Assembly: GCA_017501545.1 (NCBI GenBank)
Contig: JAFVWS010000004.1
Coordinates: forward strand, 1 to 64,000
Source: Clostridia bacterium
Lineage (GTDB): Bacteria > Bacillota > Clostridia > Oscillospirales > CAG-272
Length of the DNA stretch: 64,000 nucleotides
Direction: 5' to 3'
The notes under the pieces were generated by a model. The model was not told the DNA's origin. It saw nothing but the letters and a program-made list of their open reading frames with translations, and ran no database searches. The position numbers were made by a program, and so were the translations under genes. Positions 1 through 64,000 of the stretch are shown here, piece after piece; position 1 is the stretch's first letter; each line of letters begins with the position of its first letter.

Positions 1-61
1 AGCACCAGCTCCAGCTCCAGCTCCAGCACCAACGAAGCAGGATAAGAAAAAGAAAAAATAA
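1..61 (+). CDS. C-terminal end of an upstream gene (probable MoxR-type ATPase), partial
   Basis: Reading from base 2 gives five Ala-Pro pairs followed by Thr-Lys-Gln-Asp, five lysines and a TAA stop at 59-61. This is a low-complexity, proline-rich, basic tail and carries no catalytic motif. It lies 17 bp upstream of the DUF58 gene on the same strand, so it is probably the first visible gene of that operon. In most bacteria the gene before DUF58/VWA genes is a MoxR AAA+ ATPase; that identity is inferred from context only. The gene begins outside the window. Confidence 0.5.
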   Translation, partial: APAPAPAPAPTKQDKKKKK

Positions 62-78
62 AAAATTAGGCGGTAAAC

Positions 79-978
79 ATGAAACGTAGAATATTAGACG
101 GTGATTTTCTCGACCGTCTCGATGCCGCTACACTTGTCTTGAAAACTGCTATGACGGGCTACTTTGGAGGCTCCAGAAAAGCCCGTTCATACGGTAATAC
201 AGTTGAATTTGCAGACTTCCGTGAATATGCACCAGGCGATGATATCAGAAGAATTGACTGGAACGTATATGCAAGAAGTGAAAAATACTTCATTAAATTG
301 TTTACAGATGAACGTCAAATGCACAACCGTATTATGATTGACTGCTCAGCCTCAATGGCGTGTGGTGAACCGGAAAAGGCAACTGCAGCGCTTAGAATAG
401 CAGCGGCATTCGGGTATCTATCGGTAAAGTCTATGGATAGAGTTTCCTTTGAGCTTATGAAGGGCAATAAGTCCGAGGGCTTGGGAATTACTATCACAAA
501 CAAGGACTCCTTCTATCGTGCTGCACAAAAGCTCGAGACAACCGACTTTGATGGTGAAACAGACCTTGAAAAGGCGGTTATCAATATGGAGAAGCCGGGA
601 AGCGATGATGGTCTTACAATAATCATCTCAGACTTTCTTACCGAAAGCGACTGGAAGAAAGCTATAGACTTCCTTATATATCAACGTAGGGAAGTGCTTA
701 TGATACAGGTTCTATCTCCGGATGAGCTTTATCCGGACTTGGACGGTAGAATTCATATGATGGACTCCGAGGCTGTAGATGTAGCTGAAGGAAGAAATAT
801 GCGTCTTATCATGACAAAGAAAATGGTAAACGCTTATCAAAAGGCACTCGATGCATACGAGCAGGAGCTTGTTGACTTCTGCGCGTCAAGAAACGTTACG
901 TTCTTTACAGTATCATCGGATGAGCCGATTGAAAAGATAATTTTTGGAAAAGGATACGAAACGGAGATAATCAAATGA
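79..978 (+). CDS. DUF58 domain protein (299 aa), MoxR/VWA operon
   Basis: The N-terminal third has the DUF58 signature (residues about 38-65, with FREYAPGDDIRRIDW). It is followed by a von Willebrand A-like fold with a MIDAS-type DxSxS motif (Asp88, Ser90, Ser92). There is no signal peptide or membrane segment, so it is probably cytoplasmic or peripheral. DUF58 proteins usually work with a MoxR ATPase and membrane VWA proteins, and are thought to help assemble or activate metal-dependent or envelope complexes. The exact substrate here is unknown. The stop overlaps the next start in an ATGA (975-978), indicating translational coupling. The start is ATG with only a weak AGGCGG-like site upstream. 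Confidence 0.88.
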   Translation: MKRRILDGDFLDRLDAATLVLKTAMTGYFGGSRKARSYGNTVEFADFREYAPGDDIRRIDWNVYARSEKYFIKLFTDERQMHNRIMIDCSASMACGEPEKATAALRIAAAFGYLSVKSMDRVSFELMKGNKSEGLGITITNKDSFYRAAQKLETTDFDGETDLEKAVINMEKPGSDDGLTIIISDFLTESDWKKAIDFLIYQRREVLMIQVLSPDELYPDLDGRIHMMDSEAVDVAEGRNMRLIMTKKMVNAYQKALDAYEQELVDFCASRNVTFFTVSSDEPIEKIIFGKGYETEIIK

Positions 979-3179
979 GTGTAGGTTCATGGTTGGGTTT
1001 ACTGGGACTTGTCGCAGTGCCAATTGTTGTTTTGATATATCTTATCAAATCAAAATATGTGCCTAAAACTGTCTCCAGTACCTTTATTTGGCAACGAAGC
1101 TTGAAATATATGAAGCGCCGTGTGCCAATCAAATTTATAATGTCATTACTACTCATTGTGCAAATTCTTGTTGTTTTGGCAGCAACCACAGCGCTAATGA
1201 ACATCAAAACAGAGCCAAGAAAATCTGATGCGTCAATCGTAATTGTTGACGCCTCCTCAAGCATGAAGGCTATGAACGGTGACAAAACTCGTTACGAGGT
1301 TGCACTTGAAAAGCTAAGGGTTGAGGCAGATAAGGTTGGTGAAAACTCTGCTATGGTTATTATCATTGCGTCTGATGTGCCTGAGGTGCTTACCCAAAGT
1401 AAGCTTGTCAAGGAGGACGGTACAGAGGTTCTAACGCCGTACGAATACAACAAGGACAACGTAATGGCAGTAATTGACCAAAAGTTAGTTGGAAAATGTA
1501 CAAATACAACAACTGATATCAATGCGGCGCTTGAGCTTGCGCAAACAGCGGTTGATATGAACAAGGAAGCGAAGATTTATCTATACACAGATAGACTTTA
1601 CGACGACCCTGATATTGTAAATATCATTAACTGTGCAGACTCAGAAAATGACTGGAATGCAGGTATAACCACGTTTACTGACAACAATCTTGCTGCTGGT
1701 TACGAGTTTACTGCGAATATCATCAATGAGGGTAAGGAAGCTGAATTTATCGTTTCACTTACTGTTGATGGCTCAAGTGTTGTTTCAAAGAAAATAACAA
1801 TGGGTAAGAGCGAAACAAAGCAAATTGTGTTTAGCCCAAGATCCACTGAAAACAGTGATGCAATTAAGATTAAGAGCATCAAAAATTATGAAAATGCAAA
1901 AATCGAGATAAATACAGAAACAGATATAATTAGCGACGATAACACAGCTTATCTATACGCAGTGCCAGAGGCTGATATTAGAATTTTATATGTCAGCAGT
2001 GCACTAAGGGCAACAAGCAGTGGTGGAGTTGACTTCTTATATCAAACAACACTTCAACGTAGCTTAGGTGCAAACGGTTACGTTATTAATAGTACAGATA
2101 TTTATCACTCATCACAGGTTAAATCTGCGCCAACAACTGGCTATGATTTATATATATATGAAGGAGTTATGCCCGTTTCAATGCCTGAGGATGGTGCTGT
2201 ATGGTACATTAATGCGCCAAGTAGCCCTGTTGGAACAAACATCGAAATTTCCGACGTGGTTAAGGATGCTGCTGCGGGTGGTAACACAAACGGTTACGAG
2301 TTTACAAAGTCAAATATAGTTCTTGGACCAAATGGTCAGTTAATTAATAAAAACGTTGACTTTGACGACCCTGTACAGATTGTTGTAGACGACAAGGAGA
2401 TAATCATTCAAGCCGCTGTAAGCAAGTATAGAGTTATTGGTGTTGTTGATGAAAAAACAGGTATGGTTACATATGAAATCCCTGAAAACTTTGAAGAGGT
2501 TTACAGCTGTACATACTATGGCAAGATTACAAACGAAGATGGCACAACATCATATCCTGCCATCACAACTCCTGTAATGCTTGTTGGTACTGTTGGTACT
2601 ACAAGAACAATTATTACAACGTTTGACTTTACACAGTCATCACTTCCTGTATTTATTGCGGACTTCCCAGTTCTTTTGAAGAATATGATAGAGTATTCAA
2701 TGCCTGAGATTTTGCCTGAGCGTACACCAACAATTGGTGATAAGCTTGAGTTTAATGCTCCAGCGGGTGTTGAATCCATTACATATTACTATAAGACCTT
2801 TGAGGAAGAAACAAAGGGTGACAAAACAAACGGCGTTGAGGTTAACAGATGGGACGGCACAACAGCTGAGCTTCCTGAGGTTGTCCTTGACAAGCTTGGA
2901 ATATACAATATCGTTGTTCAGTATAAGCCGGAAATCGTTATTGATGGCGATGGTGGAACAATCGAGAATAGATCCGAGCCAGATACGTATTCAATAAGCA
3001 CATACATGCCTCTTTCTGAAAGTGATATTACAGAAAAGGGCCCAAGGCTTTATGCCCCAACACCAGGTGATGAGGCTACTATTGATAGACACGGAAGATC
3101 AATACTTTGGGTATTCGTGCTTGTGCTTGCGATATTTATAATTATTGAATGGGCGGTGTATTACAGAGATGAATATTAA
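975..3179 (+). CDS. BatA/VWA-type membrane protein (734 aa)
   Basis: It begins with a BatA-type N-terminal region: hydrophobic helix at residues 5-25, basic loop with WQRSLKYMKRRVP, second helix at about 54-75. A VWA domain with a complete MIDAS DASSS motif (Asp92-Ser94-Ser96) follows. A long extracellular beta-rich region occupies the middle, and a C-terminal membrane helix (about 708-728) ends in WAVYY. The topology fits a membrane-anchored VWA protein with its large domain outside or between the two helices. It overlaps the DUF58 gene by 4 bp and the next VWA gene by about 11 bp, so the three are one transcription unit. Function beyond the MoxR/Bat context is not evident. Confidence 0.85.
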   Translation: MSVGSWLGLLGLVAVPIVVLIYLIKSKYVPKTVSSTFIWQRSLKYMKRRVPIKFIMSLLLIVQILVVLAATTALMNIKTEPRKSDASIVIVDASSSMKAMNGDKTRYEVALEKLRVEADKVGENSAMVIIIASDVPEVLTQSKLVKEDGTEVLTPYEYNKDNVMAVIDQKLVGKCTNTTTDINAALELAQTAVDMNKEAKIYLYTDRLYDDPDIVNIINCADSENDWNAGITTFTDNNLAAGYEFTANIINEGKEAEFIVSLTVDGSSVVSKKITMGKSETKQIVFSPRSTENSDAIKIKSIKNYENAKIEINTETDIISDDNTAYLYAVPEADIRILYVSSALRATSSGGVDFLYQTTLQRSLGANGYVINSTDIYHSSQVKSAPTTGYDLYIYEGVMPVSMPEDGAVWYINAPSSPVGTNIEISDVVKDAAAGGNTNGYEFTKSNIVLGPNGQLINKNVDFDDPVQIVVDDKEIIIQAAVSKYRVIGVVDEKTGMVTYEIPENFEEVYSCTYYGKITNEDGTTSYPAITTPVMLVGTVGTTRTIITTFDFTQSSLPVFIADFPVLLKNMIEYSMPEILPERTPTIGDKLEFNAPAGVESITYYYKTFEEETKGDKTNGVEVNRWDGTTAELPEVVLDKLGIYNIVVQYKPEIVIDGDGGTIENRSEPDTYSISTYMPLSESDITEKGPRLYAPTPGDEATIDRHGRSILWVFVLVLAIFIIIEWAVYYRDEY

Positions 3180-6100
3180 TACTTTCTCCCTTTTATTTGC
3201 AGGTATGAACCTTTCCAGCCGTGTATGGTGGGTTGTAGCGTTACTTGCAATCCCAGCGCTTGCCCTTGGAATTATTCCATTTGTAAGGCTTAATAAAAAG
3301 CGCAGGGCATCATCAAAGCATTTAATTCCATTTATCATTCATATGATTGTTGTAATTCTCCTTTCAGTAGTAGTAGCAGGCGTATCATGGACTATCACTT
3401 ATACCGAGTCAAATGGTAAGGTTGTTATGTTTGTTGTCGATATGTCAGATAGTAGCGCACCTACAAGCGAGGAAATGAACGAATATATGCATAATATTAT
3501 CGCGGCAGCCGATAAAGCAGAGAGAGAAGACGAAATTCCTGAAAATAAAAGGACAAAGTTTGGTCTTATCGTGTTCGGTGGCACAGATAATAATGGAATC
3601 ATCAAAAACGCAGAGGGCAAGGATGTCATTTTACCTGGCGAGCTTGACCTAACAAAGAGCGATTTCTTATCTGAATATAAAAACCCAAGCATACTTGAAA
3701 CGCCAAGAAGCGAGAGTAATCTAAAGCTTGCTATCGAAAAGGCACAAGGCACGCTTATTGCAAACGCATATAAGGAATATGGTAAAAAGGTAATTTTACT
3801 ATCAGATGGTAGAGAAACAAGCGGTAACTCATATAATGCCGCTGCAGCTCTTGCGTCAAAAAGCATTTATCTCGACTGCGCGTACTTCGATTTTGTAAAT
3901 GCGCCTGGAGATAATCAATACAAGGAAGTTCAAGTAATTTCACTTGACACAAACGGAACTGTTAAGCTTGGTGAAGAGGTTGAGGTTCAGGTTGTTATTA
4001 ATAGTACCTATCATATTACCGATGCCAAAATCACTCTAAAGGACGTAGCAGGAAACACGCTTGAATCCGCTGAAGGAGTAGTAATTCCTAAGGGACAAAG
4101 CGCACACCTACTAACCTTTACTCCAAGCAGATACACTGTAAGCGACGATGACTATGAATCAAATAGTGAGCTTAGGGGCCAAGAGGCTGTTTCAAGGACA
4201 GGTGTTCAAGCAATATCTGTTGAGGTTTCCTCAAAGGGCGACCTTCTTCCTTTGAACAACACATATCACTCATGGTACACATTTGAGACACAGGGTCAAA
4301 TACTTGTTGTTTATGGTGATGACAAACAGCTTTCACAAATTAAGGATAACGAAGCAATTGACCTTTCAGCGTATGCAGTAGATTACTGTAATGCAAGCTC
4401 TTTCCCTGACACACTTGAAAAGATGCTTGTTTACGATGAAATCGTGCTTATGAACGTTAACTTTAACCGTCTATCCGCAAATCCTACAAAGGCGGCAGAA
4501 AACATTAAGCGTTATGTAGAAGAGGTTGGACGTGGCTTGCTGTTTACAGCAGGTAGCAATATTTATAACTATAGCGATGCTTATTATTGCAAGGATTGTG
4601 ATGAATCCTTCAAGCTTAATGAGCTTGTTGAGAAGCTTTATTGCCCAATCTGTGCAAATATGGTATCTAACCAAGGTACGTTCGTTGACTCACCAATCAA
4701 TGAAATCTTGCCAGTTGACCTAAAGGTTGATGAGGAAAAGGAAACTGTTGCAATGGTAATTGTTGTTGACCTTTCATCCTCAATGAAGGAGCTTGTACCT
4801 AACAGTGGTGTGATTTGTAAGGACTGTAACACTGCATACACATCTAAGCCATCTAATGGCTACTGCGATGTGTGTGAAAAGGAAACATCATATTCAAGCC
4901 CAACAAGATATCACGTAGTTCTTGAAAGCGTTAAAAAGGTTGTTATGGAATCAGAATTTGAGCCAGAGGACTTTATTGGCGTAGTTGTATTCGACCAGGA
5001 CTACCACGTTGCACTTGAAATTCAACCAATTGGTGATGAAACCAACCGTGCAACTATCTGTGAGCAGATGGAATATGAGTTTGAGCATTACTATTACTCA
5101 CACTACGTCTACAAGGACGGTCCAATGGCTGGACAAGAAAGTGAGATAAGAATTAACTTTAATAAGGATGGCAATCCTGGCTACGGCAACATTTATGTTG
5201 ACAAGATAGATGGCAAGGAGCCAGAATATGTAGTACCTACAAACCACAACGTAGGTGGTAACGATAAGGCTACTGGCGACTGCATCAAGAGCCGTGGTAC
5301 ATCCTACAAGTGGCCAATTCAGGAGGCAAGTGCTATGCTTGCAAGAGCCTCAAATATCACAAGCATTGAGGTTAAGCAGGTAGTATTCATGTCAGACGGT
5401 GCGCCTAACGATAAGGGCTCAGGATACGTTGGTATTGTTGAGCGTTTGGCTAAGGGCGGTACTGTTACATCTGCTATCGCTATCGGTATTGATAAGAGCG
5501 AGGCAACAGCTATCGGTGAGCTTGATAAGATTGCCGTAGCAGGTAAGGGCGAAACATTTATCGTTAATAGCGCTAAGGACCTTGAGGAGGACCTTACCTC
5601 AATTACTGAAAGTATTCAAGGTAAGCTACTTAACGAATACATTACAGTTCTTCCAATGCGTGACTCACTTAACTCAATTGTTCACGAGGGCGTAACAGAG
5701 TACGATGAAATTCACGGCTACTATGGTACAACAATTAAGGATGGCGCAGAAAGAGTTATTTACGTAGACAACCTTCGTCCACTATATGCGGAATGGGAGT
5801 TTGGTCTTGGTAAGGTTTGCGCACTTATGACTGACCTTGGTAACGAGGACTGGACAGGTGAAATGTTTGACGATAGCGACGAAATTAACAACACTCGCTT
5901 GATTCAAAACATTCTCCTTTCACCAATTCACAAAAGAGTTGACTCAACGGGTCTTGAATATACTGTAACAAGAGACGATGATAATATTGACTTGACTGTT
6001 TACACATATTCAGATCTTGCATTAAGAGCAGGCACCTATGACTTCGATGGTGAAACAGTAACGTTTGAAGAGGTTATTCGTGCATCAGTATATAAATTCG

Positions 6101-6666
6101 ATCAAGAAAAGAGAATTTGGGTTGCAAATGGTAACTACTACGCATCTGCACTTGCTGATTGCAAGTATAGAGTAGTTATACCAACTGATTCAATCGAGGA
6201 AACATACGTAATCGTGCTTGACCTTTACTTAGCTGAAATCGGCTATACAAGCTCAGGTCAAAAGGTATATCCAGAGGTTGATTACGCTACACGTGGTGAC
6301 GACCCACTTCGTGATACCACAGCGCTTGCAGTTGTTGGTAAAACTCTTGAGGAGTATGATATACTAAGAAGCGAATCAAATGCAGGAAAGGACCTACTTA
6401 TTGGTCTTGTCACAACAGATAACGGCGGACTACTTCAGGATGGCAACTTGAATCTTGAAAACGGACTTGAGGATGCATTTGGCATTCAAGCAGGTGACAA
6501 CAAAACTATTAGCGACGAAAGAAATATTGATATTATTCTTGTTATAATAGCTTTGGTGCTATTCCTTCTTGACATTGTATTCAGAAACTTCGTAATTAAG
6601 AAGAAGCCAAAGAAGAAGAACGAAATGTCTGATGAAGACGTTCTTGAATCAATGAGAGGTAGATAA
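3169..6666 (+). CDS. Large VWA / glutamine-amidotransferase-like membrane protein with two inserted zinc ribbons (about 1165 aa)
   Basis: Domain order: two N-terminal membrane helices; a VWA domain with DMSDS MIDAS-like motif and ILLSDGRE strand; a beta-rich stretch; a class I glutamine-amidotransferase-like segment (GRGLLFTAG); a second VWA domain with DLSSS MIDAS; a long C-terminal region; a final membrane helix and a lysine-rich tail. Two CxxC...CxxC zinc-ribbon-like insertions are visible, one before the second VWA (about nt 4585-4665) and one just after its MIDAS (about nt 4810-4890). I prefer ATG 3169, which overlaps the previous stop, over an upstream in-frame TTG at 3145; ATG 3205 is another possibility. 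The family is common in Bacillota MoxR clusters, but its job is unknown. Confidence 0.82.
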   Translation: MNINTFSLLFAGMNLSSRVWWVVALLAIPALALGIIPFVRLNKKRRASSKHLIPFIIHMIVVILLSVVVAGVSWTITYTESNGKVVMFVVDMSDSSAPTSEEMNEYMHNIIAAADKAEREDEIPENKRTKFGLIVFGGTDNNGIIKNAEGKDVILPGELDLTKSDFLSEYKNPSILETPRSESNLKLAIEKAQGTLIANAYKEYGKKVILLSDGRETSGNSYNAAAALASKSIYLDCAYFDFVNAPGDNQYKEVQVISLDTNGTVKLGEEVEVQVVINSTYHITDAKITLKDVAGNTLESAEGVVIPKGQSAHLLTFTPSRYTVSDDDYESNSELRGQEAVSRTGVQAISVEVSSKGDLLPLNNTYHSWYTFETQGQILVVYGDDKQLSQIKDNEAIDLSAYAVDYCNASSFPDTLEKMLVYDEIVLMNVNFNRLSANPTKAAENIKRYVEEVGRGLLFTAGSNIYNYSDAYYCKDCDESFKLNELVEKLYCPICANMVSNQGTFVDSPINEILPVDLKVDEEKETVAMVIVVDLSSSMKELVPNSGVICKDCNTAYTSKPSNGYCDVCEKETSYSSPTRYHVVLESVKKVVMESEFEPEDFIGVVVFDQDYHVALEIQPIGDETNRATICEQMEYEFEHYYYSHYVYKDGPMAGQESEIRINFNKDGNPGYGNIYVDKIDGKEPEYVVPTNHNVGGNDKATGDCIKSRGTSYKWPIQEASAMLARASNITSIEVKQVVFMSDGAPNDKGSGYVGIVERLAKGGTVTSAIAIGIDKSEATAIGELDKIAVAGKGETFIVNSAKDLEEDLTSITESIQGKLLNEYITVLPMRDSLNSIVHEGVTEYDEIHGYYGTTIKDGAERVIYVDNLRPLYAEWEFGLGKVCALMTDLGNEDWTGEMFDDSDEINNTRLIQNILLSPIHKRVDSTGLEYTVTRDDDNIDLTVYTYSDLALRAGTYDFDGETVTFEEVIRASVYKFDQEKRIWVANGNYYASALADCKYRVVIPTDSIEETYVIVLDLYLAEIGYTSSGQKVYPEVDYATRGDDPLRDTTALAVVGKTLEEYDILRSESNAGKDLLIGLVTTDNGGLLQDGNLNLENGLEDAFGIQAGDNKTISDERNIDIILVIIALVLFLLDIVFRNFVIKKKPKKKNEMSDEDVLESMRGR

Positions 6667-6686
6667 TACCTATCTTAAAGCAAAAT

Positions 6687-6716
6687 AAAGCTCCGTGCTT
6701 CGGCACGGAGCTTTTT
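6687..6716 (+). terminator. Rho-independent terminator of the DUF58/VWA operon
   Basis: A 12-bp stem beginning AAAGCTCCGTGC closes a UUCG tetraloop (6699-6702) and is followed by a T run. It starts 20 bp after the VWA stop codon. Confidence 0.92.
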
Positions 6717-6728
6717 GTGTAAAAAAAG

Positions 6729-6757
6729 AAAAACAGACAACCCCGTGTCTGTTTTTA
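6729..6757 (-). terminator. Terminator for the convergent ywlG-family gene (symmetrical)
   Basis: An 11-bp stem AAAAACAGACA / TGTCTGTTTTT with a 6-nt loop (6740-6745). Both arms carry A or T runs, so it can act in both directions. It lies just beyond the stop of the minus-strand gene at 6763. Confidence 0.85.
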
Positions 6758-6762
6758 GGATT

Positions 6763-7305
6763 TTATTTAATGCTATCGTTGTAAATTGCACGCTCTCCAC
6801 CGATGAATTTTGGACGTGTACGCGCACAAGTAATATTAGCCTCGCCAATTTTTGAAATAGAAAGACGCACTGGTACAGCAACTCTTTTTAGGTGCATACC
6901 GATTAAGGTTGAGCCAATATCAATTCCAGCATCAGCCTTTATTTCTTCAACCACCACAGGGTCACTAAAGCAGTTATATGCAAACGTAGCAAGTGAGCCA
7001 CCTGCCTTTTTTTGTGGCACAACGTTTACCTCCTCACAGTATGAGGGCATGCACTCTCTCTCAATGACAATAGCGCGATTCAAATGCTCACAGCACTGAA
7101 ATGCTGGGTAAATTCTTCTTGAAACCAAGGCATAGGTTATAGCATCGTAAAGCTCCTCTGCAACCTCCTCGCTTGAGTTGGTGCCAATTTTGCTTCCGAT
7201 CACCTCGCTTGTAGAACAGCCTATTACTAAAATGTCGCCTGCCTTTAATTTCGCAGTATCACAAAGCTCACTAATCGCTAATGTCGCTTCATCTCTGATG
7301 CTCAT
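6763..7305 (-). CDS. ywlG: TIGR01440 / UPF0340 family protein, YwlG-like (180 aa)
   Basis: Length and sequence match the UPF0340 family: N-terminal helix, then ILVIGCSTSEVIG near residue 25-37, a conserved QCCEHLNRA block near 69-77, and a C-terminal DIGSTLIGMHLKRVAVPVR stretch. The protein is cytoplasmic and has no confirmed enzymatic function; the Cys and His residues in QCCEH are the most conserved-looking polar positions. The ATG at 7305 has a perfect AGGAGG site 6-7 bases upstream. It is monocistronic and convergent with the VWA operon, separated by two terminators. In other Bacillota it is often near serine hydroxymethyltransferase or upp genes, which is not the case here. Confidence 0.88.
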   Translation of the reverse strand: MSIRDEATLAISELCDTAKLKAGDILVIGCSTSEVIGSKIGTNSSEEVAEELYDAITYALVSRRIYPAFQCCEHLNRAIVIERECMPSYCEEVNVVPQKKAGGSLATFAYNCFSDPVVVEEIKADAGIDIGSTLIGMHLKRVAVPVRLSISKIGEANITCARTRPKFIGGERAIYNDSIK

Positions 7306-7480
7306 ATCTGCCTCCTATAAAACTAATGTATCGTTTGGTCGCAGTATACCCAATCGAACCCGTCTGTAACACATAATAGACGGCGACTTCCAACGGATAA
7401 CGACTTGAAATATGTTTAACGAGATTATTTTACCATTATTATATAAAATTGTCAACTATTTTGCCCTCGTTCACGATTTA
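7306..7480. other. Intergenic region between ywlG and gpmI with a small hairpin
   Basis: The stretch contains a 6-bp inverted repeat CCGTCT / AGACGG (7360-7365 and 7378-7383) with a 12-nt loop. It does not fold as a tRNA and has no T run. No other feature is visible apart from the divergent promoter sites. The minus-strand promoter of ywlG was not located with confidence. Confidence 0.4.
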
Positions 7481-7510
7481 TTCACATTTATAGTTTATAC
7501 TATATACGAT
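7481..7510 (+). promoter_or_regulatory. Candidate sigma-A promoter of gpmI
   Basis: TTCACA (7481-7486) and TACGAT (7505-7510) are separated by 18 bp and lie 35 bp upstream of the start codon. The match is moderate. Confidence 0.4.
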
Positions 7511-7544
7511 AAAAATTAAGATTATATAAAAAAGGGGAAAAATT

Positions 7545-9197
7545 ATGGCTAAAATCCTTAAAAATCTTCAAAATAAAATAGGTGTTGAGGGTCCAGTTCT
7601 TACAATTGTAATGGACGGCGTTGGAATTGCACCTGATACAGCGGGCAACGCAGTAAGCCTTGCATACACGCCAACTCTTGATATGCTTATGAGCAAATAT
7701 CCAACAGTTAAGCTCAAGGCACACGGCACAGCGGTTGGTCTTCCAACTGATGACGACATGGGTAACTCTGAGGTTGGACATAATGCCCTTGGCTCAGGTC
7801 AGGTTTTCGCACAGGGTGCAAAGTTAGTTTCTGAATCAATTGAAAACGGCAAAATGTTTGCCTCCAGCACTTGGCAAAGCGTTGTTAAAAACGTTATGGA
7901 CAATGATGGCACACTTCACTTTATAGGACTATTCTCAGACGGAAACGTTCACTCACACATTGACCACCTAAAGGCTATGATTAGCCAAGCTAAGAAGGAA
8001 AACGTTAAGAGGGTAAGACTTCACATTCTTATTGACGGACGTGACGTTGGCGAAACAAGCGCACTTGAATATATCGTTCCATTTGAGGAGTATCTTGACA
8101 GCCTTCGCTCAGATGACTTTGATGTAATGATTGCATCAGGTGGCGGACGTATGGTTATCACTATGGATAGATACGAGGCTAATTGGAAGATGGTTGAGCT
8201 TGGCTGGAAAACACACGTGCTTGGTGAGGGCAGACAATTCTGTTGCGCTAAGAAGGCTGTTGAAACCTACCGTGAGGAATATAAGGTTATTGACCAGGAC
8301 CTTCCACCATTTGTTATCGCTAAGGACGGCGTGCCGGTTGGTACAATAAACGATGGCGACAGCGTAATCTTCTACAACTTCCGTGGCGACCGTGCTATTG
8401 AAATTTCAAAGGCATTTGACGACAAGGAATTTACAAAGTTTGATAGAGTTCGCTATCCAAATGTTGTTTATGCAGGTATGCTTGAGTATGATGGTGACCT
8501 TCACATTCCATCAAATTATCTTGTTAACCCACCGGAAATCACTAATACAATGGGTGAGTATCTTGCTGACACTGGCGTTTCACAGCTTGCAATCTCCGAA
8601 ACACAAAAATATGGCCACGTAACATATTTCTGGAACGGAAACAAGAGTGGCAAATTCAGCGATGCGCTTGAAACCTATATTGAAATCGCATCTGACGTTG
8701 TTCCATTCGAGCAAAGACCTTGGATGAAATGCGCAGAAATCACTGACGAGCTTATCGCTTGCATCGAAAGTGGAAAATACAAGTGCCTACGCGTTAACTT
8801 CCCAAATGGCGATATGGTAGGCCACACTGGAAACCTTTTGGCAACTCGTTGCTCAATGGAGGCGCTTGACCTTCAGCTTAAGAGAATTTTGGAGGTTGTT
8901 GATAAGTATAAGGGCGTTGCTCTTATTACTGCCGACCACGGTAATGCTGACGAGATGTATGAGGTTGACAAAAAGGGTCAGCCAAAGGTGGGCAAGGACG
9001 GCGCTTACAAGGCAAAGACAAGCCATACACTAAATCCAGTTCCATTTATCATTTATGATAATTATTATTCTGATAAGTATACAGTAAAAGAGGATAACGG
9101 TACGTTTGGTCTATCAAACGTTGCCGCAACGTGCGTAAACTTCCTCGGCTATGAAAGCCCAGAGATGTGGGACGAGTCAGTTGTTGACGTAAAATAA
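7545..9197 (+). CDS. gpmI: 2,3-bisphosphoglycerate-independent phosphoglycerate mutase (550 aa)
   Basis: Interconverts 3- and 2-phosphoglycerate in glycolysis, using two Mn ions and a phosphoserine intermediate. The N-terminal MDGVG metal-binding motif, the catalytic-serine block DDDMGNSEVGHNALGSG (about residues 67-83), GRD and RGDRAIE motifs, and the C-terminal TADHGNADEM metal motif are all present. At 550 residues it is about 40 longer than typical GpmI, partly from a charged insertion after ADEM. The ATG has an AAAGGGGA site 5 bases upstream. It is transcribed alone, but pgk and tpiA are also in this window (59346-61579), so several lower-glycolysis genes lie within 54 kb. Confidence 0.96.
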   Translation: MAKILKNLQNKIGVEGPVLTIVMDGVGIAPDTAGNAVSLAYTPTLDMLMSKYPTVKLKAHGTAVGLPTDDDMGNSEVGHNALGSGQVFAQGAKLVSESIENGKMFASSTWQSVVKNVMDNDGTLHFIGLFSDGNVHSHIDHLKAMISQAKKENVKRVRLHILIDGRDVGETSALEYIVPFEEYLDSLRSDDFDVMIASGGGRMVITMDRYEANWKMVELGWKTHVLGEGRQFCCAKKAVETYREEYKVIDQDLPPFVIAKDGVPVGTINDGDSVIFYNFRGDRAIEISKAFDDKEFTKFDRVRYPNVVYAGMLEYDGDLHIPSNYLVNPPEITNTMGEYLADTGVSQLAISETQKYGHVTYFWNGNKSGKFSDALETYIEIASDVVPFEQRPWMKCAEITDELIACIESGKYKCLRVNFPNGDMVGHTGNLLATRCSMEALDLQLKRILEVVDKYKGVALITADHGNADEMYEVDKKGQPKVGKDGAYKAKTSHTLNPVPFIIYDNYYSDKYTVKEDNGTFGLSNVAATCVNFLGYESPEMWDESVVDVK

Positions 9198-9202
9198 TCA
9201 TT

Positions 9203-9230
9203 AAAGGGTTGAGAAATCAACCCTTTTGTG
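9203..9230 (+). terminator. Terminator of gpmI
   Basis: A perfect 10-bp stem AAAGGGTTGA / TCAACCCTTT closes a GAAA tetraloop (9213-9216) and is followed by TTTTG. It overlaps the -35 box of the next promoter. Confidence 0.9.
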
Positions 9231-9237
9231 TTATAAT
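9209..9237 (+). promoter_or_regulatory. Sigma-A promoter of the RluA-family gene, overlapping the gpmI terminator
   Basis: TTGAGA (9209-9214), 17-bp spacer, TATAAT (9232-9237). The -35 box sits in the terminator stem-loop. Predicted start of transcription is near 9244, about 27 nt before the ATG. Confidence 0.7.
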
Positions 9238-9270
9238 ATTTTCGTAATTTTAAAGGGGGTGGCGCCTAAA

Positions 9271-9909
9271 ATGAAAATTTACTACGAGGACGAATATATA
9301 GTTGTTTTAGAAAAGCCATATGGCGTTTCCTCACAAGAGAGTAATGGTGCAAGCGTGCTTTCACTTCTTTTAGAAAAGGGGATAAGCGCTTACTGCGTGC
9401 ACAGACTTGATACCCAAACAACAGGGGTGATGGTTTATGCAAAGACAAAGGAGGGCGCGGGCATCCTTTCAGCGCAAATTCAAAATGGTGAGCTTTCTAA
9501 AAAATACCTCTGTGTATGTCACGGTGTGCCTGAAGAAAGTGGTAAGATGATAGATTTATTGTACCACGATAAGCTCAAAAACAAGAGCTTTGTAGTTGAC
9601 AAAAAGAGAAATGGAGTTAAGGAGGCAAGGCTCGAATTTTGGACACGTGGTGTCACCAATTTAGGAGAAAAGGAGCTATCCCTTGTCGAAATTAACCTTT
9701 TGACGGGCAGGACGCATCAAATCAGAGCTCAGCTTTCAAAAAGAGGCTATCCACTTTATGGCGACGGAAAATATGGTGCCAAGGACAACGATAAAATCGC
9801 TCTTCATTGCGAAAAAATTTCATTTAGACATCCAAAAACTGGTGATGAAATGATATTTATCTCGCTTCCAAGTGGGGGCATTTGGGACGCATTTTTAAAA
9901 AACGAGTAA
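9271..9909 (+). CDS. RluA-family pseudouridine synthase (212 aa)
   Basis: Converts uridine to pseudouridine in rRNA or tRNA. The catalytic block HRLDTQTTGV is present, with the Asp as the nucleophile, as is the downstream GRTHQIRAQL motif and a GDGKYG loop. No S4 RNA-binding domain precedes the catalytic domain, so it is the short RluA/TruC-like type rather than RluD-like; the target site cannot be deduced. I use ATG 9271, which has an AAAGGGGG site about 11 bases upstream. An in-frame TTG at 9226 lies inside the terminator and upstream of the predicted transcript. The 3' end overlaps the convergent phosphate-permease gene by 15 bp. Confidence 0.9.
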   Translation: MKIYYEDEYIVVLEKPYGVSSQESNGASVLSLLLEKGISAYCVHRLDTQTTGVMVYAKTKEGAGILSAQIQNGELSKKYLCVCHGVPEESGKMIDLLYHDKLKNKSFVVDKKRNGVKEARLEFWTRGVTNLGEKELSLVEINLLTGRTHQIRAQLSKRGYPLYGDGKYGAKDNDKIALHCEKISFRHPKTGDEMIFISLPSGGIWDAFLKNE

Positions 9910-10875
9910 TGCAAGACGTGAAAAAATAACACCGAGAATAAAAGAAGCAGGCAGGGTGATAAGTGAGGTTACTATAATCTTACTTATCATCCTTTTGTTT
10001 GTTGCCTCGCCCTCTGCCTTGGCAGAGGCAAAAATTGAAACTGCCTTGACATTTCCAGTGCTGATTGGCATACCAAGAATAGAGCAAATAAGCATGGCAA
10101 GAAATGAACCAATGTCGCAAAAAAACGTGCTTGAGGGCTTGGCATCTGGGCTGATTTTAGAAAGGGATTTTATGATTTTTCCGCCACCCAAGAGCGTTGA
10201 GGTGAGCATCACCACTGAAACAAGTAAAACAAGAAAAATTGGCGCGTGGCTTGAGCCCTCACCAATAAGCAAAAAAGAAAGCACAGCAATGAATTTCTGC
10301 CCGTCCTGCGCACCATGCATAAGAGAGCTTAGCGCACACGAAATAGTAAGCAGACGCCCATATGGCAAGCGCCTTTTTCTTAATAAAAGTGTGATAAAGC
10401 GAGTCAAAAAATATGCTAATATGCAAGAAAAGACCATATAGAAAATGATTTTTATCGCCGAAATTAGTGCGCCGGTCTTAACTCCTAAAACCGAAAGCGA
10501 GGCACCAAAAAGCGAGAAAATCAGCGCGTGGCTTTCGCTTGACGGCATTCCGAAAAGCCAGCTTACAGTGCCGAATACTATGACTGTTAAAAATGAGCTT
10601 AGGCATATAATTCCTGCCTCATAGCCACCACTTGGCGAGGCAAGAGAAAAGATGCTTTTGCTTACTGAAAACGTAACGAATGCACCCAAAAATACACCTA
10701 AAAAATTAAAAATACCACCCAAAAGGGCGCCCTGCCAAAGCTTTAGCCTTTTTGATGCAACTACAGAGTAAATTGAGTTTGGCGCATCCGTCCAGCCGTT
10801 TATGAATACCACGAAAATAGCAAGAAAAACTACAAAAAAGTCCAAAGGAGTGTCGATATTTGTCCAAAAATTCAT
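9895..10875 (-). CDS. PiT-family inorganic phosphate permease (326 aa)
   Basis: The PiT signature is present near the N-terminus (NGWTDAPNSIYSVVASKRL) and repeated in degenerate form later (SCALSSLMHGAQDGQKF), as expected for the inverted duplicated halves of this transporter. About nine or ten hydrophobic helices are visible. It probably imports phosphate in symport with H+ or Na+. I start at ATG 10875 (cat 10873-10875), preceded by GGGAGGAAAC; the longer reading adds MIKSGRKR without its own site. No PhoU-like partner gene is adjacent. It diverges from the amidase-like gene and converges with the RluA gene. Confidence 0.9.
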   Translation of the reverse strand: MNFWTNIDTPLDFFVVFLAIFVVFINGWTDAPNSIYSVVASKRLKLWQGALLGGIFNFLGVFLGAFVTFSVSKSIFSLASPSGGYEAGIICLSSFLTVIVFGTVSWLFGMPSSESHALIFSLFGASLSVLGVKTGALISAIKIIFYMVFSCILAYFLTRFITLLLRKRRLPYGRLLTISCALSSLMHGAQDGQKFIAVLSFLLIGEGSSHAPIFLVLLVSVVMLTSTLLGGGKIIKSLSKISPDAKPSSTFFCDIGSFLAMLICSILGMPISTGNVKAVSIFASAKAEGEATNKRMISKIIVTSLITLPASFILGVIFSRLALLVF

Positions 10876-10952
10876 TCGTTTCCTCCCTGATTTAATCAAA
10901 TTAACAAAACATATCTTGCTACATAAAATGTATTAAAAAGGGGGGTATAGAT

Positions 10953-11735
10953 ATGATACTTGAAAAAGAATTTATGCGCGAGGAGGTAGTTTTGTATGCA
11001 AGAAAATATGCGCTTACAAGAAACCCCTTGTTTTACACCTTTGAGGGCATAGGTGGCAATTGCACAAACTTTGCCTCTCAATGCGTTTTGGCAGGTAGCT
11101 GTACAATGAATTATACTGCAGTTTACGGCTGGTATTATCTTTCAATAAATCGCCGTAGCGCCTCGTGGACGGGTGTTGACTACTTCTTCGATTTCATGAC
11201 AACGAATCAAGGCGTTGGACCATATGGCAGGGTGATAACCATAAGCGAGGTGCAGCCGGCTGATTTAATACAGCTTCAAAATAGCGAGGGACGCTTTTAT
11301 CACACCTTGGTTGTGACCAAGGTTGAAGATGGAGAAATATATATTTGCGCCAACTCAAACGACGCACTTGACCGTCCGCTTTCAAGCTATGATTATGCAA
11401 GCTTGCGAGTTATAAGGATAGATGCGGTGCGCTACGACACAAGATACGTCATTGATTGCTTTGAGGCTCTTTATTCGCCTCCTGTTGAGCTTCCTCAAAA
11501 TACGCCACAGAGCGAAACACCAAGCGAGTCCGAGCCGGCACAAGAAGAGCCTTCAGCCCCAACACCACCAGCTCAAGCGCCGACAGAGCCGACACCACCA
11601 GAGAGGTTAGAACCGCCACCACCAGCTCAAGCGCCAGCAGAGCCGACACCACCAGAGAGGTTAGAACCACCACCATCGGCACCAACAGCGCCTGCATCTT
11701 TAACTTCACCATCTGAAAACGAAGCTGTTCAGTAG
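10953..11735 (+). CDS. Amidase_6-type cysteine hydrolase with proline-rich tandem-repeat tail (260 aa)
   Basis: Residues 1-160 match the putative amidase (Amidase_6) family: a GGNCTNFASQC block carries the probable catalytic Cys, and FYHTLVVT carries the probable catalytic His. Relatives act on peptidoglycan peptides or are found in surface proteins. The C-terminal 80 residues are low-complexity, Pro/Glu/Ala-rich, and contain two exact-looking 18-residue repeats (54-bp units at 11565-11618 and 11619-11672). Notably there is no signal peptide or membrane helix: the protein starts MILEKEFMREEVV. The RBS is AAAAGGGGGG, 9 bases before ATG 10953. It could therefore be cytoplasmic, or exported without a Sec signal. 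Substrate unknown. Confidence 0.75.
   Translation: MILEKEFMREEVVLYARKYALTRNPLFYTFEGIGGNCTNFASQCVLAGSCTMNYTAVYGWYYLSINRRSASWTGVDYFFDFMTTNQGVGPYGRVITISEVQPADLIQLQNSEGRFYHTLVVTKVEDGEIYICANSNDALDRPLSSYDYASLRVIRIDAVRYDTRYVIDCFEALYSPPVELPQNTPQSETPSESEPAQEEPSAPTPPAQAPTEPTPPERLEPPPPAQAPAEPTPPERLEPPPSAPTAPASLTSPSENEAVQ
11565..11672 (+). repeat. Two tandem 54-bp coding repeats (Pro/Glu-rich)
   Basis: Two adjacent 54-bp units, each beginning CCACCAGCTCAA, differ by only a few bases. They encode the 18-residue Pro-rich repeat of the amidase-like protein. In-frame copy-number change would alter linker length only. Confidence 0.85.
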
Positions 11736-11901
11736 CCAGAATTAAGCATTGAAATTCTATATAATATGAGAACAGTACAAAATGCACAAAAATTGCGATT
11801 TTTAAATGGGTAAAATTACCGAGATTTTGTTTATTTTTCATAATGTTGCACAGAAGTTGTCTTTCTTTTTAAAAATTTTTGTTAAATAAGTATAAACTTG
11901 C

Positions 11902-11930
11902 TTGACAAAAACTTCATTTTATTGTATTAT
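11902..11930 (+). promoter_or_regulatory. Sigma-A promoter of the GH-A-like lipoprotein gene
   Basis: TTGACA (11902-11907), 17-bp spacer, TATTAT (11925-11930). The predicted transcript has a leader of about 60 nt before ATG 11998. Confidence 0.85.
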
Positions 11931-11997
11931 GTATATGTATAAATTTCTATATAATAGATTTAATTTACACAGTACATATTTTTTCGGAGGAAGACAA

Positions 11998-14900
11998 ATG
12001 AAAAAAAGATGGCTTACGGTAATACTTGTTGTTCTTGCAATTTGCTTAGTATTACCTTTGGTTGCGGCTTGTGGAAAAAATAATGGTGACACAAGCACAA
12101 ACACCGATAGTGGGTCTGACAATACCGATATAGGTACCGATTCTGGTAATGGCGGTAATGAGGGAGACAACACTGGTGACACTGAAAACAACGGCAATGC
12201 CTCAGTTCTTGAGTCGAAATCAGCGCCAGTTGTTAAATATCTAAGAATTGCTGAGCTTGGTGATAACAGTGTTACTGTTAAATTTAACTTAGTTGGTGAG
12301 GCGGCAAGCTATGAAATTAGATATAGCACAAAGCTAATCACTGAAAAGAACTATGATAAAGCAACTGTAGCAGAATGTACAGTTACTGGCGATGGTGCAA
12401 TTAAGACAGCAGTTGTTGAGGGTATCACAGCTGACAAGGATAATCGCTACTACATCACAGTAAAGGCGACAAACGACGTTGCTACAAGTGATTTTGATAT
12501 TGTTCGCGCTGGTGGTATATACCTAATTGAGCTTGACCATAAAAATCCACAACAGCTTTATAATGGTGAGACTAACCGAAACCTCACTGCACTTATTGAC
12601 GAGCAATCAATAGTTGGTGACCCATATAGAAAGGATTATAACGACCTTCCTATTTCAAATATTGGTAGATTCTGGGACGAAAGAGGTACTGTTTATTGGA
12701 ACCATACAACAACCTCCACTGCTGAGCGCTTTGGTACACAGCTTGCTCCTATAATTGACCTTGAGTACGTTCACTACGTAGATAACGTAATGGTATTCTA
12801 TCAGGATGCTACATATGATGTTATTATTCGTGCATCTGACGATGCTGCAAACTTTAACACTCCTGAGGCTTGGGACGTAGAGATTCAGCTTAAGAGAAAC
12901 TATAATCAAATTACAGCTGATATTTTAAGCTACATAAAGGTTCTCAATAGTAACGGTAGAGAAACCGCAAACGGCAATATTGACGTTACTGTAAAAGAGT
13001 ACAACCACTTTAGAGCTGGACTTGGCGACAAGTACGAGGAAATAAAGGAAAACAGTAAGATTTCTGATGAAGAAAAGGAAACGCAGCTGACAGCCTTGGT
13101 TGCAGCTGAGGTTGCAGCGCAAAGACAGTACTTTGAGGCGCTTGCTACAGCCCTAAAAGCACACGAAAGCACAAAGACATTTGGCGAAGCTCTTGATGCA
13201 GCATATAATGGCGAAACAGTTGATTTTGATGCAATATTCGCTGGCTACAGAAAGCTTGATGAGGCAGCAAAGGTAACACTTCAAACTGATGCTGCAGCAG
13301 CATTTACAGCAGCTGATAAGGCTTGCGGTATTGAGCGTGGTTCTGAGCCATACAAGAGCAGATTGCTTGTAGACGAGGCTGTTACAAGCCTTGACTATGA
13401 AATGATAGTTCCTTACTCCTTTATGCAGGTTGATATCGGCATTGAGGCAAGATATGTACAAGTAGAGTTTAAGGATGGCGAGGCTCCAAACGAGGTTCTC
13501 GTATACGGCTATCAGGTTCGTGAGGATGAAAACATGCTCATTCAGGAGCCAACGCACAAGCTTCCAACAATTGGCGAAATGATGGGTCAATGTGGCTTCG
13601 TTGCTGGCGGTGGCGGTAACTGTACAATTGAACAGCTTGCTTGCTCATACGTAGTACGTGAATACCACAACCTTGGTTGGTCTTATTCACTTGGTTCATT
13701 CCCAGGTAAGGCATCTAACTTTGTACAAACCGTTGTTGGTAACTTTGATAAAGCATATAAGGATTATAGTGAGGCAGGACTTCTTGTAATTCCTTGTCTA
13801 CAATGGAATGAGTCGTCTATGCCTGCAAGACTCTATGATGAGTTTGAGGGCAAGTTCTCCAACTCTATTGCAAGCTGGGAAGAAAAATATCTCCCATCAA
13901 CATGGGCAGCATACGCAGACGTAATGTATCAATATGCAGCTCGTTATGGTAGCAGTAAGATGGGCTACCTTGTAGAAAACATTCTTGCACACTCTGACGC
14001 AACTCCAGAAAACTGTGAGGTTGGTCGTGGACAAATCAAATGGCTTGAGTTTGGTAACGAGCCAAATGGTGAGGACTCAGCTGGTGCAACACCATATCAG
14101 TGCGCAGCTCTTCAATCTGCAGCATACGATGGACACCAAAGAACAGTTCTTTCACACATTTATAATCCAAACAGCTTCACATATCCATTCGGTGCTAAGA
14201 CAGCTGACCCTGATATCAAGGTTGCAACCGCAGGCTTTGCAGGTATTCAGGACAGATATATTATGACAATGTCTTACTGGATGAGAGCAAACAGAACAGA
14301 CGGCTCCATTGCTATGGACGCCTTCAACGTACACACATACTTCGGTAAATACTTCTATATGAATGACCAGTCAATTTGCGTTGGTGTAAGCCCAGAGGAA
14401 TATGGTCTTGTTGACGCAATGTCGAACCTTGTTCAGTTCAGAGATAAGTATTACCCAGATGTAGAGGTATGGTTAACAGAGTTTGGTTGGGATACTAACC
14501 AATCCTATGAAACAATGACATCAGCACACGCATACGATACTAAGGACCTAAACGGTGACGGTGAAATTTCTGAGTATGAAATGGTAATGAGAAGCCGTGA
14601 AATCCAAGGTATGTGGCTCGTTCGTGCATATATCTTGCTCGCATCTTGTGGTGTTGACAAGGCTACAATGTACATGTGCGAGGATGCAGCTGACGACGAG
14701 GTAGGAGCTATCGGTAAGTATGGTACTTGTGGTATTTGGGCAGTTGCCAGAATGCCAGAGACACGCTACCAAATCTTCGATGCAACGATTACTGACGTTG
14801 TAAGAGATGAAAACGGTAACATTGTAAAGGACGAAGAGGGCAACGATAAGAGAGAATCAGTTAAAGCTGAGGTATATCAAGTTATAGTAGTTGAGAAAAA

Positions 14901-15363
14901 CGACAAGGGCGAGGACGTTGACGTTAAATCCTACTATAGAACTGACAATGATGAGCTATTCTATGTAAACGACCCAAGAGTAAAGAAGGACGAAAATGAC
15001 AAGTCAACATTTAGTATAGCGTCAAAGATGGAAGCAAAAGATGCCTACTACTATATGTACACACTTTACAAGACTCTTGGCGATATGGCCTTCGTTAAGG
15101 AAATTAAAACTGACAACCCAGACGTTTGGGTTTACGAGTTTGCTAATGATAACGGTAAGGTTGGCTACGCTGTATGGTGCCCAACATCTAACGGTACTGT
15201 AGTTGAGGACTTTGTTCTTAACATTGATGGTACAAAGGCAACACTTGTAGAAACAGATTCAAAGAACAAGGATACCGACGGCGTTTCAACTAATCTTGAA
15301 ATTACTGACAACACAGTAACTATAACAGTTAGCGAAAACCCAGTATACGTAGTTGTTGAATAA
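11998..15363 (+). CDS. Secreted lipoprotein with clan GH-A-like glycoside hydrolase domain (1121 aa)
   Basis: The N-terminus is a lipoprotein signal (KKRW, hydrophobic core, LVAAC) followed by a Ser/Thr/Asp/Gly-rich linker. A fibronectin-III-like domain (residues about 75-165), a beta domain, and an Ala/Glu-rich helical stretch (about 310-450) precede the catalytic-looking region. There, GNEPN (acid/base Glu near 688) and LTEFGWDTN (nucleophile Glu near 828) are spaced as in retaining clan GH-A (beta/alpha)8 enzymes. Shortly after is an EF-hand-like loop DLNGDGEISEYE. The polysaccharide is unknown and the specific GH family could not be assigned. ATG 11998 has CGGAGG 8 bases upstream; the longer reading lacks a signal sequence at its start. 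Confidence 0.75.
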   Translation: MKKRWLTVILVVLAICLVLPLVAACGKNNGDTSTNTDSGSDNTDIGTDSGNGGNEGDNTGDTENNGNASVLESKSAPVVKYLRIAELGDNSVTVKFNLVGEAASYEIRYSTKLITEKNYDKATVAECTVTGDGAIKTAVVEGITADKDNRYYITVKATNDVATSDFDIVRAGGIYLIELDHKNPQQLYNGETNRNLTALIDEQSIVGDPYRKDYNDLPISNIGRFWDERGTVYWNHTTTSTAERFGTQLAPIIDLEYVHYVDNVMVFYQDATYDVIIRASDDAANFNTPEAWDVEIQLKRNYNQITADILSYIKVLNSNGRETANGNIDVTVKEYNHFRAGLGDKYEEIKENSKISDEEKETQLTALVAAEVAAQRQYFEALATALKAHESTKTFGEALDAAYNGETVDFDAIFAGYRKLDEAAKVTLQTDAAAAFTAADKACGIERGSEPYKSRLLVDEAVTSLDYEMIVPYSFMQVDIGIEARYVQVEFKDGEAPNEVLVYGYQVREDENMLIQEPTHKLPTIGEMMGQCGFVAGGGGNCTIEQLACSYVVREYHNLGWSYSLGSFPGKASNFVQTVVGNFDKAYKDYSEAGLLVIPCLQWNESSMPARLYDEFEGKFSNSIASWEEKYLPSTWAAYADVMYQYAARYGSSKMGYLVENILAHSDATPENCEVGRGQIKWLEFGNEPNGEDSAGATPYQCAALQSAAYDGHQRTVLSHIYNPNSFTYPFGAKTADPDIKVATAGFAGIQDRYIMTMSYWMRANRTDGSIAMDAFNVHTYFGKYFYMNDQSICVGVSPEEYGLVDAMSNLVQFRDKYYPDVEVWLTEFGWDTNQSYETMTSAHAYDTKDLNGDGEISEYEMVMRSREIQGMWLVRAYILLASCGVDKATMYMCEDAADDEVGAIGKYGTCGIWAVARMPETRYQIFDATITDVVRDENGNIVKDEEGNDKRESVKAEVYQVIVVEKNDKGEDVDVKSYYRTDNDELFYVNDPRVKKDENDKSTFSIASKMEAKDAYYYMYTLYKTLGDMAFVKEIKTDNPDVWVYEFANDNGKVGYAVWCPTSNGTVVEDFVLNIDGTKATLVETDSKNKDTDGVSTNLEITDNTVTITVSENPVYVVVE

Positions 15364-15376
15364 TTAAAAACACACA

Positions 15377-15410
15377 AAAAGCACTCTCAAGCTGAGAGTG
15401 CTTTTCTTTT
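15377..15410 (+). terminator. Terminator of the GH-A-like gene
   Basis: GCACTCTCA / TGAGAGTGC (15381-15389 and 15393-15401) with an AGC loop, flanked by A and T runs. Confidence 0.92.
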
Positions 15411-15530
15411 TTCAAGCCCGAAAATACTGCTATTATTATATAATAATGAAGAAAAAAACTGGAATTTGTTGATTTAAGCACTTTTTGCCGATGACTGCTA
15501 AAAAAGTCGAAAAAATATTTTAAAAAAGTA

Positions 15531-15559
15531 TTGACAAAGCATTAAAATGGTGGTATATT
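15531..15559 (+). promoter_or_regulatory. Sigma-A promoter of the hrcA-dnaK operon
   Basis: TTGACA (15531-15536), 17-bp spacer, TATATT (15554-15559). Transcription should begin near 15566, just upstream of the CIRCE element. Confidence 0.9.
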
Positions 15560-15570
15560 ATTCATAGAGT

Positions 15571-15597
15571 TTAGCACTTGGCACAAAAGAGTGCTAA
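15571..15597 (+). promoter_or_regulatory. CIRCE operator (HrcA-binding inverted repeat)
   Basis: TTAGCACTT, 9-nt spacer, GAGTGCTAA. This is the CIRCE consensus with one mismatch in the left arm. Its position at the transcription start and in the leader indicates HrcA autoregulation of the whole chaperone operon. Confidence 0.97.
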
Positions 15598-15616
15598 AAG
15601 AAAGGGGCGGTTGAAA

Positions 15617-16726
15617 ATGGGCTTTGATAACAGCGTTTTAAGCGACAGGAAAAAGCTAATACTTCGCGCAATAGTCGAAGCGCATATTAAGCTTGGTGAG
15701 CCTGTGGGCTCAAAGTATCTTATGCAAGAGGCTAAAATTCCTTATTCCTCTGCCACAATAAGAAACGAAATGGCAGAGCTTGAGGAGCTTGGATATCTTG
15801 ATAAGCCACATACCTCGGCAGGACGTATCCCGTCAGAGCTTGGATATAGGTTTTACGTTGATACTCTTGTAAATCAATATGATACAAAAAAGCGCGAGGC
15901 AAGCGAGCTTAAGAAAATGCTTTCGGTTAAAATGTCGGAGATTGATAAAATCCTTGACAATGCAACCAAGGTGGCATCAGCCATGACAAATTACACCGCG
16001 CTTTCGCTAAGACCAAGACCATCAAGCATTACAATTAAAAAATATGAGGCAGTTTATCTTGATACGCGCTCTTACTTAATTGTTATGATTGCTCAAGGCA
16101 CTGAGTCGGTCAAGACAAAAAAGGTTAACGTTACGTTTGATATAACCCCTGAGGAAATATCAGCACTTTCCAAGGTTTTAAACCTAAACCTTTCAGGTGT
16201 TAACGTGGACGGAATTAACATTCATTTGATGATGTCTATGAATTCTCAGCTTAATGAGCTTATAGGTCTTGATATGCAGCTTAGCGAGGAGCTTGTTTCA
16301 GCAACAGTAAAGAGCATTTACGAAACAATGAATGAGCTTGGCTCGGAGATTAAATTTGAGGGTGTAAACAGACTTCTTGAATATCCCGAGTATAAAAACC
16401 TTGATAAGCTTCAAAAAATGATATCCACAATTGAAAACAAGGAGGATATTATTAAGGCAGTCAGCACAATTGACCAAAGCGATGACGATACAAAGATATT
16501 TATCGGCTCGGAAAATATGGTTAAAATAATGGATGACTCAACCTTGATTTACAAAAACCTAAAGCTTAATGGCAAAACAATCGGAGCAATCGGAATTATT
16601 GGTCCATGCCGTATGGATTACTCAAAGGTGCTTTCCACCATTGACCAGCTTTCCGAGGAGATTAATAAGCTCTCCGATATAGGCTCATTGCCAAGCGCTA
16701 AAACAGAAGAGGATGATTACGAGTAA
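15617..16726 (+). CDS. hrcA: Heat-inducible transcription repressor HrcA (369 aa)
   Basis: Winged-helix repressor of class I heat-shock genes, kept active by GroEL. The N-terminal DNA-binding domain contains LKLGEPVGSKYL-like and SSATIRNEMAELEELGYL motifs with the typical HTSAGRIPSELGYRFYVD block; the central and C-terminal GAF-like dimerisation domain ends with GPCRMDYSKV. I start at ATG 15617 after AAAGGGGCGG; the longer in-frame reading begins within CIRCE. The stop codon TAA (16724-16726) shares its last A with the grpE ATG, so the two are translationally coupled. Confidence 0.97.
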   Translation: MGFDNSVLSDRKKLILRAIVEAHIKLGEPVGSKYLMQEAKIPYSSATIRNEMAELEELGYLDKPHTSAGRIPSELGYRFYVDTLVNQYDTKKREASELKKMLSVKMSEIDKILDNATKVASAMTNYTALSLRPRPSSITIKKYEAVYLDTRSYLIVMIAQGTESVKTKKVNVTFDITPEEISALSKVLNLNLSGVNVDGINIHLMMSMNSQLNELIGLDMQLSEELVSATVKSIYETMNELGSEIKFEGVNRLLEYPEYKNLDKLQKMISTIENKEDIIKAVSTIDQSDDDTKIFIGSENMVKIMDDSTLIYKNLKLNGKTIGAIGIIGPCRMDYSKVLSTIDQLSEEINKLSDIGSLPSAKTEEDDYE

Positions 16727-17262
16727 TGAAGAAAAACGAGAAAAAGGAAGAGCTTGAGGCACAAACCGCCGAGGCTCAGGTTGACATCGAGGCTGAGGTT
16801 GACCCTAAGGATGAGGAAATAAATAAGCTTAATGAAATTATTAAGGGGCTTGAGGCTGACAAGGCTGAAACCAATGATAAGTATTTAAGAGTGCTTGCAG
16901 AGTATGACAATTTCCGCAAGCGCACACAAAAGGAAAGAGAAGCACTTTATCAAGACGCATATATAGATGCGGTAAGCGCACTTCTTCCAATTGTGGACAA
17001 CGTAGAAATGGCACTTAAATTCACGGTTGATGAAAATGATAAAAAGGGAATTGAAATGATAGTTTCCGCTGTTCATCAAACGCTTGAAAAGATGGGTGTT
17101 AGCGAGGTGGAAACAAAGACCTTTGATCCAAGCCTTCACAATGCGGTAATGCACGTTGATGACGAAAGCCTGGGCGAGGGGGAAATCGTTGAGGTGTTCC
17201 AAAAGGGATACGCTTGTGGCGATAGAGTAATAAGATATGCAATGGTAAAGGTTGCAAACTAA
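16726..17262 (+). CDS. grpE: Nucleotide exchange factor GrpE (178 aa)
   Basis: Releases ADP from DnaK. It has the expected charged, coiled-coil N-terminus (Glu/Lys-rich to about residue 45), followed by AEYDNFRKRTQKER, LLPIVDNVEMAL and the C-terminal GYACGDRVIRYAMVKVA block of the beta domain. Length is typical. It overlaps hrcA by one base and is followed by a 142-bp gap before dnaK that contains a short AACACC / GGTGTT hairpin (17261-17275) and a second weak one near 17354-17370. These may be processing or stability structures. Confidence 0.96.
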   Translation: MKKNEKKEELEAQTAEAQVDIEAEVDPKDEEINKLNEIIKGLEADKAETNDKYLRVLAEYDNFRKRTQKEREALYQDAYIDAVSALLPIVDNVEMALKFTVDENDKKGIEMIVSAVHQTLEKMGVSEVETKTFDPSLHNAVMHVDDESLGEGEIVEVFQKGYACGDRVIRYAMVKVAN

Positions 17263-17404
17263 CACCAAAGGTGTTATCCTGTGGCAAAGCAATAGAAGCT
17301 ACAAAAAAGACCGACGGGTCTAAAGCGTAAATAATTAATGTTAAATACGCACATCGCATCTTAGCGATACGCGCAAAATAATAACTCATATGGAGGAAAT
17401 AAAA

Positions 17405-19234
17405 ATGGGAAAGATTATAGGAATAGACTTAGGTACAACAAACTCTTGCGTGGCAGTATACGAGGGTGGTGAGCCCGTTGTAATACCAAATCCAGAGGGA
17501 TCAAGAACAACACCATCAGTTGTTGCATTTACTAAGACAGGAGAAAGACTTGTAGGTCAGGTTGCAAAGCGTCAAGCTATTACAAACCCAGACAAGACTG
17601 TAAGCTCAATTAAGAGAGAAATGGGCTCATCCTACAAGGTAACAATTGATTCAAAAACATACACACCTCAAGAGATTTCAGCAATGATTCTTCAAAAATT
17701 GAAGGCAGATGCTGAGGCTTATCTTGGCACAAAGGTAACAGAGGCTGTTATCACAGTTCCAGCTTACTTCAGTGACGCACAAAGACAAGCAACAAAGGAC
17801 GCAGGTAAGATTGCAGGCCTTGAGGTTAAGAGAATTATTAACGAGCCAACCGCAGCAGCACTTGCATTTGGTATGGATAAGGAAGAAAACCAAAAGATAA
17901 TGGTATTTGACCTTGGCGGTGGTACGTTCGACGTATCAATTCTTGAAATTTCAGACGGCGTATTTGAGGTTTTGGCAACAGCTGGTAACAACCGTCTTGG
18001 TGGTGACGACTTCGATAAGAAGATTATCGACTGGATTGCAGAGCAGTTCAAGGCTGAATACGGCATTGACCTCCGTCTTGACAATATGGCACACCAAAGA
18101 CTTAAGGAGGCTGCTGAAAAGGCTAAGATTGAGCTTTCAGGCGTTACAACCTCAAACATCAACCTTCCATATATCACAGCTGACGTTACAGGTCCTAAGC
18201 ACTTTGACGCAACTCTTACAAGAGCAAAGTTTGATGAGCTTACAGCAAGCTTAGTTGAGGCTACAATGATTCCAACAAAGCAAGCGCTTAAGGACGCAGG
18301 ACTTTCAGCATCACAAATTGACAAGGTTATCTTGGTTGGTGGTTCTTCAAGAATTCCAGCAGTTCAAGAGGCACTTAAGAAATTTATCGGCAAGGAACCA
18401 TTCAAGGGCATCAACCCTGACGAGTGCGTAGCTATGGGTGCTGCAATTCAAGGTGGCGTTCTTGGCGGAGACGTTAAGGACCTTCTTCTCCTTGACGTAA
18501 CACCACTTTCACTTGGTATTGAAACACTTGGTGGTGTTTGCACAAAGATTATTGACAGAAATACAACAATTCCAGTAAAGAAGAGCCAGATACTCTCAAC
18601 TGCAGCAGACAGCCAGACATCAGTTCAGGTTCACGTTTTGCAGGGTGAAAGAGAGATGGCAGCAGGCAACAAGACCCTTGGACTATTCTCACTTGACGGA
18701 ATTGCTCCAGCACCTCGTGGAATTCCACAAATTGAGGTTACCTTTGACATTGACGCAAACGGTATTGTAAACGTAAGCGCTAAGGATAAGGGTACAGGCA
18801 AGGAGCAGCACATCACAATCACCTCATCAACAAATATGAGCGAGGCTGATATTGAGCGTGCTGTTAAGGAGGCTGAGAAGTTTGCTGAGGAGGATAAGAA
18901 GGCTAAAGAGGCAGTTGAGGTTAAGAACCATGCTGAGCATATGATTTTCCAAAGCGAAAAGACACTTGCTGACCTTGGCGATAAGGTTACCGAGGATGAA
19001 AAGGGCGAGGTTCAAAAGGCTATTGATAAGCTTAAGGAAACAGTAAAGGGCAACGATACGGAAGCTATCAAGGCTGATACTGAGGCTCTTGAAAAATCCT
19101 TCTACGCAATTAGCGAAAAGCTTTACAAGGAGGCTCAAGCTGCACAGGGCGATGCTGGTGCACAGGGCGGTCCAACAGCTGATGCTGACGGCAACGTTTA
19201 TGGCGCTGACTTTGAGGATAAGACAGGCAAATAA
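17405..19234 (+). CDS. dnaK: Chaperone DnaK (Hsp70, 609 aa)
   Basis: ATP-dependent protein-folding chaperone. The nucleotide-binding domain shows [11 protein letters not shown] at the start, the [11 protein letters not shown] phosphate motif and [10 protein letters not shown]; the substrate domain follows, and the C-terminal helical lid ends in a Gly/Ala-rich tail and [11 protein letters not shown] start at ATG 17405, preceded by GGAGG 8 bases upstream; an in-frame ATG at 17390 overlaps that site and adds five residues not typical of the family. Length is standard for Gram-positive DnaK. Confidence 0.97.
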
Positions 19235-19251
19235 TAAAATCCTTTCAAATA

Positions 19252-19290
19252 CACGGTGGGACTGCTGATTTTTGTCGGCAGTCCTGCGTG
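19252..19290 (+). promoter_or_regulatory. Stem-loop in the dnaK-dnaJ intergenic region
   Basis: GGACTGC / GCAGTCC (19259-19265 and 19278-19284), extended by an outer CACG / CGTG. There is no T run after it, so it is more likely an mRNA processing or stability element than a full terminator. It may help set the dnaK to dnaJ ratio. Confidence 0.5.
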
Positions 19291-19365
19291 GGTATATAGA
19301 AAAGTAGATTTCCCGTGGGGGAGTGTCTAATTTTCGACAAAATTTAAACTAAAAGTAGGTTTAAG

Positions 19366-20490
19366 ATGGCTGACAAACAAGATTATTATGAAACTCTGGG
19401 CATAGGCCGTGGCGCAAATCAGGACGAGATTAAAAAGGCATATCGTTCTATGGCTAAAAAGTACCACCCAGATATGAACCCGGGAGACCAAGAGGCTGAG
19501 AAAAAATTCAAAGAGGTTAACGAGGCGTATGCTGTTTTGTCTGACGAGCAGAAAAAGGCGCAGTATGACCAGTTTGGACACGCAGCATTTGAGCAGGGCG
19601 GTGGCGCCGGCTATGGTGCTGGTGGCTTTGATGGCTTTGGCTTTGATATGGGCGATATCTTTTCTTCAATTTTCGGTGGTGGCGCTTCACGTGCAAATCG
19701 TGCAAATGCACCACAGGATGGCGAGGATATCGTAGTCAGGGTGTCAATTTCATTTGAGGAGGCAGCCTTTGGCTGTAAGGAGGAAATCACCTTCCCTAAA
19801 ATCCAAAAATGTGACGATTGTGGTGGCTCTGGTGCTGAAAAGGGCTCGCCTATAAATAAATGCTCAAGATGTGGTGGCAGAGGTACAATTACCGCTCAGC
19901 AAAGGACGATATTTGGTATGACCCAAACCACACGTCAATGTCCTGATTGTGGCGGTACTGGTAAGGTTATTACAAAGCCTTGTCAAAACTGTAAGGGCAA
20001 GGGACTTGTAAGAATAAACAAAAAGCTTTCTGTTTCAATCCCGGCAGGAATTGATGACGGACAAAGAGTTGTGCTTCGTGGTCAAGGCCACGAGGGCAAA
20101 AACGGTGGTTACCCAGGCGACCTTATTATTCAGGTTACAGTACGTCCTCACGCAGTTTTTGAGCGTGATGGCTATGATTTATACTGCGATGTGCCAATTA
20201 CCTTTTACGAGGCAGCACTTGGCGCTAAAATAAAAATCCCAACCCTTGAGGGCGACGTTGAAATTGATATTCCAGATGGAACCCAAACGGGCACAGTCTT
20301 CACAGTTAAGCAAAAGGGCATTTCAATGGTAAATTCAAGCAAAAAGGGTAACCTTTACGTTAAGGTTATCGTTGAAACACCAAAAAGCCTAAGTAATGAG
20401 CAAAAGAAGCTTATGCAGGAATTTGCAAAGACCTGTGGAGAGAAGAATTTTTCAAAGAAAAGCGGATTTTTCAAGAAATTCAAAAAATAA
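19366..20490 (+). CDS. dnaJ: Chaperone DnaJ (Hsp40, 374 aa)
   Basis: Co-chaperone that stimulates the DnaK ATPase. The J domain has the HPD tripeptide (YHPDMNPGD, near residue 33). A Gly/Phe-rich region follows (about 70-110). The zinc-binding domain has four CxxCxGxG-type repeats ([32 protein letters not shown]). The C-terminal peptide-binding domains are complete. This is a type I DnaJ of normal length. It is the fourth gene of the CIRCE-controlled operon, with prmA 15 bp downstream. Confidence 0.97.
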
Positions 20491-20505
20491 TTAAAGGGAC
20501 ACAGT

Positions 20506-21432
20506 ATGGAAAACAATAAATGGATTCAAATCAAGGTTACAACAGGGGTTGAAAATAGGGACTCACTAATTGCAGTTATGAGTATGATTACAAATGGCTT
20601 GCAAATTGAGGATTATTCAGACCTTGAGGACAGAATACTTGACGGCGTATATGGAGATTTAATTGACGAAAGCGTTTTAAACGCAGACAAAACGATAGTG
20701 TCAGTTTCTGCATACGTAAGCGCCGACAAGCCCGTTATCGACCATACCGCATACATAAAGGATCGCTTGAATTCCTTAGGCGTGGAATACAACCTTGAGC
20801 TTATTTCACTATGCGAGGAGGACTGGGCGGACTCCTGGAAGCAATACTATAAGCCAATTAAGATAGGCAAAAGGCTTGTTGTTGTCCCAATGTGGGAAAA
20901 ATATGATGCAAAAAATGGCGAAATTATTGTAAAGATGGACCCAGGCATGGCATTTGGCACTGGCACGCACGAAACAACCCGTCTTTGCGCTACACTCCTT
21001 GAGGACTATGTGGATAATAATTCCGTTATGCTTGACGTTGGCACAGGAAGTGGAATCTTGGCAATTTGTGCAAGTAAGCTTGGTGCAAAGGAGTGCTACG
21101 CATACGATATTGACCCGGTTGCAGTTAGAGTAGCACGCGAAAACGTAAGGGACAATGACGTTGACAATATTGAGTGCGAGGTTTCCGACCTATTAAAGGG
21201 CGTGTCCCCTAAAAAATATGATGTAATTACTGCAAACATTGTTGCTGATATTATAATTAGAATGTTACCTGACATCGGAAAATTTATGCACGAAAAAACA
21301 GTACTTGTAATTTCTGGTATAATCGACGAAAGGTGCGAGGACGTGTATGCATCAATAAATAAAAACGGCTTTAAAATCATCGAGGAAATTCACGAAAACG
21401 GCTGGTGCGCTATCAGTCTTATGAAAAATTAA
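20506..21432 (+). CDS. prmA: Ribosomal protein L11 methyltransferase (308 aa)
   Basis: SAM-dependent enzyme that methylates ribosomal protein L11. The C-terminal Rossmann domain has the PrmA block DPGMAFGTGTHETTRLC (about residues 146-162) followed by the SAM motif LDVGTGSGILAI and the catalytic-site ANIVADIII. The N-terminal targeting domain is present. In Bacillota prmA and rsmE usually follow dnaJ; here an LRR gene is inserted between them. Start ATG 20506 has AAAGGGACAC upstream. Confidence 0.95.
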   Translation: MENNKWIQIKVTTGVENRDSLIAVMSMITNGLQIEDYSDLEDRILDGVYGDLIDESVLNADKTIVSVSAYVSADKPVIDHTAYIKDRLNSLGVEYNLELISLCEEDWADSWKQYYKPIKIGKRLVVVPMWEKYDAKNGEIIVKMDPGMAFGTGTHETTRLCATLLEDYVDNNSVMLDVGTGSGILAICASKLGAKECYAYDIDPVAVRVARENVRDNDVDNIECEVSDLLKGVSPKKYDVITANIVADIIIRMLPDIGKFMHEKTVLVISGIIDERCEDVYASINKNGFKIIEEIHENGWCAISLMKN

Positions 21433-21442
21433 GAGGTAGAAA

Positions 21443-22627
21443 ATGAAAAGCAACGACGCTTCAATGAAAAGGTTCTTTAAAATAAAGAAAAACGAGCTTT
21501 ACGGCTTCGAAACTGAATTTAAAAATGAGCATTGGTGGCAGTCATACCCAGTTTCTCGTGGCGAATACCCATTTGTAATAGAAATTCCAAACGGAGTAAA
21601 GTCCATTAAGGAAAACGCATTTGCAGGCTTAAAATCGGGCGCAAACGGTAAGATAATGATTGTTATCGGTCAGGGCGTCGAGGTGCTTGAAAAATGCGCA
21701 TTTTCGGGCTGTGAAATAGATAAGCTTGTTATTTCTGACACAGTAAGAGAAATAAGCCCAGATGCGTTTCGTCTTTCCAAAATAGGTGAGATTGAGGTGG
21801 AAAAGACCAACCCGTTTTATAAAAGCGTGGACGGGTGCCTTTTCGATTATGAAATGTCAACTCTTATTCGCTTTTCGGGTAAGACCAAAAGACAATATGA
21901 AATTCCGGCAGGGGTGTCTATAATCGGCAAAAGAGCATTTGAAAACACACCAAACCTTGAGTGCGTTTACGTCCCTGACACGGTGGTGACACTTTATGAC
22001 GGCGCATTTTATAATTCCGGAATACGCTCGTTTAATTTACCGGCTGATTTATCAATGATAGGTCAAAACGCATTTGCCTTTTGTAAGAGCTTAACCTCGT
22101 TTACGTTGCCTCACGGAGCGACAATGGTAAACCATAAGCTCTTTTACGGCTGTGAGGCGTTAGAGTCAGTTAGCCTGCCTGAAACTGTTGTCACAGTTGG
22201 CAAGGAAGCATTTTGTGGCTGTAAATCGCTTAGCGAAATTGAATTGCCAGATGCAGCTGTATCAATAGGAGAGGGTGCATTTAGTGGCTGTAAGTCTTTA
22301 AAGCTTAACCATTTTCCAAGTGGTGTATCGTCAATTGAGGCATGTACCTTTAAGGGCTGCGAGTGGATTAGTGAAATTTCACTTCCCGATACCTTGACAA
22401 AAATCGGTAAGGAAGCGTTTAGTGGCTGTAAAAGACTTGCAAGCATCAGCGTTCCTAAGTCGGTTGAAAAAATCGAAGAAAACGCATTTCTCGGTTGCGA
22501 CAGGGCCATTAAGGTTACACTTGTGGGCAGAGGCAAAAAGGACAAGCTTCCATTTGACAAGGGCTGGAATTGCCTTGATAACACAGGAATGATAAAAGCA
22601 AAAATCAAAAATATAATTTTTGAATAA
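21443..22627 (+). CDS. Leucine-rich repeat (BspA/LRR_5-type) protein without signal peptide (394 aa)
   Basis: About eleven LRR_5 repeats of roughly 23 residues run from residue 40 to 380, with the recurring pattern I...AF.GC.(S/T)L..I.LP. Many repeats have a Cys in GC or SGCK. There is no signal peptide, membrane helix or anchor, so it is predicted to be cytoplasmic, unlike the other LRR proteins in this window. It starts 10 bp after prmA with an AAGAGGTAG site and is probably cotranscribed with the chaperone operon. LRR_5 proteins usually bind other proteins or glycans. No function can be assigned here. Confidence 0.8.
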   Translation: MKSNDASMKRFFKIKKNELYGFETEFKNEHWWQSYPVSRGEYPFVIEIPNGVKSIKENAFAGLKSGANGKIMIVIGQGVEVLEKCAFSGCEIDKLVISDTVREISPDAFRLSKIGEIEVEKTNPFYKSVDGCLFDYEMSTLIRFSGKTKRQYEIPAGVSIIGKRAFENTPNLECVYVPDTVVTLYDGAFYNSGIRSFNLPADLSMIGQNAFAFCKSLTSFTLPHGATMVNHKLFYGCEALESVSLPETVVTVGKEAFCGCKSLSEIELPDAAVSIGEGAFSGCKSLKLNHFPSGVSSIEACTFKGCEWISEISLPDTLTKIGKEAFSGCKRLASISVPKSVEKIEENAFLGCDRAIKVTLVGRGKKDKLPFDKGWNCLDNTGMIKAKIKNIIFE

Positions 22628-22631
22628 TTTT

Positions 22632-22698
22632 AATACACCTCGCAAGTAATGCGTGCTCTCTCTCTGTTAAGGACAACGCGCTAAAGGCGAGGTGTATT
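22632..22698 (+). terminator. Long-stem hairpin between the LRR gene and rsmE (likely terminator)
   Basis: A perfect 12-bp stem AATACACCTCGC / GCGAGGTGTATT encloses 43 nt that include a short GCGTG / CGCGC pairing, and is followed by CTTTTCTT. The large loop is unusual for a simple terminator. Confidence 0.55.
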
Positions 22699-22704
22699 CT
22701 TTTC

Positions 22705-22733
22705 TTGACAAAAAAACTGCGAAATGATAATAT
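22705..22733 (+). promoter_or_regulatory. Candidate promoter of rsmE
   Basis: TTGACA (22705-22710), 17-bp spacer, TAATAT (22728-22733). GATAAT at 22726-22731 is an alternative -10 with a 15-bp spacer. Confidence 0.6.
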
Positions 22734-22761
22734 ATAATAAAAGACGTAAAAAGAGGTTATT

Positions 22762-23505
22762 ATGCCAAGATTTTTCTTAAACAACGAAAGCATCACAAAT
22801 GAAAATGGTGAAATTAATATAAAAATCACGGGTGAGGACGCACACCATATCTCTCGCTCACTGCGTATGGCGGTTGGCGAAAAAATTGACGTGTGTGATG
22901 AAAACGGCGTGGTTTATAGCTGTATATTAACTGCCTTTACCGAAAACGAGGTGCTTGCAAGGGCTGTTTCCTCCGAGGCGTGCGACAGTGAGCCAAGCGT
23001 GCAAATTACACTTTTTCAAGCGCTTCCAAAGAGCGATAAGATGGAAACAATCATTCAAAAAAGCGTTGAATGTGGTGTTTATAAAATCGTACCGTTTCGC
23101 TCAGAGTTTTGCGTGGTAAAGCTTGATGGCAAGGATGCAGAGAGGAAAAGAGAGCGCTGGCAAAAAATTTCAGAAAGCGCCGCTAAGCAATGTGGCAGAG
23201 GCATTATCCCTAAGATAGATAGCGTGCTTGATTTTAAGGTGGCTATCAAAATGGCATTGGAAAGCGAGCTTGTGATTTTCTGCAACGAAAGAGAAAAGGA
23301 CGTGACCCTAAAAAGCGTTCTTAAGGAAGCAAAGGCAAAATCAATTTCTCTAATAATTGGCTCGGAGGGTGGCTTTAGCGAAAGAGAGGCTGAATATATC
23401 GAAAATTGTGGTGCAAAAAGCATAACGCTTGGCAAAAGAATTCTAAGATGTGAAACTGCACCAACCTTCGTCCTTAGTATAATTTCTTATGAAACCGAAA
23501 TGTAA
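22762..23505 (+). CDS. rsmE: 16S rRNA (uracil-1498-N3)-methyltransferase (247 aa)
   Basis: Methylates U1498 of 16S rRNA. It is a SPOUT-fold enzyme: the N-terminal PUA-like domain is followed by the knotted C-terminal region with IIGSEGGFSEREAEYI and RILRCETAPTFVLSIISYE, which form the SAM pocket. Length is typical. It has its own promoter and terminator, so it is separated from the chaperone operon although it keeps the usual Bacillota position. Confidence 0.95.
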   Translation: MPRFFLNNESITNENGEINIKITGEDAHHISRSLRMAVGEKIDVCDENGVVYSCILTAFTENEVLARAVSSEACDSEPSVQITLFQALPKSDKMETIIQKSVECGVYKIVPFRSEFCVVKLDGKDAERKRERWQKISESAAKQCGRGIIPKIDSVLDFKVAIKMALESELVIFCNEREKDVTLKSVLKEAKAKSISLIIGSEGGFSEREAEYIENCGAKSITLGKRILRCETAPTFVLSIISYETEM

Positions 23506-23510
23506 AAAGC

Positions 23511-23541
23511 AAAAGAGGATGCCACAGTCCTCTTTTTCTTT
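23511..23541 (+). terminator. Terminator of rsmE
   Basis: AAAAGAGGA / TCCTCTTTT (23511-23519 and 23528-23536) with an 8-nt loop and a T-rich tail. Confidence 0.88.
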
Positions 23542-23620
23542 TTGGCAAGCAAAAAATCGCATTTTTGTTAACTTTGCCGAAAAAATGTGCAATTTTCACA
23601 AAAAAATATCAAAAAAACTA

Positions 23621-23649
23621 TTGAAAAACACAATAAAATAGTGTAATAT
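23621..23649 (+). promoter_or_regulatory. Candidate promoter of the CdaR/PucR-type regulator gene
   Basis: TTGAAA (23621-23626), 17-bp spacer, TAATAT (23644-23649). TATAAT at 23647-23652 is an alternative -10 with a 20-bp spacer. Confidence 0.6.
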
Positions 23650-23661
23650 AATTAATACCAG

Positions 23662-23697
23662 TGCACAAATTGCACAAAAAATGCAATATTGCACAAA
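23662..23697 (+). promoter_or_regulatory. Repeated TGCACAAA boxes in the leader of the regulator gene
   Basis: TGCACAAA occurs at 23662-23669, 23671-23678 and 23690-23697, with a TGCAATATTGCA palindrome overlapping the last copy. They lie just after the predicted transcription start. Probably an operator, perhaps autoregulatory. Confidence 0.5.
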
Positions 23698-23729
23698 GAA
23701 ATTTTGACAATCTTTATCGGAGGTCTTAT

Positions 23730-24815
23730 ATGTCAAACAGATTATTCCAAGGCGTAATACATCAAATGCACTCAGCTATTGATCGCGTAATAGGTGTTAT
23801 TAATGATGCTGGCTCCGTAATTGCTTGCAGTGAGCTTTCTATGATTGGAGAGGTTCGCGCTCAGGCAAAGGAAGAAATGGCGTACACAACCGACGCAACT
23901 GTGGTGGAGGGCTACACCTACCAGCACATCGGCAATGGCGCAAGCCCCGAGTTTATGGTTTTTGTTGAGGGTGAGGACAAGTCTGCTGAAAAGTATGCAG
24001 CAATTTTGTCAATTTCTCTTGCAAACATCAAGGACTTTTATGATGAAAAGAGCGATAAGAGCTCATTTATCAAAAATATCATTATGGACAACATTTTGCC
24101 AAGCGATATCTATGCAAAGAGCAAGGAGCTTCATTTTGACGGAAACGAGTCAAGGGTGGTTTTACTCGCACGCTTCTACACAAGAGGCGACGTATTACCA
24201 TTTGACGTAATTCAAAATATGTTCCCAGACAAATCCAAGGATTTTGTCATCTCAACTGCAGAGCAGGATATTGTAATTGTAAAATCACTTGAGCCTGATA
24301 CGACAAGCCAAGACGTTGAACAGCTTGCACAAAATATTTGCGACACAATCAGCTCAGAATTTTACTGCAAGGTAGGTATCGGTATCGGTACTATTGTAGA
24401 AAATATTAAGGACCTTGCACGCTCATATAAGGAAGCACAAATTGCAATTGAGGTTGGTAAGGTTTTTGAAAGCGAAAAGGAAATTATCAGCTACGAAAAC
24501 CTCGGCATTGGTCGTCTTATTTATCAGCTTCCAACAACCCTTTGCGAAATGTTTTTAACAGAGGTATTTAAGCACGGCTCACTTGAAACGCTTGATAAGG
24601 AAACACTTCAAACAATTCAAGTATTCTTTGACAACAACCTAAACGTGTCAGAGACATCAAGAAAGCTATTTGTGCACAGAAACACTCTTGTGTATAGACT
24701 TGAAAAAATCAGAAAGATAACAGGTCTTGACCTTCGTGAGTTTGACCATGCGATTACATTTAAGGTTGCACTTATGGTTAAGCGCTACCTAACATCAAAG
24801 CCGATAAAATTCTAA
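23730..24815 (+). CDS. CdaR/PucR-type transcriptional regulator (361 aa)
   Basis: The N-terminal half looks like a sensory domain. It is followed by a degenerate GGDEF-like domain of the CdaR type (about residues 165-270, with KVGIGIGTIVENIKDL and SYKEAQIAIEVG). The C-terminal PucR helix-turn-helix (about 300-360) contains NNLNVSETSRKLFVHRNTLVYRLEKI. Relatives respond to organic acids or purine-breakdown products, but the ligand here is unknown. I start at ATG 23730, with CGGAGG 7 bases upstream; the longer reading begins within the TGCACAAA repeats. The next gene starts 27 bp downstream, so it may be cotranscribed with the S41 protease. Confidence 0.85.
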   Translation: MSNRLFQGVIHQMHSAIDRVIGVINDAGSVIACSELSMIGEVRAQAKEEMAYTTDATVVEGYTYQHIGNGASPEFMVFVEGEDKSAEKYAAILSISLANIKDFYDEKSDKSSFIKNIIMDNILPSDIYAKSKELHFDGNESRVVLLARFYTRGDVLPFDVIQNMFPDKSKDFVISTAEQDIVIVKSLEPDTTSQDVEQLAQNICDTISSEFYCKVGIGIGTIVENIKDLARSYKEAQIAIEVGKVFESEKEIISYENLGIGRLIYQLPTTLCEMFLTEVFKHGSLETLDKETLQTIQVFFDNNLNVSETSRKLFVHRNTLVYRLEKIRKITGLDLREFDHAITFKVALMVKRYLTSKPIKF

Positions 24816-24842
24816 TAACGCCTCTAAAAAAAGGAGGGCTTT

Positions 24843-26123
24843 ATGCAAAAAAAGGTTAGCTTATCTACACTGATTATTTCAGTTGTATGTGCTATTTTAG
24901 TTACGTTCCTTATAACGGCAGTTGTCTTTGCACTTGGCGGTACAGTTTCTGATATTGTGAAGGCAGTAAAGGCAGCGGACTCAGTTGGTGAGGAAATAGA
25001 TACTCTTCAAGAAAATTTACCACAGGACAAACGAAATCCCGAGCTTTTTAAAACGCTTGCCTATATTGATTACTTTTATCAATCAGGCTACGTAGGTGAG
25101 GTTGATAATGAGGATTTGCAGTTTTACCTAATGAACGCATATATTGCATACGTTGGCGACAAGTATGGCATGTACTATACTCCCGAGATGGTTGACGAGC
25201 TATTTAGTGGCTTTCAGGGGGTTAGCGTAGGAATTGGCGTTTATATTAAGGGAGAGCTTGAAAATGGTGGAATAAAGGTCTTTGCCACAATGAAGGATTC
25301 TCCTGCAGAAACAGCTGGAATTTTAGCTGGCGAGTATATAACTAAGGTGGATGGCGTTTCGGTTTCCACCCTTGGCTATGACGAGGCAGTAAGCAGAATT
25401 TCTGGTGAAATTGGCGCAGACGTTACACTTACAGTAGAAAATGCAAGTGGAGAGGTGCGCGAGGTAGAGCTTACCCGTCGTGAATACGAAACACAGTCTG
25501 TATATTATCGCAAGTATTCATTTAACAATTCTATTGGTGTAATAAGAATTATTGATTTTACAGACTCAATGCCAAGTCAGTTTAAGGACGCGGTAAATGC
25601 GTTAATTGCAGAGGGCTGTACGTCGCTTGTATTTGACGTGCGCTCAAATGGTGGTGGCACGCTTGACTCCTGCGTTGAGGTTTTAGACTTCTTACTTCCC
25701 GAGGGGCCAGTTGCGTATATCACAGATAGTGAGGGCAACGTTGAAGACACCTATTATTCTGATGAATCAGAAATTGATTTACCTATGGTTGTTTTAACCG
25801 ACGGCTACACAGCCTCAGCGGCAGAGCTGTTTACGTGTGCATTGAAGGACTACGACAAGGCAACAATAATTGGTACAAAAACGTACGGCAAGGGCTGTAT
25901 GCAAAATGTATTTGAGCTTCCTTGTGGTGGCGCACTAAGATATACGACAAATATGTTTAATGGTCCTGTGTCACCAAACTTTGATGGCGTAGGAATTTCA
26001 CCTGATATTACAGCATCACTTTATTCTCCAGCATCTGAAAAGAATCTCTTTGAGCTAACAGATACTGAGGATAATCAGCTCCACAGAGCATATATTTATT
26101 TAATAAACAAAGAAAGTAATTAA
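24843..26123 (+). CDS. S41-family C-terminal processing protease (426 aa)
   Basis: A membrane-anchored periplasm-facing serine protease of the CtpA type. One N-terminal helix (residues 10-31) anchors it, and a PDZ domain (about 120-210, with GIGVYIKG and GEYITKVDGVSV) follows. The catalytic domain has the SNGGGTLDS loop, the nucleophile Ser in YTASAAEL, and the general-base Lys in GTKTYGKGCMQ. Relatives degrade or trim envelope proteins, including regulators and anti-sigma factors. AAAAGGAGGGCTTT precedes ATG 24843. It lies directly before greA-lysS with a 21-bp gap. Confidence 0.92.
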   Translation: MQKKVSLSTLIISVVCAILVTFLITAVVFALGGTVSDIVKAVKAADSVGEEIDTLQENLPQDKRNPELFKTLAYIDYFYQSGYVGEVDNEDLQFYLMNAYIAYVGDKYGMYYTPEMVDELFSGFQGVSVGIGVYIKGELENGGIKVFATMKDSPAETAGILAGEYITKVDGVSVSTLGYDEAVSRISGEIGADVTLTVENASGEVREVELTRREYETQSVYYRKYSFNNSIGVIRIIDFTDSMPSQFKDAVNALIAEGCTSLVFDVRSNGGGTLDSCVEVLDFLLPEGPVAYITDSEGNVEDTYYSDESEIDLPMVVLTDGYTASAAELFTCALKDYDKATIIGTKTYGKGCMQNVFELPCGGALRYTTNMFNGPVSPNFDGVGISPDITASLYSPASEKNLFELTDTEDNQLHRAYIYLINKESN

Positions 26124-26144
26124 TCGAAAGGTTGGTATATAAAA

Positions 26145-26627
26145 ATGGCAGAACAAAAGACAAAATATACTCAAGAGGGCTACCAAAAATTAATTGACGA
26201 GCTTGAATATTTAAAAATCACTCGCCGTCAAGAGGTTAAGGAGCTCTTAAAGGAAGCAAGAAGCTTTGGTGACTTGTCAGAAAACAGTGAATATGACGAG
26301 GCAAAGAATCAACAGGCACAAGTAGAGCACAGAATTGCTGAGCTTGAATTCCTTATCAAAAATGGTGAGGTTGTTTCCGAGGAAACCATTGATAAAAACG
26401 TAGTAAGCATTGGTTCAACCGTTACAATCAAATATGAGGACGGACGTGAGGTTACCTATCATATCGTCAGCTCAAACGAGGTTGCACCTTTAGAAAAGAA
26501 AATCTCCGACCTTTCACCTATCGGCTCAGCACTTGTTGGCCATAAGAAGGGCGAAACTGTAACAATTGTTACTCCAGCAGGCGAAAAGGACGCAAAGATA
26601 GTTTCATTTGAAAGAACAAAGAAATAA
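26145..26627 (+). CDS. greA: Transcription elongation factor GreA (160 aa)
   Basis: Rescues backtracked RNA polymerase by stimulating transcript cleavage. The N-terminal coiled coil contains the acidic tip (SFGDLSENSEYDEAKNQQ), and the C-terminal FKBP-like domain ends with PIGSALVGHKKGETV. Length and motifs are standard. It is followed 11 bp later by lysS, an order seen in many Clostridia. Confidence 0.97.
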   Translation: MAEQKTKYTQEGYQKLIDELEYLKITRRQEVKELLKEARSFGDLSENSEYDEAKNQQAQVEHRIAELEFLIKNGEVVSEETIDKNVVSIGSTVTIKYEDGREVTYHIVSSNEVAPLEKKISDLSPIGSALVGHKKGETVTIVTPAGEKDAKIVSFERTKK

Positions 26628-26638
26628 TTGGTGGAAAA

Positions 26639-28165
26639 ATGGCAGAAGCAGTAAATAACGAAAACGTAGCGCTTGAAGAGGATTTAAGCGAGCAAATGAT
26701 TATAAGAAGGGAAAAGCTAAAGGCCTTACAGGACGTGGGCAAAAACCCCTTTGAAATTACAAAGTATGATGTAACACACCTAAGCCAAGATGCAATTAAG
26801 CTCTTTGAAGAAAAGGAGCCAACGCTTAGCGAGGGCGAGGAAATAACTGTACGTGTTGCAGGTAGAATGATGTCACGCCGTATTATGGGTAAGGCATCAT
26901 TTGCACACCTACTTGATGAGGCAGGCAAGGTTCAGCTTTACGTTTCCAAGAATGACCTTGGCGAGGACGACTATGCAGGCTTTAAAAAGTGGGATATCGG
27001 TGATATTATTGGCGTTGAGGGCGTTCTTTTCAGAACAAGAACCGGTGAGGTTTCTATCCACGCAAAAAGCGCTGTTCTTCTTTCAAAATCACTTCGCCCA
27101 CTACCAGAGAAGTATCATGGCTTAACTAACCTTGAGCAAAGATATAGACAAAGATACGTTGACTTAATCGTTAACCCAGAGGTTAAGGACACCTTCTATA
27201 AGCGTTCACAAATCCTTAAGGAGATAAGAAATTATCTTGATAATAAGGGCTTTTTAGAGGTTGACACTCCAATTTTGGTTCCTATGGAAATCGGCGCAAG
27301 CGCGCGTCCATTTAAGACACACCATAACACCCTTGACCTTGATATGACACTCCGTATCGAAACAGAGCTTTATCTAAAGCGTCTTATCGTTGGCGGTATG
27401 CATAAGGTTTATGAGGTAGGTCGTATCTTTAGAAACGAGGGTATGGACCCAAAGCACAACCCAGAGTTTACAACTATTGAATTATACCAAGCATTTACCG
27501 ATTATCACGGTATGATGGACCTCGTTGAGGAAATGTATAAAATGCTCGCCGAGAAGGTTTGTGGCTCAACCAAAATTACGTATCAAGGCACAGAAATTGA
27601 TATGGGCAATTGGGAGAGACTAACTATGGCAGAGGCAGTTAAGAAGTATGCTGGCGTTGATTATAACGACTGGGCAAGCGACGAGGAAGCACGCGAGGTT
27701 GCAAAGAAGCTACACGTTGAGGTGGCAGACGATGCAACTAAGGGCAGAGTTCTTATTGAAATCTTTGATGCATACGTAGAGGAAAAGCTAATTCAGCCAA
27801 CCTTTATCTATGACTATCCAGTTGAAAACAGCCCTCTCGCAAAGAGAAAGCCAGAAAACCCAGCGTTTACTGAGCGCTTTGAGTACTTTATAAACGCAAC
27901 CGAATATGGTAACGCGTTTAGTGAGCTAAATGACCCAATCGACCAAAAGGAAAGATTTGAGGGACAAGTAGCAGAAAAATTAAAGGAAGAGCCAGACTCC
28001 AAGGCAGAGGTAGACTATGACTACATCGACGCCCTTGAATACGGTATGCCTCCAACAGGTGGCCTCGGCTTCGGCATCGACCGCCTCGTAATGCTCCTCA
28101 CCGATAGCGCATCCATCAGAGACGTTCTTTTGTTCCCAACAATGAAACCCTTGAGCGATAACTAA
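26639..28165 (+). CDS. lysS: Lysyl-tRNA synthetase, class II (508 aa)
   Basis: Charges tRNA-Lys with lysine. The N-terminal OB-fold anticodon-binding domain (about residues 60-170) is followed by the class II core: motif 1 near 190-225, motif 2 with FRNEGMDPKHNPEFTTIE, and motif 3 with GLGFGIDRLVML. No T-box or lysine riboswitch was seen upstream; greA ends 11 bp before it. Length is normal. Confidence 0.97.
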   Translation: MAEAVNNENVALEEDLSEQMIIRREKLKALQDVGKNPFEITKYDVTHLSQDAIKLFEEKEPTLSEGEEITVRVAGRMMSRRIMGKASFAHLLDEAGKVQLYVSKNDLGEDDYAGFKKWDIGDIIGVEGVLFRTRTGEVSIHAKSAVLLSKSLRPLPEKYHGLTNLEQRYRQRYVDLIVNPEVKDTFYKRSQILKEIRNYLDNKGFLEVDTPILVPMEIGASARPFKTHHNTLDLDMTLRIETELYLKRLIVGGMHKVYEVGRIFRNEGMDPKHNPEFTTIELYQAFTDYHGMMDLVEEMYKMLAEKVCGSTKITYQGTEIDMGNWERLTMAEAVKKYAGVDYNDWASDEEAREVAKKLHVEVADDATKGRVLIEIFDAYVEEKLIQPTFIYDYPVENSPLAKRKPENPAFTERFEYFINATEYGNAFSELNDPIDQKERFEGQVAEKLKEEPDSKAEVDYDYIDALEYGMPPTGGLGFGIDRLVMLLTDSASIRDVLLFPTMKPLSDN

Positions 28166-28170
28166 AACAA

Positions 28171-28200
28171 AAAAAGCCGACCACGTGGTCGGCTTTTTCT
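28171..28200 (+). terminator. Terminator of lysS
   Basis: A palindromic stem AAAAAGCCGACCAC / GTGGTCGGCTTTTT (28171-28198) followed by a pyrimidine run. Confidence 0.9.
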
Positions 28201-28288
28201 TACCTCATCAATTTCCAAAGCGCCCACAGCATGTCGAGCTGTATGCCAAATTGCAGGCAAAAACGCACAGAAAAATAAATAAAAAATC

Positions 28289-28323
28289 AACCCAAACAGA
28301 CCTCAATCTGTATGGGTTTTTTT
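28289..28323 (+). terminator. Second terminator-like hairpin downstream of lysS
   Basis: Nested stems AACCCA / TGGGTT and ACAGA / TCTGT with an internal A/A mismatch, followed by seven T residues. It marks the edge of the AT-rich accessory island. Confidence 0.75.
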
Positions 28324-28347
28324 GTATAACAATTAGTATTGTTTTAC

Positions 28348-28376
28348 TTGATTAAAAGTGTGTAATATGTTAAAAT
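28348..28376 (+). promoter_or_regulatory. Candidate promoter of the DUF4062 gene
   Basis: TTGATT (28348-28353), 17-bp spacer, TAAAAT (28371-28376). Confidence 0.6.
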
Positions 28377-28450
28377 AATATTAATAAATAAATCAAACCG
28401 TAATGAATGCTAATTAAATTTACACATAGACAGAATAGACAGGAGGAAAA

Positions 28451-29191
28451 ATGACGGATACGATTAAAAGAATAGATGAACTTATTGAGATGTGTTCTAA
28501 TACATATGTAAGTGAATGGGATTATAAAAAAGTAGTATATGAAATTAAAAATTTGGTGTTTGATATATGTGGAGAAAGTAGCACTTGTATGCAAAATTAC
28601 ATTTCTATTGTAGGAAATAAAAATATATCATGCGAGAGTGCTTGCGCGTATTTTGTGGGAATATTAAATGGATTAAAAAATCATATACGTATTGGTACAA
28701 AAAACAGAAAATATCAAGTGTTTATTAGTTCTACATATCAAGATTTAATCCAGTATCGTAGAGCGGTTTCTGATGAAATTGCTTTTCGAGGACATTTTCC
28801 AGCTGGCATGGAAGATTTTACAGCATGTGGTGATGATTTGGAAACGTATATAAAGAAAGTGATCGACGAATCAGACTATTATATTCTGATTATTGGGCAA
28901 AGATTTGGAACATCCACGGAACAAGACGAAAATATAAGCTATACAATGATGGAATATCGATATGCCAAATCTAAAAAAATGCGAATTATTCCTTTCATTT
29001 ATAATGGAACATTAACTCTTGTTGGAAACGATATGGATACAAATAAAGATAAATTTGATAAATTTGTGGAAGAAGTTAAAAAGACTACACCACAATATTT
29101 CAAAGACGAAAACGAACTAATAAGGAAACTCACAAAGGCATTGGAAGTAGAAATGAAAAATCATCCTCAAAAAGGGTGGATAAGGTTATAA
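28451..29191 (+). CDS. DUF4062 (TIR-like fold) protein (246 aa)
   Basis: An N-terminal helical region (residues 1-85, five Cys, no family recognised) precedes a DUF4062 domain starting at about residue 89: YQVFISSTYQDL, then ESDYYILIIGQRFG and YTMMEYRYAKSKKMRIIPFIY. DUF4062 resembles TIR domains in fold and occurs in many predicted immune and STAND-type proteins. Here it is not fused to an NTPase or effector repeats. The domain ends in a typical GWIRL tail. The RBS is AGGAGG. Codons are AT-rich compared with lysS. It is monocistronic, bounded by terminators, and next to a restriction-modification locus, so a defence role is likely but unproven. Confidence 0.78.
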   Translation: MTDTIKRIDELIEMCSNTYVSEWDYKKVVYEIKNLVFDICGESSTCMQNYISIVGNKNISCESACAYFVGILNGLKNHIRIGTKNRKYQVFISSTYQDLIQYRRAVSDEIAFRGHFPAGMEDFTACGDDLETYIKKVIDESDYYILIIGQRFGTSTEQDENISYTMMEYRYAKSKKMRIIPFIYNGTLTLVGNDMDTNKDKFDKFVEEVKKTTPQYFKDENELIRKLTKALEVEMKNHPQKGWIRL

Positions 29192-29207
29192 ATAAGAAAT
29201 TTAAAAA

Positions 29208-29245
29208 CAACCCATATGGTGATTTCCGTATGGGTTGCTTTTTGT
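29208..29245 (+). terminator. Terminator of the DUF4062 gene
   Basis: A 12-bp stem CAACCCATATGG / CCGTATGGGTTG with one wobble and a 6-nt loop, followed by CTTTTTG. Confidence 0.85.
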
Positions 29246-29263
29246 ATATTAATTTGAGTGTTA

Positions 29264-29533
29264 TTACTTGTTGTTTTTAATAAATTCTTTCGCATTATGC
29301 AACAACTTTAAGTCTGATTGTGAAATGTATTCGAAATTGTCGAGGTTAAGCAAGTATCTTGGGTCTAATTTTAAAATTTGACAAATTCTGCGAAGCTGCT
29401 CAATGCTGGGTTCTTGAACGTTTCGTTCTATTTTTGAGTAATTAGACTGGTTCATTGGTATTAATTTTGACATGTCTCGTTGCGATAGGTCTAAATCCTC
29501 ACGAGCATTGCGAATTTTATCTCCCATTTGCAT
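29264..29533 (-). CDS. XRE-family regulator, likely controller of the adjacent R-M genes (89 aa)
   Basis: A single Cro/C1-type helix-turn-helix covers about residues 5-65 (KIRNAREDLDLSQRDMSKLI, NYSKIERNVQEPSIEQLRRI). The protein is small, with no ligand domain, as in R-M controller proteins. ATG 29533 has an AAAGGAAC site; an in-frame ATG two codons later is possible. It is divergent from the fused nuclease/methylase, with a 122-bp gap carrying two inverted repeats that overlap the methylase promoter and leader. Autoregulation plus control of the methylase is the simplest reading. Confidence 0.85.
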   Translation of the reverse strand: MQMGDKIRNAREDLDLSQRDMSKLIPMNQSNYSKIERNVQEPSIEQLRRICQILKLDPRYLLNLDNFEYISQSDLKLLHNAKEFIKNNK

Positions 29534-29571
29534 AAAAACAAGTTCCTTTCCTTTTCTATAATTATAGCCAA

Positions 29572-29601
29572 TTTAACTAAATCTATTGAAAAATAGTTAA
29601 A
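29572..29601 (+). promoter_or_regulatory. Inverted repeat over the R-M promoter -35 (probable controller operator)
   Basis: TTTAACTA (29572-29579) and TAGTTAAA (29594-29601) form a perfect 8-bp inverted repeat with a 14-nt spacer. The -35 box TTGAAA (29586-29591) sits between the arms. Confidence 0.65.
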
Positions 29602-29614
29602 AATGCCGTATAAT
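29586..29614 (+). promoter_or_regulatory. Sigma-A promoter of the R-M operon
   Basis: TTGAAA (29586-29591), 17-bp spacer, TATAAT (29609-29614). Confidence 0.85.
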
Positions 29615-29623
29615 TATAAACAA

Positions 29624-29640
29624 GAGTTAGATTTTAACTC
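29624..29640 (+). promoter_or_regulatory. Second inverted repeat in the R-M leader
   Basis: GAGTTA (29624-29629), 5-nt spacer, TAACTC (29635-29640). It shares the AGTTA core with the upstream operator and lies in the first transcribed bases. Confidence 0.55.
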
Positions 29641-29655
29641 AAAGGAGAGCAACAA

Positions 29656-31449
29656 ATGACTATCTTAATAAGAACGGAAGACGAAGTTAGAGATTCGGCT
29701 AAAATTTTGTTAGGTTTTGATAAAATAGAAAAAGATATAAAACAAGGAACTGGGCAGATAACGACGTTTAATCAATTAGGATTTAAGGGTAATAACAACA
29801 AGCCTGATGGTTGGTATTTGCCTGCAAATAAAACCTTACCTGCTATAATTTTAGAAACAAAGTCTGAAAATGAAGATATTTCTTTGCAAAAGTGGGTTGA
29901 TGAGTTAAATAAGAATTGTAATATTGTTTTAACCAAATATGAGCATGTAGTAGGAATTTTATATAATGGTATAGATATTCGTGTTTTTAAGGACAACGTG
30001 GAAGTAAACGGACTTTCTGATATATTACAAGATAAAAGCTACTATATTGAGCTTTTTACAAAAAACACTATAGACAAGCAAAAAATTTACAATTTAACAA
30101 AAAGAATAAATGATTGTTTACATACAGAGTTTGGTATTAAAAATTTATATCATAGAATGATTTTTACGGCGTGTGCTTTGGTAGCAAAGAGATATGGTGC
30201 TATGCTTATTAAAGATATGAGTTTTTCTTTAATGAAAAATTCTATTTTAAGCACCCTAAATAAATCATTGGAAGAAAGTAGAAAACAAAACTTAAAACTT
30301 GATTTATTGACGGAAGTTTATGCCGAAATTAAAATGAATAATACGACTAATCAAGAAGCAATAAATAATTTTATTGTTTGGGTTTCTGAAATTTCAGAGT
30401 GTGTTAATTCAGATTATTGGAATGGCGAAGACGTAATGGGTATTTTCTTCAATGAATTTAACCGTTATAAAGGTAAGTCGGAATCCGGACAAGTATTTAC
30501 CCCTGACCATATTACGTCTTTTATGTATCGCCTGATTGGTGTAAATCAAAATGATAAAGTATTGGATGCTGCTTGTGGCTCGGGCGCATTCCTTGTTAAA
30601 GCGATGTGCAATATGATGAAGGAAGCGGGTGGTGTAAAAACTAAAAAAGCTGGACAAATAAAAGAATCACAATTATTCGGTATAGAATTTGATAGAGAAA
30701 TTTTTGCTCTTGCTTGTGCTAATATGTTGATTCATAAAGACGGAAAAACGAATTTAGAGCATTTGGATAGTAGAACCTTAGAAGCTTGCGAATGGATTAG
30801 AAGTAAGAAAATTACAAAAGTTCTTATGAATCCACCGTTTGAAACAAAATATGGGTGTTTGACTATTGTTGATAACGTGTTAAAAAATGTGCCACAAAAC
30901 ACAAAGTGCGCTTTCATTTTACCTGATAAAAAATTGGAGAAAGATAGTAGGGGTAAAAAAATATTAAAGCATAGCACTCTTGAAAAGATTATAAAGTTGC
31001 CTGAAAAAGTATTTTCAGAAGGGGTAACAACTTCAATTTTTATATTCACAGCAGGTGTTCCACAAAACAACAAAGAAATATTTGCTTGCTATATTGAAGA
31101 TGACGGGTTGGAAACCGTAAAAAATCAAGGACGTCAAGATATTAAGGATAAATGGCAGGATATTGAAGATTTGTGGATAGATGTTATACATAAACAGTCA
31201 GGACACGAAACAATACAGTGGGTAAAACCAAGCGAACATTTAAGTTATCAAATGCCTGAAATTCCTTTTGAAATTTCAGAAGAAGACTTTACCAAAACAA
31301 TAATGGATTACTTAATGTTTAAAGACGGCATTGACGTTAAAGAATTTAATGAAGCTTTAATGAAAAAAGTTTTATATAACAGCGAAGTTAAACAAGAGAA
31401 AGAAAAAATTGTTATTACATTAAAAGGGGTAAATAATGAGCAAAATTGA
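29656..31449 (+). CDS. BcgI-like fused restriction endonuclease / N6-adenine methyltransferase (597 aa)
   Basis: The N-terminal domain has a PD-(D/E)xK-like site: Asp51 in KPDGW, then Glu67 and Lys69 in LETK. A helical HsdM-type linker follows. The gamma-class N6-adenine methylase has FTPDHI (281-286), the SAM motif DAACGSGAF (304-312) and the catalytic NPPF (392-395). The C-terminus is helical. A single chain with nuclease and methylase plus a separate specificity subunit is the type IIB/BcgI or type IIG layout. The ATG has a good AAAGGAGAG site. The stop overlaps the next start by 14 bp. Codon use is AT-rich, suggesting transfer. The recognition site cannot be read from the sequence. Confidence 0.87.
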   Translation: MTILIRTEDEVRDSAKILLGFDKIEKDIKQGTGQITTFNQLGFKGNNNKPDGWYLPANKTLPAIILETKSENEDISLQKWVDELNKNCNIVLTKYEHVVGILYNGIDIRVFKDNVEVNGLSDILQDKSYYIELFTKNTIDKQKIYNLTKRINDCLHTEFGIKNLYHRMIFTACALVAKRYGAMLIKDMSFSLMKNSILSTLNKSLEESRKQNLKLDLLTEVYAEIKMNNTTNQEAINNFIVWVSEISECVNSDYWNGEDVMGIFFNEFNRYKGKSESGQVFTPDHITSFMYRLIGVNQNDKVLDAACGSGAFLVKAMCNMMKEAGGVKTKKAGQIKESQLFGIEFDREIFALACANMLIHKDGKTNLEHLDSRTLEACEWIRSKKITKVLMNPPFETKYGCLTIVDNVLKNVPQNTKCAFILPDKKLEKDSRGKKILKHSTLEKIIKLPEKVFSEGVTTSIFIFTAGVPQNNKEIFACYIEDDGLETVKNQGRQDIKDKWQDIEDLWIDVIHKQSGHETIQWVKPSEHLSYQMPEIPFEISEEDFTKTIMDYLMFKDGIDVKEFNEALMKKVLYNSEVKQEKEKIVITLKGVNNEQN

Positions 31450-31981
31450 TACGACGCAGTGGAAAGAGTTTGAGATAGGAAAGTTGTTTTATAAAGTAGA
31501 ATTAAAAACAAAAAAAGAATTTAATAAAGCAACAGACGTTTCTCTTATAAAAACTGAAGAGTTTTCATTGCCTCTTGTAAATGCAAAAGATGGTAATAAT
31601 GGTATAATGTATTATGGTAGAGAGTCAGATTTTGAGTTTGAGGAAATGTGTTTAGATATTGTGAGTGATGGGGCGGTATCAACAGGCAATGTTTATGCTC
31701 AACCACAAAAAACTGGTGTTTTATATAATGCATATTTAATAAAAAGTTATTATCCAAAAATGAGCGAAAAATGTTTGCTGTTTTTAGCAACGATTATACA
31801 AAAAACAATAAAACAAAAATATGGATACGAAAATAAAGCTGGATGGTCAAAAGTAAAAGATGAAAAAATAAAGCTACCTGTTGACATTGATGGCAACCCA
31901 AATTTTGCATATATGGAAGAATATATGCAAAATTTGGAAATTGAGGTTAATTCTTCGTTACGTCTCTTTCTTCTTGTGTGA
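31436..31981 (+). CDS. Single-TRD specificity subunit of the R-M system (181 aa)
   Basis: It begins WKEFEIGKLF, the typical start of a type I/IIB target-recognition domain, and ends with the helix region FAYMEEYMQNLEIEVNSS. Only one TRD is present, about half of a conventional HsdS or BcgIB. Many gut Bacillota carry such half-size S proteins, which may dimerise to read a bipartite site. The last residues (LRLFLLV) do not look like the usual conserved helix end, so a frameshift or small deletion near 31960 is possible. It overlaps the methylase by 14 bp. Confidence 0.75.
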   Translation: MSKIDTTQWKEFEIGKLFYKVELKTKKEFNKATDVSLIKTEEFSLPLVNAKDGNNGIMYYGRESDFEFEEMCLDIVSDGAVSTGNVYAQPQKTGVLYNAYLIKSYYPKMSEKCLLFLATIIQKTIKQKYGYENKAGWSKVKDEKIKLPVDIDGNPNFAYMEEYMQNLEIEVNSSLRLFLLV

Positions 31982-32041
31982 CTATTTCGCTTCTATACTG
32001 TATAATGGAACATTAAAGCGTAAGACTAAAAAGATTCATAA

Positions 32042-32070
32042 AAAACCAGCCATTGTGGTTGGTTTTGCTT
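32042..32070 (+). terminator. Terminator of the R-M operon
   Basis: An 11-bp stem AAAACCAGCCA / TGGTTGGTTTT with one wobble and a TTG loop (32053-32055). Confidence 0.75.
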
Positions 32071-32181
32071 TCAACCCCAAAACAATCTTTAGAATCTTTT
32101 AATACTAAAAATCGCTATAAAAAGCTTGATTTTTTGGCTTGGTTTGGTACAACTTGCGACAGCTTTCTTTTGGTACTCAAA

Positions 32182-32220
32182 AAAACCACCCTTTACCTTG
32201 ATTGGTATAAGGGTGGTTTT
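32182..32220. terminator. Bidirectional terminator between the R-M locus and the phosphatase-family gene
   Basis: AAAACCACCCTT (32182-32193) pairs with AAGGGTGGTTTT (32209-32220), with an inner TACC / GGTA stem. It lies 7 bp past the stop of the minus-strand gene and marks the right edge of the island. Confidence 0.85.
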
Positions 32221-32226
32221 ATTCGC

Positions 32227-32994
32227 TTACTTTAAAAGGCTTTTGCCTTCCCATTCCGCATCAGGATAAACGCCGAGAAGGTTTGTTACTGTTGGGGCGA
32301 TATCCTTAATGCTTGCATCTTTAAAATCAATCTCGATTTTTTCATTTTTGCTTAACACCATAATAGGGATAATCATATCCTCGTTAAGCTCCGTGCCGTG
32401 GGTTCTATCGTGCCCACCGTGGTCTGCTGTTACTATAATCACGTAATCCTCGGGAAGCTTATCATATAGCTTTGTGATGTTAGCAAAGCTATTTTCCATA
32501 GCAGCCATATATTGTTCACTCATCCAACCGTAGTTGTGGCCTGCCATGTCCGTGTATCCTAAATAAAGGAATGTAAAATCCGTTTCATTTTTTGTAAGAT
32601 AATCAACTGCTGCGTCTGTTATTATGTCGTTAGCCTTATCGTAGCCATATAGTCTACCCTTGCAAAAATATGAAAAGGCAAGAGAATTTGGCCTTGATAA
32701 ATCTCTTATTTCCTCCCAGTTGTAAAAGAAGGCAGAGGTTTTTCTTGAGTTAAGCAAAACCTCACACAAGCCGTTTATTGGTCTTACGTTAGGAGTATAA
32801 ACGTTGGTTGTTGTTCCATGACGAGAGGGGTCTACACTGTGGAAAAGAGACATATGACATGGTAGAGTAACAGATGGAGTTACTGTCCTTGCATTTAAAG
32901 TGTATTTTGAATTTTCCAAAAGATATTTGGCATTTTCTGTTTTGATAAGTGCGTCAGGACGCATACCGTCAACGATGGTTACTAAGATTTTCAT
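32227..32994 (-). CDS. Alkaline phosphatase superfamily hydrolase, nucleotide pyrophosphatase/phosphodiesterase-like (255 aa)
   Basis: The metal-binding Asp in VDGMRPDAL, the catalytic Thr in TPSVTLPCHMSLFH, the central DMAGHNYG and the C-terminal TADHGGHDRTHG motifs define a two-metal enzyme of the alkaline phosphatase superfamily, closest to NPP-type phosphodiesterases. At 255 residues it is a compact form with no signal peptide, so it is cytoplasmic. The substrate (a nucleotide, sugar phosphate or phosphodiester) is not evident. The start ATG 32994 has GAGGAG upstream. It is transcribed alone, divergent from the CotH-like gene. Confidence 0.82.
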   Translation of the reverse strand: MKILVTIVDGMRPDALIKTENAKYLLENSKYTLNARTVTPSVTLPCHMSLFHSVDPSRHGTTTNVYTPNVRPINGLCEVLLNSRKTSAFFYNWEEIRDLSRPNSLAFSYFCKGRLYGYDKANDIITDAAVDYLTKNETDFTFLYLGYTDMAGHNYGWMSEQYMAAMENSFANITKLYDKLPEDYVIIVTADHGGHDRTHGTELNEDMIIPIMVLSKNEKIEIDFKDASIKDIAPTVTNLLGVYPDAEWEGKSLLK

Positions 32995-33055
32995 ATTTAA
33001 CTCCTCAAAATAATTTTAATGAAAAACGGGTTAATAAGCACCCGGTATTTATCAT

Positions 33056-33084
33056 ATTATACCATACCTGAATTGAATAATCAA
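33056..33084 (-). promoter_or_regulatory. Sigma-A promoter of the phosphatase-family gene
   Basis: On the minus strand, TTGATT (33084-33079), 17-bp spacer, TATAAT (33061-33056). Confidence 0.75.
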
Positions 33085-33131
33085 TTCCAGATTTTCTTTA
33101 GTTGACATGCTTTTATAGAGTTATAATTCTC

Positions 33132-33160
33132 TTGAAAACTATATTTTATTATGTTATACT
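33132..33160 (+). promoter_or_regulatory. Sigma-A promoter of the CotH-like gene
   Basis: TTGAAA (33132-33137), 17-bp spacer, TATACT (33155-33160). An upstream TTGACA/TATAAT pair (33102/33122) has only a 14-bp spacer and is less likely. Confidence 0.75.
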
Positions 33161-33190
33161 ATCTACAGAAATTACTATAAGGAGCGTTTA

Positions 33191-35446
33191 ATGAAAAGGA
33201 TATTATTTTTATTATCAATGCTTGTTATTTTTTCCTGCGCTTTAATTTCGTGTGGAAGCAAACAGTGTAGTCATGATTTTTCCCAAGCAACCTGTAAGGC
33301 TCCAAAAACATGTACGCTTTGTGGAGAGACAGAGGGCGAAATAGGGACACACGTGTGGAAAAGCTCTAACTGCTCATTACCAACCACCTGTGAGATATGC
33401 GGTGCAACCAACGGCGAGGCTCCAGGGCACAGTTGGCCGTCATCATTTTGTACTAATGACAAGGTGTGCAGAGTTTGTGGCGAAATAGAGAAGGCAAAGG
33501 AGCACGTGTGGAACACAAACGAATGTGGAAGGGTCAAATTTTGTGTAGAGTGCGACTTTATAGGCGAAAAAACTGAGCATAATTGGGTGGAGGCCACCTG
33601 CGTTTCCCCCGAATATTGCACACATTGTGAAGAAATAAAAAAAGAAGCATTGGGCCACGATTGGAGCATAACCTCTTGCAAAAACCCCAAGGTGTGTCAA
33701 AGATGCAATGAGACATCAACCGAAGGCTTACCTCACAAGTGGGAGTTTAAAGGATGCGAGCTTGAAAGAGTGTGTAGCGTTTGCTCTCAAACGGAAGGTT
33801 TTGTGAACGGTCATAAATGGGTAGAGGCAACGTGCGAAAGGGCGAAGTACTGTCAAATTTGTGGCAAGGTCGAGGGTGAACCCGCGCACAAGTGGCAGGA
33901 GGCGACCTGCTTGCTTGCTAAATCGTGCGTGAAATGTAAAAAAACGGTCGGAGAACCGTTAGGACATAATTGGGAGTTGACCTCATCAAGGGAGGCTCTT
34001 TGTGAGGACGGAAAAAACACGTACTCATGCGATAGATGCGATGAAAAAAGGTATGAATTTACCGAAGCGGCAATATACGGCTACCACATTTGCAATGCTG
34101 ATGGACTTTGCACTCAATGCAATGAGAAATACGACACAAGCAAAATGTCGCTTGAATCCGTGCTGATAAAAAATGAGCATTCGGTTGAATTCTGTGGAAT
34201 CTTTACAAGCTTAGAAGCGACCGTGGATATATATAAGCCCATAACCTACAAGGATGTTGGTATGCCTGTTGTTAATTTGGGAGGAAGCCTGCCAAGCGCA
34301 AAGGGTTATACAAACGTGGTTGATTTCACGTATGAATCAGAGGAGCAAAGCTTCGTTTGTACGGCTGAAATAAAGGTGCAAGGCGCATCAAGTGCAGGAA
34401 TGCCAAAGAAGAACTTTAACATAAAGCTATTTGATTCTGACGGAACCAAAAACAAGGTTGAGCTGGTTGATGGCTGGGGCAAGGAAAACAAATATTGCCT
34501 AAAGGCAAACTATATTGACTTCTCACAGTCAAGAAACGTAGTATCAGGCAAGATTTTTGGTGAAATTGTAAAATCAAGAAATGATGAATTAGCAAATACT
34601 CCAAATGGTGGAGCGATTGATGGCTATCCAATTTTAGTTTACAATAACGGCGTGTATCAGGGCGTTTATACTATGAACATTCCAAAGGATAAATGGATGT
34701 TTGATATGCACGATAGCGACGAGAAAAATCAGGCTATATTTATGACAGAAACTTGGAATAATGCAGTTTCTTTTAGAGAGATTTCAACAAGTGGATTTGT
34801 CCTCGAATACGCATCAAACGAGGATAGCTTAGTTGACAATAACACCCAGTGGGCGTACGATAGCATGCTTGATTTAATTGAGTTTGTTTATTATAACGAT
34901 GGCGAGGACTTTAAAAACGGTATCCACCAGTATGCCGATGTTGATAAGTGCATTGACTCAATGCTGTACACCTTCTTCATTTGCGCAGATGACAACACAA
35001 GTAAAAACATACTTTGGGTCACACTTGACGGCAAGGTGTGGTTTAGCAGTATGTACGATATGGATGGAACGTGGGGTATGAGGTGGAATGGAAAAATTGA
35101 GTTCGACGAGAATACCCATCCAATATCCGCACTTATAGACGGTAAGGGGCTGGCACCGGAAAGAAACCATTCTAATTTGAACCTCTTATGGGAAAGAATT
35201 TATGTAAACTACTATGACCGCGTTGTTGAAAGATACTGGGAATTAAGACAGGATATTTTAACAGTAGAAAACATAACATATCACTTTGTCGATTTCTTTA
35301 ATGCAATTCCTGATATAGTAAGAGTTGCAGAAAAGGAAAAGTGGACAGGAGTTCCTACACAAAATATCGACCACTTAGAGCAAATTTTAACCTATGCAAG
35401 AAAACGCATTGAGGTAATGGACAAAATCTTAGTGCCAAAGCAGTAA
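33191..35446 (+). CDS. CotH kinase-like lipoprotein with nine Cys-rich repeats (751 aa)
   Basis: A lipoprotein signal (ALISC, Cys near residue 21) is followed by nine tandem repeats of about 25 residues plus a degenerate tenth (to about residue 290). Each has the pattern C-x5-7-C-x2-C, an acidic stretch, then H-x-W. A CotH-type atypical protein kinase domain (about 380-680) follows: IKVQGASSAGMPKKNFNIKL, LKANYIDFSQSRNV, YNNGVYQGVYTM, and the metal motif YDMDGTWG. CotH proteins phosphorylate Ser in spore coat or secreted proteins in other bacteria. This one is predicted to sit outside the membrane, so its substrate would be extracellular. TAAGGAG precedes the ATG. The Cys/His repeats may bind metal. 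Confidence 0.83.
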   Translation: MKRILFLLSMLVIFSCALISCGSKQCSHDFSQATCKAPKTCTLCGETEGEIGTHVWKSSNCSLPTTCEICGATNGEAPGHSWPSSFCTNDKVCRVCGEIEKAKEHVWNTNECGRVKFCVECDFIGEKTEHNWVEATCVSPEYCTHCEEIKKEALGHDWSITSCKNPKVCQRCNETSTEGLPHKWEFKGCELERVCSVCSQTEGFVNGHKWVEATCERAKYCQICGKVEGEPAHKWQEATCLLAKSCVKCKKTVGEPLGHNWELTSSREALCEDGKNTYSCDRCDEKRYEFTEAAIYGYHICNADGLCTQCNEKYDTSKMSLESVLIKNEHSVEFCGIFTSLEATVDIYKPITYKDVGMPVVNLGGSLPSAKGYTNVVDFTYESEEQSFVCTAEIKVQGASSAGMPKKNFNIKLFDSDGTKNKVELVDGWGKENKYCLKANYIDFSQSRNVVSGKIFGEIVKSRNDELANTPNGGAIDGYPILVYNNGVYQGVYTMNIPKDKWMFDMHDSDEKNQAIFMTETWNNAVSFREISTSGFVLEYASNEDSLVDNNTQWAYDSMLDLIEFVYYNDGEDFKNGIHQYADVDKCIDSMLYTFFICADDNTSKNILWVTLDGKVWFSSMYDMDGTWGMRWNGKIEFDENTHPISALIDGKGLAPERNHSNLNLLWERIYVNYYDRVVERYWELRQDILTVENITYHFVDFFNAIPDIVRVAEKEKWTGVPTQNIDHLEQILTYARKRIEVMDKILVPKQ

Positions 35447-35450
35447 ATAA

Positions 35451-35478
35451 AAAAGCCGACACTTGGTCGGCTTTTTTT
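35451..35478 (+). terminator. Terminator of the CotH-like gene (symmetrical)
   Basis: AAAAGCCGAC / GTCGGCTTTT (35451-35460 and 35466-35475) with a 5-nt loop, then T residues. It can also end the convergent araC-type gene. Confidence 0.9.
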
Positions 35479-35480
35479 GT

Positions 35481-36314
35481 TTATTTATACCTTTTTCTAT
35501 ATTCATGTGGAGAGATGCCAATATGCTTTTTAAAGATTTTGCTAAAGAAGTATTGGTCCTTATAGCCTGAGGATGCGCCAACTGCGTTAATTTCCATATT
35601 GGTGGTCAAGAGTAGGTCGCAGGCCTTACTAAGCCTTAAGTCAAGAATATACTTGTTTGGCGATTTTTTCATTTCCTTGGAAAATAGCGTTGTGTATCTT
35701 GAAATGCTAAGCCCTTCCATTTTTGCAAGATTAGGTATTTGTATTTTTTCAGTGTAATTTGCATGAATGTATTTAATAGATTTTTTAAATGTGCGATAGC
35801 CACTATTTCTTGCGCGCTCAATGGCTATTGTAAGTAAAATCTCTTCCAAAAGACAAGCTAATGAATATTGCAAAAACGGAGCGTTTGTCATATATTGCTC
35901 AATCATTTTATAAAATAAGCCCTCAATTTTAGGAGAAAATTCGCTTTCAAATACATATGGCTCCAAGGAAAAGCCTAAATCTGTTAGGGTCTTTTCTGCG
36001 TGTGAGCCAGTAAAATGCGCACATAAATATTTTGAGGGTGGCTCTCCCCAATAGCGATACTTATATTTTGGAGGATAAAGAACAACAGCGCCCTTTTTTA
36101 AGTGAAAAACGACATCATTTATTTTTGTATTAAAAATGCCATCTGTGACATAGATTAAAAAATAATCATCTCTACCGTAACAGTTATAAGTATCATATGC
36201 ATATAACTCATTCTCAAAGCAATCGGATGTATAATTGACAATCAAGGGGTATTCATTAGACTGGTTGCTTTTAGAGTTTAAAATTTCCTTGTTTCTAAAT
36301 CGCAATTTGTTCAA
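35481..36314 (-). CDS. AraC-family regulator, copy 1 (277 aa)
   Basis: An N-terminal cupin-like sensor domain (about residues 20-150, with GAVVLYPPKYKYRYWGEPPS) precedes the AraC helix-turn-helix pair (about 178-277): FSKEMKKSPNKYILDLRLSKACDLL and GYKDQYFFSKIFKKHIGISP. The start is TTG at 36312-36314, chosen because AAGGAGG lies 7 bases upstream; no ATG fits. Its paralogue at 40155-40991 is about three-quarters identical by eye and uses ATG. It is divergent from the secreted protein at 36487, and the intergenic region has candidate AraC half-sites, so it probably activates that gene. The sensor ligand is unknown, perhaps a sugar. Confidence 0.9.
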   Translation of the reverse strand: MNKLRFRNKEILNSKSNQSNEYPLIVNYTSDCFENELYAYDTYNCYGRDDYFLIYVTDGIFNTKINDVVFHLKKGAVVLYPPKYKYRYWGEPPSKYLCAHFTGSHAEKTLTDLGFSLEPYVFESEFSPKIEGLFYKMIEQYMTNAPFLQYSLACLLEEILLTIAIERARNSGYRTFKKSIKYIHANYTEKIQIPNLAKMEGLSISRYTTLFSKEMKKSPNKYILDLRLSKACDLLLTTNMEINAVGASSGYKDQYFFSKIFKKHIGISPHEYRKRYK

Positions 36315-36347
36315 TCAAAAACCTCCTTGTAATTCAAAAATAGTATA

Positions 36348-36382
36348 ATAATACAAATTTTCAAAAAGATAATCTATTTACA
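36348..36382 (+). promoter_or_regulatory. Candidate AraC half-sites upstream of secreted protein 1
   Basis: ATAATACAAA (36348-36357) and ATAATCTATTTACA (36369-36382) start 21 bp apart and the second overlaps the -35 box. The same two blocks with the same 21-bp spacing occur upstream of secreted protein 2. Confidence 0.7.
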
Positions 36383-36405
36383 TAACACCATAATTATTAT
36401 AAAAT
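36377..36405 (+). promoter_or_regulatory. Promoter of secreted protein 1
   Basis: TTTACA (36377-36382), 17-bp spacer, TAAAAT (36400-36405). A conserved TTGTCAATA block lies at 36418-36426. Confidence 0.75.
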
Positions 36406-36486
36406 ATAAATATGGAATTGTCAATAACAATATGGAATGCTTGCTATTAAATTGGCAAAAACCACAAAAATGAAAGGAGATAAAAA

Positions 36487-39400
36487 ATGAAAAAGAAATT
36501 ATTATTTGTTCTTTTTGCGACTCTTTTGACATTTGTATTTGCGCTTTGTGTAAGCGCGGCAACAACTGTAACTCCAGCAAGTGATGAGCTTGGAGATTGT
36601 GTAATTAATGGAGAGGTGGTAGATGTGCCAGTTACACAGGGCATGTCCTATACCGTGCTTGATGAGGAGGCTAAAACTGTGGCGCTTTCCTCACGCGGTA
36701 GCACAGATAGTTTTACAGGCGCTGTTGTAATTCCATCTACAATTAAAATTGATGGTGTTGACTATACAGTTACTGTGACTAATCCAAGCGTGTTTGCAAG
36801 CACATCAATTACAAAGGCATATGTGCCAGACACAGTTGTAGAAATGAAGGGCGAAACCTGGGGAAACGACAATGGTACCTTTGCAAACTGCTTTTACCTT
36901 AGTGAGGTTTATATCGGTACAGGCATTAAGATTCTTGGTCGTTTTATATTTACAAGCATCGGCAAGAGCTCACCAGTTAAGGTATTTAACGTAGCTGGTC
37001 AGGTACAGGAGCTTGGCGAATATTGCTTTAACGCTGCTAACTTTGCAGATGACTGTCAAATCACCTTTGACTCCAGCGATATGAGAATAATTGGACCAAG
37101 AGTATTTGATAACGGCTCAAAGTCACTAAAGAGAATTGATTCCCACAAGCTTGAGTCTATCGGTGAAAGAGGCTTTGCATCCTCTAAGAGCCTTGAATAT
37201 ATCTTAATTCCTGAATATTGTACTGTTGGCTTGTACGCCTTTAATGGTACAGATAATCTCCAAACAGCTATAATTCTTTGTGCTGAGGACGAGGTTAAAG
37301 AGATTCCAAAGGAAATGTTCAGCTCAGGTACAAGCGGCTACAAAACTAATATTTATATTAGAGGTAGAGTATTAGCTACTGATTGGGCTGTTTTACCAGG
37401 CAGAGCCTTCAATATCTATATGGACTCATATGAAACTGCAAAATATTTTGCAGATTCAATTATGAAATATCAACACAACAGAATAGCAAATGGTACGTGG
37501 TATTTCTGTACTCCATACAATGATAGCTATTGCTTCTTAGCAAATAGTAGCTTTACTTTAACCGCAAAATCAGACGTAACTGAGCCACCACACGTAGCTA
37601 TTTATAACGTAGGCGTTGAAACACCAGCAACCTGTAACCAATATGCAGGTATCGGTGATATTTGTGAGGTTTGTGGTGTATACTTTAATCTAACGCAAAC
37701 AGGTAACGAGTATGACGAAAACGCCCATAACTACGTTTTCAAAAGCCATACTGATCCACAATGCATAGAAGCAGGTGTAGATGTTTATGAGTGTGTTTAT
37801 TGTAAGGAAACAAGAGAGGAAGTAATTCCTGCTTTGGGTCATGACTATCTACAGGAAATAGTTTCACCAACATGCTCACGTATTGGTTATACAAACAACG
37901 TGTGCAAGCGTTGTGATTATTCAAAAATCACAGATAAGGTAGACACTATTCCTCACAGCTACTTAGGTGAAAACATTGTCCTTGACGGAGTTAATGTTTC
38001 GTACGACACAATTTGTAAGTATTGTGGCGCACCCGGTGGCCGCACAGAAACAACACTTATAAACAAATGCTATATTGAGGGCTACGGCATTTTTGATGCA
38101 ACGCTTGAGTATCTAAGCATCTCGGCAGATGGAACAGTTACACCATCTAACGTAGCATTTGATAACGCAGTAATTTACTTCCCATCTTATGTTGAAATTG
38201 GTGGTAGCATAGTTGAAATTAAGACAATTTCGGGCTTTAAGGATAAATCAATAAAGAGTATTTATATACCAGATACAGTTACAAGAATTGCAAGTAACGC
38301 CTTTGAAAGAGTATATAATCTTAAAAATATTGTTGTTGGTAAGGGCGTTAGTGAGCTTGAATCATCTGTATTCAATATGAACAATCAAAATGTATATCTT
38401 GATGAGTTTATATTTACTGGCACAATTGAAAAGCTACAGACACGCTCTCTTGCACGTGTATGTGCTTCCTCAAGTAGTATTCCTTATCAGTTTAATACAC
38501 GCTTAACCTATGTAGGCGCTTATGTTTCTGTTAGCAACAGAGATGGCGGAAATATTTTAAGAGAGGTTTATATCACAAATGAATGTGATTTAAGCGAAAA
38601 ATTCGGCTTCAATGGTTCAAACGGCTTAAAGCGTGCATACATTGAGGGTGGTGCAACTGCTGAAACAGCTAAGGAGATTACTCAAGAGCTATTTAGTGGA
38701 GATGCAAATGGACTTGAAATTTTAGTTAAGGGCTACATAAAAGCAACAGGTCAGGCTGTGTTGCCAACCAGTGGTGCGCTTATATTCTTCAAAACTCTTG
38801 ACGAGGCTAAGTTCTTTGCCGCATCTGTAAATGCACAACCTATTAATGACAGAGCTACAAAATCCGGTTGGTATATTTGTGACGAATATTCAGAAAGCGA
38901 AACAAGAAGATTTATTATTGACAATTACACATCCGACCCAGAAACTCTCACCTTCAAAAGACAGGATGGAAATTATTTCTATCATGTAGGTGAGGTTACA
39001 GTAGAGGGCGCAACCTGTACACAGGGTGGTACAGAAACTGGTTCATGCTTCCTATGTGGCACTGTGCTTGCAACCTCAACCTCTGAGTCATTACCACACA
39101 ACTATGATGGCGGTGTATTTACATTGGTTCCAAACTGTCGCGAGTTAGGCACAGTAAAATATACCTGCCTTGACTGTGGCGATGAGGTTTATGTTACAAC
39201 AGGCTATGACCTAAGTGGTCACGTGCTTGATATCGTTTTGGATATAGTCTTCAAAAATGGATATTATGAAAAGGGCACACATATAAGAGAGTGCTCTGTA
39301 TGCCACGAGGTAATAGAGGAGGAAACATCATCCTTCCCAGTATTATTCACTTGCCTAGGCTACTCATTTGCAGAAAACGGCAATGGTGGAATTTCAATAG

Positions 39401-39759
39401 GCTATAACGTAAATAAGGATGCTATTTCAGAGTATGAAAGAATAACAGGTGTTGAGGTTTCATACGGCTTGTTTGCAGGCACAAAGGCTGGTCTTGGTAC
39501 AAATGACGTAATAGGCGAAAACGGCAAGGCTGTTGCTGGCGCAATAACAGCAGGATTTGATGGCAGTGAATATTCATATATGTTCATTAAAATGTTCGGC
39601 TTCAATGAAGATAACAAGGATACACTCTTTGCAATCGGCGCTTACGTGAAAATAGTAACGGCTGACAAAAAGGAGTATCATTACCTTCAAGCAGACGCAC
39701 CAAAGGACGATGAAAAATATTCGTTTGTCAGGTATAGCGACTTCGTAAAACAAGCATAA
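36487..39759 (+). CDS. Secreted LRR (BspA-type) protein 1 with shared C-terminal module (1090 aa)
   Basis: A Sec signal (KKKLLFVLFATLL, ending at CVSAA near residue 24) is followed by LRR_5-type repeats (about 80-320 and 560-800), interrupted and followed by Cys-rich segments with CxxC pairs and HxY/HxF tails (for example CEVCGVYF, CVYCKETREE, CKRCDYS, CLDCGDE). The last ~140 residues (from LFTCLGYS) form a module shared with the proteins at 41165 and 45239. No LPxTG or anchor is visible, so it is secreted or held non-covalently. Probably binds host or dietary glycans or proteins; ligand unknown. It is under the divergent AraC copy 1. Confidence 0.85.
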   Translation: MKKKLLFVLFATLLTFVFALCVSAATTVTPASDELGDCVINGEVVDVPVTQGMSYTVLDEEAKTVALSSRGSTDSFTGAVVIPSTIKIDGVDYTVTVTNPSVFASTSITKAYVPDTVVEMKGETWGNDNGTFANCFYLSEVYIGTGIKILGRFIFTSIGKSSPVKVFNVAGQVQELGEYCFNAANFADDCQITFDSSDMRIIGPRVFDNGSKSLKRIDSHKLESIGERGFASSKSLEYILIPEYCTVGLYAFNGTDNLQTAIILCAEDEVKEIPKEMFSSGTSGYKTNIYIRGRVLATDWAVLPGRAFNIYMDSYETAKYFADSIMKYQHNRIANGTWYFCTPYNDSYCFLANSSFTLTAKSDVTEPPHVAIYNVGVETPATCNQYAGIGDICEVCGVYFNLTQTGNEYDENAHNYVFKSHTDPQCIEAGVDVYECVYCKETREEVIPALGHDYLQEIVSPTCSRIGYTNNVCKRCDYSKITDKVDTIPHSYLGENIVLDGVNVSYDTICKYCGAPGGRTETTLINKCYIEGYGIFDATLEYLSISADGTVTPSNVAFDNAVIYFPSYVEIGGSIVEIKTISGFKDKSIKSIYIPDTVTRIASNAFERVYNLKNIVVGKGVSELESSVFNMNNQNVYLDEFIFTGTIEKLQTRSLARVCASSSSIPYQFNTRLTYVGAYVSVSNRDGGNILREVYITNECDLSEKFGFNGSNGLKRAYIEGGATAETAKEITQELFSGDANGLEILVKGYIKATGQAVLPTSGALIFFKTLDEAKFFAASVNAQPINDRATKSGWYICDEYSESETRRFIIDNYTSDPETLTFKRQDGNYFYHVGEVTVEGATCTQGGTETGSCFLCGTVLATSTSESLPHNYDGGVFTLVPNCRELGTVKYTCLDCGDEVYVTTGYDLSGHVLDIVLDIVFKNGYYEKGTHIRECSVCHEVIEEETSSFPVLFTCLGYSFAENGNGGISIGYNVNKDAISEYERITGVEVSYGLFAGTKAGLGTNDVIGENGKAVAGAITAGFDGSEYSYMFIKMFGFNEDNKDTLFAIGAYVKIVTADKKEYHYLQADAPKDDEKYSFVRYSDFVKQA

Positions 39760-39889
39760 AAGCAATAAAAACAGTGTGCGATGTTCTTAGCGGAGAATTA
39801 AAAAAACACTTCTAAGTGCGAGCATCGCATTTGACAGTTCAAACACTCTATGGGCTAAGCCCAAACCCATATTTACAAACAGAAAGAGA

Positions 39890-39932
39890 GAACAAAACGG
39901 TTTAATCGCCGAAATGTCCTCTCTTTTTTCTG
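39890..39932 (+). terminator. Probable terminator of secreted protein 1
   Basis: CAGAAAGAGAG (39890-39900) can pair with CTCTC-T6-CTG (39919-39932), with one extra T, across an 18-nt loop. A T run follows the stem. It lies in the repeat-rich gap before the GTGAAGTT array. Confidence 0.6.
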
Positions 39933-39934
39933 TT

Positions 39935-40079
39935 AGTGAAGTTTTCGCTGCCGCGAAAGTGAAGTTGCTATGCAGTGAAGTTTGCGCTACGCACAAGTGA
40001 AGTTAAGTTTGCCCATCACTTCGCCATCAGGCGAAACTTCACTCACAAAGTGAACTTCACTATCGAAGATAACTTCACT
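39935..40079. repeat. Array of AGTGAAGTT boxes, four direct and three inverted
   Basis: Direct copies at 39935, 39958, 39974 and 39996; inverted copies (AACTTCACT) at 40035, 40053 and 40071. The DNA between boxes is 7-14 nt, too short for CRISPR spacers, and several inserts are themselves small hairpins (for example TTCGC / GCGAA). The whole could fold as one large nested structure. Confidence 0.85.
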
Positions 40080-40099
40080 TGCCCGTAAGGGCAAACTTA

Positions 40100-40136
40100 G
40101 TTAGCGTGAATACTCCGTTAAGAGTATCACGCTAAC
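40100..40136. repeat. Long hairpin downstream of araC copy 2
   Basis: GTTAGCGTG-A-ATACTC (40100-40115) pairs with GAGTAT-CACGCTAAC (40122-40136); one A is bulged and the loop is 6 nt. There is no T run on either side, so a plain terminator is unlikely. Confidence 0.8.
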
Positions 40137-40154
40137 CCTGTGGCTGTTTGGCTA

Positions 40155-40991
40155 TTATTTGTTATTTTTTCTATACTCTTGAGGAGAGAGTCCCATATGC
40201 TTTTTAAATATTTTGCTAAAAAAGTACGGGTCATTATATCCGGACGACGCACCAACCGCACTAATTTCCATATCAGTGGTCAAGAGTAAGTCGCAGGCCC
40301 TGCCAAGCCTTAAATCAAGAATATATTCACTTGGCGTTTTTCCCATCTCCTTTGAAAACAGTGTTATGTATCTTGAATTGCTAAGCCCCTCTAACTGTGC
40401 AAGATAAGGAATCTTTATTTTTTCGGTGTAGTTTGCGTGAATATATTTAATAGAATTTTTAAATGTGCGATAGCCACTATTTCTTACACGCTCAACAGCT
40501 ATTGTAAGCAAAATTTCTTCCAAAAGACAAGCTAATGAATATTGCAAGAAAGGGGCTTTTGTTATATCCTTTTCAACCATTTTGTCAAATAATGATTTTA
40601 TTTTAGGAGAAAAATCACCTTCTAATATATATGGCTCTAAAGGAAATTCTAAATCGGTTAGAATTTTTTTCGCGTGCGAGCCGGTAAAATGCACGCATAA
40701 ATATTTTGAGGGTGGCTCTCCCCAATAGTGATATTTATACTTAGGTGGGTATAAAACGACGGCACCCTTGTTCAAATTAAAAACAGTATCATTTATTTTT
40801 GTATTAAAAACACCATCCGTGACATAGATTAAAAAATAATCATCTCGCCCGATGCTGTTATACGTATCATACGCAAATGGTTCAAGATTTGTAAAGCAGT
40901 CATTAACAAGGTTGACAACAAGTGGCGCATCATGTGACATTTTGCTTTTTGCATTTAATAATTCACTGTTTCTATAATAGTGTAGCTTCAT
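40155..40991 (-). CDS. AraC-family regulator, copy 2 (278 aa)
   Basis: It has the same architecture as copy 1: cupin-like sensor with GAVVLYPPKYKYHYWGEPPS and a C-terminal AraC helix-turn-helix (EMGKTPSEYILDLRLGRACDLL, GYNDPYFFSKIFKKHMGLSP). Identity to copy 1 is about three-quarters by eye, with most changes in the sensor N-terminus and around residues 115-135. The start is ATG 40991 with GAGGAG upstream. It is divergent from secreted protein 2, and the gap repeats the operator blocks of copy 1. The two regulators may therefore cross-bind each other's sites. Confidence 0.91.
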   Translation of the reverse strand: MKLHYYRNSELLNAKSKMSHDAPLVVNLVNDCFTNLEPFAYDTYNSIGRDDYFLIYVTDGVFNTKINDTVFNLNKGAVVLYPPKYKYHYWGEPPSKYLCVHFTGSHAKKILTDLEFPLEPYILEGDFSPKIKSLFDKMVEKDITKAPFLQYSLACLLEEILLTIAVERVRNSGYRTFKNSIKYIHANYTEKIKIPYLAQLEGLSNSRYITLFSKEMGKTPSEYILDLRLGRACDLLLTTDMEISAVGASSGYNDPYFFSKIFKKHMGLSPQEYRKNNK

Positions 40992-41023
40992 TTTCCAGCT
41001 CCTCTATTTGAATTTGTAATAAA

Positions 41024-41058
41024 ATAATACAAACACTCGATAAAATAATCTATTTACA
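41024..41058 (+). promoter_or_regulatory. Candidate AraC half-sites upstream of secreted protein 2
   Basis: ATAATACAAA (41024-41033) and ATAATCTATTTACA (41045-41058), 21 bp apart, match the copy-1 arrangement exactly while the DNA between differs. Confidence 0.72.
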
Positions 41059-41081
41059 ACTTCTTATAAATATTATAGAAT
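41053..41081 (+). promoter_or_regulatory. Promoter of secreted protein 2
   Basis: TTTACA (41053-41058), 17-bp spacer, TAGAAT (41076-41081); TTGTCAATA at 41094-41102 is at the same offset as in copy 1. Confidence 0.75.
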
Positions 41082-41164
41082 AAAAGTGCAGAGTTGTCAA
41101 TATTGTTGATTGCTTTAAAAACGATATTGATAAAAAACAACAAATTAATTTTAGGAGAATAGCA

Positions 41165-42928
41165 ATGAAAAGAAAGCTTATTTTGTCCGTGCTTGTGGCT
41201 ACTGTAGTTATGTGCCTTTTTGCCATTACTATAAGTGCAACAGCAATTGATACGGACACAACTGTGACTTTAAATGGTAGCTTTACAATGGTGGCAGAGG
41301 GTAGCGTTACAAACCCTACAGTAAATCTTTATGATGAGGACGGCTATGCACTCGTTTGGTATCTTAATACCGATAATATGCTCGTTAGCGACAGGGCGGT
41401 AAATCTTATTACTGTAACAAATAACAAGGCTAAGTTTAACGACGTGTCTAAGTTTTATGGTGGCTCACAGCAAAAGGGCGTTATTGTAGTTAACCTAAGA
41501 GATGATTTTGTTTCTGATGGTCTATCAACAATTGAGAAATTTGATTCAAATTTCCAATTCGGTTATTATGGCGCTAATAGGAATGTTCCAATTCAGTATT
41601 TTTATTTCCCAAAAACAGCAACTGAAATTATTGATAGAATGTTCCAAAATACTCAGCTAATTATTGCAGATATTGAGCCAGGCACACCTATTACACGTAT
41701 GGGTGTTCACGCAGTTGCACAGTCAAACCTAAAGGAGTTTTTCGTTCCTAACGATATTACAGCATTTGTAGAGCATGACGACGTTGGCGTTTTCCAAGAT
41801 ACAAAGCTTGAAAAAATCACCTTCGAGGAAGGCTCACAAATAACGGTTATTCCATATAGATGCTTTTATAACTGTAACAATCTAAAGGAGCTTGTTTTGC
41901 CAAACTCCGTTGAAGAAATACACTATAGGGCAATTCAGCTTACCCTATTTGATTCAAATGCTAAGCTTGAAAAGCTTGTTTTGGGTGCTAACTTTAAGGG
42001 CTTTTATGGTACAACTGGCGATAACTTCTATGTAAGAGGTGCAAAAAACGTAAAGGTATATCTCCCTGCAACCTTTAATGCAGATAACGTTGATGTATCA
42101 ACGGCGCATCAAACCTTTACCCTTTGCCCGGATGCAACCTTTTATTATTGTGGCACAGAGGAAGCGTGGGATGCTCTTGTTGCAAAGATTTCAGAGGGTA
42201 AAAACGGCGCAACAGGCACTGACTCTGGCGAAAATATCATAACTGCAAAAGCAAACGGCAAGGTTGTATTTAATTATAATCCTTGTGATGCCTTTTATAA
42301 TGGTGAGCACACGAAGGACCAAGAAAAGTCAAATGCTTGCGTTGAAATTTGCGCAAGATGTGGAAATATGACAATTAATCATAGCAATGAAGCAGAGCTT
42401 TCAACCTCTATATCATATGAAAGCTTTTTGGCAAATGGAGAAAAAATAACCAAATGCTTAAACGAGGGATGCTCATTAAATACAAATCCTACAGTTGAAA
42501 CCTTAGCTCCACTCTTTACCTGCCTTGGCTACTCATTTGCGGAAAACGGTAATGACGGAATTTCAATTGGCTTCTATTCAGATGATGAGGCAATTAAAAA
42601 TTACGAAACGCTTACAGGCGACAAGGTTTCATATGGTGTATTCGCAGGCACAAAGGCTGGTCTTGGTGCAAATGACGTAATAGGCGAGGACGGCAAGGCT
42701 GTTGCTGGTGCAATAACAGCAGGCTTTGATGGCAGTGAATATTCATATATGTTTATTAAAATGTTCGGCTTCAATGAAGATAACAAGGATACACTCTTTG
42801 CAATCGGCGCTTACGTTGAGGTATCAAGTGAGGAAGGAAAGAGCTATTCTTACTTACAAGAGGAAGCTCCAGCCGAGGGCGCAAAATATTCGTTTATCAA
42901 ATATAGTGACTTTATAAAAACAGCTTAA
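41165..42928 (+). CDS. Secreted LRR-type protein 2 with shared C-terminal module (587 aa)
   Basis: A Sec signal (KRKLILSVLVATVV, cleavage near ISATA, residue 27) precedes a beta-rich region and LRR_5-like repeats (about 120-290, with FFVPNDITAF and ELVLPNSVEEIHYRA). A Cys-rich segment (CVEICARCGNM, about 385-400) leads to the C-terminal ~140-residue module (from LFTCLGYS). The module's DNA is 167/173 identical to that of protein 1 (42644-42816 against 39475-39647), while the N-terminal parts are unrelated. It is divergent from AraC copy 2 and probably activated by it. No covalent anchor is seen. Confidence 0.85.
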   Translation: MKRKLILSVLVATVVMCLFAITISATAIDTDTTVTLNGSFTMVAEGSVTNPTVNLYDEDGYALVWYLNTDNMLVSDRAVNLITVTNNKAKFNDVSKFYGGSQQKGVIVVNLRDDFVSDGLSTIEKFDSNFQFGYYGANRNVPIQYFYFPKTATEIIDRMFQNTQLIIADIEPGTPITRMGVHAVAQSNLKEFFVPNDITAFVEHDDVGVFQDTKLEKITFEEGSQITVIPYRCFYNCNNLKELVLPNSVEEIHYRAIQLTLFDSNAKLEKLVLGANFKGFYGTTGDNFYVRGAKNVKVYLPATFNADNVDVSTAHQTFTLCPDATFYYCGTEEAWDALVAKISEGKNGATGTDSGENIITAKANGKVVFNYNPCDAFYNGEHTKDQEKSNACVEICARCGNMTINHSNEAELSTSISYESFLANGEKITKCLNEGCSLNTNPTVETLAPLFTCLGYSFAENGNDGISIGFYSDDEAIKNYETLTGDKVSYGVFAGTKAGLGANDVIGEDGKAVAGAITAGFDGSEYSYMFIKMFGFNEDNKDTLFAIGAYVEVSSEEGKSYSYLQEEAPAEGAKYSFIKYSDFIKTA

Positions 42929-42932
42929 TATA

Positions 42933-42961
42933 AAAAGGTAGGACGCGTGTCCTACCTTTTC
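42933..42961 (+). terminator. Terminator of secreted protein 2
   Basis: AAAAGGTAGGAC / GTCCTACCTTTT (42933-42944 and 42949-42960) with a GCGT loop. Confidence 0.9.
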
Positions 42962-42963
42962 TA

Positions 42964-42992
42964 TTGATTTTATAATTAATAAGTGGTATAAT
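42964..42992 (+). promoter_or_regulatory. Sigma-A promoter of the rhamnosidase gene
   Basis: TTGATT (42964-42969), 17-bp spacer, TATAAT (42987-42992). It begins immediately after the preceding terminator. The AraC blocks are absent. Confidence 0.8.
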
Positions 42993-43027
42993 TTTTTTAA
43001 AGTATTAGCCGAGAAAAGAGGAAAGCT

Positions 43028-45160
43028 ATGTTTGAAAATGCGAGCTGGATTGTGCATCCGGAAAATAAATTATATGAGCCAGTGTGCTTTTTAAAGGAAT
43101 TTAGCCCAAAAAAGCAGATAAAAAAGGCGACCTTAAATATAACCTCGCTCGGCTGTTATTACCCAAGCTTAAATGGTGAAAGGGTTGGCAGCTTTATCTT
43201 AGCCCCAGGCTTTACCTCACGTAAAAGGGTACAATATCAATCATATGACGTAACCAAAATGATAAGGGACGAAAACAAGCTTGAAATTTTAGTGGGTGAT
43301 GGCTGGTATAATGGAAAAATAAATTTTGTAGTTGCAAACAACGTGCCAAAATCACTTATTTGTCAGCTTGATATTATCTATACCGACAAAACAAAGGAAA
43401 CTATAGTATCAGATGGTAGCTGGCAAGCCACCAAGGACAAATTGCGCTTTGCCGAGCTATATGATGGCGAAATATACGATGCACTTTATAAGGACACACC
43501 AACTTGCGCACGTGTCCTTGACCACGACAAAAAAATAATAGTAAAGCAACAAGGCGTAAATGTAATTGAACAAGAAATATTAGATCCTGTGTCTATTTTT
43601 AAAGCGCCAAATGGCGACACCATTGTCGATTTCGGACAAAACCTAACAGGCTATTTTGAGTTTACAGTCAATGCCAAAGAGGGCGACAAGGTAGAATTTA
43701 CAGTTTGCGAGGAGCTTGATAAGGAAGGCAACTTTTATAACGAGAACTATCGTGATGCCAAGGCAAGATTTGAATATATTTGCAAAAATGGGGAAAACAC
43801 CTACAAGCCACGCCTTGCATTCTGGGGCTTTAGATATATTCGCGTAGATAGCTTTCCGTGCGAGATAAAGCAAGAAAACATAAAAGCAATAGTTGTCCAC
43901 TCGGACATTAGGCGCACAGGCTATCTTGACAGCTCAAGTGACCTACTTAATAAGCTGTTTTCAAATGTTATTTGGGGACAAAAGGGCAATTTCCTTGACG
44001 TGCCAACCGACTGTCCACAAAGGGACGAAAGGCAGGGCTGGACAGGCGATGCAACCGTCTTTTGTAAAACAGCCACCTATAACTACGACGTTGAAATCTT
44101 CTTTGAAAAATGGCTAACAGATTTAAAGCTTGACCAAGGAAAGAAGGGTAACATACCAAACATAATTCCACAAACCGTATGCTGGGACTGGTCAACTACG
44201 GAAAACACAGGTGCTGTTTGGGGTGATAGCGCAACTATAATCCCATACCAAATTTATAAAATGTATGGAAACGTAAAAATACTTAAAAAGCTATATGCCA
44301 CAATGCAAAGATACCTACGCTACATAGGTGCAAGCACCAAAAAAAGATACCTTTGGTATGGGTGTGAGCAGTTTGGTGACTGGCTTGGGCTTGATGCACC
44401 AAGTGGCAGCTATCGTGGCTCCTCAAACGAGGATTTCATTGCCTCAGTATTTTACTATAATTCCGTGAAAATTGTCGCAGACGTGTCTGAAATTTTAGGC
44501 AAGGACAGGGCAAAATACGACACGTTAGCCACTAAAATCCTTGAAAAGATAAGAAAAACCTTTAAGGAGTATAAAACTCAAACCGAGTGCACTCTCGCCT
44601 TGTATTTTAATATCACCGAGGACAAAAAAGCAGTAGCTAAGCACTTAAATGATATGATAAAGGCAAACGGCACCAAGCTACAAACTGGCTTTGTTGGCAC
44701 ACCGTTTTTACTACACGCGCTTTCACAAAATGGCTACACCGAAACAGCGTATGATTTATTGCTCAGCGAACAGTTCCCATCTTGGCTATATTCAGTTAAG
44801 CAGGGGGCAACCACCATTTGGGAGCACTGGGATGGCAAAAACGAAAAGGGTGAGTTTTGGTCAAAGAATATGAACTCGTTTAACCACTATGCCTATGGCT
44901 CAGTTGCTGACTGGGTATACGAGGAGGCGTGTGGCATTAAGCCAAAGACCCCAGCCTTTGGCGAGGTAATAATCGCACCGAAGCCAACTGACAAGCTTGA
45001 CTATCTAAGCGCCACCGTTTATACTCGTGGGGGCAAAATTTTCTCAAAGTGGTACCATCAAAATGGTAAAATCAAATATGAGATTGAAACTCCCGTCAAA
45101 TCAACGATTGTAATTGACGGTAAGGAATATTCAGTAGGAAAGGGTAAGTATCATTTTTAA
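43028..45160 (+). CDS. Alpha-L-rhamnosidase, GH78 family (710 aa)
   Basis: Hydrolyses terminal alpha-L-rhamnose from plant or microbial glycans. The N-terminal rhamnosidase carbohydrate-binding region (SLGCYYPSLNGERVG) is followed by the (alpha/alpha)6 catalytic domain with the signature DVPTDCPQRDERQGWTGDA (about residues 325-343), which carries catalytic acidic residues, and NSFNHYAYGSVADW near 616-629. There is no signal peptide, so it acts on imported oligosaccharides or glycosides. No rhamnose kinase, isomerase or sugar transporter is adjacent. Its presence between secreted LRR proteins supports a glycan-use role for this region. Confidence 0.93.
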   Translation: MFENASWIVHPENKLYEPVCFLKEFSPKKQIKKATLNITSLGCYYPSLNGERVGSFILAPGFTSRKRVQYQSYDVTKMIRDENKLEILVGDGWYNGKINFVVANNVPKSLICQLDIIYTDKTKETIVSDGSWQATKDKLRFAELYDGEIYDALYKDTPTCARVLDHDKKIIVKQQGVNVIEQEILDPVSIFKAPNGDTIVDFGQNLTGYFEFTVNAKEGDKVEFTVCEELDKEGNFYNENYRDAKARFEYICKNGENTYKPRLAFWGFRYIRVDSFPCEIKQENIKAIVVHSDIRRTGYLDSSSDLLNKLFSNVIWGQKGNFLDVPTDCPQRDERQGWTGDATVFCKTATYNYDVEIFFEKWLTDLKLDQGKKGNIPNIIPQTVCWDWSTTENTGAVWGDSATIIPYQIYKMYGNVKILKKLYATMQRYLRYIGASTKKRYLWYGCEQFGDWLGLDAPSGSYRGSSNEDFIASVFYYNSVKIVADVSEILGKDRAKYDTLATKILEKIRKTFKEYKTQTECTLALYFNITEDKKAVAKHLNDMIKANGTKLQTGFVGTPFLLHALSQNGYTETAYDLLLSEQFPSWLYSVKQGATTIWEHWDGKNEKGEFWSKNMNSFNHYAYGSVADWVYEEACGIKPKTPAFGEVIIAPKPTDKLDYLSATVYTRGGKIFSKWYHQNGKIKYEIETPVKSTIVIDGKEYSVGKGKYHF

Positions 45161-45168
45161 TTTAATAG

Positions 45169-45197
45169 TTGTAAATGTTATTTCTTTATGCTATAAT
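45169..45197 (+). promoter_or_regulatory. Sigma-A promoter of secreted protein 3
   Basis: TTGTAA (45169-45174), 17-bp spacer, TATAAT (45192-45197). No AraC-type blocks are visible. Confidence 0.72.
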
Positions 45198-45238
45198 GAT
45201 ATAAATATAATCATCAATCTGAATTCAAGGAGGATTTT

Positions 45239-47233
45239 ATGAAGAGAAAACTACTATTAGCTTTTGCAATTTCAGCCCTATTAATGCTCGTCTTTGCAAT
45301 TTCAATTTTTGCCGCAGAAATTCCTGAGTGGACGGAAATTACCGAGGTTGATGGTATGCCAGATAAGAGCCTATTTGGCACTGATGGAACAAAGGGCGCA
45401 ACCTCACGCGTTTTAATGTCCGATGGCATAACATACCCTGCATATTATATTTGCAAAAACTCTACCTCTTTAGGCTTTAGTTATTCTGATTTATCTTCTA
45501 AATCAGGAAAAACCTATGCTGCAAAAGACGTAGTAAGGCTTGAGGTGCCAAACGGCGTAATTTCAACTCCATCAACTGCATTAAAAACGGAAAACGGATA
45601 CACATCACTTTTAACCGTTTCATTACCTGAGGGCTTTACTACACTGGGTGAGTATACGTTTAAGGGAACAGATTCCGTGCCATCAGCACTTGTATCAGTT
45701 AGTTTGCCAAGCACCTTGAAAACCATAGGACAATATGCTTTTGTTCGCTGTGCTGCTCTTGAGGAATTAGTTATTCCTGAAGGTGTAACCTCTATCCCGA
45801 AGGAAATGGCAAGCTACACCTCGTCACTGAAAAAAGTGGTGCTCCCTTCAACAATTACATCAATTGGAGAGCTTGCATTTAGAACATCAAATCTTTCAGA
45901 GGGAATTGTAATTCCTGAGGGATGTACAACACTTTCAAATTATGCCTTCAAGGAATCAGGCATAACAACTATTTATCTTCCTTCTACTCTTGAAACAGTA
46001 GGAAATGATATATGCTACGGATGCAAATCTATTACAACAGTTGATTCTAAATCTCCTATAATTGGATATCGTATGTTCTATGATTGTGACTCGCTCACCA
46101 GCATTACTCTTGAAAACACAATTGAGATTAGAGAACAGGGCTTCAACAATCCTAACGGTGGAATACTTAACATAACCGAGCTTGTTTTGCCAGAGGGCTT
46201 AACAACAATAGGAAACTATGCATTTACCAGAGCTAAAATAACTGAGCTTGTTTTACCTTCAACTCTTACTAACATAGGTAAGTATGTATTTCAGGCAAGT
46301 ACAACTCTACAAAAGATAGTAGTGCTTGGTTCTGTTTTGGGCGAAGGTATGTTTATGAACTGCTCAGCAGTAAATGAGTTAGTATTAACGGAAAACTTTG
46401 TAACACTAAGTAAAGATGCTTTATCAAACGTATCTCAAACCTCGTTTTTAACCTACTATACAGGTACGGATATTGATAGAATTAAGACAGTTTGCTCTAG
46501 CACAACTCGTGTTTCACAAGCTAAATTCTACACCTATGAAGATTATACAAATGACAATTACACATATAACAAGTTTATGGTAATTTACGACTGCAACCTT
46601 TGCGATGTTGCATTTGACGGTATCCACACAAACCCGGGTGACGATGGCGATTGCACAACGGCTCTTATTTGCTCAATGTGCAATGAATATACGATAAGAG
46701 AGGCACTTTCACATATAAGCAGTGAAAGACTTACCTATACAAGCTTTATGAAAGAGGGCGAATACTACGTTGGCTGTACTAACGAGGGCTGTGAGCATGG
46801 ATCGGCTGAAAAGCTTGAGGCACTCTTTACATGCCTTGGCTACTCAACGCCTGAATATGAAGGCGGTGCAGTTGCACTTGGGTATTTTGTGAACCATAAA
46901 GCGATTGAAAGATATGAGGAGCTATCAGGAAATACCGTTAAATATGGCTTATATGCAGCCATTAAGGATACTCTTGGTGACAATGACATTATAGATTCAA
47001 AGGGTAACGCTTCAGCTGGTGCAATAAAGGCAGGCTTTGAAAATAGCGCATACTCAAATCTATTCATTAAAATGTTCGGCTTTGGCGACAAAAAGGATGC
47101 AGAGTTTACTATCGGTGCATACGTTGAAATAGTAAATGACGGTGCAAGCGAGTATAGTTATCTCCAAATTGGCGAGCCAAAAGAGGGCGAAAAATACGCA
47201 TTTATTAAATACAGTAATTTCGTTTCGCAGTAA
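45239..47233 (+). CDS. Secreted LRR (BspA-type) protein 3 with shared C-terminal module (664 aa)
   Basis: A Sec signal (KRKLLLAFAISALL, cleavage near FAAEI, residue 23) leads to about eleven LRR_5 repeats (about 95-390; SLPEGFTTLGEYTF, LVIPEGVTSIPKEM). A Cys-rich linker (CDLCDVAF, CSMCNEY) and the C-terminal module from LFTCLGYS follow. The module is recognisable but more diverged than in proteins 1 and 2 (GDNDIIDSKGNASAGAIKAG against GTNDVIGENGKAVAGAITAG). It has its own promoter and terminator; no regulator gene is adjacent. Predicted extracellular. Confidence 0.86.
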   Translation: MKRKLLLAFAISALLMLVFAISIFAAEIPEWTEITEVDGMPDKSLFGTDGTKGATSRVLMSDGITYPAYYICKNSTSLGFSYSDLSSKSGKTYAAKDVVRLEVPNGVISTPSTALKTENGYTSLLTVSLPEGFTTLGEYTFKGTDSVPSALVSVSLPSTLKTIGQYAFVRCAALEELVIPEGVTSIPKEMASYTSSLKKVVLPSTITSIGELAFRTSNLSEGIVIPEGCTTLSNYAFKESGITTIYLPSTLETVGNDICYGCKSITTVDSKSPIIGYRMFYDCDSLTSITLENTIEIREQGFNNPNGGILNITELVLPEGLTTIGNYAFTRAKITELVLPSTLTNIGKYVFQASTTLQKIVVLGSVLGEGMFMNCSAVNELVLTENFVTLSKDALSNVSQTSFLTYYTGTDIDRIKTVCSSTTRVSQAKFYTYEDYTNDNYTYNKFMVIYDCNLCDVAFDGIHTNPGDDGDCTTALICSMCNEYTIREALSHISSERLTYTSFMKEGEYYVGCTNEGCEHGSAEKLEALFTCLGYSTPEYEGGAVALGYFVNHKAIERYEELSGNTVKYGLYAAIKDTLGDNDIIDSKGNASAGAIKAGFENSAYSNLFIKMFGFGDKKDAEFTIGAYVEIVNDGASEYSYLQIGEPKEGEKYAFIKYSNFVSQ

Positions 47234-47236
47234 TAT

Positions 47237-47265
47237 AAAGCCACCCAAATCGGGTGGCTTTTTTG
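47237..47265 (+). terminator. Terminator of secreted protein 3
   Basis: AAAGCCACCC / GGGTGGCTTT (47237-47246 and 47252-47261) with a 5-nt loop and a T run. Confidence 0.92.
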
Positions 47266-47281
47266 CATAAAAATTGAAAAT

Positions 47282-47348
47282 GTGAATAAAAACGTGAATA
47301 TATTCACAAAAAAGTGAATAAAAATCAAAAACCAGAAAAAATATTCAC
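47282..47348 (+). promoter_or_regulatory. Cluster of GTGAATA / TATTCAC half-sites (ArgR-like operator)
   Basis: GTGAATA occurs at 47282, 47294 and 47314, TATTCAC at 47301 and 47342. One pair makes a perfect palindrome (47294-47307), and 47315-47327 (TGAATAAAAATCA) is close to the Bacillus ArgR box. The cluster lies just upstream of a consensus promoter, as expected for repression by an arginine-type regulator. Confidence 0.45.
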
Positions 47349-47355
47349 AAAAAGG

Positions 47356-47384
47356 TTGACAAGTATAAAATATAAGTATATAAT
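47356..47384 (+). promoter_or_regulatory. Consensus sigma-A promoter of the amino-acid ABC transporter operon
   Basis: TTGACA (47356-47361), 17-bp spacer, TATAAT (47379-47384). Both hexamers are perfect. Confidence 0.93.
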
Positions 47385-47425
47385 TATAAAACAAAAATTA
47401 ATTTATCTTTAAAGGAGAAAAGAAA

Positions 47426-48304
47426 ATGAAAAAGATTATTTCACTTAGCTTAGTAGCAGTAATGCTTGTTGCTCTTGTTTTCTGCTTCGCTTCATGTGGC
47501 AAGGACAAGGAATACGTTGCTGTTGATGCATCAGACCTTCTTAAGGAGGATTTTGGTATCGCAATAAAGAAGGGCGACACAGCAATGAAAACCGCAGTTG
47601 ACGAGGTTGTTAACGAGTGGGTTGCCAACGGCACAATGCAAAAGTATCTTGATTACTACACAGACCTTGCTGACTATGAGGCAGGCGCAAAGGACACAGC
47701 ACCAGAGGCAGGCGATCTTAAGACAAGCTGGAACTTTGGTTCAAACGGCAAAATCACAGTTTACACAGAGTCAGGCTTTGCACCATTCGAATTTTTGAGT
47801 GGTGATGACATTATCGGCGTTGACATTGCTATTATGAGCGAGGTTGCTGAGCGTCAAGGTAAGACAATTGAAGTTAAGGACGTTTTGTTTGACACAATTC
47901 CTACATGCGTTCAAACTTCAACAGGTGATGCAGTTGGTGCAGCAGGCCTTACAATCAACGAAGAAAGACTTGCAGCAGTAGATTTCTCAGCTGTATATTA
48001 CAGCTCAACACTTGTTATTGTTTCTCTAAAGGACAATAGCTATGATAGCCTTGCAGACCTTAAGGGACTTAAGGTTGGCGTACAAGAGGGTACAAGTGGC
48101 GACCTTATCGCAACTGATGCAAAGGCAGACGGACACAAGTATGTAAATGAAGATGGCCAAGAGGTTACAATTAAGGTTGAAATTGCTGAAATCAGCAGAT
48201 ATAAGCAATATTCACTCGCTTTCGCAGACCTCAAAAACGGTAGAATTGACGCTATCGTAATGGATAAGCTTCCTGCACTTACAATGCTTAACCTAATTGG
48301 CTAA
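47426..48304 (+). CDS. Amino-acid ABC transporter substrate-binding lipoprotein, apparently circularly permuted (292 aa)
   Basis: A lipoprotein signal ends at Cys24 (FASC). Residues 30-80 (EDFGIAIKKGDTAM ... VANGTMQKYLDYY) match what is normally the C-terminal end of an SBP_bac_3 protein. After a 28-residue linker the usual N-terminal start appears at residue 108 (KITVYTESGFAPFEFL) and runs on through VGVQEGTSGD to DLKNGRIDAIVMDKLPA, where the chain stops. The order is thus rotated, with no segment missing or doubled. It binds an amino acid, probably polar (arginine, histidine, cystine or glutamine type). It heads an operon with permease and ATPase genes and is followed by an intercistronic hairpin. 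Confidence 0.88.
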   Translation: MKKIISLSLVAVMLVALVFCFASCGKDKEYVAVDASDLLKEDFGIAIKKGDTAMKTAVDEVVNEWVANGTMQKYLDYYTDLADYEAGAKDTAPEAGDLKTSWNFGSNGKITVYTESGFAPFEFLSGDDIIGVDIAIMSEVAERQGKTIEVKDVLFDTIPTCVQTSTGDAVGAAGLTINEERLAAVDFSAVYYSSTLVIVSLKDNSYDSLADLKGLKVGVQEGTSGDLIATDAKADGHKYVNEDGQEVTIKVEIAEISRYKQYSLAFADLKNGRIDAIVMDKLPALTMLNLIG

Positions 48305-48320
48305 TAAATGGTTTAATTCT

Positions 48321-48350
48321 TAACTGAGGGGCTTTTGCTCCTCAGTTATT
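48321..48350 (+). promoter_or_regulatory. Intercistronic hairpin between binding-protein and permease genes
   Basis: TAACTGAGG / CCTCAGTTA (48321-48329 and 48340-48348) with an inner GGC/GCT pairing and TTTT loop. The weak T tail suggests partial termination or 3'-end protection, giving more binding protein than permease. Confidence 0.65.
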
Positions 48351-48368
48351 TAACGAAAAGGAAAAAAT

Positions 48369-49070
48369 ATGTTAGATTTTATAGAAAGCTTTTCCAAGGC
48401 GTTTTTTGTACAAGGCAGATGGAAGCTTTACCTTGAGGGCTTAGGTAATACAATTATCATAGCGACAATAGCTGCAATTATCGGCGTAATCGTCGGCGTT
48501 ATATTTGCTATGATAAACTACCTAAAAAAGAAGACGGGTAAGCTAAAATTCTTGTCTGCGATTGTAAACATCTATATTACAATAGTGCGTGGAACACCAG
48601 TTGTACTACAGCTTATGATTTTATATTTCGTTGTTTTCGCATCGTGGGACAACGGAATTATGATAGGCGCTATAACCTTTGGTATTAACTCAAGCGCGTA
48701 CGTTGCTGAAATTATTAGAGCGGGCTTTGAAAGCGTTGACGACGGCCAAAGAGAGGCAGGACGCAGTCTTGGTCTTTCTACATGGCAAACAATGCGTAAA
48801 ATCATCATTCCACAGGCGCTAAAAAACTCATTGCCACCTTTGTTCAACGAGTTTATCACGCTTATTAAGGAAACTGCTATTGTTGGTTACGTTGGGATTA
48901 TGGACCTTGGCAAGGTGCCTGGTATGATTCAATCAAGAACCTTTGAATATTTGCCACCACTTATAATCTCGGCAGTAATTTATCTTGGACTCGTTATGCT
49001 ACTTACCTTGGCTTTACGGCAAATCGAGAAGGCACTTTCAAAAAGCGACAGAAACGGAGGTAAAAAGTGA
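48369..49070 (+). CDS. Amino-acid ABC transporter permease (233 aa)
   Basis: A HisMQ/GlnP-family inner-membrane permease. About five hydrophobic helices are visible; the EAA loop that docks to the ATPase is [23 protein letters not shown] (about residues 136-158), and [14 protein letters not shown] is the typical second-helix motif. The stop TGA (49068-49070) shares its last base with the ATG of the ATPase gene. Length is normal. Confidence 0.94.
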
Positions 49071-49951
49071 TGGATAATGTTATTATGCAAGAAAAACCAA
49101 TACTTTCCGTAAGAAACCTTCAAAAGAAATTTGGTCAAAACGAAGTTTTGAAGAATATATCAACCGATATATACAAGGGCGAAAAGGTCGTTATTGTTGG
49201 TGCATCTGGCTCTGGAAAAAGTACGTTCTTAAGATGCCTAAACTGCCTTGAGGATCCAACTGGTGGACAAATTATATTTGACGACGTTGATATTGCTGAT
49301 CGTCGTGTTAACATCAACGTTCATCGCCAAAATATGGGTATGGTGTTCCAACAGTTTAATTTATTCAATAATAAAACTGTGCTCGAAAACATTATGCTTG
49401 CACCTTACTTAATTCACGGCAAAAAATTCAAGAAGGAAAGAAAATCACAAAATAAGGCTGACAAAAAGCTTCTAAAAGAGGCACGTGAGGCTGGAAACCT
49501 TGAAAAATACCAAAGCATCCTTGAAAGAATTAGCCAAAGAAATCGTGTAAGCTATAGACAAATTTGCAAGGAAAAGGCAATGGAGCTTCTTCGCCGTATC
49601 GGTCTTGAGGATAAGGCAAAGGCATACCCTTCAACCTTGTCAGGTGGACAAAAGCAAAGAGTCGCTATAGTTAGGGCGCTTGCAATGAATCCAAAGGTAA
49701 TGCTTTTTGACGAGCCAACATCAGCACTCGACCCAGAAATGGTAGGCGAGGTATTAAACCTTATTAAAGAGGTTGCCGATGAAGGAATGACAATGGTTAT
49801 TGTTACCCACGAAATGGGCTTTGCACGCGAGGTTGGCACACGCGTTATATTTATGGACGAGGGAGTTATCGCAGAGCAGGGCACTCCAAGCGAGGTGTTT
49901 GATACACCTAAAAATCCAAGAACAAAGCAGTTCTTAAATGCAGTATTATAA
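49070..49951 (+). CDS. Amino-acid ABC transporter ATP-binding protein with a charged insertion (293 aa)
   Basis: It energises uptake of the amino acid. Walker [11 protein letters not shown]-loop VFQQFNLF, signature LSGGQKQR, Walker [13 protein letters not shown] and switch His (VTHE) are all intact. Compared with the usual ~245 residues it carries about 50 extra residues between the Q-loop and signature (roughly 115-170), highly basic and helical ([16 protein letters not shown]). I use ATG 49070; an in-frame GTG at 49067 is also possible, and GGAGG lies upstream of both. Confidence 0.94.
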
Positions 49952-49957
49952 TAAAAA

Positions 49958-49980
49958 GCCACCCATATGGGTGGCAAATA
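49958..49980 (-). terminator. Terminator for the minus-strand small membrane protein gene (50013)
   Basis: A perfect 18-bp palindrome GCCACCCAT / ATGGGTGGC (49958-49975). Read on the minus strand it is followed by TTTTTAT; on the plus strand it is not followed by T. Confidence 0.7.
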
Positions 49981-50012
49981 AAAACAGACCCGATTGGGTC
50001 TGTTTTTATTTA
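49981..50012. terminator. Bidirectional terminator between the ABC operon and the small membrane protein gene
   Basis: AAAACAGACCC / GGGTCTGTTTT (49981-49991 and 49996-50006) with a GATT loop and T residues on both strands' 3' sides. Confidence 0.9.
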
Positions 50013-50543
50013 TTATTCAGCGTCGTTTGATTCTTCTTCGTTTGATGCTTCCTCTACTGCCTCTTCGGTAGTTTCCTCTACTGCCTCTTCGGTAGCTTCT
50101 TCGTCATCCTTTTTGTCAGTTACCTTGTCAACAACGTTGTTTACAATACCAGTAGTCTTGTCAACAACCTTGTCAAAGAAACCGCCAACCTTGCCACCAA
50201 CCTTGTCAGCAGCCTCGCCAAACTCGCCCTTTTCGCCGTTTCCAGCATCGTCCTTAATTACGCCTACAAACTTAAGTATTGAAATAACAATACCACCAAC
50301 TATGTAGATGCAGAATAAGAACTCGATAAGACCGAGAAGAGCAATTACAATATATGCGATGATGTCGATGAACAAAGGTTCAGTAAATGCAGCCAAAACG
50401 CCCATGCCACCCATAATACCGCCGATAATAACGGAAACTACGAGATAGATGATTGCGTAAACTACAAGCTTAATAACAAAAGGCTTTGTAACCTTCTTTT
50501 CAAGCTTGAATGCGCCACTATAAAGCTTTCTCAAAAAATTCAT
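50013..50543 (-). CDS. Small two-helix membrane protein with acidic tail, copy 1 (176 aa)
   Basis: I do not recognise the family. A short amphipathic, basic N-terminus (MNFLRKLYSGAFKLEKKV) precedes two strongly hydrophobic segments (about residues 24-57 and 68-95; Gly-rich GGIMGGMG between). A disordered tail follows with Gly/Lys segments, FDKVVDKTTGIVNNVVDKVTDKKDD, and about 40 mostly Glu/Ala residues. It is about 60 percent identical by eye to the protein at 50702. The start ATG 50543 has AAAGGAGG upstream; the longer reading is untranslated leader. A scaffold or envelope role is possible but unproven. Confidence 0.82.
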   Translation of the reverse strand: MNFLRKLYSGAFKLEKKVTKPFVIKLVVYAIIYLVVSVIIGGIMGGMGVLAAFTEPLFIDIIAYIVIALLGLIEFLFCIYIVGGIVISILKFVGVIKDDAGNGEKGEFGEAADKVGGKVGGFFDKVVDKTTGIVNNVVDKVTDKKDDEEATEEAVEETTEEAVEEASNEEESNDAE

Positions 50544-50640
50544 AGTATATCCTCCTTTCAAAAATAAACAAAAGTGATTGTGTCGAGATGATATTCTCAA
50601 CAAAAAGTATTATATCAAATGAGAAATACGATTTCAATAT
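50521..50640 (-). repeat. 120-bp upstream repeat, copy 1 (promoter, leader, RBS and start)
   Basis: Identical to 51174-51293 apart from one base (50628 A, 51281 G). It contains on the minus strand TTGAAA (50637-50632), 17-bp spacer, TATAAT (50614-50609), a palindrome, the RBS and the first codons. Confidence 0.93.
50581..50602 (-). promoter_or_regulatory. Imperfect palindrome in the leader, copy 1
   Basis: TGTcGAGA and TCTCaACA half-sites separated by 6 nt, at the predicted transcription start. The same element is at 51234-51255. Candidate operator or leader hairpin. Confidence 0.5.
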
Positions 50641-50662
50641 ATTTTTGAAAATTTAATATAAT

Positions 50663-50690
50663 AAAAACGGACAAAATGTCCGTTTTTTTG
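50663..50690 (-). terminator. Terminator of small membrane protein copy 2
   Basis: AAAAACGGACA / TGTCCGTTTTT (50663-50673 and 50677-50687) with an AAA loop, T-rich on both strands. Confidence 0.88.
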
Positions 50691-50701
50691 TTGGAATAAT
50701 T

Positions 50702-51196
50702 TTATTCAGCGTCATTTGCTACTTCTTCTACAGTAGCTACATCTTCGCTGGAGTCCTCAGAATCATCCTTTTTGTCAGTAACCTTGTCAACGACATTGCT
50801 TACGACTCCAGTTGTCTTGTCAACAACCTTGTCGAAAAAACCACCAACCTTGCCTGCGGTTTCAACTGCAGTGTTGGGTTCGCCTTCTTCAAGTCCTGCG
50901 TTGTCCTTGATTACACCCACAAACTTAAGTATTGAAATAACAACACCACCGAGTAGGTATGCGCCGATTACAGTATACACCAATGCAAGAAGCATGATAA
51001 CGACATAGCAAACGATATCAACTGCTAATGTATCCATAGCGCCAGTTAAAACAAGAATTCCAATTTCAAGTGCGCCCCAAATAGAACCAATTACAAGATT
51101 AAGGATTACGTAAACAACAAGTCTAATAACAAATGGCTTAACTACCTTTTTCTCAAGATTAAAAGGCCCTTTGTAAAGCTTTCTCAAAAAATTCAT
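50702..51196 (-). CDS. Small two-helix membrane protein with acidic tail, copy 2 (164 aa)
   Basis: Paralogue of the protein at 50013 with the same layout: basic N-terminus (MNFLRKLYKGPFNLEKKV), two hydrophobic segments, the conserved GGVVISILKFVGVIKD block, FDKVVDKTTGVVSNVVDKVTDKKDD, and a shorter acidic tail. The middle differs (GALEIGILVLTGAMDTLAVD against GGMGVLAAFTEPLFID). The ATG 51196 and AAAGGAGG lie inside the duplicated upstream block. Each copy has its own promoter and terminator, so this is a tandem duplication of a whole transcription unit. Function unknown. Confidence 0.82.
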   Translation of the reverse strand: MNFLRKLYKGPFNLEKKVVKPFVIRLVVYVILNLVIGSIWGALEIGILVLTGAMDTLAVDIVCYVVIMLLALVYTVIGAYLLGGVVISILKFVGVIKDNAGLEEGEPNTAVETAGKVGGFFDKVVDKTTGVVSNVVDKVTDKKDDSEDSSEDVATVEEVANDAE

Positions 51197-51293
51197 AGTA
51201 TATCCTCCTTTCAAAAATAAACAAAAGTGATTGTGTCGAGATGATATTCTCAACAAAAAGTATTATATCAAATGAGAAATGCGATTTCAATAT
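51174..51293 (-). repeat. 120-bp upstream repeat, copy 2
   Basis: Second copy of the block at 50521-50640, offset by 653 bp and differing at one position. It carries the same promoter, palindrome (51234-51255), RBS and start codon. Confidence 0.93.
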
Positions 51294-51334
51294 TTTTTTC
51301 CAAAATAATATAAAAAATCTATTATTTTCTTTTG

Positions 51335-51363
51335 TTGACAATGATTTAATATCGTGATATACT
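51335..51363 (+). promoter_or_regulatory. Sigma-A promoter of the DUF1015 gene
   Basis: TTGACA (51335-51340), 17-bp spacer, TATACT (51358-51363), 28 bp before ATG 51392. Confidence 0.85.
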
Positions 51364-51391
51364 TAGTATATCAAAATCAAAAGAGGTAGTT

Positions 51392-52636
51392 ATGATTACA
51401 GTTAAACCATTTAACGCATTAAGACCTACACCAAGCCTTGCTGATAAATGTGCAGCGCTTCCATATGACGTTATGTCAAGCGATGAGGCGAGGGAAATGG
51501 TAAAGGGCAACGAATATACTTTTTTACGCATTGACAGGGCAGAGGTAAACCTCGAAAAGGGCGTTGATATTTATAGCGACCGTGTTTACAATACCGCCAA
51601 GGAAATGCTTGAAAAATTTGAAAAAGACGGTGTTTATGTAAGCGACACACAAAAAAGATATTATTTCTATCGTCAGATTATGGGTAGTCAGTCACAAACT
51701 GGTATAGTTGGCTGTGCCTCAATTGATGACTACTTAGAAAACAGAATTAAAAAGCACGAGTTTACAAGGGCAGACAAGGAAATTGACCGTATAAAGCACG
51801 TTGACACCTGTTCAGCACAGACAGGCCCTATTTTCTTGGCTTACAAGGATAGCGAAACACTTGATAATATTATATGCAAGCAAACCGAAAAAGAACCACT
51901 TTACGATTTTGTAAGTGAGGACGGCGTGCGCCATACGGTTTGGACAACAGATGGTGAAGCGGTTGATAATGAAATTGAGTGCGCATTTAAGGGACTTGAT
52001 GCATTATATATAGCAGACGGACACCATCGCTGTGCTTCTGCCGTTAAGGTTGGCACAAAGCGCAGAGGTGAAAATCCAAATTACACAGGAAATGAGGAAT
52101 TTAACTTCTTTCTCTCTGTAATTTTCCCTTCAAAGACACTTAAAATCCTTGACTACAATCGTCTTTTAAAGGACTTAAACGGACACGGGGTAGAGGATTT
52201 TCTAAAAATTGTTGAACAAAAGCTTGGCACCGCCCAAAAATACGAGGGTGAGGGTGCGTATCGCCCAGAAAAAAAGCACACAGTTGGAATTTATGTGGGC
52301 GAAAGCTGGTATAAGGTTACCTTCCATCCCGAAATTTGCTCGGCTGAGCGTGCAGTTGACCGTCTTGACTGCGCAATTTTGCAAAAATATTTAATATCTG
52401 ATATTCTCGGCATTGACGACCCACGCACAGATAAGCGCATCGACTTTGCAGGAGGAATAAGAGGTCTTAAATACCTTGAAGAAAGATGCCATATTGATAT
52501 GCAAATGGCAATTTCAATGTACCCAACCTCGCTTGATGATTTAATGGCAGTTGCGGACGCAGGCGACGTTATGCCACCTAAGTCTACTTGGTTTGAGCCT
52601 AAGCTTCGCAGTGGACTTCTAATTCACAAAATTTAA
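51392..52636 (+). CDS. DUF1015 family protein (414 aa)
   Basis: The family's N-terminal block (ITVKPFNALRPTP...CAALPYDVMSSDEA) and central YIADGHHRCASA motif are clear. Length is typical. DUF1015 proteins are predicted kinases or HTH-linked enzymes that often sit beside serA/serC; neither is here. No biochemical role can be stated from sequence. The ATG has AGAGGTAG upstream. The TRIC-family gene follows 23 bp later and is probably cotranscribed. Confidence 0.88.
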   Translation: MITVKPFNALRPTPSLADKCAALPYDVMSSDEAREMVKGNEYTFLRIDRAEVNLEKGVDIYSDRVYNTAKEMLEKFEKDGVYVSDTQKRYYFYRQIMGSQSQTGIVGCASIDDYLENRIKKHEFTRADKEIDRIKHVDTCSAQTGPIFLAYKDSETLDNIICKQTEKEPLYDFVSEDGVRHTVWTTDGEAVDNEIECAFKGLDALYIADGHHRCASAVKVGTKRRGENPNYTGNEEFNFFLSVIFPSKTLKILDYNRLLKDLNGHGVEDFLKIVEQKLGTAQKYEGEGAYRPEKKHTVGIYVGESWYKVTFHPEICSAERAVDRLDCAILQKYLISDILGIDDPRTDKRIDFAGGIRGLKYLEERCHIDMQMAISMYPTSLDDLMAVADAGDVMPPKSTWFEPKLRSGLLIHKI

Positions 52637-52659
52637 CGACTCTACAAAGGAGATTTTCC

Positions 52660-53355
52660 TTGGATATTTTTCTTATTATAATTCAGTATGTCGGCGCAAT
52701 TTCCTTTACAATTTCAGCAACGATATACGCAATTCATAAGCGTGCTGACATAGTTGGCGCACTTGTGTTTTCCTTACTCACCTGCTTTGGTGGAGGATTA
52801 ATGAGGGATTTAATTCTCGGCAAGTTTCCACCCAACATATTAGTTGACAAGGGCTACTTATACTTGGCGCTTGCCTCGGTTCTTGTATGCTTGGTAATTT
52901 ACCACCTTGCATTTATCAAGAAAATCAGAGGCTTTATCGGTAAGCACGAGCATAGCTTTATAATTGAATTTACCGATGCAATAGGTCTTGCCTCGTTTGT
53001 TGTTTCGGGTATGGAAACTGCAATTTCATACGCGCCAGAGGGCACAAAGCAGAGCTTTTTAATTATCGTATTTGCAGGCTGTATAACTGGCGTCGGTGGT
53101 GGAATTCTTCGCGATATTTGCTCGGCACAAATTCCGTCAGTGTTCAGAAAGCACATTTACCTAATTCCAGTAATTGTTGCATCAATATTCTTTGCACTGG
53201 TTTACGATAAGTTAGAGGCGGTGGCAATAATTGTTGCGATAGTGTTTATAATAGCAATTAGAATCCTTGCATACAAGTTTAAATGGAACCTTCCAATTCC
53301 AAAGCAAATCCCTGAAAAAGAGGAAGAAAAAGAGAAGGAATTAATTAAAAAATAA
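52660..53355 (+). CDS. TRIC-family (UPF0126) trimeric cation channel homologue (231 aa)
   Basis: Two repeats of the family motif are visible: GGGLMRDLILGKFPP (about residues 46-60) and GGGILRDICSAQIP (about 146-159), within seven hydrophobic helices. The protein ends in a Lys/Glu-rich tail. Bacterial TRIC homologues form K+/Na+-permeable trimers. The start is TTG at 52660, chosen because AAAGGAG lies 7 bases upstream and no ATG fits. It follows DUF1015 by 23 bp. The ion and physiological role here are inferred. Confidence 0.87.
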   Translation: MDIFLIIIQYVGAISFTISATIYAIHKRADIVGALVFSLLTCFGGGLMRDLILGKFPPNILVDKGYLYLALASVLVCLVIYHLAFIKKIRGFIGKHEHSFIIEFTDAIGLASFVVSGMETAISYAPEGTKQSFLIIVFAGCITGVGGGILRDICSAQIPSVFRKHIYLIPVIVASIFFALVYDKLEAVAIIVAIVFIIAIRILAYKFKWNLPIPKQIPEKEEEKEKELIKK

Positions 53356-53356
53356 G

Positions 53357-53388
53357 AAAAACAGCCACAGATGTGGCTGTTTTTTATT
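53357..53388. terminator. Bidirectional terminator between the TRIC and purine-permease genes
   Basis: AAAAACAGCCAC / GTGGCTGTTTTT (53357-53368 and 53373-53384) with an AGAT loop. Confidence 0.9.
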
Positions 53389-53396
53389 GTTTTATG

Positions 53397-54899
53397 TTAC
53401 ATTGTAACGAGAGCAAATCTAAGAGCAAATAGAACTGCAACTACTGTGATAACAATATCCTTCTTTTGATATTTACCTGTGAATAGTCTTAGAAGCACGT
53501 ATGAGATTGCGCCAATTGCGATACCGTTTGAAATTGAGTAGGTAAGTGGCATCATAACAAGTGCTAAGAATGCAGGAATTGCGCTTGTGATATCCTCCAT
53601 GTCAACCTTTGCAAAGCCCTTGAGCATTAATACGCCAATGTAGATAAGTGCTGGTGCAGTTGCACATGCTGGAATGATTGTTGCAAGAGGTGTTAAGAAT
53701 AGGCAAGCTATAAAGCAAACGGATGTGATGACTGAGGCAAAGCCTGTACGTCCACCAACACCAACGCCTGCACTTGACTCAACGAATGTTGTACATGTTG
53801 ATGTACCGAGAAGTGAGCCAGAAAGTGTTGCAACGGAGTCAGCATTCATTGACTGCTTCATGTTGATTGGGTCACCGTTTTCATCAAGCATATTAGCTTG
53901 TGATGCAGCGCCGTAAAGTGTGCCCATTGTGTCGAACATATCAACGAGGCAGAATGTAATTGTAAGTGCAATTACAGAGAAGAGTGTTCCCCAAGTAAAT
54001 TGTCCGCCGGTTGTAAAGAGTGTCTTAAAGCCCTCAAATGCGCCAAACAAGCCTTCTTTTCCAAAATGGTAGAATGAGCTACCAATGCTTGTGAAGCTGA
54101 AGCTTGGAAGCGTCCAAGTTGCAATGTAGTAAAGAACTGTTGAACCAAGAATTGAAATGATTACAGAGCCCTTAACCTTGAATTTAGAAAGCACGCCCAT
54201 AATAATTAGGCCAAGTATTGCAATTAATATAGGAGCAATTGCCTTCCAGCCCTCAAATGGAGTTGCGGCATTTTTCCATGCACCATGGAAATCAAAGAAT
54301 TGTACAAGTGTGTACTGGTTTGGTTGAATGATACCAACGTTTTGGAAGCCGAGGAATGCAATGAATAGACCAATACCAGCTGGAATAGCCTTCTTTAGGT
54401 TGTCTGGTAGTGATTTTGCAATCATTGTTCTAAGTCCAGTGAATGAAAGAATCATAAAGAGTAAGCCTGAAAGAAGAATTACAGATAGACCCTCTTTATA
54501 GCCCTTGATTACGTCTGTTGTGCCGTCCTCCTTTAATAATTCAGGAAGAATGAATGATACGAAGAAGAATGAGTTAAGACCCATGCCGCATGCCTGCGCA
54601 AAAGGCATCTTTGCATAGAATGCATAGAGAAGAGTACCAACTACCGCTGCAAGAATTGATGCAACGTAAACCGAATACCAAATGATTTTTAGGTCGCCCG
54701 AAAGCTTGTCAAACGAATCACCCGCTATTTGGTTTGGGTTGGTCACAACTATGTACGCCATAGCGAAGAATGTTGTAAGACCTGCAATAATTTCTGTCTT
54801 TACGTTAGAGCCACGCTCGCTGATTTTGAAAAAACGGTCAAACTTGCTAACCTTTTTCTCTTGAACAGCTTCAACTTTAACATCTGTTTTTTTACTCAT
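53397..54899 (-). CDS. AzgA-family purine (guanine/hypoxanthine/adenine) permease (500 aa)
   Basis: An NCS2/AzgA proton symporter that imports purine bases. The AzgA N-terminal block (TEIIAGLTTFFAMAYIVVTNP) and the motifs QACGMGLNSFF, DMFDTMGTLYG and GTSTCTTFVESSAGVGVGGRTG are present; about 13 helices are predicted. B. subtilis PbuG/PbuO are the closest known types. The start ATG 54899 has GAAAGGA upstream. No purine riboswitch was recognised in the leader, although a GTCGG / CCGAC hairpin lies near 54916-54943. Confidence 0.92.
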   Translation of the reverse strand: MSKKTDVKVEAVQEKKVSKFDRFFKISERGSNVKTEIIAGLTTFFAMAYIVVTNPNQIAGDSFDKLSGDLKIIWYSVYVASILAAVVGTLLYAFYAKMPFAQACGMGLNSFFFVSFILPELLKEDGTTDVIKGYKEGLSVILLSGLLFMILSFTGLRTMIAKSLPDNLKKAIPAGIGLFIAFLGFQNVGIIQPNQYTLVQFFDFHGAWKNAATPFEGWKAIAPILIAILGLIIMGVLSKFKVKGSVIISILGSTVLYYIATWTLPSFSFTSIGSSFYHFGKEGLFGAFEGFKTLFTTGGQFTWGTLFSVIALTITFCLVDMFDTMGTLYGAASQANMLDENGDPINMKQSMNADSVATLSGSLLGTSTCTTFVESSAGVGVGGRTGFASVITSVCFIACLFLTPLATIIPACATAPALIYIGVLMLKGFAKVDMEDITSAIPAFLALVMMPLTYSISNGIAIGAISYVLLRLFTGKYQKKDIVITVVAVLFALRFALVTM

Positions 54900-54977
54900 G
54901 AAAAAATCCTTTCCGTCGGCAATAAATTTTTAGTATACCGACCTTTAATCATATTTTATCACAAAACAATCACATTT

Positions 54978-55160
54978 TCAACATTTTTTACCTATATTTG
55001 ATACAAAAATATTCATTTCTCGTACACCCTTTACTTTTTTCGCTTCATTTATTATATTATCTTGCTTGTTTTCGTCCATTTTTAAAAACGCCTGCAAAGC
55101 AGGCGCATTGTGAGAAAGCGCCATTTGAAAGGTAATCGGCATTTGGTTATTTTGTTCCAT
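54978..55160 (-). CDS. Conserved small protein (60 aa)
   Basis: The reading from ATG 55160 (GGTGG site upstream) gives a short helical protein with PITFQMALSHNAPALQAFLKM and a C-terminal AKKVKGVREMNIFV. This pattern (MALxxNxxAxxxF...I...A..V....EM) recurs in many Clostridial small proteins annotated as hypothetical. A longer 85-residue frame exists, but its extra N-terminus has no RBS. It is divergent from rnpB and its function is unknown. Confidence 0.6.
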   Translation of the reverse strand: MEQNNQMPITFQMALSHNAPALQAFLKMDENKQDNIINEAKKVKGVREMNIFVSNIGKKC

Positions 55161-55238
55161 TTTGTCCACCCTGTGTATGAATTTAATACTATTTTTATCA
55201 TATGCAAGGATTAATATAAGTGGTAAAAATTTCACCTC

Positions 55239-55267
55239 TTGACAAAAATGAAAAAATTTATTATAAT
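55239..55267 (+). promoter_or_regulatory. Sigma-A promoter of rnpB
   Basis: TTGACA (55239-55244), 17-bp spacer, TATAAT (55262-55267). Both hexamers are perfect. Confidence 0.94.
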
Positions 55268-55273
55268 ACTATC

Positions 55274-55644
55274 GAACTAAGTTGGATGGTCGCGCATTGT
55301 CACGCCGAAAGGTAGCAGTGTGAGGAAAGTCCGTGCTTCACAGGGCAGGATAGCTGATAACGTCAGCCAGAGGCGACTCTCGGGAAAGTGCAACAGAAAA
55401 TTACCGCCCTTGGCTTATAGCTAATGGTAAGGATGAAAACGCGAGGTAAGAGCTCACGATATTCTATGGTAACATAGAGTAGGTGTAAACCCTATCTGAA
55501 GCAACACCGTGTATGGAAATTTTATTTGCCCGATAAGGCTTTTGCCGTTTCCATGGGTGGCACGCATTATTGCGGAGCCTTGTGGTGACACAAGGCAAAG
55601 ATAGATGACCGTCGAATACAGAACACGGCTTATAGATTTAGTTC
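55274..55644 (+). ncRNA. rnpB: RNase P RNA (bacterial type A-like)
   Basis: Catalytic RNA that removes the 5' leader from pre-tRNAs. Conserved blocks are present in order: GAGGAAAGTCCGTGC (about 55321-55335), an ACAG..AATTACCGCC segment (about 55392-55410), GGTAAGG.TGAAA (about 55426-55438), AGAG and TAAACCC, and the 3' block ATACAGAACACGGCTTATAG (about 55616-55635). GAACTAA (55274-55280) pairs with TTAGTTC (55638-55644) to form P1, which sets the ends. The length, about 371 nt, suits Clostridia. A terminator follows at 55656. Confidence 0.95.
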
Positions 55645-55678
55645 ACTTAATATGGAAAAACCGAGCCTAAAGCTTGGT
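55628..55678 (+). repeat. rnpB 3' tail plus terminator, copy 1 of a 51-bp repeat
   Basis: This end of rnpB and its terminator recurs exactly at 55953-56003, 325 bp downstream. Confidence 0.9.
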
Positions 55679-55686
55679 TTTTTCTT
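55656..55686 (+). terminator. Terminator of rnpB
   Basis: AAACCGAGC / GCTTGGTTT (55658-55666 and 55672-55680) with one wobble and a CTAAA loop, then a T-rich run. Confidence 0.85.
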
Positions 55687-55715
55687 TTGAAAATTTCTCC
55701 CGTGTTCTTCGAACA

Positions 55716-55949
55716 ACCGCACGCAAGCATAGTCGATTGTCTTCGTCTATCCAAGCGACAGACTTGCCACTCTCCTTGCCTTGCGCGAATTTCTTCGGCA
55801 AAAACAATACTCAATTGTTTTGCTCTTGAAAAACCGCACGCAAGCATAGTCGATTGTCTTCGTCTGTCCAAGCGACAGACTTGCCACTCTCCTTGCCTTA
55901 CGTGAATTTCTTCGGCAAAAACAATACTCAATTGTTTTTGCTCTCGAAA
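55716..55949. repeat. Two tandem 117-bp units
   Basis: Copies start at 55716 and 55833 (ACCGCACGCAAGCATAG) and are nearly identical. Each contains a GTCTGTC / GACAGAC hairpin (perfect in the second unit, near 55863-55881) and an ACAATACTCAATTGTTTT inverted repeat. A third, truncated copy starts at 56042. Confidence 0.87.
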
Positions 55950-55952
55950 TCA

Positions 55953-56003
55953 GCTTATAGATTTAGTTCACTTAATATGGAAAAACCGAGCCTAAAGCTT
56001 GGT
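55953..56003 (+). repeat. Duplicated rnpB tail, copy 2
   Basis: Exact copy of 55628-55678, including the P1-closing TTAGTTC and the terminator stem, but not preceded by the rest of the RNA. The T run after the stem is lost (GGTGC instead of GGTTT). Confidence 0.9.
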
Positions 56004-56080
56004 GCTTTTCTTGTAATTGGTTTTTTCGTGTTCTTCGAACAACCGCACGCAAGCATAGCATTTTTGCACGATAAAACTAA

Positions 56081-56108
56081 AAAACGGACACAGGGGTGTC
56101 CGTTTTTT
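56081..56108 (-). terminator. Terminator of the membrane-anchored gene at 56111
   Basis: AAAACGGACAC / GTGTCCGTTTT (56081-56091 and 56096-56106) with an AGGG loop. Confidence 0.87.
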
Positions 56109-56110
56109 GA

Positions 56111-56992
56111 TTATTCCTCGTTTGGGTTATATTCCAAGATGGCTTTAAGCAACGCGATTTCCTTGTCAAGATTCTTGTTCATTTTCATATCGCGCTCACA
56201 AATGCAAATGAGTGTGTCCTTTGGCAAGATAGAGGCAAGCTCTGGATGCGATTTTGCAAAAGCGGTTGCGTGAAAATAAACAGCACGCCCCTCGTAGGTA
56301 ATAGAGGAGTAGTCGCCCTCAACCAAATCACTGATTTTATAAAATCCAGTTGACATTTCCTCAAAAACAGCCTTATCAAGAAGCATAAAGTTAAATTGAC
56401 CAGAAATAACTAAATAGTTTATTTGCTCAAGCGCCTCGTTGTTTGCAGTTTGCTGTTGCACGCTTGGCACAACGCCACCATTGTATTCAACCTGCTGGTC
56501 GAAGCTACGATATAGGTTGTTTGTCCATTTGATGTCGGTTTTCCCATCCTTGTCGTAGTCAGGCACAACATCGGAAAATGCTTTATTTAATGTTTCAAGC
56601 TGACTGCTGGATAGCTCTCGTGGACCGTTGTAAGCAATACTGATGTCGGTTTTTTCCTTGATAGCGCACGTAAAAATAAGTCCACCAATAACTAAAAGGA
56701 AAAATACCGAAAGTATAATCACCCATTTGCGCTTGTACCATAGGTTTTTAAAAAAGTTGCCCTTGGTAATTTCGGCGGTAGAGTCGTGAATTTTACTATC
56801 GTTTTCGATGCCAAGCAAGCGCATACGTCTTGCTGCAACAGACTCACGCTCCTCGTCGTCACCATCCTCCTCATCCATACTGATGGGATATCTCGTTTCT
56901 TGCTTTGTTTTCTCAAAAGAAGGCTCTGACACTTGGCTTTGCTCGCTTTCGCTTGGCAAAACGGTATCTTTTTCGTTTTGATTTTCGTCCAT
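56111..56992 (-). CDS. Single-pass membrane protein with extracytoplasmic domain, unknown function (293 aa)
   Basis: I do not recognise the family. Residues 1-85 are acidic and disordered (many Glu/Ser, MDEEDGDDEERES) and end with a basic stretch (LWYKRKW). One membrane helix (about 90-112) follows. The ~180-residue outer domain contains a calcium-binding-like DYDKDGKTDIKW loop and a segment resembling ligand-binding folds (LEQINYLVISGQFNFMLLDKAVFEEM). The start ATG 56992 has GGAGG upstream. It is monocistronic. It may be a substrate-sensing or scaffolding protein; no enzyme motif is seen. Confidence 0.72.
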   Translation of the reverse strand: MDENQNEKDTVLPSESEQSQVSEPSFEKTKQETRYPISMDEEDGDDEERESVAARRMRLLGIENDSKIHDSTAEITKGNFFKNLWYKRKWVIILSVFFLLVIGGLIFTCAIKEKTDISIAYNGPRELSSSQLETLNKAFSDVVPDYDKDGKTDIKWTNNLYRSFDQQVEYNGGVVPSVQQQTANNEALEQINYLVISGQFNFMLLDKAVFEEMSTGFYKISDLVEGDYSSITYEGRAVYFHATAFAKSHPELASILPKDTLICICERDMKMNKNLDKEIALLKAILEYNPNEE

Positions 56993-57051
56993 ATTACCCC
57001 TCCTTCTTTTTTAATTATTATATCACTAACTAAAACTAAAGTCAATTATCA

Positions 57052-57080
57052 TTGACACTAAATATTAAATATGTTAAAAT
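57052..57080 (+). promoter_or_regulatory. Sigma-A promoter of the U32/uppP genes
   Basis: TTGACA (57052-57057), 17-bp spacer, TAAAAT (57075-57080). Confidence 0.82.
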
Positions 57081-57124
57081 AATATAAGAGCGCCCTTTGG
57101 AGGCGTATAATTAAACTAAAAAAG

Positions 57125-58372
57125 ATGGTACAAAATATGAAAGAGCTACTTTGTCCTGCTGGAAATTTTGAAAAAATGAAGGCAGCTATTCTATATGGTG
57201 CAGATGCGGTTTATTTGGCTTCTGATATGTTTGGCATGCGTGCGGCAGCCGACAATTTCACGCTTGAGGAGCTTGAGGAAGCTACCAAATACGCACACTC
57301 CCACGGGGTAAAGCTATATGTGACGGTAAATACTATGCCTCACACAAACGAATATGAAAGACTAAAAAAATACCTTTTGGAGTATGATAGAATAGGGGTT
57401 GACGCCCTTATAATTTCCGACCTTGGCGTTTTTATGCTTGCAAGAGAGACAATTCCAAATATGGAAATTCATATTTCTACACAGGCAAGCATTGTTTCAG
57501 CCGCTGCAGCTACTGCTTGGCACAAAATGGGCGCAAAGCGTGTTGTTTTGGCAAGGGAGCTATCTCTTGATGAGATAAATGAAATTAGAAGAAACACCCC
57601 AAAGGAATTAGAGCTTGAGTGCTTTATTCACGGCTCAATGTGCATATCATATAGTGGCAGGTGTCTGCTTTCCAACTACTACACGGGCAGGGATGCGAAC
57701 CGTGGCGCATGCGCACAGCCATGCAGATGGAGCTATAAAAATGCATCCCCAATTGAATTTGCCGAGGAAAAGCGCCTCCTTGACAAGCTTAACATTGAGG
57801 AATATAAGGAGGGCTCGTTTGTGATGTCCTCTAAGGATATGTGTATGATTGAGCATATTGACAGCCTCATGGAAAGCGGTATAGATAGCTTTAAAATTGA
57901 AGGCCGTATGAAGAGTGCATACTATACAGCAATCTGCGCCAATACCTACAAAATGGCTATGAATGAATATTTAAGGTCTCCATCTGAATATAAATATAAT
58001 CCACTCTGGCTAAGAGAGCTTGAAAGCGTTAGCCACCGTGAATACGCAACAGGCTTTTATTTTGACAACCCTATGAATAACCCACAGGTTGTAACGCAAA
58101 ATGGATACCTTCGCGAAAAGGCATATTTGTGTGTTGCAACTGGAAAAGGTGACGGGGAGTATCTGTATTTCACCCAAAGAAACAAAATAAAAGAGGGGGA
58201 CGTGTGCGAAATTATCACCCCTGGTAAGGTTGGCAGAAAATTTGTAGCCACCGATTTAAGGCTTCCAAATGGTGAAAAAATAGACTCGGCACCACACCCA
58301 TCAATGGAGTTTAAGATGAGGGTTCCGTTTGAGGTAAAAGAGGGAGATATCGTACGCTCAAGCGAGGAATAA
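57125..58372 (+). CDS. U32-family protein (TrhP/RlhA-like, 415 aa)
   Basis: The U32 core is complete: ELLCPAGNFEKMKAAILYGADAVYL at the start, EIHISTQASIVSAAAA, and the Cys-rich ECFIHGSMCISYSGRCLLS...RGACAQPCRW block that may bind an Fe-S cluster, followed by the SFKIEGRMKS motif. Modern work links this family to tRNA or rRNA hydroxylation (TrhP, RlhA) rather than peptidase activity; by length and C-terminal domain it is nearest TrhP. The start may be ATG 57137 (MKELLCPAG), as in relatives; ATG 57125 has no strong site either. The uppP gene begins 20 bp downstream. Confidence 0.92.
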   Translation: MVQNMKELLCPAGNFEKMKAAILYGADAVYLASDMFGMRAAADNFTLEELEEATKYAHSHGVKLYVTVNTMPHTNEYERLKKYLLEYDRIGVDALIISDLGVFMLARETIPNMEIHISTQASIVSAAAATAWHKMGAKRVVLARELSLDEINEIRRNTPKELELECFIHGSMCISYSGRCLLSNYYTGRDANRGACAQPCRWSYKNASPIEFAEEKRLLDKLNIEEYKEGSFVMSSKDMCMIEHIDSLMESGIDSFKIEGRMKSAYYTAICANTYKMAMNEYLRSPSEYKYNPLWLRELESVSHREYATGFYFDNPMNNPQVVTQNGYLREKAYLCVATGKGDGEYLYFTQRNKIKEGDVCEIITPGKVGRKFVATDLRLPNGEKIDSAPHPSMEFKMRVPFEVKEGDIVRSSEE

Positions 58373-58391
58373 TTTTTGAAAGGAGCAAAAT

Positions 58392-59237
58392 ATGCTTTTC
58401 GTTGAAATTTGCAAGGCAATATTTATAGGAGTTATTCAAGGAATAACCGAATGGCTTCCTGTCTCAAGCACGGGACACATGATAATTGCCAACGAATTTG
58501 TTAAGCTGAATATTAGCGATGGCGCGTGGGAAATTTTCGAGGTTGTAACACAGCTTGGCTCGATTTTGGCAGTAATTATTTTGTTCTTTGACAAATTAAA
58601 CCCATTTAAAAAAAACAAGGGCGGAATAGGCATAGGCGTGAAAAAAGAAACCGTTTCCCTTTGGATAAAGGTTATAATTGCAGTTATACCGGCTGGTGTG
58701 CTTGGCGTATTGCTTGATGATTTTCTTGATGCGCATTTTTATAATTTCATAACCGTGGCGATTGCTCTAATCGTTTATGGAATATTATTTATTGTTATCG
58801 AAAAAATAAATAAAAAAAGAAAATTCAAGTATAACGACATTGGAGGCATAAACAAAAGAACCTCGTTTGAGATTGGTTGCTTTCAGGTGCTTTCGTTAAT
58901 ACCTGGCACCTCACGCTCAGGCTCGACAATTCTTGGCGCTTCAGTTTTGGGCGTGTCAAGACCCGTTGCTGCTGAATTTTCATTCTTCCTTGCAATTCCA
59001 GTAATGGCAGGTGCAACCCTACTTAAGGTGGCAAAGGCGTTTTTGATAGATGATATAAGCTTAAATGCACAGGAGATTTTAATCATCTTTGTTGGTACGC
59101 TAACTGCATTTTTGGTGTCGCTTGCGGTGATAAAGCTACTTATGGATTTTGTAAAAAAGCATACCTTTAGCGCATTTGGCTGGTACAGAATTGCCTTTGG
59201 CATTATCTTGCTCGCGTATTATTTTATATTTAAATAA
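58392..59237 (+). CDS. uppP: Undecaprenyl-diphosphate phosphatase, UppP/BacA (281 aa)
   Basis: Dephosphorylates undecaprenyl pyrophosphate to recycle the lipid carrier for peptidoglycan; also gives bacitracin tolerance. The active-site motifs QGITEWLPVSSTGH (residues about 15-28) and PGTSRSGSTI (about 172-181) are present, with about eight membrane helices. GAAAGGAG precedes the ATG. It is probably cotranscribed with the U32 gene. Confidence 0.95.
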   Translation: MLFVEICKAIFIGVIQGITEWLPVSSTGHMIIANEFVKLNISDGAWEIFEVVTQLGSILAVIILFFDKLNPFKKNKGGIGIGVKKETVSLWIKVIIAVIPAGVLGVLLDDFLDAHFYNFITVAIALIVYGILFIVIEKINKKRKFKYNDIGGINKRTSFEIGCFQVLSLIPGTSRSGSTILGASVLGVSRPVAAEFSFFLAIPVMAGATLLKVAKAFLIDDISLNAQEILIIFVGTLTAFLVSLAVIKLLMDFVKKHTFSAFGWYRIAFGIILLAYYFIFK

Positions 59238-59244
59238 AAAAACT

Positions 59245-59273
59245 ATTGATAATTAAAATAGTTTGTGATATAA
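59245..59273 (+). promoter_or_regulatory. Sigma-A promoter of pgk
   Basis: TTGATA (59245-59250), 17-bp spacer, TATAAT (59268-59273). Confidence 0.85.
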
Positions 59274-59345
59274 TACAAGCGAAAAATTTTAATACTAAAT
59301 TTTTCCACTAATTTCGTTAAAATTTATATACAGGAGAAATAAAAA

Positions 59346-60641
59346 ATGACCTACAACAAGAAAACTATTGAAGACGTTAACGTTGAAGGAAAAAGAGTCC
59401 TCGTTAGATGTGACTTTAACGTTCCACTCAAGGACGGCGTTATCACAAGTGACAAAAGAATTATAGGCGCACTTCCTACAATTAAGTACCTTCTTGATAA
59501 GGGTGCTAAGGTTGTACTTTGCTCACATATGGGCAAGCCACACAGCATCTTAACAGAGGGCTTTGGCCTTAATAAGAAGGAAAAGAAAAAGGTTGAGGAG
59601 CTTCCTGAAAATGAAAGAGCAGCTGCAACAGCTGAGCTTTTAAAGAAGGCTCTTGGCGATAAGCAAAAGTTCACACTTAAGCCAGTAGCTGACAGACTTA
59701 ATGAGCTTCTTGGTGGCGTAGTTACATTTGCTGAGGACATCGTTGGAGAGGATGCAAAATCAAAGGTTGCAGCACTTGAGTGTGGCAAGGCAGTTCTTCT
59801 TGAAAACGTTCGTTTTGACGCAAGAGAAACAAAGAACAACCCAGAATTCGCGAAGGAACTTAGCGAGTACGCTGACATTTACGTAAACGATGCATTCGGT
59901 ACAGCTCACCGTGCACATGCTACAACAGCTGGCGTTGCTGATTATCTCCCTGCAGTATGTGGTTACCTAATTCAAAAGGAAATCGGCATTATGGGTAAGG
60001 CATTGGCTGATCCAAAGCGTCCATTCGTTGCTATTTTAGGTGGTGCTAAGGTTTCAGACAAGATTGGCGTTATAAACAACCTCATTGAAAAGGTTGACAC
60101 ACTTATCATCGGTGGCGGTATGGCTTACACCTTCTTTAAGGCACTTGGTTATAGCGTAGGCACATCACTTTGCGAGGACGACAAGGTTGAGCTTGCAAAG
60201 GAAATGATGGCTAAGGCTGAATCTAAGGGCGTTAAGTTCTTAATCCCAGTTGACAACAAGCTTGGTAAGGAATACAACGAGAATACAGAATCAATGTTCT
60301 GCAACTCAAACGATATTCCTGATGGCTGGATGGGCCTTGACATTGGTCCTAAGACACAAGAGCTCTTTGCAAACGCAATTAAGGGCGCTGGTACAGTTGT
60401 ATGGAATGGTCCTATGGGCGTTTCAGAGTGGAAGAACTTTGCAGCAGGAACTGAATGTGTTGCAAACGCAGTTGCAGAAAGTGGCGCTATCTCCATTATC
60501 GGTGGCGGTGACTCAGCAGCAGCAGTTGAAAAGCTTGGCTTTGCAGACAAGATGACACACATCTCAACAGGTGGTGGTGCTTCACTTGAATTCCTCGAAG
60601 GTCTTGAGCTTCCAGGCATTGCATGCCTCCAAGATAAATAA
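59346..60641 (+). CDS. pgk: Phosphoglycerate kinase (431 aa)
   Basis: Makes ATP from 1,3-bisphosphoglycerate in glycolysis. The signature [12 protein letters not shown] is near the N-terminus, with [32 protein letters not shown] and the C-terminal [13 protein letters not shown] and [13 protein letters not shown]. It is about 35 residues longer than a typical 395-residue enzyme because of a Lys/Glu-rich insertion after SHMGKP (about 60-100). CAGGAG precedes the ATG. tpiA follows 182 bp later but is separated by a terminator. Confidence 0.96.
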
Positions 60642-60652
60642 TTATGGTAATT

Positions 60653-60683
60653 AGCCAAACGCTCAAAAAGCGTTTGGCTTTTG
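60653..60683 (+). terminator. Terminator of pgk
   Basis: AGCCAAACGCT / AGCGTTTGGCT (60653-60663 and 60669-60679) with a CAAAA loop and TTTT. Confidence 0.9.
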
Positions 60684-60775
60684 CCGATAAATGGCTATAA
60701 AGTCAATGAATACAAGGGTTCAAAGCCTTTTTTGAAAAAAGAAAACCACCCTTGAAATTATTACACTTATAACAT

Positions 60776-60790
60776 TTGAACATTTGTTCA
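60776..60790. promoter_or_regulatory. GAACATTTGTTC palindrome upstream of tpiA
   Basis: A perfect 12-bp palindrome (60778-60789) sits about 35 bp before the tpiA ATG. No convincing -35/-10 pair was found nearby. A possible operator or part of the promoter. Confidence 0.35.
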
Positions 60791-60823
60791 TATGAATGAA
60801 TATGAAAATATAGGAGAAAAACA

Positions 60824-61579
60824 ATGAGAAGAAAAGTAATTGCAGGTAACTGGAAAATGAATATGACACCATCACAAGCTAAGGCTCTTATTGAGGAGAC
60901 AAAGCCACTTGTTGCTGGTAAGGACAATTGCGATATTATTTTCTGCGTACCATTTGTAGATATCTATGCAGCACAAGAGGCAGCTAAGGGCTCAAACATT
61001 AAAATTGGTGCTGAAAACGTACACTTTGAGGAAAAGGGCGCTTACACAGGTGAAATTTCTGCAAGCATGCTCAAGGAGTGTGGAATTGAATACGTAATCG
61101 TTGGTCACAGCGAAAGACGTCAATACTTTGGCGAAACCGACCAAACAGTTAACCTTCGTACAAAGGCAGCAATCAACGCTGGCATGAAGGTTCTTCTTTG
61201 CCTTGGTGAGGTTAAGGATGAAAGACTTGACGGAATTACAAACGAGGTTGTTGCAATGCAAACAAAGCTCGCGCTTAAGGACATCACAAAGGAACAGCTT
61301 TCACAGGTTATCATTGCATATGAGCCAGTTTGGGCTATCGGAACAGGCTTGACAGCAACACCAGAGCAAGCAGACGAAACCTGCGGAGTTATTCGCGAGA
61401 CAATCAAGTCTCTTTATGGAAATGATGCAGCTGAGGAAATCATTATCCAATATGGTGGTTCAATGAATGCCGGTAACGCAGCTGAGCTTCTTGCAAAGGA
61501 AAACGTTGACGGTGGTCTTATCGGCGGCGCATCCTTGAAGGCGAAGGACTTCTCAATTATCGTTGAGGCAGCTCAATAA
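60824..61579 (+). CDS. tpiA: Triosephosphate isomerase (251 aa)
   Basis: Interconverts dihydroxyacetone phosphate and glyceraldehyde 3-phosphate. The catalytic Lys is in GNWKMN at the start, the catalytic His in GHSERR, the catalytic Glu in AYEPVWAIGTG, and the phosphate loop in IQYGGSMNAGN. Length is normal. TAGGAG precedes the ATG. It has its own terminator, and pgk is upstream. Confidence 0.97.
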   Translation: MRRKVIAGNWKMNMTPSQAKALIEETKPLVAGKDNCDIIFCVPFVDIYAAQEAAKGSNIKIGAENVHFEEKGAYTGEISASMLKECGIEYVIVGHSERRQYFGETDQTVNLRTKAAINAGMKVLLCLGEVKDERLDGITNEVVAMQTKLALKDITKEQLSQVIIAYEPVWAIGTGLTATPEQADETCGVIRETIKSLYGNDAAEEIIIQYGGSMNAGNAAELLAKENVDGGLIGGASLKAKDFSIIVEAAQ

Positions 61580-61594
61580 TTTCTAATACTTTTT

Positions 61595-61626
61595 GCGCAC
61601 ACCCAAGGTGGTGTGCGCTTTTTTTA
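61595..61626 (+). terminator. Terminator of tpiA
   Basis: GCGCACACC / GGTGTGCGC (61595-61603 and 61610-61618) with a 6-nt loop, then a T run. Confidence 0.92.
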
Positions 61627-61704
61627 ATAGTAAATTTTGACTGAAAAAGGGCTGGAAAGCGCAAAAACTTGTTGATAATGCACAAATTTGGGCATATTGC
61701 CATA

Positions 61705-61733
61705 TTGACAAAGCTATAATATAGTGTTATAAT
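61705..61733 (+). promoter_or_regulatory. Consensus sigma-A promoter of the last secreted protein gene
   Basis: TTGACA (61705-61710), 17-bp spacer, TATAAT (61728-61733). Both hexamers are perfect, so expression is likely strong. Confidence 0.93.
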
Positions 61734-61787
61734 TAATGTGTGAAAATTTATTTTCTTTTATATATATTTTAAGTTGAGGTGCTTTTT

Positions 61788-64000
61788 ATGCTAAAGGCAA
61801 GAGGAAAAATAATATTAACCCTTATGCTCGCTTTAATTGTAGGCGTGCTTTTTGCAGTGACGGCTTTTGCGATTGAGGGGGCAGATATAAGAATTCAATT
61901 TTATGACAGCAACGGAAACAACGTTGACGGCTCAATTACAACTAACGGCATTGTTAAGGGCGTAATTGACATAAAGGGTGGACAGTCGGTTAAGCTTCCA
62001 ACCAAAAACGTTGCAGCTGGCAAATCCTACAACTGGCGTAGTGAGGATGGTCGCGCTTGGGAGGGTGGCACAACCGTTGTCTTTTACGAAAGCACTAAGC
62101 TTTACCCAGTAGAGGCTTTTGATATTTCCACAGCTGAGGAAATGTATACACATATGCCAAATGGCGCAAAGGTAAGACTTCTAAACGATATATATCTTGA
62201 TAAAAAACCTAATTTCCCATGGCCAGGCTCTTGTACTGTTCTTATGAATGGTAAAACACTTGAAATTAATTCGTCACTTGGCGATGCTTGGGGTGGACAA
62301 CGCGCAGGAACATATTTTTATGGTACAGGAACCATTAAATACGCTGGTTCTGGCACATTTATGAACCTACAAGGACATGGCTGGGGTGGTGACAACTGTC
62401 GTTTGTTCGTTGGAGCTGGTGTTACACTTGATGCACCAAATGCAACTCTTGGCCGTGATGGTGATGGCTCATACGTTCAAGGCTATCCTTGGATTCAAAT
62501 TTTCGGTATAGTAAACTGTAAAACAGTTTTAAATATGCAAAATGCAGGCAACAGAAACCCACGTATTGAGGTTTATGATGGTGCACAGCTTAGAGTTAGT
62601 GACGTGCTTATTAAGCACTCAACCCCTGGTAATACAGTGCGCGTAAACATTCTTGGTGGAAACATTAAGACAACAGGCTCAACAAGCTTCTTTGCTGACG
62701 GGTCTGCGGTTTTCACAATCACTGGTGGTTCATTCGAGTTTGCATCATCAGGTGATTATGCAATTCTTAATGAGACTATTGCCGCAACTGCTGACACAAG
62801 ACTAATTACAATCGACTTAAAATCCAGTAATGGAAAAACTTATAAAACAGTAATAAGCACCGCAACGTGCGCGCATGAATATGAGTTAAATACAACCTAT
62901 CAGGCAAGCTGTCAAAGCTGTGCGAAGGACGCATTCGTTTGTAAAAAGTGCGAAACAGTAATTCACATCGCATATGGCGAAAAGGGCGACCATAGCTATT
63001 CGGAAACGCCAATTGCACATCTTGACCCAACGAAGACAACCGTGGGTTGGGATAAGTATATGTGTAGTGGCTGCTCAAGCATCAAGCTAAGCTATATTTA
63101 CTATGACCCAAAAAATGATAAGGTAGTAGTAATTGTAAACACAGGGTCGGGCGAAAAGAGTGTTGAAGCGATCGTTAAGGATGTATTTATAGTTGACTCT
63201 AACTACACAATTACTGGCGTTAAGGCGTTTGGCGATTATAGCCTTACTGATATAGTTGGTATTACGATACCAGTAGGTATTGCAAATGTTAATATTACTA
63301 CCAATAATACAAATGCAAGTGTAAAACAAATTACATTCGGCACAGGCTTGGTTGGTACAGTTACAAGCCTAAAGGGCTTGACCTCACTTGAAAGAATCGT
63401 TATTGAAAACGTTGCTGACCTTGAGTTTAAGAGGGAATGTGCACCAAAGACCGTGAAGTCAATTAAATCCGATATTTCTGGTGCAAACGTTGAATACGCA
63501 GAGGGTGCATTCTTAGGATATACAAATCTAACGGAAATGACATTCTCCTCAGGCTCAACATATGTATTTGGAAAGCAATCATTCAAAGAGTCAGGAGTTA
63601 AATCACTTAACTTTGTTGACAACTGTAAGGTTGACTTTAAGGGAGAGCAAGCGTTTTATGCCTCAAAGCTTGAATACCTTTATGTTGGCAAGGGCATTAC
63701 AACACTTGCAAATAAGCCATTTGACTGCACATATTATCTCCAGACCATTATATTAATGGACGTTACAAAGCTTTCAACCGACTATACATTCTGCTGCATG
63801 AATAAAGGCGCAAAAGCTCCGGTTGTATATCACCACGCATCATCACTTGAGCTTGGTGGAAATACATTCTACCAAAGCCATGGTATTACAATTTATACAA
63901 CAGCTCCTATTACACAAGGCTTCAACTCATGTAATTCATACACAATCCACTATGGTATTACGCACGCGTATGATAGAGTTGAAAAGGAGCCAACCTGTAC
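61788..64000 (+). CDS. Large secreted LRR-type protein, partial at the window end (at least 737 aa)
   Basis: ATG 61788, with GAGGTG about 8 bases upstream, opens a frame with no stop up to base 64000. It begins with a Sec signal (ILTLMLALIVGVLFA, cleavage near AFAIEG, residue 28). The first ~350 residues are Gly/Thr/Ser-rich and beta-structured. A Cys-rich segment (CQSCAKDAFVCKKCE, about 365-385) and then LRR_5-like repeats follow (LTSLERIVIENVADL, LEYLYVGKGITTLANKPF). It ends in the window at a Cys-rich tail (EKEPTC) like that of the other secreted LRR proteins, so the shared C-terminal module may lie beyond. Confidence 0.83.
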   Translation, partial: MLKARGKIILTLMLALIVGVLFAVTAFAIEGADIRIQFYDSNGNNVDGSITTNGIVKGVIDIKGGQSVKLPTKNVAAGKSYNWRSEDGRAWEGGTTVVFYESTKLYPVEAFDISTAEEMYTHMPNGAKVRLLNDIYLDKKPNFPWPGSCTVLMNGKTLEINSSLGDAWGGQRAGTYFYGTGTIKYAGSGTFMNLQGHGWGGDNCRLFVGAGVTLDAPNATLGRDGDGSYVQGYPWIQIFGIVNCKTVLNMQNAGNRNPRIEVYDGAQLRVSDVLIKHSTPGNTVRVNILGGNIKTTGSTSFFADGSAVFTITGGSFEFASSGDYAILNETIAATADTRLITIDLKSSNGKTYKTVISTATCAHEYELNTTYQASCQSCAKDAFVCKKCETVIHIAYGEKGDHSYSETPIAHLDPTKTTVGWDKYMCSGCSSIKLSYIYYDPKNDKVVVIVNTGSGEKSVEAIVKDVFIVDSNYTITGVKAFGDYSLTDIVGITIPVGIANVNITTNNTNASVKQITFGTGLVGTVTSLKGLTSLERIVIENVADLEFKRECAPKTVKSIKSDISGANVEYAEGAFLGYTNLTEMTFSSGSTYVFGKQSFKESGVKSLNFVDNCKVDFKGEQAFYASKLEYLYVGKGITTLANKPFDCTYYLQTIILMDVTKLSTDYTFCCMNKGAKAPVVYHHASSLELGGNTFYQSHGITIYTTAPITQGFNSCNSYTIHYGITHAYDRVEKEPTC

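Follow-up and report, generated by a model that had tools for sequence, protein, structure and literature searches.

The window, meaning the whole analyzed stretch of 64,000 nucleotides of a Clostridia bacterium, contains a gene for a substrate-binding protein (SBP), followed by the genes for a permease and an ATPase. The features of this locus are:

47356 to 47384, + strand, promoter-like site with TTGACA, a 17-base spacer and TATAAT, read directly
47426 to 48304, + strand, SBP open reading frame (ORF), 292 amino acids, ATG start, signal peptide and lipobox Cys24
47426 to 47497, + strand, predicted lipoprotein signal peptide, residues 1 to 24, lipobox FASC with Cys24, read from the sequence
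47513 to 47671, + strand, segment 3 (residues 30 to 82), normally C-terminal and here moved to the N-terminus, located with the C-segment HMM
47672 to 47746, + strand, linker (residues 83 to 107) from the old C-terminus to the old N-terminus, between the end and the start of the profile
47747 to 48301, + strand, segments 1 and 2 (residues 108 to 292), the beginning of a normal SBP through the small lobe
48321 to 48348, + strand, 12-bp intercistronic hairpin between the SBP and permease genes, not followed by a T run
48369 to 49070, + strand, amino-acid ABC permease, BPD_transp_1 (PF00528, 89.1 bits; HEQRo_perm_3TM, 56.8 bits with a cut-off of 42.2)
49067 to 49951, + strand, GlnQ-like ABC ATPase with a helical-domain insertion (PF00005, 126.6 bits; Q-loop-to-signature spacing of 98)

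“Segment 1” indicates the part of an SBP from the start to the first hinge, “segment 2” the small lobe, and “segment 3” the second hinge strand plus the C-terminal helices. A normal SBP_bac_3 protein has the order 1-2-3, and the window SBP has the order 3-1-2 instead, subsequently named type A; the order 2-3-1 is type B. PF00497 (SBP_bac_3, Type II) matched the window SBP with 73 bits, compared to a curated cut-off of 26.4, and the match covered residues 110 to 219, starting from profile position 1. Solved structures, the best of which were amino-acid receptors of the PF00497 family, matched an ordinary SBP core at about residues 106 to 287, and in three of these alignments the C-terminal piece appeared separately and out of order at residues 32 to 79, weak when taken alone.

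To avoid circularity, the profiles for the order test were trained on eight normal-order relatives only. The C-segment HMM matched residues 37 to 78 with 24.5 bits in the whole ORF and reached 29.8 bits with residues 25 to 82 alone, versus a maximum of 10.1 bits for 1,000 shuffles, 982 of which were scored. The core HMM began at residue 108. With the native chain, the full profile yielded 158.8 bits over profile positions 1 to 168; when the chain was rotated at residues 85 to 108 (scored at 85, 97, 101 to 105, and 108), the score was 184.7 bits over positions 1 to 223, the entire profile. The remaining rotations scored between 184.0 (residue 109) and 87.6 bits, and shuffling of the moved segment in the rotated chain gave a maximum of 164.9 bits in 300 controls. 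Segment 3 was therefore moved and is neither missing nor doubled. The window SBP is an SBP_bac_3 protein with a rotated segment order, and its homologous segments are cyclically shifted without loss or doubling, as in a natural circular permutant. An earlier note had placed the C-terminal SBP segment at residues 30 to 80 and the normal beginning at residue 108, with nothing missing or duplicated, and had proposed an alignment of the rotated chain; these assignments agree with the C-segment match, the start of the core HMM, the full coverage of the profile, and the gain from 158.8 to 184.7 bits on a profile derived from normal-order relatives. It had also stated that the chain stops right after DAIVMDKLPA, which needs correction: eight more residues (LTMLNLIG) follow and complete helix 281 to 291.

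The AlphaFold2 model of the native chain was confident (pLDDT of 92.6), which together with the rotated profile coverage of 1 to 223 indicates a complete two-lobe fold. Strands at residues 30 to 34 and 40 to 47 and helices at residues 52 to 68 and 70 to 85 were modeled in the region of segment 3, which by homology corresponds to the final strand of the small lobe, the second hinge strand and the pair of C-terminal helices found in normal SBP_bac_3 proteins. The putative ligand-site residue Asp280 is followed by a helix, after which segments 1 and 2 end; according to the model, the cut is located in the loop after helix 281 to 291. Foldseek and VIA-align follow the chain order, and neither could thus superpose the moved segment on a normal SBP; among the VIA-align matches listed, no chain covered the entire model in order. 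Prediction of a type B structure from a single sequence gave an unusable model with a pLDDT of 40.

The signal peptide plus lipobox cysteine predict lipidation. Cys24 is invariant in 60 aligned type A proteins and precedes the first profile position of segment 3 by six residues. The equivalents of the amino-acid-site residues of GlnBP, as we assume them to be, are also invariant in these 60 proteins; the ligand of the receptor is therefore most likely an amino acid, and closure most likely takes place in the usual manner. When what we take to be the lobe limits of GlnBP are used to place the new chain ends, both cuts, A and B, appear to have placed the lipid anchor on the small lobe instead of the large one. 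The suggestion in the earlier note of an altered relation between lipid anchor and hinge would fit new ends that map to the small lobe.

The receptor gene adjoins genes for a BPD_transp_1 permease with a HEQRo domain and for a GlnQ-like ATPase, as in a PAAT importer, and the matches to PF00528, the HEQRo domain and PF00005 bear out the assertion that both follow the SBP in a normal operon. The window SBP scored far below the cut-offs of the lysine/arginine/ornithine model (107.4, cut-off of 256.35) and the GlnH model (80.9, cut-off of 303). The substrate is most likely a polar amino acid such as arginine or glutamine. Hexamers and spacing identical to those of the promoter-like site are present upstream of the orthologue L073. 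Unbroken stems of at least 9 bp, not more than 75 bases from the stop codon, were found in 15 of 22 orthologous genes versus 0 of 1,100 shuffles, and the hairpin is perhaps a device for an excess of receptor over permease. A cluster of TGAAT/ATTCA half-sites at positions 47280 to 47355, upstream of the promoter and also seen in some orthologues, is a possible operator; it comprises five half-sites in 260 bases, a number reached by 5 of 2,000 mononucleotide shuffles. An exact copy of the motif TGAATATATTCA is present upstream of the window gene and also upstream of 3 of 21 orthologues (L073, L075, L078), and the motif is poorer in some others. An ArgR gene is present in the genome, and the arginine-repressor pattern with one mismatch occurred at 25 genome sites, versus 2 for the reversed control. 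This arginine-repressor lead was given up: of 14 other sites with surroundings judged by reading-frame position only, most are inside reading frames, and none appeared to be next to an arginine gene. No Rfam family reached the gathering threshold between positions 44000 and 52000. On the minus strand, positions 50013 to 51256 contain two adjacent paralogous ORFs with an identical stretch upstream of the likely start methionine (MLRISSRHNHFCLFLKGGYT).

Evaluation of the rotated order needs to consider the possibility of a broken or chimeric gene, the result of a frameshift, an assembly error or the fusion of two truncated SBP genes, instead of a folded permutant. The genome that contains the window is a draft of 49 contigs, and most named relatives are titled as metagenome bins, many of them, according to the record titles, ruminant-gut bins of Clostridia and Oscillospiraceae. 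Nevertheless, orthologues exist in nine genomes of the same genus with 62 to 82% identity over nearly the full length, and full-length type A matches were obtained in the one-contig genomes G620, G648, and G767. The products of 24 loci with 57 to 81% identity are colinear with the window protein from residue 1 to at least residue 288. The dN/dS ratio was well below 1 in all four orthologue pairs, for the whole gene as well as for segment 3 alone, indicating purifying selection in both halves; in three of the four pairs, dN of the linker was higher than that of both folded parts. The window SBP is the sole PF00497 match in its genome (94% complete), and a search for a second copy in this genome yielded none. 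A C-terminal segment restored by a frameshift at 48290 to 48310 had been named in the earlier note as the finding that would overturn the permutation. When every frame of positions 48250 to 48700 was scored, none gave a C-segment score above 0, and the gap between the stop codon and the ATG of the permease gene is only 64 bases. A broken or chimeric gene is thus exceedingly improbable. Residues 30 to 82 might instead be a separate helical add-on that resembles the SBP C-terminus, the real one having been lost. The modest match of the window segment (24.5 bits in the whole ORF) and that of the divergent L047 (9.6 bits) would agree with such an add-on, but the same segment reaches 70 bits in the type A protein L183, the highest score among the other type A relatives, one match of the rotated chain spans the entire normal profile, and the hinge motif E-x-(Y/F)-(G/A) is retained. 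This makes an add-on very unlikely. The rotation test, the AlphaFold2 model, the colinear relatives, and the kept operon context support a permutant in a normal importer operon. In all probability, the product is a lipid-anchored amino-acid receptor serving an amino-acid ABC importer, with the SBP_bac_3 (Type II) fold in a naturally occurring circular permutation.

The earlier note had also called for a search for the same order in other proteins, and this search was productive. With the three-piece profiles, 181 distinct ORFs from 200 loci were classified by order. In this sample, which is biased because the ORFs were picked by likeness to the window protein and about 20 loci for a suspected type B order, 97 ORFs including that of the window were type A (96 unfused plus one permease fusion), 29 were type B (27 unfused plus two permease fusions), 51 had the normal order (48 unfused plus three permease fusions with single, tandem and triple receptor domains), and 4 of the 181 were incomplete or odd. 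In an even class-wide sample, type A was present in 37 of 391 genomes from 13 families with a near-full profile length at an E value of 1e-55, and type B in 21 of 391 genomes with a near-full profile length at an E value of 1e-60, both thresholds that miss divergent permutants. A full type B match was one from position 28 or lower to 256 or higher, and 24 of 45 matches were partial. Full-length type A matches occurred in at least 36 of 394 genomes of an order-level sample, and in a phylum sample of 398 at E 1e-55 in G000 and G519 only, both from the same class. A search of viral contigs with the window protein found no relatives, and plasmid records queried with a type A relative gave one partial match, from Monoglobus. 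A divergent set, A3 (L033, L036, L040, L041, L044, L047), is type A with weak C-segment scores between 9.6 and 29.9 bits, L047 having the lowest. The type B cut is clean: 11 of 12 unfused proteins outside the A2 clade end at profile positions 93 to 95 and begin at 93 to 98. The linker that joins the old ends has a median length of 16 residues in type A (94 of 96 unfused proteins measured) and in type B (27 proteins), and comprises 25 residues in the window SBP.

Where the downstream sequence sufficed, the receptor gene was followed by permease and then ATPase genes in 47 of 47 unfused type A cases (of 96), and both were downstream in 4 of 4 type B (of 27) and 19 of 21 normal-order cases (of 48). 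Three operons contain receptors of different order side by side: type B, type A, permease, and ATPase in L094 (the same place as L004); type A, type B, permease, and ATPase in L046; and type A, normal order, permease, and ATPase in L045. It is natural to infer from them that one permease accepts receptors of different order. Permutants fused to a permease were L161 (1719 to 3308), L162 (1908 to 3437), and L027 (238 to 1833), with the orders 2-3-1-permease (type B) and 3-1-2-permease (type A). In these permuted fusions, the link to the permease leaves the receptor at another place than in normal-order fusions such as L163. L199 (533 to 3532) is a single ORF of 1,000 residues composed of three normal receptor domains plus a permease, and in L169 (2288 to 5716), one permease and ATPase are flanked on either side by type B receptors.

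For the receptor tree, all domains were put into the normal order, 11 divergent rows were dropped, and 180 rotated domains were reduced to 76; another data set was thinned from 142 to 90 rows, and the A3 set was excluded from the careful tree. The receptor tree with bootstraps requires at least four changes for type A, which formed one group in 0 of 200 bootstrap trees. The group of the window SBP, A1, nests among normal-order receptors, with support of 97/96 for seven A1 plus four normal rows. In the permease tree, the A1 permeases form one group (SH-aLRT of 97) apart from the A2/B2 permeases and adjoin the permeases of five normal-order systems (91). The AU test rejected one origin of all permuted forms (P = 8e-6), all type A together with the nested type B left out (P = 4.6e-7), and A1 with A4 (P = 0.008); A4 with A2/B2 was borderline (P = 0.045). 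These rejections indicate that the segment order changed more than once, and the permuted forms did not come from one permutation. The trees place A1 and the large A2/B2 group apart, but one group of A1 with A2/B2 was not rejected by the AU tests (P = 0.40, 0.062, 0.307, confounded by the mixed operons, and 0.456 without the rows L004, L045, L046, and L169), and a firm claim of separate origins of A1 and A2/B2 was dropped. A Q-loop-to-signature spacing of 55 residues was present in 9 of 10 measured ATPases next to normal-order receptors, and next to permuted receptors in 3 of 29 cases in A1, 8 of 42 in other type A, and 2 of 14 in type B. Because the deep A1 rows L106 and L099 possess this spacing of 55, the ATPase insertion probably arose after the permutation.

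The chain of the window SBP would begin in the small lobe, cross the second hinge strand, and form the C-terminal helices of the large lobe before the linker returns it to the old N-terminus, and it would continue with the rest of the large lobe and finally the small lobe. Venus-flytrap closure should be normal. Since there is a single permease gene, the permease is probably a homodimer, so that either lobe could meet either half, and docking via both lobes would be expected. The clearest mechanical effect should be a lipid anchor that holds the small lobe and not the large one. With respect to the origin, SBP domains may have been duplicated in tandem, with subsequent loss of the beginning of one copy and the terminal part of the following one. 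GlnPQ, whose receptor domains are arranged in tandem, matched the type A profile with 121.9 bits in one colinear stretch that covered the end of domain 1 and continued through the domain 2 core, and fused tandem receptor domains exist in the same bacterial order in L198 and L199. A window sliding along such a tandem pair yields type A or type B, and permutation-by-duplication is thus the simplest route. No ORF representing an intermediate was among the 181 that were classified. The best reading is a working receptor that arose by permutation-by-duplication.

Why the rotated orders were kept allows two explanations. The rotation may be neutral, with tandem SBP copies decaying at their ends and any complete cyclic window that survives being kept. 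All three orders recur in the same operon setting, in three operons even side by side, and neighboring SBP genes as well as fused tandem domains occur there, but the lack of an intermediate and the existence of only two cuts speak against it, although the three-piece profiles would hardly reveal others. Such a neutral course may be given an even chance. Alternatively, the rotation may have been selected because it shifts the lipid anchor, or the permease link in fusions, to the small lobe and alters how the receptor is held for docking. Both cuts seem to put the new N-terminus into the small lobe, provided that the lobe limits assumed above apply, and an automatic search assigned lipoprotein-like signal peptides to 69 of 73 ORFs, all orders included. 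In type A, the spacer between the cysteine and the fold is short and varies little (median of 7, quartiles 6 to 8, 95 of 96 proteins), and it is loose in the normal order (median of 13, quartiles 4 to 23, 48 of 48; P = 0.005). Tethering was proposed by the authors of the TpMglB-2 study as a reason for their permutant (PMC4990184). On the other hand, the genes for a normal-order and a rotated lipoprotein are adjacent in front of one permease gene in L045, so that the shift is dispensable; moreover, the spacers differ only slightly, and 14 of the 27 type B ORFs escaped the automatic lipobox search. Selection for the shifted anchor is rather doubtful. Neutral loss from tandem copies has somewhat more support, as both normal and rotated forms are present in the same setting. 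In a wider and speculative reading, Clostridia would use the amino-acid receptor fold without a fixed order: repeated permutation-by-duplication would re-cut it, all orders would serve the same kind of permease, in some cases within the same operon, and the small-lobe anchor of both permuted orders would tune docking.

What was originally read as one odd protein is now a widespread set with two different cuts, and the result of wider interest is that one receptor fold occurs in three cyclic orders and that the order has changed recurrently. How the segments are arranged along the chain seems to be less important than the fold. Three orders in related bacteria are a natural experiment on the question of whether the chain order and the positions of anchor and hinge affect closure and docking. 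The permutant eludes annotation, since Pfam and NCBIfam place the core only, and it would pass for an ordinary SBP or a truncated one.

Natural circular permutants are uncommon. Among the matches listed from the open-access literature, no report of a natural SBP_bac_3 permutation was found, and TpMglB-2 was the only natural SBP permutant; a paper on imelysin also contained the term “circularly permuted” (PMC3143127). GlnH, ArgBP of Thermotoga maritima, and AncQR, which are SBP_bac_3/PAAT receptors, share with the window SBP the fold, the likely ligand-site residues and the operon partners; they differ in segment order, and their anchor is expected on the other lobe. In GlnPQ, the receptor domains are fused to the permease. 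Domain 1 end plus domain 2 core of its tandem domains (PDB 6h30) read in the type A order, but GlnPQ contains two complete normal domains and no permutation. In ionotropic glutamate receptors, the pore is inserted between S1 and S2 of the ligand-binding core, at a place we take to be close to cut B, but this is an insertion and not a permutation. The ancestral amino-acid receptors permuted by Clifton and colleagues reportedly share the fold of the window SBP. They were circularly permuted for FRET sensors, as indicated by the title of Clifton et al. 2017 cited in PMC7683729, and are man-made, whereas the window permutant is natural; naturally kept cut sites may aid the designers of sensors.

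The nearest precedent found, TpMglB-2 (Tp0684) of Treponema pallidum, belongs to another class of SBPs. In PMC4990184, it is described as a natural circular permutant and lipoprotein receptor of an ABC importer (“Type Ic / Cluster Bc”) that still binds its ligand and changes its shape and has Gram-positive relatives, many of them gut commensals. According to the same paper, it is a Type I/Cluster B sugar receptor in which the permutation has added a fourth hinge crossing to the three usual ones. The window SBP is a PF00497 protein and not a member of Type Ic/Cluster Bc; as an SBP_bac_3 amino-acid receptor of Type II, it has two hinge strands and a different cut, and its family, unlike TpMglB-2, exhibits recurrent changes of order and a second cut.
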